Origin: Yoonia sp.
GTDB lineage: Bacteria > Pseudomonadota > Alphaproteobacteria > Rhodobacterales > Rhodobacteraceae
Length of the DNA stretch: 15,681 nt
NCBI GenBank assembly: GCA_020627605.1
Contig: JAHDGO010000016.1
Coordinates: 1-15,681, forward strand
Direction of reading: 5' to 3'
Position numbers and translations under genes: made by a program. The stretch's first letter is position 1; the number at the start of each line of letters is the position of its first letter. Under the pieces are notes generated by a model. It had not been told where the DNA came from, ran no database searches, and was given only the letters and a program-made list of their open reading frames with translations. Shown here piece after piece: positions 1 to 15,681 of this stretch.

Positions 1-2
1 AA

Positions 3-656
3 TACTGCGTCGTGGCGGCACGCCATGCCTATGCGATCGATCGCAGTTTGAGCGACGTCGCTCTGGCCTCTTTCCCCTGTTCCTATTCCACCGCTGAAAA
101 CATGCTGACCCGCACCAGGCTGCAGGCGGGCGAAACCGTGTTGATCACCGGGGCATCCGGCGGGGTCGGATCGGCCGCGGTGCAACTGGCCAAGGCGCGC
201 GGGGCGCATGTGGTGGCGGTGACCTCTGCCGCCAAGGCCGATACGCTGCGGGATTTGGGCGCTGACCGGATCATCCTGCGCGGCACTGACCAGCTTGCTG
301 CACTGGGGTCCAATGCCGTGGACGTGGTGATTGATCTTGTGGCGGGCGATGGGTGGCCCGTGTTGCTCGACATCTTGCGTCCCAAGGGACGCTATGCGGT
401 GGCGGGTGCCGTGGGCGGCCCGCTGGTGACCCTTGATGTGCGCACACTGTACCTCAAGGATCTGTCGTTTTTCGGCTGCACCGTGCTGGAACCTGCTGTG
501 TTTGCAAATCTGGTTAGATTGATTGAAGCCGGAGCGATCAAGCCGCTGGTGGCAGAGGTATATCCCCTGCGCGCGATTGCTGCGGCACAAGCGGCCTTTG
601 CTGCCAAAGGATATACCGGCAAGATTGTTCTGGAGGTGTCAGATGACGCGCGTTGA
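3..656 (+). CDS. Zinc-binding (MDR) dehydrogenase, 5' partial
   Basis: This is the C-terminal part of a medium-chain dehydrogenase/reductase of the zinc-type alcohol dehydrogenase / quinone oxidoreductase group. The frame is open to the left window edge, so the N-terminal catalytic domain and true start lie outside. The visible 217 codons hold the Rossmann domain: the nucleotide-binding stretch GASGGVGSAAVQLAK, a following LGAD segment, a conserved PCSYSTAENML segment before it, and the usual end GYTGKIVLEV. It should reduce or oxidise an aldehyde, ketone or enone with NAD(P)H, but the substrate cannot be read from this part. Its last 14 bases overlap the start of the next gene, so the two are probably co-transcribed and translationally coupled. 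The family is clear; the specific activity is unknown. Confidence 0.88.
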   Translation, partial: YCVVAARHAYAIDRSLSDVALASFPCSYSTAENMLTRTRLQAGETVLITGASGGVGSAAVQLAKARGAHVVAVTSAAKADTLRDLGADRIILRGTDQLAALGSNAVDVVIDLVAGDGWPVLLDILRPKGRYAVAGAVGGPLVTLDVRTLYLKDLSFFGCTVLEPAVFANLVRLIEAGAIKPLVAEVYPLRAIAAAQAAFAAKGYTGKIVLEVSDDAR

Positions 657-1119
657 CTATGACACGCTGGCCCAGACCATTGCCGCGCTGACCACAGGCG
701 AGGACGATGTTGTTTCGCTGATGGCGACCGTCGCCTGCGAGGTGCACCACAGTGACGACCGTTTTGACTGGACCGGGTTTTACCGGGTGGTGGCCCCAGA
801 GCTGCTGAAGATCGGCCCCTATCAGGGTGGTCACGGCTGCCTCGTGATCCCGTTTTCGCGGGGCGTTTGCGGGGCGGCGGCCCGCACCGGTGCTGTGCAA
901 CTGGTACCGGATGTCGACGCGTTTCCGGGTCATATCGCCTGCGCGTCCAGCACCCGGTCAGAGCTGGTCTTGCCGGTCTTTGCCGCAGATGGGACAGTAT
1001 TGGGTGTCTTTGACATCGACAGTGATCAGCCTGACGCATTTGATCACCACGATGCTGCACGGTTGGAAGCGATTTTGGCGGATGTTTTTTCTGCGATCGG
1101 GCCGATGAAAAGCGTTTGA
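643..1119 (+). CDS. msrC: Free methionine-(R)-sulfoxide reductase (GAF domain)
   Basis: A 158-residue single GAF-domain protein of the fRMsr (YebR) family, which reduces free methionine-R-sulfoxide to methionine in the cytoplasm with thioredoxin as electron donor. The three family cysteines are present: Cys66 in GHGCLVIPF, Cys76 in RGVCG and Cys100 in FPGHIACAS. The core motifs DWTGFYR (42-48), FPGHIAC (94-100), RSE (105-107) and GVFDIDS (121-127) are also intact. I chose the ATG at 643 because GGAGG sits just upstream and the protein then begins where the family does; the same frame is open further up, but that would overlap the dehydrogenase by more than 130 bases. The 14-base overlap with the upstream gene suggests coupled translation. 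A methionine-repair enzyme beside a homocysteine methyltransferase cluster is a plausible metabolic link, though not proof of one. Confidence 0.88.
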   Translation: MTRVDYDTLAQTIAALTTGEDDVVSLMATVACEVHHSDDRFDWTGFYRVVAPELLKIGPYQGGHGCLVIPFSRGVCGAAARTGAVQLVPDVDAFPGHIACASSTRSELVLPVFAADGTVLGVFDIDSDQPDAFDHHDAARLEAILADVFSAIGPMKSV

Positions 1120-1143
1120 GAAAGGGAGCGACTCAGATATATG
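1116..1143 (+). promoter_or_regulatory. Weak candidate sigma70-type promoter before the regulator gene
   Basis: TTGAGA (1116-1121) and TATATG (1138-1143) are 16 bases apart in the 31-base gap before the XRE-cupin gene. The -35 matches consensus at five of six positions and the -10 at only four. If used, transcription would begin near 1150, which would favour a start at 1175 or a nearly leaderless message from 1151. No convincing operator repeat is visible. This would separate the regulator and betaine genes from the dehydrogenase-msrC pair, but read-through from upstream is equally possible. Confidence 0.3.
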
Positions 1144-1150
1144 AAATTTG

Positions 1151-1741
1151 ATGTCTATTTTTCACCGATCTTTCATGGGAAGTGACGCGCCAACCGTACC
1201 GTCGTTGGGCAAGGACATCCGTGCCTTGCGCAAAGCCCGTGGGCTGACACTGATCGCCCTGTCAGAGGCGATGGGCCGCTCCGTCGGCTGGCTGAGCCAG
1301 GTTGAACGTGACAAATCCTATCCCAGCATCTCTGATCTGGGCCGCATGGCCGAGATACTTGATGTGTCGGTGTCGAGCTTTCTGCAAGTCGATGCCGCGC
1401 CTCAGGAAGAGGGGATCGTCGTGCGCGCCCATGCCCGCCGCCCGATTGGCAGCCGGACAGAGGGCCTGACAGAAACATTGCTGTCGCCTGATCTGACAGA
1501 TGACTTTGAGATGATCCATTCCAGCTTTGCGCCGGGATCACGCATCACAGAGCCGCTGACGCGCCCTACCCAAGAGGTGTGCTATATCGTCAGCGGTCAG
1601 TTCCGCGTCACGATTGCAGACCGCGTCTTTCACCTGAATGCCGGTGACAGTTTCCGCCTGCGCGGAGAGTCTTTCCTGTGGGAAAACCCCGGCGACACCC
1701 CTTGCGAGATCATTTGGGTGATCTCGCCGCCTGTGTATTAG
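1151..1741 (+). CDS. XRE-family HTH regulator with C-terminal cupin domain
   Basis: A 196-residue transcription regulator. An XRE/Cro helix-turn-helix covers about residues 19-78 (LGKDIRALRKARGLTL, then VGWLSQVERDKSYPSISDL). A single-domain cupin covers about 115-196, with EVCYIVSGQFRVTI and LNAGDSFRLRG as the two beta-barrel motifs. Proteins of this architecture (PuuR and SutR types) usually bind a small metabolite or metal in the cupin and control adjacent catabolic genes. It stands first in the run leading to the demethylation genes, 9 bases before the next ORF, so it is the obvious candidate for their control; that is inference. The start is uncertain: TTG 1148, ATG 1151 and ATG 1175 are all in frame and none has a well-spaced ribosome binding site. 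The nearest is GGGAG at about 1124-1128. Confidence 0.85.
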   Translation: MSIFHRSFMGSDAPTVPSLGKDIRALRKARGLTLIALSEAMGRSVGWLSQVERDKSYPSISDLGRMAEILDVSVSSFLQVDAAPQEEGIVVRAHARRPIGSRTEGLTETLLSPDLTDDFEMIHSSFAPGSRITEPLTRPTQEVCYIVSGQFRVTIADRVFHLNAGDSFRLRGESFLWENPGDTPCEIIWVISPPVY

Positions 1742-1750
1742 GGGGCGCCG

Positions 1751-2140
1751 ATGGCCGGGCAGACAGGGCGGTGTGAATGCGGGGCGGTCGCCTATGAGGC
1801 CGACAGCATCAGCGCAACAGCATCCTTCTGCCATTGCAGCCAGTGTCGCCGCACCAGCGGCCATTACTGGTCTGCCGTGATGGCCCCGCTTGACGGCTTT
1901 CGCTTGACGCAGGATCGCGGTCTGGCCTGGTATGCCTCATCCGACTGGGCCAAGCGTGGATTTTGCACCCAGTGCGGCAGCAGCCTGTTCTATCAACTGC
2001 TCTCCGGGGCCGCGATCAACATCGCGACCGGCACGCTTGACGACAGCAGCGGCGTGAGGCCCGGCAAGCATATCTTCTGCAAGGACAGAGGTACATATTA
2101 CGACCTGCCCGGCGACGCGCCACATATCGACACTTACTGA
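1751..2140 (+). CDS. GFA-family (glutathione-dependent formaldehyde-activating-like) zinc protein
   Basis: A 129-residue protein of the GFA / CENP-V fold. The zinc-binding cysteines are in the family pattern: Cys8 and Cys10 in GRCECGAV, Cys27, Cys29 and Cys32 in FCHCSQCRRTSG, and Cys72 and Cys75 in FCTQCGSSLF. The name comes from Paracoccus Gfa, proposed to speed the reaction of glutathione with formaldehyde; that catalytic role has been disputed, and many family members have other or unknown substrates. Here the gene sits 11 bases before a flavoenzyme whose chemistry releases formaldehyde-level carbon, which makes a formaldehyde or S-hydroxymethylglutathione link more credible than usual. 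The ATG at 1751 follows the regulator's stop by 9 bases. The family call is secure and the function is inferred. Confidence 0.85.
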   Translation: MAGQTGRCECGAVAYEADSISATASFCHCSQCRRTSGHYWSAVMAPLDGFRLTQDRGLAWYASSDWAKRGFCTQCGSSLFYQLLSGAAINIATGTLDDSSGVRPGKHIFCKDRGTYYDLPGDAPHIDTY

Positions 2141-2151
2141 GGAGCCCCACG

Positions 2152-4605
2152 ATGGCCGATTTTCCAACCACTGCCCGCGTTGTCATCATTGGTGGCGGCG
2201 TTGTGGGTGTATCCACCCTTTATCATCTGGCCAAGAAGGGCTGGACCGATTGCGTCCTTCTGGAAAAGAACGAGCTGACCGCAGGTTCGACATGGCATGC
2301 CGCTGGCAACTGCCCGAACTTTGCGCCGAACTGGGCTGTCATGAACATGCAGCGCTATTCGCTGGAAATGTATAGGACCCTTGCAGACGACGTCGACTAT
2401 CCGATGAACTATCACGTGACCGGTGCCCTGCGGCTGGGCCACACCAAGGAACGGCGGCAAGAGTTTGAACGTGTCGCCGGTCAGGCACGCGGCATGGGTC
2501 TGCCGCTTGAAATGATCGGCATTGATGAGGTCAAGAACTACAACCCATTTGTCGAAACCCATGATCTGTCCGGTGTGCTTTGGGACCCGCTGGACGGCGA
2601 TATCGATCCGGCGCAGTTGACCCAGGCCCTTGCCAAGGGTGCGCGCGATCTAGGCGCGCGGATTGAGCGTTTCTGCCCGGCCACAGGCGTGTCGAAAAAC
2701 GACGCCGGCGAATGGATCGTGCATACCGACAAGGGCGATATCGCCTGCGAAAAGGTCGTGAATGCCGCTGGCTACTATGCTGCGCGCGTGGGTGACTGGT
2801 TCAAGCCCTTCGGCGGTCGCGACGTGCCGATGGTGGTCATGTCGCACCAGTATTTCCTGACTGAGGAAATCGACGAGATCAAAGCCTGGACCAAGGAAAA
2901 CGGCAAAAAGACCCCGATGATCCGCGACGTGGACAGCAGCTATTATCTGCGGCAGGACAAAAACGGTTTGAACCTGGGACCCTATGAGCGCAACTGCAAG
3001 GCGCATTGGGTGACCAAGGACGACCCGATGCCCGACGACTTCAGCTTTCAGTTATACCCTGACGATCTAGACAGGCTGGAATGGTATATTGAAGACGCCA
3101 TGGCGCGCGTGCCAGTGCTGGGAACCGGTGGCGTCGGCCGTAACATCAACGGCCCCATTCCCTACGCCCCCGATGGCCTGCCGATGATTGGGCCAATGCC
3201 TGGCGTCAAAAACGCCTTTGAGGCACATTCATTCACCTTTGGCATCGTCCAAGGCGGTGGTGCTGGCAAGGTCATGGCCGAATGGCTGATCGAGGGCGAG
3301 ACCGAGATGGATATGTGGGCCGTCGATCCGCGTCGCTACACCGATTACACCGATCACGACTATTGCCACGCTAAGGCGCTTGAAACCTACGGCCATGAAT
3401 ATGGCATGCATTTCCCACACAAGATGTGGCCAGCCGGGCGCGACAAGAAATTGTCGCCGGTTGACGCGAAGGTCCGGGACCTTGGCGGCCAGATGGGGTC
3501 TTACAACGGATGGGAGCGCGCCAACTGGTTCGCCAAAGATGGCGATGATACCTCTGTCGCAGCGACCGAGACATGGGAACGGAACGGCCCATGGAAGGCC
3601 CGCGTGAAAGAAGAATGCGAGGCTGTGCGCGACGGCGTTGGCGTGCTGGACCTGCCCGGCTTTTCCCGGTTCAACCTCGCAGGACCCGGCGCGGCAGAGT
3701 TTCTGCGTGGCCTGATTGCAGGTGCCCTGCCAAAGATTGGGCGGATGAATCTGGCCTATTTCCCCGACAGTCAGGGCCGCCTGCTAACGGAAATGTCGCT
3801 GATCCGCCATGATGAAGATCATTTCACGCTGATCACGGCGGCCTCGGCCCAATGGCATGACTATGATCTTTTGGACAAGCATCTGCCCGAAGGCATCACG
3901 CTGACCGACATTACCCGCGATTTCTCGACCCTGATTGTGACCGGGCCAAAGGCACGTGAGCTGTTTGAGAAAATGGGCACGGATGCCGACCTGACGCTTG
4001 GCTGGCTGACCCATCAACCGGCCACCGTTGCGGGCACAAAATGCAAACTGGCACGCGTCAGCTTTGCTGGTGAACTTGGCTGGGAGATCCACGCCCGTAT
4101 GGCAGATATGCCCGCCCTTTATGATGCGGTGCTTGACGCAGGTGCCACCCCGTTTGGCATGTTTGCGCTGAATGCATTGCGGATCGAAAAGGGCTATCGC
4201 GCCTGGAAGCAGGATTTGTCGACCGACTACACGTTGCTGGAATCAGGGATGGAGCGGTTCATCAAATTTGACAAGCCGCAGGACTTCCCCGGTAAGGCCG
4301 CCTTGCTGAGTGAAAAGCAAAAGGGGCGCAAGAAGGGCTTTGCCATGCTGATCCTCGACAATCCCGGCCCCGCAGATGCCCCCTACATGTCGCCAATCTG
4401 GCAGGGCGACGAAAAGGTCGGCGAGACGACGTCCTGCGACTGGGGCTTCCGTGTGAATAAGTGCATCGCCTTGGGCATGCTGCGCGAAGACCTCAACGCG
4501 CCGGGCAACAAGGTCGAAATCGAAATTTACGGCGAGCGTTACACCGCCACCGTGCAGGAAGATCAGCCGCTGTGGGACCCAAAGAACGAACGCATCCGTG
4601 CCTGA
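2152..4605 (+). CDS. Dimethylglycine dehydrogenase-like FAD/GcvT oxidoreductase
   Basis: An 817-residue flavoprotein of the dimethylglycine/sarcosine dehydrogenase family. It has an N-terminal DAO-type FAD domain (about 1-375; GGGVVG at 14-19, TWHAAG at 47-52), a short central FAO domain, then an aminomethyltransferase (GcvT) domain and its C-terminal barrel (about 460-810; GELGWE at 640-645, LNALRIEK at 673-680). His49 in TWHAAG aligns with the histidine that carries covalent FAD in mammalian DMGDH. The family oxidatively N-demethylates a methylated glycine and passes the methylene to tetrahydrofolate in the GcvT domain, with electrons usually going to ETF. Of the two copies here this one resembles vertebrate DMGDH more: GPIPYAPDGLPMIGP before the end of the FAD domain, and the FGMFALNALRIEKGYRAW block. 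Dimethylglycine as substrate is therefore inferred. A GAGGAG site precedes the ATG, and the stop overlaps or abuts the next gene. Confidence 0.85.
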   Translation: MADFPTTARVVIIGGGVVGVSTLYHLAKKGWTDCVLLEKNELTAGSTWHAAGNCPNFAPNWAVMNMQRYSLEMYRTLADDVDYPMNYHVTGALRLGHTKERRQEFERVAGQARGMGLPLEMIGIDEVKNYNPFVETHDLSGVLWDPLDGDIDPAQLTQALAKGARDLGARIERFCPATGVSKNDAGEWIVHTDKGDIACEKVVNAAGYYAARVGDWFKPFGGRDVPMVVMSHQYFLTEEIDEIKAWTKENGKKTPMIRDVDSSYYLRQDKNGLNLGPYERNCKAHWVTKDDPMPDDFSFQLYPDDLDRLEWYIEDAMARVPVLGTGGVGRNINGPIPYAPDGLPMIGPMPGVKNAFEAHSFTFGIVQGGGAGKVMAEWLIEGETEMDMWAVDPRRYTDYTDHDYCHAKALETYGHEYGMHFPHKMWPAGRDKKLSPVDAKVRDLGGQMGSYNGWERANWFAKDGDDTSVAATETWERNGPWKARVKEECEAVRDGVGVLDLPGFSRFNLAGPGAAEFLRGLIAGALPKIGRMNLAYFPDSQGRLLTEMSLIRHDEDHFTLITAASAQWHDYDLLDKHLPEGITLTDITRDFSTLIVTGPKARELFEKMGTDADLTLGWLTHQPATVAGTKCKLARVSFAGELGWEIHARMADMPALYDAVLDAGATPFGMFALNALRIEKGYRAWKQDLSTDYTLLESGMERFIKFDKPQDFPGKAALLSEKQKGRKKGFAMLILDNPGPADAPYMSPIWQGDEKVGETTSCDWGFRVNKCIALGMLREDLNAPGNKVEIEIYGERYTATVQEDQPLWDPKNERIRA
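3511..3534 (+). repeat. 24-bp direct repeat, copy 1 (in DMGDH-like gene)
   Basis: This 24-base stretch is identical to 7299-7322 in the second flavoenzyme gene. Both copies lie in the same codon phase and encode WERANWFA, residues 454-461 here, in the linker between the FAD and GcvT parts. A related GWE-x-x-x-WF motif occurs in mammalian DMGDH and SARDH, so protein-level conservation explains much of it, but identity at every third position is unusual for diverged paralogues. Confidence 0.9.
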
Positions 4606-4606
4606 G

Positions 4607-5062
4607 ATGCTGACCGCACCGATGAAAGAGCTGATCACCACGTTCCCTTTGGGGTTCGTGGCCACCGTCACTCCTGAGGGCACGCCAGCGGTGTCGCCCA
4701 AGGGCACATTTCTTGTGATGGACGATCAGACACTGGCCTATGGCGATATCCGTTCACCGGGGACGCGCTACAATCTGCAGGCCAATCCGGTGGCAGAGGT
4801 CAATTTTGTCGACCCGTTCAAGCGCAAGGCCGTCCGTGCGGCCGGCACCGTCACCATCAACCGGCGCGGCACTGACTGGTATGACGCCAATATCGCACGG
4901 TGGTTTGACATTTTTGGCGACCTATCAAAGCGGATAACGGCGCTGGTTGCGATCAGGCTGACCTCTGCTACCGAAATCTGGACACCGCCCTATGATGACG
5001 GCGTCACAGAGGGCGAGATGATCGCCACCTATGTGGCCAGGTTCGGGGCGCTTTATCCATGA
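4607..5062 (+). CDS. Pyridoxamine 5'-phosphate oxidase (PPOX) family flavin protein
   Basis: A protein of about 151 residues with the split-barrel PPOX-like fold, which typically binds FMN or F420 and reduces or oxidises small molecules, or binds haem. Family-like segments are LGFVATVTPEGTPAVSPKGT at the N-terminus, RSPGTRYNLQANPVAEVNFVD in the middle (a flavin phosphate-contacting area in relatives) and KAVRAAGTV. It is much shorter than PdxH and lacks its C-terminal substrate motif, so it is not the vitamin B6 enzyme. The start may be GTG 4598, overlapping the previous stop, or ATG 4607 directly after it; no strong ribosome binding site separates them. The stop overlaps the ATG of the methyltransferase gene (ATGA), so translation of the two is likely coupled. 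Its job in the cluster is unknown. Confidence 0.75.
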   Translation: MLTAPMKELITTFPLGFVATVTPEGTPAVSPKGTFLVMDDQTLAYGDIRSPGTRYNLQANPVAEVNFVDPFKRKAVRAAGTVTINRRGTDWYDANIARWFDIFGDLSKRITALVAIRLTSATEIWTPPYDDGVTEGEMIATYVARFGALYP

Positions 5063-5949
5063 CTGATATCGTCCTTCTTGACGGCGGCATGGGGCAAGAG
5101 CTGATCCACCGCGCCGGTGACAGGCCAACGCCGCTGTGGTCAACGCAGGTGATGATTGACCACCCCGGTCTGGTGGCCGCCGTTCATGCCGATTACCGTG
5201 CTGCGGGCGCGACGGTGCAGACGACCAACACCTACGCCATCCTGCGTGACAGGCTGGAGGGCACGGCGATGGCCGATCAGCTGGAGGCGCTTTATGCGGC
5301 GGCTTTGGCCGAGGCCAAGGGGTCGGGCACCATTGCTGGTGCGCTTGGTCCGCTTGGGGCCTCCTACCGCCCTGACCTGTTGCCGCCGCATGACGTGGCC
5401 GTCGCCACCTACCACGAGGTCGCGGCCCTGCTCGCGCCGCAAGTTGATCTGATCCTGTGTGAAACCGTGGCCTCTGTCGCCCATGCCCGCGCCGTGCTGG
5501 AAGCGGCGCATGGGACTGGCAAACCTGTCTGGGTTGCGCTGACGGTGATGGATGACGATGGCACAAGGCTCCGCTCTGGCGAGGCATTGGCGGATGTATT
5601 GCCGCATATGGACAACGCCGCGGCCCTCTTGGCCAATTGTTCATCGCCAGAGGCAATATCAGATGCCATCGCCGTGCTGGCCACGGCGGACAAACCCTTT
5701 GGCGGCTATGCCAACGGTTTTGTCAAAATCACCGATGGCTTTCTGGGGGATAAGCCCACCGTCGACGCGCTGACCGCACGGCAGGATCTGGACCCTGACG
5801 CCTATGCCGCATTTGCCATGGACTGGATCGCGACAGGTGCCACCATCGTCGGCGGCTGTTGCGAGGTTGGCCCGGCCCATATTGCCAGACTGGCTGAAAC
5901 CATCACAGGCGCCGGACATCGCATCATCGCGCCGCGCCTGCCCGTTTGA
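5059..5949 (+). CDS. Zinc-dependent homocysteine S-methyltransferase (BHMT/MmuM type)
   Basis: A 296-residue TIM-barrel methyltransferase that transfers a methyl group from an onium donor (glycine betaine, S-methylmethionine or DMSP in different members) to homocysteine, making methionine. The N-terminal LDGGMGQEL (7-15), the TTNTYA substrate segment (55-60), GALGPLG (94-100) and ILCETVASV (132-140) are typical. The zinc-thiolate site is complete: Cys194 in ANCSSPEA and the pair Cys267-Cys268 in GGCCEVGP. It is shorter than mammalian BHMT (about 400 residues) and closer in length to bacterial MmuM. The neighbours, a DMGDH-like gene before and a SARDH-like gene after, favour betaine as methyl donor with dimethylglycine as product; this is inference. 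The ATG overlaps the upstream stop by four bases. Confidence 0.88.
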   Translation: MTDIVLLDGGMGQELIHRAGDRPTPLWSTQVMIDHPGLVAAVHADYRAAGATVQTTNTYAILRDRLEGTAMADQLEALYAAALAEAKGSGTIAGALGPLGASYRPDLLPPHDVAVATYHEVAALLAPQVDLILCETVASVAHARAVLEAAHGTGKPVWVALTVMDDDGTRLRSGEALADVLPHMDNAAALLANCSSPEAISDAIAVLATADKPFGGYANGFVKITDGFLGDKPTVDALTARQDLDPDAYAAFAMDWIATGATIVGGCCEVGPAHIARLAETITGAGHRIIAPRLPV

Positions 5950-5966
5950 AGAAAAGGATCACGTGA

Positions 5967-8417
5967 ATGAGTAACCTGCCAACTCAGGCCCGCGTTGTGA
6001 TTATCGGCGGCGGTGTTATCGGGTGTTCGGTCGCCTACCATCTGGCGAAACAGGGGTGGAAAGACGTTGTTCTGCTGGAACGCAAACAGCTGACATCTGG
6101 CACGACCTGGCACGCCGCCGGTCTGATCGCGCAGCTGCGGGCCACCAAGAACATGACCAAGCTCGCCAAATACAGCCAGGAACTCTACGGCAATCTGGAG
6201 GCCGAAACTGGCGTCGCCACCGGGTTCAAGCGGTGCGGGTCCATCACCGTAGCCCTGACCGATGAACGTCTGGAAGAGATCAGCCGCCAGGCCGCCATGG
6301 CCCGGTCGTTTGGGGTTGAGGCAGAACCGATTTCGCCAGAAGAGGTCAAGAAGCGCTATGAACCTCTGAACATCGACGGTGTCACCGGCGGTGTCTATCT
6401 GCCGCTGGACGGGCAAGGCGACCCGGCCAATATCGCCCAAGCGCTGGCCAAAGGTGCCCGCCAGAACGGCGCGCTGGTCAAGGAAGGCGTGCTGGTAACC
6501 GGCATCAGTAAGGAAGGGCGCCGCGTCACCGGCGTGACATGGGAAGACAAGGATGGCGAGACCGGCACCATCGCAGCCGAACATGTCGTCAACTGTGGCG
6601 GCATGTGGGGTCATAGCGTGGGCAAGATGGCTGGCGTCAATGTCCCGCTGCATGCCTGCGAGCATTTCTACATCGTCACAGAGTCGATCCCCGGACTGAC
6701 CCAGATGCCGGTGCTGCGGGTGCCGGATGAATGCGCCTACTACAAAGAAGACGCTGGCAAGATGCTGCTTGGCGCCTTTGAGCCCGTGGCCAAACCCTGG
6801 CGGCTGGATATCCCCGGCGATTTCGAATTCGACCAGCTGCCAGAGGATTTCGACCATTTCGAGCCGATCCTGGAACAGGCGGTGGAACGCATGCCAATGC
6901 TGGCAGAGGCAGGCATCCATACGTTCTTTAACGGCCCCGAAAGCTTCACCCCTGACGACGCCTATCACCTTGGTCTTGCACCAGAGCTGGATAATTTCTG
7001 GGTCGCGGCTGGCTTTAACTCCATCGGGATTCAGTCCGCTGGCGGTGCCGGGCAGGCGCTGGCGCAATGGATGGAAGCCGGTGAAAAACCTTTTGATCTG
7101 GGCGACGTGGATATCAGCCGCATGCAGCCTTTTCAGGGCAACAAGACCTATCTGCGGGAACGGTCCACCGAAACGCTGGGACTGCTCTATGCCGACCACT
7201 TCCCCTATCTGCAGAAAAAGACCGCGCGCGGTGTGCGGCGCACGCCATTCCATTATCACCTGCAGGAACGCGGCGCGGTGATGGGTGAATTGGCGGGGTG
7301 GGAGCGCGCCAACTGGTTCGCCCGCGAAAACCAAGAGGCCGAGTATCAGTACAGCTGGAAGCGCCAGAACTTCTTTGACAATGTCCGTGAAGAACATATG
7401 GCCGTCCGCCAGAACGTCGGCATGTATGACATGTCATCTTTCGGCAAAATCCGCGTTGCCGGACGCGCGGCTGAGGCCTTCATGAACTATGTGGGGGGCG
7501 GCAACTACAGCGTGCCGGTGGGCAAGATCGTCTATACCCAATTCCTCAACAGCAGGGCGGGGATCGAGGCGGATGTGACCGTCACGCGGCTGGGTGAGCA
7601 TGACTATCTGGTCGTGACCCCTGCTGCGACGCGTCTGGCCGATCAGATATGGATGGAACGTATCGCGCGCGCCAAGGATTTCGACGTCACCATCATGGAT
7701 GTCACTGCCGGTGAAGGCGTATTGGCGGTCATGGGGCCCCGGTCACGCGAATTGCTGCAGGCCGTGTCGCCCAATGACTTTTCGAATGAGACAAACCCCT
7801 TCGGCACCGCCCAAGAGATCGAAATCGGCATGGGGCTGGCCCGTGTCCACCGCGTCACCTATGTGGGTGAGCTTGGGTGGGAGGTTTATGTCTCTGCCGA
7901 TCAGGCGGGCCATGTGTTCGAAACGCTGGCCGGTGCAGGGTTTGATTTCGGCATGCGCCTGTGCGGGATGCATATGATGGATACCTGCCGGATCGAAAAG
8001 GGCTTCCGCCATTTCGGCCATGATATCACGTCAGAGGATCACGTGATGGAGGCCGGACTGGGCTTTGCCGTCAAAAAGGACAAAGCCGATTACATGGGCC
8101 GCGACGCCGTCCTGAAAAAGCAGGATGAGGGTCTGAACATGCGTCTGTTGCAGTTCAAGCTGACCGATCCCGAACCGCTGCTTTATCATGCAGAACCTGT
8201 GCTGCGCGACGGTGAGATTGTCAGCTACCTGACCTCTGGCGCTTATGGTCATCATGTTGGCGCGGCCATGGGCATGGGTTATGTCCCCTGCAAGGGGGAA
8301 AAGCTGGCCGATGTGTTGGCCTCCACCTATGAAATCGACGTGGCGGGCCGCCGGGTCAGGGCAGAGGTGTCGTCCAAACCTTTCTATGATCCAAGCGGAG
8401 AACGCGCCAAGGCGTGA
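5967..8417 (+). CDS. Sarcosine dehydrogenase-like FAD/GcvT oxidoreductase
   Basis: An 816-residue paralogue of the upstream flavoenzyme with the same layout: DAO-type FAD domain (GGGVIG at 14-19, TWHAAG at 47-52 with candidate flavin-linked His49), central FAO domain, then GcvT and C-terminal barrel (GELGWE at 634-639, DTCRIEKGF at 672-680). It resembles mammalian sarcosine dehydrogenase more than DMGDH: SGTTWHAAGLIAQLR after the nucleotide site, GPESFTPD followed by LAPELDNFWVAAGFNS, and a C-terminus SKPFYDPSGERAK matching the SARDH tail. The predicted reaction is sarcosine to glycine with methylene transfer to tetrahydrofolate and electrons to ETF. Substrate specificity is inferred and dimethylglycine is also possible. 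AAGGA lies about 9 bases before the ATG. The stop is 2 bases from the stop of the opposing cytochrome gene, leaving no room for a terminator. Confidence 0.85.
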   Translation: MSNLPTQARVVIIGGGVIGCSVAYHLAKQGWKDVVLLERKQLTSGTTWHAAGLIAQLRATKNMTKLAKYSQELYGNLEAETGVATGFKRCGSITVALTDERLEEISRQAAMARSFGVEAEPISPEEVKKRYEPLNIDGVTGGVYLPLDGQGDPANIAQALAKGARQNGALVKEGVLVTGISKEGRRVTGVTWEDKDGETGTIAAEHVVNCGGMWGHSVGKMAGVNVPLHACEHFYIVTESIPGLTQMPVLRVPDECAYYKEDAGKMLLGAFEPVAKPWRLDIPGDFEFDQLPEDFDHFEPILEQAVERMPMLAEAGIHTFFNGPESFTPDDAYHLGLAPELDNFWVAAGFNSIGIQSAGGAGQALAQWMEAGEKPFDLGDVDISRMQPFQGNKTYLRERSTETLGLLYADHFPYLQKKTARGVRRTPFHYHLQERGAVMGELAGWERANWFARENQEAEYQYSWKRQNFFDNVREEHMAVRQNVGMYDMSSFGKIRVAGRAAEAFMNYVGGGNYSVPVGKIVYTQFLNSRAGIEADVTVTRLGEHDYLVVTPAATRLADQIWMERIARAKDFDVTIMDVTAGEGVLAVMGPRSRELLQAVSPNDFSNETNPFGTAQEIEIGMGLARVHRVTYVGELGWEVYVSADQAGHVFETLAGAGFDFGMRLCGMHMMDTCRIEKGFRHFGHDITSEDHVMEAGLGFAVKKDKADYMGRDAVLKKQDEGLNMRLLQFKLTDPEPLLYHAEPVLRDGEIVSYLTSGAYGHHVGAAMGMGYVPCKGEKLADVLASTYEIDVAGRRVRAEVSSKPFYDPSGERAKA
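7299..7322 (+). repeat. 24-bp direct repeat, copy 2 (in SARDH-like gene)
   Basis: Identical to 3511-3534, in the same codon phase and again encoding WERANWFA (residues 445-452). The two copies are 3,788 bases apart in direct orientation. Exchange between them would keep the reading frame and fuse the FAD part of one enzyme to the GcvT part of the other, deleting the genes between. Confidence 0.9.
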
Positions 8418-8419
8418 TC

Positions 8420-8866
8420 CTAGTCATGCGGCGGGTTGCGGGCGTCCTGCGCCCGCTGCACGCGTTCGGGCCATGTTGACCTGATAAAGGCCAGCACCTC
8501 CCAGATTTCTTCTTCGGTCAGGGTTTCGGCAAAACCGGGCATGGCGCTTTGAAAATCCGTTATGCCCCGTGCCGCCAGCGCCCCCTGTCCACCAAGCGCG
8601 GTATAGTCGAACAACAACTGGTTGTCGTGATGCCATGTATGCCCGCTTTCGTCATGCGGCGGCGCTGGCATGGTGCCATCGGCATTGCGGGTCTGCCAAT
8701 TGGCCTGACCTTCCAGCCGCGCGCCGTGGCAGGCCGCGCAGTTTTCCTGATAAAGCACTTCGCCATTGGCAATATCACGGTTCTGCATCTGATCAGCGGC
8801 GAAGGCCGAACCACCAGCCGCAAGCAGGGCCAGAGCCACCAGGAAACTGCGCATCAAGTCCATCAT
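8420..8866 (-). CDS. Periplasmic c-type cytochrome, monohaem
   Basis: A 148-residue small cytochrome c. A signal peptide (RSFLVALALLAAGGSAFAA) ends near residue 24. The single haem-binding motif is CAACH (Cys43, Cys46, His47), and Met109 in SAMPGF is the likely second axial ligand, followed by the terminal helix (LTEEEIWEVLAFIRSTWP). The segment MPAPPHDESGHTWHH between them is characteristic of a subgroup of small periplasmic cytochromes. It should shuttle electrons in the periplasm; its partners are unknown. The ATG at 8866 overlaps the stop of the upstream hydrolase gene, suggesting coupled expression. An in-frame ATG at 8854 gives a cleaner signal peptide and may be the real start. Confidence 0.88.
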   Translation of the reverse strand: MMDLMRSFLVALALLAAGGSAFAADQMQNRDIANGEVLYQENCAACHGARLEGQANWQTRNADGTMPAPPHDESGHTWHHDNQLLFDYTALGGQGALAARGITDFQSAMPGFAETLTEEEIWEVLAFIRSTWPERVQRAQDARNPPHD

Positions 8867-9786
8867 CCCATCAGTTGCCCGGCTTCCGGCACCCAGTGGA
8901 ACGCCGCATCGCCGCTGCCGGTGGCGACATAGCCCACTGCGGGGAATGGCATGTGGTAGCCGATGGCGGGAATGCGGTCTGCCGCGATCATGCCAAGCAC
9001 GTTGCGGCGGGATGCCGCCGCGGCCTCTTTATCGGAGTCAAAACGCACCTCCCAGTCAGGGCGCGCCAGCGACCAGACCGGATGGTTCGCGAGATCCGCA
9101 AAGATCACCAACCCCTGTCCAGCGCTATCAAGGCGGTAGACCATGTGGCCGGGCGTATGGCCAAAGGCCGCCATGCCGGTCACGCCGCTGACGACATCAT
9201 CGCCATCGCCAAGGAATGTCATCATCTCGGCCATCGGGCGCACGTTTGCCTCGAACCCTTCGTTTTCGGCGCCGGCCCAGTGATCATATTCGGCCTGACC
9301 GGTGACATAACGGGCGTTGGCAAAGGTCGGCGCGCCATCCTTCATCAACCCGCCGATGTGATCGCCGTGCATATGGGTCAGAACCACCACATCGACCTGA
9401 TCGGCGGCATAGCCTGCCCCCGCCAGCGCAGCAGTGGTCGCATCAGCGTTCAGTCCGGTGTCAAAGAGGATCAGCTCTGACCCGGTGTTCACAAGGGTCG
9501 GCGTGAAGAAAAACTGCGATGCGTCGGTCGAAAGAAAATTGTCGCGGCTGACCTCTGCAAATTCCTCGGCGCTGACGTTCATGCCAAAGATGCCTTGCGG
9601 ATTTTCGCGCGGTGTCGTGCCGCCAAGAATGGTCGTCACTTCGAAATCGCCGATCGTGAAGCGGCGGTGGGTGGCAAAGCTGGCGCCTTGCATCGGGGCC
9701 TCAGCCTGCGCGGTGCCTGCGGCCAATCCGGCCAGTGGCAAGGCCGCACCGGATGCCATCAGGCGGCGGCGGGTCAATGTGGACAT
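8863..9786 (-). CDS. Tat-exported metallo-beta-lactamase-fold hydrolase (methyl parathion hydrolase-like)
   Basis: A 307-residue MBL-fold protein. The N-terminus TRRRLMASGAALPLAGLAAG...AQA looks like a twin-arginine signal, so it probably folds with its metals in the cytoplasm and acts in the periplasm. Metal ligands are complete: HMHGDH (138-143), His214 in GHTPGH, Asp231 in FADLANH and His278 in GYHMPFP. The order of motifs and the C-terminal HMPFPAVGY...FHWVPEAG pattern resemble methyl parathion hydrolase and related lactonase-like enzymes, so ester, phosphotriester or lactone hydrolysis is plausible; the natural substrate is unknown. AGGGAG precedes the ATG at 9786. It overlaps the cytochrome gene by four bases and forms a two-gene unit with it. 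Confidence 0.87.
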   Translation of the reverse strand: MSTLTRRRLMASGAALPLAGLAAGTAQAEAPMQGASFATHRRFTIGDFEVTTILGGTTPRENPQGIFGMNVSAEEFAEVSRDNFLSTDASQFFFTPTLVNTGSELILFDTGLNADATTAALAGAGYAADQVDVVVLTHMHGDHIGGLMKDGAPTFANARYVTGQAEYDHWAGAENEGFEANVRPMAEMMTFLGDGDDVVSGVTGMAAFGHTPGHMVYRLDSAGQGLVIFADLANHPVWSLARPDWEVRFDSDKEAAAASRRNVLGMIAADRIPAIGYHMPFPAVGYVATGSGDAAFHWVPEAGQLMG

Positions 9787-9831
9787 ATGGGATCTCCCTG
9801 TGATTGCGGCAAAATACCTGCATCAAAGGTA

Positions 9832-9850
9832 GCGCCCGTTTGCCGGGCGC
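9832..9850 (-). terminator. Possible terminator hairpin after ctpA
   Basis: A perfect 7-bp GC stem, GCGCCCG / CGGGCGC with a 5-base loop, lies 26 bases past the ctpA stop. A smaller TCACG/CGTGA hairpin sits at 9854-9867. In the - direction the big stem is followed only by TACCTTTG, not a clear U tract, so intrinsic termination is uncertain. It also lies about 45 bases before the hydrolase start, where it could act as a leader structure instead. Confidence 0.35.
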
Positions 9851-9875
9851 CAGTCACGTCAGCGTGAAACCGCCT

Positions 9876-11219
9876 CTATTCTGCCGCGTCAGCCAGTGGA
9901 CCCAATGCGTTCAGGCCTTTGAGGATATCAATGGCATAGGCCAGTTGGTAGTCATCCTCGCGCAGGGCAGCTGCGGCTTCTGCCCGGGCGCGGTCTTCTT
10001 CGATCTGGTCGATCTCATCCTCTGACAGGCTGTCGTTCGCCAGCGATCCACGCAGACCGGCCTCTGACCGCTGGGTGCCGCTATCCTCTTCAGCCGCGTC
10101 ATCCAGACGCGGCAGCGGCTGTTCAACGATGATGTCAGGCGAAATGCCCAGCGCCTGAATGGACCGGCCCGATGGCGTGTAATAGCGCGCAGTTGTCAAC
10201 CGCATCGCGCCATCGCCCTGCAACGGGATCACTGTCTGGACAGAGCCCTTGCCGAAAGAGTTCGTGCCGACAACGATTGCACGGCGGTGATCCTGCAACG
10301 CGCCCGCCACGATTTCAGAGGCAGAGGCAGAGCCACCGTTGATCAGCACGACAATGGGCTTGCCCTGTGCCAGATCGCCGGGTGTTGCATTGAAACGGTC
10401 ACCGTCGGACGCCTCGCGCCCACGGGTCGAGACGATCTCGCCCGCATCAAGGAAGGCGTCAGATACATAGACAGCCTGGCTCAGCAGACCGCCGGGGTTG
10501 TTGCGCAGGTCCAGCACGATGCCGTCGATATTGTCGAAACCGCCTGCGGCCTCGACCTGTTCGGTGATGCCTTCCTGCAGGTTGGGGAATGTCTGTTCGT
10601 TGAATGTCGTCACGCGCAGCACAACGGCGTTGCCCTCAGAGCGGCTGCGCACGGCCGTCAGTTTGATCGTGTCACGAATGATAGAGACGTCAAAGGGTTC
10701 AACCTCTCCTTCGCGGACGATCGTGATGATGATTTCCGACCCGACAGGGCCGCGCATCAGTTCAACGGCCTCGTTCAGGGTCAGGCCCAGCACGCTTTCG
10801 CCATCGACGGCGGTGATAAAGTCACCGGCCACGACGCCCGCCGCATCCGCAGGCGTGCCATCCATGGGCGAGACGACCTTGACCCAGCCTTCTTCCTGCG
10901 TGACCTCGATACCAAGGCCACCAAACTCGCCCGATGTGCTGACGCGCATCTTGGCGGCATCATCCGGCGACAGATAGCTGGAGTGTGGATCAAGCGATGT
11001 CAGCATGCCGTTGATCGCGGCCTCGATCAGTGCGGCGTCATCGACCTCTTCGACGTAGCTGCCCCGGATGCGTTCGAAAATATCGCCGAACAGGTCAAGC
11101 TGCTCATACACGCTGGTGTTTGATGCCGCTTCCTGCGCCAACAACGGGCCTGCAATCTGGCTTGTCGTTACCAGCCCCAAAAGCGCACCGCCTGTTGCGG
11201 CCATCACAATCTTTTTCAT
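9876..11219 (-). CDS. ctpA: Carboxy-terminal processing protease CtpA (S41, PDZ)
   Basis: A 447-residue periplasmic serine protease of the C-terminal processing family, which trims or degrades envelope proteins after binding their C-termini through a PDZ domain. A signal or anchor segment (MKKIVMAATGGALLGLVTT) opens the protein, the PDZ domain spans about residues 85-170, and the S41 catalytic core follows. The Ser-Lys dyad is visible as Ser299 in GGSASASEIVAG and Lys324 in SFGKGSVQT, with Gln328 four residues later as in the family. The acidic tail after about 370 (AAEEDSGTQ..., EDEIDQIEEDRA) is variable. The start at 11219 has AGGA 6 bases upstream and leaves 14 bases after the envC-like stop. 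An in-frame ATG at 11252 would overlap that gene and add an unlikely N-terminus. Linkage to the EnvC-like gene is common in alphaproteobacteria and suggests a role in cell-wall hydrolysis control. Confidence 0.92.
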   Translation of the reverse strand: MKKIVMAATGGALLGLVTTSQIAGPLLAQEAASNTSVYEQLDLFGDIFERIRGSYVEEVDDAALIEAAINGMLTSLDPHSSYLSPDDAAKMRVSTSGEFGGLGIEVTQEEGWVKVVSPMDGTPADAAGVVAGDFITAVDGESVLGLTLNEAVELMRGPVGSEIIITIVREGEVEPFDVSIIRDTIKLTAVRSRSEGNAVVLRVTTFNEQTFPNLQEGITEQVEAAGGFDNIDGIVLDLRNNPGGLLSQAVYVSDAFLDAGEIVSTRGREASDGDRFNATPGDLAQGKPIVVLINGGSASASEIVAGALQDHRRAIVVGTNSFGKGSVQTVIPLQGDGAMRLTTARYYTPSGRSIQALGISPDIIVEQPLPRLDDAAEEDSGTQRSEAGLRGSLANDSLSEDEIDQIEEDRARAEAAAALREDDYQLAYAIDILKGLNALGPLADAAE

Positions 11220-11233
11220 CTTCGATCCTATCG

Positions 11234-12307
11234 CTACTCCAACGCGAACCATGCGTCAGGATTTACGGGAGTTTGCCCGTCCCGTACTTCGAGATAAAGG
11301 GCCTGCGCTGTTTCGCCACTGACAACCGGCAGGTTTTCAGTCAAAATCCCGTCATTAGGACCGGCGCCATCGCCCAGAAGCCCGATTGGCGCGCCAGCAG
11401 GCAGGACCTGCCCGGCGGTGCCAAAGACCTCGGCAAAGCCTGCGAGCACAAACATCACATCCGTCGCCGGTTCCAGAATGACGACATTGCCGTAGTCCAG
11501 AAGCTGACCCTGAAACAGGATTGTCGCGTCAGCCGGTGCTGTGACCAGCGCGCGGGGCGGAGCGGCCAGACGCACGCCGGGGCGTCCGCTGCCGTCGTCC
11601 GGCAGAACAATGCCGTCAACCGGCAATGGGAGATCGCCGGACGCAACCAGCGTCGCCGCTGCATCGGGGCGTGTGGCCGCAATCTCTGCCGCGAAGTCGC
11701 CGAGGGTCTGGGCGCTGGCCACCAAAAGTGCGGTCTGCACTGGATCATCCTCAAACCGGGCTGGCAGATCGGTGCGTTCGGATACGGCCTGCCCAAGGGC
11801 CGCGCGCGCGGCCTGCGCGCCTTGCAGGCCTTCGGCCAATGTCGCGGCGGCGGCGTCCTGTTCGCTTTGCAGTGCGGCCGCCTCTGCCAGAAGGGTGCGC
11901 AGGCCGACGATTTCCGCTTCAATCGCTGGTGTGACATCGGCGACCAGCATACCGGCACGGATCGTCTGCAACGGCCCTTGCGGATGGGACTGACGCACCG
12001 GTTCCGGCGTTTTGCTGATTGCCGTCAGCACGCCCAGCAGGCGCGACAGCGCGCCGCGCCGGTCTTCCAGCGTTATCGTGATCTCGTCTGCGCGCAGCGC
12101 GATGTCGCGTTGGCCCGCGCGCATGGCTGACAGGCCGGCCTCATAGGCGCGCACCGTTTCGGTCAGGGCAGCGATCCGGTCGCGCGCGGTGTCTGCCGAC
12201 TGCAACTGCGCCTCTGCCGCGCGCAGGGCTGCGGCCGCCTGTTGTGCGGCCTCCTGCCCCCAAAGCGGGCCTGCCAGTAGCGCGATGATGGCGGCGATGC
12301 GGATCAT
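11234..12307 (-). CDS. envC: EnvC-like murein hydrolase activator, degenerate LytM
   Basis: A 357-residue exported protein. A signal peptide occupies residues 1-17 (MIRIAAIIALLAGPLWG). A long alanine/glutamate-rich coiled coil covers about 18-215, and a C-terminal LytM/M23-like domain about 225-357. The M23 fold is recognisable from DYGNVVILEP (271-280), GQVLPAGAPIGLLGD (299-313) and LYLEVRDGQTPVNPDAWF (337-354), but the zinc ligands are missing: no HxH motif, and no His where active enzymes have YGHL. That is the pattern of EnvC-type activators, which switch on amidases during septum splitting rather than cutting peptidoglycan themselves. The start overlaps the gpmI stop by four bases (ATGA), implying coupling. 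The family assignment is good; the symbol is by family analogy. Confidence 0.82.
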   Translation of the reverse strand: MIRIAAIIALLAGPLWGQEAAQQAAAALRAAEAQLQSADTARDRIAALTETVRAYEAGLSAMRAGQRDIALRADEITITLEDRRGALSRLLGVLTAISKTPEPVRQSHPQGPLQTIRAGMLVADVTPAIEAEIVGLRTLLAEAAALQSEQDAAAATLAEGLQGAQAARAALGQAVSERTDLPARFEDDPVQTALLVASAQTLGDFAAEIAATRPDAAATLVASGDLPLPVDGIVLPDDGSGRPGVRLAAPPRALVTAPADATILFQGQLLDYGNVVILEPATDVMFVLAGFAEVFGTAGQVLPAGAPIGLLGDGAGPNDGILTENLPVVSGETAQALYLEVRDGQTPVNPDAWFALE

Positions 12308-13818
12308 CTTTGGATCAGGCTCTTACCGGTCATCTCATCAGGCAGATCAAGCCCCATCAGGTCCAGCACGGTCGGTGCCAGATCGGCCAGCCGCCCGTCA
12401 CGCAAGGACACGCCCGCCGGACCACCAACAAGCGCCACCGGCACAGGGTTCAGCGTATGGGCCGTATGCGGGCCGCCGGTTTCGGGATCAATCATGGTTT
12501 CGCAATTGCCGTGATCGGCGGTCACGATCATCGCGCCACCGGCCTTGTCCAGCGCGTCAAGCACCTGACCAAGGCCCTGATCGACGGCCTCGCACGCCGT
12601 GATCGCAGCGTCCAGATCGCCGGTGTGACCCACCATGTCGGGGTTGGCGTAATTCGTGACGATCAGGTCATAGCCCTGTTCAATCGCCCAGACGAATTTC
12701 TCGGTGACCTCGCTGGCCGACATTTCGGGCTGCATGTCATAGGTGGCGACATTGGGGGATTTCGGCATATGACGATCTTCACCGTCTTCCGGTGTCTCGA
12801 TCCCGCCGTTCAGAAAGAAGGTCACATGCGGGTATTTTTCCGTCTCTGCCAGCCGGAACTGGCGCAGCCCGTGTTTGGCGACCCAGGCCCCCAGCGTGTT
12901 CTGGATATCGCGCTTGGGGAACACTGTGTCGAACCAGGCGTCGTGTTTGTCGGAATAGGTGACCATGCCCAGACGCGCGGCCAGATCGGGTTGATCGCGG
13001 TCGAACCCGTCAAAATCAGGGGCCGCAATCGCCGCAAGAATTTCGCGTGCACGGTCAGAGCGGAAGTTGAGACAGAAGAACCCGTCACCCGCCGCCAGAC
13101 CGCTGTAGTCACCAATGACCGTGGCGGGGATGAACTCATCTGTCTTGTCGGCACTGTAGGCCGCAGCAATCGCGGCCTGCGGATCGGCGGCGCTGTCGCC
13201 CTGCCCCTTGATCATGGCGTTGTAAGCCCTTTCGACCCGGTCCCAGCGGTTGTCACGGTCCATGGCGAAATAGCGGCCAATGACTGTGGCGACGCGCGCG
13301 CCGTCAGGCAAGCGGTCCAGCAGATCGGCCATGAATGTTTCTGCCGATTGCGGGGCCACGTCACGCCCGTCGGTGATCGCGTGGATGGCCACGGGCACAC
13401 CTGCGTCGGTGACCGCCTTGGCCGCGGCGATGATATGATCGACGTGCCCATGCACGCCGCCATCGGACACCACACCCATCAAATGCGCGGTGCCGCCGCT
13501 GTTTTTCATCTTCGCGAAGAAGGCCTGCAAGGCATCGGCCTCAAAGAACGATCCATCCTCAATGGAGAGTTCAATCTGCCCCAGATCCATGGCCACGACC
13601 CGGCCAGCGCCGATATTGGTGTGGCCCACCTCTGAATTGCCCATCTGCCCGCTGGGCAGACCCGCATCATTGCCGTGCGTCAATAGCTGCGCATGGGGGC
13701 CCTGCATGACCTTATCGACATTGGGCGTCCTGGCCAGTTTCGGTGCGTTGCCATCACTTTCTTCGCGCAGGCCCCAGCCGTCCAGAATACACAGCACAAC
13801 AGGTTTCGGTGTGGTCAT
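12304..13818 (-). CDS. gpmI: 2,3-bisphosphoglycerate-independent phosphoglycerate mutase
   Basis: A 504-residue manganese-dependent phosphoglycerate mutase of the alkaline phosphatase superfamily, which interconverts 3- and 2-phosphoglycerate in glycolysis and gluconeogenesis. Full length for the family. DGWG at 13-16 provides the first metal ligand, Asp13; SGQMGNSEVGHTNIGAGR holds the phosphorylated serine, Ser62. A DGRD motif follows in the inserted phosphotransferase domain, TADHGN (433-438) carries the C-terminal metal ligands, and HTAHT (451-455) lies after it. The ATG at 13818 follows a GAGAG-type purine stretch. A 100-base gap with an imperfect hairpin separates it from rlmH. It sits upstream of, and is coupled to, the EnvC-like gene, an arrangement I recall as usual in Rhodobacterales. 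Confidence 0.97.
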   Translation of the reverse strand: MTTPKPVVLCILDGWGLREESDGNAPKLARTPNVDKVMQGPHAQLLTHGNDAGLPSGQMGNSEVGHTNIGAGRVVAMDLGQIELSIEDGSFFEADALQAFFAKMKNSGGTAHLMGVVSDGGVHGHVDHIIAAAKAVTDAGVPVAIHAITDGRDVAPQSAETFMADLLDRLPDGARVATVIGRYFAMDRDNRWDRVERAYNAMIKGQGDSAADPQAAIAAAYSADKTDEFIPATVIGDYSGLAAGDGFFCLNFRSDRAREILAAIAAPDFDGFDRDQPDLAARLGMVTYSDKHDAWFDTVFPKRDIQNTLGAWVAKHGLRQFRLAETEKYPHVTFFLNGGIETPEDGEDRHMPKSPNVATYDMQPEMSASEVTEKFVWAIEQGYDLIVTNYANPDMVGHTGDLDAAITACEAVDQGLGQVLDALDKAGGAMIVTADHGNCETMIDPETGGPHTAHTLNPVPVALVGGPAGVSLRDGRLADLAPTVLDLMGLDLPDEMTGKSLIQR

Positions 13819-13841
13819 CGGTCCGCTCTCTTTTGCATTTT

Positions 13842-13872
13842 CCCCTCTCTACCGCAGCACGCGGCAGAGGGG
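13842..13872 (-). promoter_or_regulatory. Imperfect hairpin in the gpmI leader
   Basis: CCCCTCT (13842-13848) pairs with AGAGGGG (13866-13872), and CCGC (13852-13855) pairs with GCGG (13861-13864) around the loop AGCAC. The hairpin lies about 24 bases before the gpmI ATG. In the - direction it is followed by AAAATGCAAAAGAG, so it is not an intrinsic terminator for that strand. It could be an mRNA stability element or a binding site in the leader. Confidence 0.5.
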
Positions 13873-13884
13873 AACCAAGCCTTG

Positions 13885-13915
13885 TCATCTTGCCCAAATA
13901 AACGCCCCCGGAGGC
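13885..13915 (-). repeat. Rhodobacterales-type GCCTCCGG interspersed element / rlmH 3' end
   Basis: Read on the - strand, GCCTCCGGGGGC (13915-13904) is followed by GTTTATTT and then GGGCAAGATGA, beginning 3 bases after the rlmH stop. It resembles a short element I recall at many gene ends in Rhodobacteraceae, with a GCCTCCGGCGGG core, an AT-rich TATTT and an AAGATGA-like tail. The GC core followed by a T-rich stretch may also help terminate the rsfS-rlmH transcript. Identity to the repeat is from memory, not a search. Confidence 0.5.
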
Positions 13916-13918
13916 TCC

Positions 13919-14389
13919 TCAAGCCCGATGATAGGGTCCACCTGACAGGATAGATGCCGCACGGTACAGCTGTTCGGCCAGCATCACGCGGACCAGCATA
14001 TGGGGCCAGACCATCTTGCCAAAACTCAGCGATGCATCAGCCTGTGCGCGCAACTCCGGGTCAATGCCGTCAGCCCCGCCAATGATGAAACTGACATCCT
14101 GCCGCCCCTGATCGCGCCAGCGGGCCAGCAGATCGGCGAAATCCGGCGAGGACATCAGCTTGCCGCGTTCATCAAGGGCGCAGATCAACGCGCCATCGGG
14201 GATTGATTTCTGCAACAGCGCGGCCTCGCCCGCCATGCCGCCGCCCTTCTTGTCCTCAACCTCGATCAGTTGCGCAGGGCCCAGCGCCAGCGCGCGGCCG
14301 GTCCGGTCAAACCGGGTCAGGTAGTCGTCATAAAGGTCGCGCTCGGGGCCCTTGCGCAGACGGCCCACAGCGCAGATTTGCACCCGCAT
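13919..14389 (-). CDS. rlmH: 23S rRNA pseudouridine-1915 N3-methyltransferase
   Basis: A 156-residue SPOUT-class methyltransferase that methylates N3 of pseudouridine 1915 in helix 69 of 23S rRNA on assembled ribosomes, using S-adenosylmethionine. Length and ends fit the family: MRVQICAVGRLRKGPE at the start, LDERGK (72-77) and FIIGGADG (101-108) as SAM-knot loops, and the signature C-terminus with PHMLVRVMLAEQLYRA, SILSG and PYHRA. The ATG shares one base with the rsfS stop (TGATG), so the two are translationally coupled, as in many bacteria where both genes serve ribosome maturation or control. Confidence 0.96.
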   Translation of the reverse strand: MRVQICAVGRLRKGPERDLYDDYLTRFDRTGRALALGPAQLIEVEDKKGGGMAGEAALLQKSIPDGALICALDERGKLMSSPDFADLLARWRDQGRQDVSFIIGGADGIDPELRAQADASLSFGKMVWPHMLVRVMLAEQLYRAASILSGGPYHRA

Positions 14390-14745
14390 CAGACGGCGTT
14401 AGCCGCCCCGGGCTGCCACATCTTTTCAAGCTGATAGAACTCGCGCACTTCAGGGCGGAAGATGTGAACGATCACGTCGCCAGTGTCGATCAGGACCCAG
14501 TCGCCGGTGTCCTTGCCTTCGGTCTTGGACACGATGCCGAAATCCTGCTTGACCCGATCGGCCAGCTTTTCAGCCATCGCCGTGACCTGACGGGTGGAGC
14601 GGCCAGAGGCGATGACCATATAGTCGCCCATCTCTGACTTGCCGCGCAGGTCGATCTGCACGATGTCTTCGCCTTTGTCGTCATCAAGGGATTTCAGGAC
14701 CGCCGCGAGCAGGCGTTCGCTGGTTGCGGTTGGCGCGTCGCTCAT
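14389..14745 (-). CDS. rsfS: Ribosomal silencing factor RsfS
   Basis: A 118-residue RsfS/Iojap-family protein that binds uL14 on the large subunit and blocks subunit joining during starvation. Family features are DIVQIDLRGKSEMGDYMVIASG (from about 27), STRQVTAMAEKL and GDWVLIDTGDVIVHIFRPE followed by REFYQLEKMW. I chose the ATG at 14745 because it gives the usual length and overlaps the stop of a small leader ORF (ATGA). The frame is open further to ATGs at 14826 and 14844, but 14844 lies at the predicted transcription start and the added residues are low-complexity. A CTG at 14796 lies 8 bases past a strong AGGAGG and is another possible start. It is first in the rsfS-rlmH-gpmI-envC-ctpA block. 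Confidence 0.92.
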   Translation of the reverse strand: MSDAPTATSERLLAAVLKSLDDDKGEDIVQIDLRGKSEMGDYMVIASGRSTRQVTAMAEKLADRVKQDFGIVSKTEGKDTGDWVLIDTGDVIVHIFRPEVREFYQLEKMWQPGAANAV

Positions 14746-14801
14746 CGCTGGCGCCCCGGCTTTGGCTGACGTGTCAGCCGCTGTAGAAAGAGACAGTGCA
14801 T
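14742..14801 (-). CDS. Possible 19-residue leader peptide upstream of rsfS
   Basis: A short ORF, MHCLFLQRLTRQPKPGRQR, begins just after a strong AGGAGG (14810-14805). It is in a different frame from rsfS, and its TGA overlaps the chosen rsfS ATG in an ATGA junction. The Shine-Dalgarno spacing is tight at only 3 bases. Nothing known matches it by eye. It may couple ribosome loading to rsfS translation; alternatively the AGGAGG serves an in-frame CTG start of rsfS at 14796, 8 bases away, and this ORF is accidental. Confidence 0.35.
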   Translation of the reverse strand: MHCLFLQRLTRQPKPGRQR

Positions 14802-14850
14802 TGTCCTCCTTAAATCGCGCCGTCATGGCCCCGGCGCCGGGCATATCCCA

Positions 14851-14879
14851 AAATTAGCAACGCGGGCGGTGTTTTTCAA
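14851..14879 (-). promoter_or_regulatory. rsfS: Sigma70-type promoter for the rsfS operon
   Basis: On the - strand TTGAAA (14879-14874) and TAATTT (14856-14851) are separated by exactly 17 bases, close to consensus. This predicts transcription starting near 14844, about 35 bases before the AGGAGG and about 100 bases before the rsfS ATG. It is the best promoter match I found in the window, and it lies in the gap after the MDR gene, as expected for an operon promoter. Confidence 0.65.
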
Positions 14880-14911
14880 CAGAGTGCGTCGCGGCAAGGC
14901 ACACTTATGCT

Positions 14912-14945
14912 GCGGTACCGCCGACCAGCTTTCCATGATCTGGTC
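14912..14945. other. Palindrome and inverted repeat between the MDR gene and rsfS
   Basis: A perfect 10-base palindrome GCGGTACCGC lies at 14912-14921, and GACCAG (14923-14928) is repeated inverted as CTGGTC (14940-14945) across 11 bases. They fall between the MDR stop and the rsfS promoter. They could be an operator, or a structured 3' end for the MDR transcript; no U tract follows. Confidence 0.35.
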
Positions 14946-14963
14946 AAACCTGTCGGGTGCCGC

Positions 14964-15681
14964 CTACTGCCGCGGATCAATGAAGGTCTTGCCGTCGGGC
15001 TGCGCCATCATGGCAGGCAGCGCGTCCATCGCCTGCGACAGCGGCACGATCCCGGCAACATCCGTGACCCAGTCGCCATTGATAAATCGCTCCTGGATTT
15101 CCACGAACCCGGCGCGCACCCGGTCGGCCCCCACCTGTTTCATCCAGCGGGTCAGCCAAAAGCCCTCAATCCGTTTGTTCATGAAAATCAGCTGCCCGAT
15201 CTGGGTCAGGGCCGGGGCTTCCTTGCCAAGTTTGCCATAGGTGACCCATGTACTGTGCTTGGGCATGGCAAAGAACAGATCGGCGGTAAACTGATCACCT
15301 ACCGCGTCCAGCAGGATTGCAGGCGGATGCGCATGAAAGGCGGTTTTGGCCTGATCCATGGCGTCATCCGCTGCCGATACGATCACCGCTGCCGCGCCCA
15401 ATGCCTTCAGGGCTTCCGCCTGTTCCGCGCGCCGCACCACGGCAATCGAGGCCGCGCCATTGTCCCGGCCCAGCGCGATCAACAGCTTGCCAAGCTGTGA
15501 GCCTGCGGCGTTCAGTACAAAGCTTTCGGCGCGGCTTTCCTTGACCAGATCAAACATCGCGATGGCCGTCAGTGGGTTGACCAGCTGGCTGGCCGCGTCG
15601 ACTTCTGCCAGATCGGGGCGGCAAGGGACAAGATTGCTGGCCTCTGTCATGGCATATTCCGCCCAGGCGCCAGAGCCTGCG
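14964..15681 (-). CDS. MDR-family oxidoreductase (zinc-binding dehydrogenase/enoyl reductase-like), 5' partial
   Basis: The C-terminal 238 codons of a medium-chain dehydrogenase/reductase; the frame stays open to the right window edge, so the start is outside. The visible part begins with GAWAEYAMTEASNLVP, the typical end of the catalytic domain, then QLVNPLTAIAMFDLV. The Rossmann nucleotide-binding segment follows (VLNAAGSQLGKLLIALGR), then ALKALGA and a GKTFIDPR end. The pattern fits NADPH-dependent quinone oxidoreductase or MECR-like enoyl reductases better than zinc alcohol dehydrogenases, but the substrate is not readable. It is a different branch from the MDR protein at the left end of the window. 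It precedes the rsfS promoter on the same strand. Confidence 0.87.
   Translation of the reverse strand, partial: AGSGAWAEYAMTEASNLVPCRPDLAEVDAASQLVNPLTAIAMFDLVKESRAESFVLNAAGSQLGKLLIALGRDNGAASIAVVRRAEQAEALKALGAAAVIVSAADDAMDQAKTAFHAHPPAILLDAVGDQFTADLFFAMPKHSTWVTYGKLGKEAPALTQIGQLIFMNKRIEGFWLTRWMKQVGADRVRAGFVEIQERFINGDWVTDVAGIVPLSQAMDALPAMMAQPDGKTFIDPRQ

Follow-up and report, generated by a model that had tools for sequence, protein, structure and literature searches.

A conserved flavoenzyme and homocysteine methyltransferase gene run in Yoonia: a probable dimethylglycine and sarcosine module rather than a self-contained betaine route

Glycine betaine is a major marine osmolyte. In one contig of Yoonia sp., the gene for a zinc homocysteine methyltransferase (HMT) lies in a run with the genes for two flavoenzymes (ORF1 and ORF2), and it had originally been predicted that this run encodes a self-contained, vertebrate-like route from betaine via dimethylglycine (DMG) and sarcosine to glycine. 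This raises the question whether HMT starts betaine breakdown and whether the flavoenzymes complete it.

The run is real and conserved, and the trio and the idea that HMT is a betaine-homocysteine methyltransferase (BHMT) are already in print for relatives (PMC3141670, excerpt). The reading that we favour, and hold to be reasonably probable, is that it forms a DMG/sarcosine-to-folate C1 module with HMT as a methionine-making side branch, and that bulk betaine demethylation is carried out by MtgB/MtgC/MtgD-type proteins encoded elsewhere. HMT is probably not the main enzyme starting betaine breakdown, and the run probably does not amount to a self-contained route of the vertebrate kind.

According to this proposal, the cobalamin proteins of the MtgB/MtgC/MtgD type, with genes elsewhere in the same genome, would convert the bulk of betaine to DMG; ORF1 would convert DMG to sarcosine and ORF2 sarcosine to glycine, and the GcvT domain of each flavoenzyme would pass the freed carbon to tetrahydrofolate. 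A GFA protein encoded upstream may trap stray formaldehyde, an HTH-cupin protein may regulate the run, and HMT would convert homocysteine to methionine, taking the methyl group from a sulfonium or quaternary-ammonium compound. What was observed are domains, conserved residues, gene order and the presence of other genes, and all substrates are predicted from these.

Layout and conservation of the gene run

The window, i.e., the whole stretch of DNA that was analysed, is one entire contig of 15,681 bases from an assembly of 2.57 Mb in 488 contigs that is 72% complete. It carries the following features.

1148..1741, + strand: HTH (XRE-type) plus cupin protein (Pfam HTH_31/HTH_3/Cupin_2), a likely local regulator
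1751..2140, + strand: GFA-family (glutathione-dependent formaldehyde-activating) protein (PF04828, 2.4e-21)
2152..4605, + strand: ORF1, DMGDH-type flavoenzyme with GcvT folate domain, 817 aa, assigned by domains, tree and residues
4598..5062, + strand: PPOX-type flavoprotein (PF01243, 6.5e-13), absent from the original prediction
5059..5949, + strand: HMT, zinc homocysteine S-methyltransferase, 296 aa (PF02574, 7.2e-54)
5967..8417, + strand: ORF2, DMGO/SARDH-like flavoenzyme with GcvT folate domain, 816 aa, assigned by domains, tree and residues

The reading frames of ORF1, HMT and ORF2 are all intact and on the + strand, and 17 bases separate HMT from ORF2. To this extent the original prediction, which placed three genes on one strand with gaps of 17 bases or less, was accurate, but ORF1 and HMT are 453 bases apart, and this space is occupied by the PPOX-type gene, whose overlaps with ORF1 and HMT are 8 and 4 bases long, respectively. 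Nor are the genes arranged in the order of the pathway steps, as had been thought: the actual order is second, presumed first and third step. The GFA gene ends 11 bases upstream of ORF1, and a GAF-domain gene is also found upstream, on the same strand as the regulator, the GFA gene and ORF1. The top NCBIfam family of the regulator is PuuR, with a score of 66.9 bits, which is below the cut-off of 211. Within the window, no Rfam families or tandem repeats were found; there are 2 promoter-like sites (3.1 expected) and 12 terminator-like sites (6.6 expected), every one of the latter inside called genes.

For the comparison with relatives, we used 80 named loci, the best 80 of at least 590 confirmed ones, which were selected by similarity to HMT, such that close relatives are favoured; 4 of the 80 are cut by contig ends. 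ORF1, HMT and ORF2 follow each other on one strand in 66 of these best 80 of at least 590 loci, and the arrangement is therefore not due to chance. Among the 66, all from the same best 80, the regulator has a match in 62 and the GFA protein in 48, and a PPOX gene lies between ORF1 and HMT in only 4. In ten of the best 80 loci neither flavoenzyme accompanies HMT, and eight of these ten still retain part of the customary chromosomal neighbourhood. The named close HMT matches include Yoonia and Loktanella (Rhodobacteraceae in the wide sense), and Yoonia litorea keeps the gene order of the window, PPOX gene included, with an ADH gene in addition. In Dinoroseobacter shibae, a lone HMT gene is carried on plasmid pDSHI02.

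Whether the genes occur together was also assessed in 61 family genomes, namely the own genome and 60 relatives of at least 90% completeness, drawn evenly with one per genus. Orthologues, read by hand from search tables at E < 1e-60 for HMT and at least 62% identity for ORF1 and ORF2, are present in 33 genomes for ORF1, 36 for ORF2 and 29 for HMT. Both flavoenzymes occur in 33 genomes, 23 with and 10 without HMT, and of the 29 HMT genomes 4 have neither flavoenzyme and 2 have ORF2 only. That HMT and the flavoenzymes are separable in this way (10 of 33 and 4 of 29) favours the reading of HMT as a side branch and speaks against a self-contained route. At the same time, HMT and ORF1 are associated (Fisher p = 2.6e-4 in the 61 genomes, kinship ignored), and of the 15 gene pairs compared in the 43 loci with six genes, theirs has the highest correlation of distances (rho 0.62), which favours some functional tie. 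In these 43 loci HMT diverges fastest, with a mean distance of 0.386 as compared to 0.263 for ORF1 and 0.185 for ORF2. A class-wide sample of 241 genomes contained HMT relatives at 1e-40 in 20, of which four are the own genome or belong to its genus or family. None of the 16 loci fetched from other alphaproteobacterial families has ORF1 or ORF2 near HMT within about 1.5 kb on each side (one flank was shorter); two second HMT copies lie outside these 16 loci.

The two flavoenzymes and their predicted substrates

A domain search found DAO, FAO_M, GCV_T and GCV_T_C domains in both ORF1 and ORF2. In an alignment of 79 ORF1-type and 78 ORF2-type rows, 21 paralogues and two references, duplicates included, the TWHAAG motif, whose histidine we take to be the point of covalent FAD attachment, is present in 79/79 ORF1-type and 78/78 ORF2-type rows. 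The earlier statement that both enzymes keep this motif and the GcvT domain was therefore confirmed.

Among PDB sequences, ORF1 matches rat DMGDH with 545 bits and Arthrobacter DMGO with 273 bits, and ORF2 matches DMGDH with 458 bits and DMGO with 412 bits. A tree of 31 rows, whose references were human and rat DMGDH and Arthrobacter DMGO, contains a branch of 100/100 support that separates 19 rows: human and rat DMGDH, ORF1 and four relatives, and twelve Rhodobacteraceae paralogues. The branching order within this side has no clear support. ORF2 is found on the side opposite to DMGDH, together with DMGO, whose branch is long and whose placement is unsure.

The alignment positions of DMGO were treated as presumably functional residues. 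The equivalents of DMGO H225 and Y259 are present in every row. Residues at the compared positions are H232, Y264-Y265, E547 and E645 in ORF1, and D536 (DMGO D552) and A257-Y258 in ORF2. At the D552 position, where rat DMGDH has E575, ORF1-type rows have E (79/79) and ORF2-type rows D (78/78). At the DMGO L258 position, rat DMGDH has Y293, ORF1-type rows Y (79/79) and ORF2-type rows A (77/78), and at the DMGO Y651 position there is Y in rat DMGDH, F in ORF1-type rows (78/79) and Y in ORF2-type rows (77/78). This last position is a site where ORF1 differs from DMGDH.

Based on the grouping with human and rat DMGDH and on the residue letters (E547, Y264-Y265), ORF1 is by sequence family DMGDH-type, and here phylogeny agrees with what had been predicted. 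For ORF2, the proposal of a partner flavoenzyme stands (it is on the side opposite to DMGDH, with DMGO, and has D536); its DMGO/SARDH-like label is provisional, and the SARDH part of it was chosen because it is the partner of ORF1 and because its R. pomeroyi counterpart is so named. It is plausible that the two enzymes, as predicted, convert DMG via sarcosine to glycine.

It is conceivable, though we consider it unlikely, that ORF1 and ORF2 use other N-methyl substrates, and that DMG and sarcosine are handled by a paralogue pair linked to an MTTB-family gene and by heterotetrameric sarcosine oxidase. Such a pair lies beside an MTTB-family gene in the three genomes fetched, which were chosen by eye, and its DMGDH-like member is 41-42% identical to rat DMGDH as compared to 36% for ORF1, such that ORF1 may use another N-methyl compound. 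Furthermore, the own assembly encodes a SoxB-family protein (634 bits, above the 529-bit cut-off), and SoxA is above its cut-off in 58 of the 61 family genomes; no SoxA was found at 1e-200 in the own 72%-complete assembly. The supposed absence of Rieske-type demethylases and heterotetrameric sarcosine oxidase thus holds for the window but, with respect to SoxB, not for the genome; a search of its 72%-complete assembly for the alpha subunit of ring-hydroxylating Rieske enzymes (PF00848) gave no match. Growth on DMG is absent in R. litoralis and R. denitrificans, although each carries several DMGDH genes (PMC3141670, excerpt). However, the DMGDH active-site letters are kept in 79/79 ORF1-type rows, the R. 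pomeroyi DSS-3 genes SPO3400 and SPO3396 are named DMGDH and SARDH (PMC4744692, excerpt), and betaine raises the levels of proteins predicted to act on DMG and on sarcosine (PMC12478193), which may be those of these genes. A DMGDH and choline genes are up in Phaeobacter on phosphatidylcholine (PMC10132767, excerpt), and betaine breakdown in Rhodobacteraceae has been attributed to bhmt1, dgcA and soxBDAG (PMC7574528, excerpt).

The homocysteine methyltransferase and its methyl donor

That HMT is a zinc homocysteine methyltransferase, as had been proposed, is upheld by its PF02574 match and by the zinc cysteines, C194 being present in 113/113 distinct sequences and C267 and C268 in 112/113 (one gap). 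From this count 18 low-identity rows were excluded, 3 of which later grouped in the HMT clade. The zinc cysteines are common to HMT, MmuM, MetH and MtgE. HMT stays under every NCBIfam cut-off; its best family is MmuM (PRK09485, 127.2 of 215 bits), and it reaches 56 of 338 bits with the MtgE family (PRK07534). In a tree with MmuM, MetH and MtgE, HMT and its relatives form a clade of their own (99/99 support) apart from these three. An assignment of HMT as MtgE, a subunit of split methionine synthase, was rejected, as the MtgE-type protein has its own gene and falls in another clade, and HMT does not reach the PRK07534 cut-off.

A further possibility, improbable but to be taken seriously, is a variant of our preferred reading in which HMT is a functional MmuM that uses S-methylmethionine (or damaged S-adenosylmethionine) to make methionine and so to balance methyl groups and methionine. 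PRK09485 is the best family of HMT, and MmuM is its top match both among PDB sequences and in Foldseek. The structure model of HMT (pLDDT 91.2) superimposes on MmuM with 2.0 A over 254-257 residues at 31% identity, as compared to 19-20% identity with BHMT. A rhizobial HMT relative (38% identical) sits after an ABC-transporter gene set, and at least one roseobacter produces S-methylmethionine (PMC9135737, excerpt). However, HMT is well under the MmuM cut-off and in a separate clade, and VIA-align 2 gives MmuM and MetH as tied structural matches. In a structure search with the HMT model, the best Z scores were 30.7 for MetH, 30.2 for MmuM and 29.3 for BHMT, and since differences within 1 are counted as a tie, the fold leaves the methyl donor undecided. 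No amino-acid permease was seen among 10 neighbours from 8 loci of distant HMT relatives; these neighbours are of mixed families (amidase, MATE, DAO and others, two of the 10 without a match), and one of them, a Rieske oxygenase, resembles GbcA only weakly, with a score far under the cut-off. The link with DMGDH and SARDH would also be left unexplained by an MmuM function.

The idea put forward in the original prediction and by Kalhoefer in 2011, namely that HMT is a new class of BHMT and the run a complete betaine-to-glycine route, appears quite unlikely to us. For it speak the co-location in 66 of the best 80 of at least 590 loci, the HMT-ORF1 association and distance correlation described above, and the retention of the BHMT Trp44 position, which we take to have a role in betaine binding by BHMT: its equivalent W27 is present in 112/113 HMT sequences, though a Trp is also found in MmuM. 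The second residue speaks against it, because Tyr77 is part of the betaine site of human BHMT (PMC3871600, excerpt), and in an alignment to a BHMT fragment none of the 113 distinct HMT sequences has Tyr at the equivalent position 60 (A 95, S 6, T 4, C 3, P 2, G 2, N 1). The missing Tyr77 makes a BHMT function of HMT less probable. Residues by themselves do not suffice against betaine, since MtgE-type enzymes are said to lack betaine-binding residues (PMC12478193), yet a purified member, Bmt of Phaeobacter inhibens, converts betaine to methionine in vitro (PMC12366255). Both R. litoralis and R. denitrificans grow on betaine, and the 'new class of BHMT' with a DMGDH/BHMT/SARDH trio was proposed for the former (PMC3141670, excerpt). 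HMT is nearer to MmuM than to mammalian BHMT by PDB sequence match, and it is found apart from the flavoenzymes, including, within about 1.5 kb on each side, in the 16 loci of other families.

Genetic evidence weighs further against HMT as the betaine-demethylating step. R. pomeroyi mutants in mtgC or mtgD are auxotrophic for methionine, and even when it is supplied they fail to grow on betaine (PMC12478193), a requirement for the two genes that is proven in this species only. From the locus tags, among them SPO3398, a homocysteine S-methyltransferase (PMC4809877, excerpt), and from the locus of strain SZCCDBG043, R. pomeroyi DSS-3 would carry the cluster, such that cobalamin proteins are still needed despite it. 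This excludes HMT solely as a sufficient catabolic route, not for betaine-dependent methionine synthesis. A published mutant or assay of HMT/SPO3398, ORF1/SPO3400 or ORF2/SPO3396 was not found among the matches listed.

The own genome is equipped for the favoured reading of a side branch. It contains five MTTB/MtgB-family matches at 1e-30, an MtgE-type protein (519 bits with PRK07534) that shares a contig with an MtgC-type B12-binding protein, and a pterin-binding protein that is MtgD-type by domain; the MtgC and MtgD calls rest on single domains and open frames. An MTTB-family match is present in 29/29 HMT genomes, and the 3 of 61 genomes without MTTB also lack an HMT orthologue. As MTTB-family proteins can use other methylated compounds (PMC12478193), the presence of MTTB alone is no proof of betaine use by the host.

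A more specific view of HMT, which we regard as a rather remote prospect, is that it represents an unrecognised Rhodobacteraceae clade of cobalamin-independent homocysteine methyltransferases with betaine or a related onium compound as donor and a site unlike that of BHMT, which would make methionine when B12 is short, with the flavoenzymes burning the product. The identity of the donor bears on the existence of an additional B12-independent source of methionine in roseobacters. With the label of a complete betaine route, an annotation would be carried on that has no backing from later genetics, since the first step in R. pomeroyi needs cobalamin proteins.

Comparison with known systems

At the level of single proteins, ORF1 matches mammalian DMGDH (4PAB, 5L46) over its full length, and the compared letters are the same except for F638 in place of rat Y671. 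HMT shares the zinc Cys, Trp and Tyr positions of E. coli MmuM (5DML/5DMM), but is only about 31% identical to it, in a separate clade and under the NCBIfam cut-off. Each part of the MtgB/MtgC/MtgD/MtgE system, in which dual betaine demethylase is combined with split methionine synthase (the latter described in PMC5764234 and PMC7311316, excerpts), has a match in the own genome; these genes lie on contigs other than the window, and HMT is 27% identical to MtgE and in a separate clade.

As to whole clusters, the R. pomeroyi SZCCDBG043 locus has the order GFA-ORF1-ADH-HMT-GlxA/AraC-ORF2, which fits the tags SPO3400-SPO3396, and its proteins are 69% (ORF1), 77% (ORF2) and 57% (HMT) identical to those of the window. 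It differs by an inserted ADH gene and a GlxA/AraC regulator and has no PPOX match, whereas the window has PPOX. A published counterpart is RLO149_c039110-c039090 of R. litoralis/denitrificans (DMGDH4, candidate BHMT, SARDH), which, by its published description, has the same kinds of genes in the same order (PMC3141670, excerpt), and to which the window adds the PPOX gene between ORF1 and HMT.

Genes within and beyond the flavoenzyme cluster

Between ORF1, the DMGDH-type flavoenzyme gene, and HMT, the zinc homocysteine S-methyltransferase gene, lies a further gene, and a convergent pair is found 3′ of ORF2, the DMGO/SARDH-like flavoenzyme gene:

4598-5062, PPOX-type flavoprotein gene
8420-9786, minus strand, convergent pair, one gene coding for a small cytochrome c, the other for a protein with the metallo-beta-lactamase fold

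Other relatives have, instead of the PPOX-type gene, a different insertion in the cluster, which may be ADH, an aminotransferase or a regulator of the GlxA/AraC type. The metallo-beta-lactamase-fold protein is nearest to AidB-type lactonase, with a score (89 bits) under the cut-off of 360.

HMT in other surroundings

Two genes of the glutathione-dependent formaldehyde-activating family lie 5′ of HMT in five compared loci (L072, L086, L101, L108 and L116), and no DMGDH/SARDH-like matches were found within these loci, the upstream flank of L108 being short. Dinoroseobacter shibae carries a lone HMT on plasmid pDSHI02 (L190), in the neighbourhood of a formate/nitrite transporter gene and a dihydroneopterin aldolase gene. 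In L142, a distant HMT relative is adjoined by a Rieske oxygenase gene, whose top NCBIfam match, GbcA, falls far under the cut-off (130 bits versus 670).

Paralogues next to MTTB/MtgB-family genes

A paralogous SARDH-like/DMGDH-like pair adjoins an MTTB/MtgB-family gene in L171-L173 (genomes G033, G009 and G031). The window's own genome holds:

C380:279-4183 (L185), DMGDH-like gene followed directly by an MTTB/MtgB-family gene

The DMGDH-like member of the pair in L171-L173 shares 41-42% identity with rat DMGDH, whereas ORF1 shares 36%.
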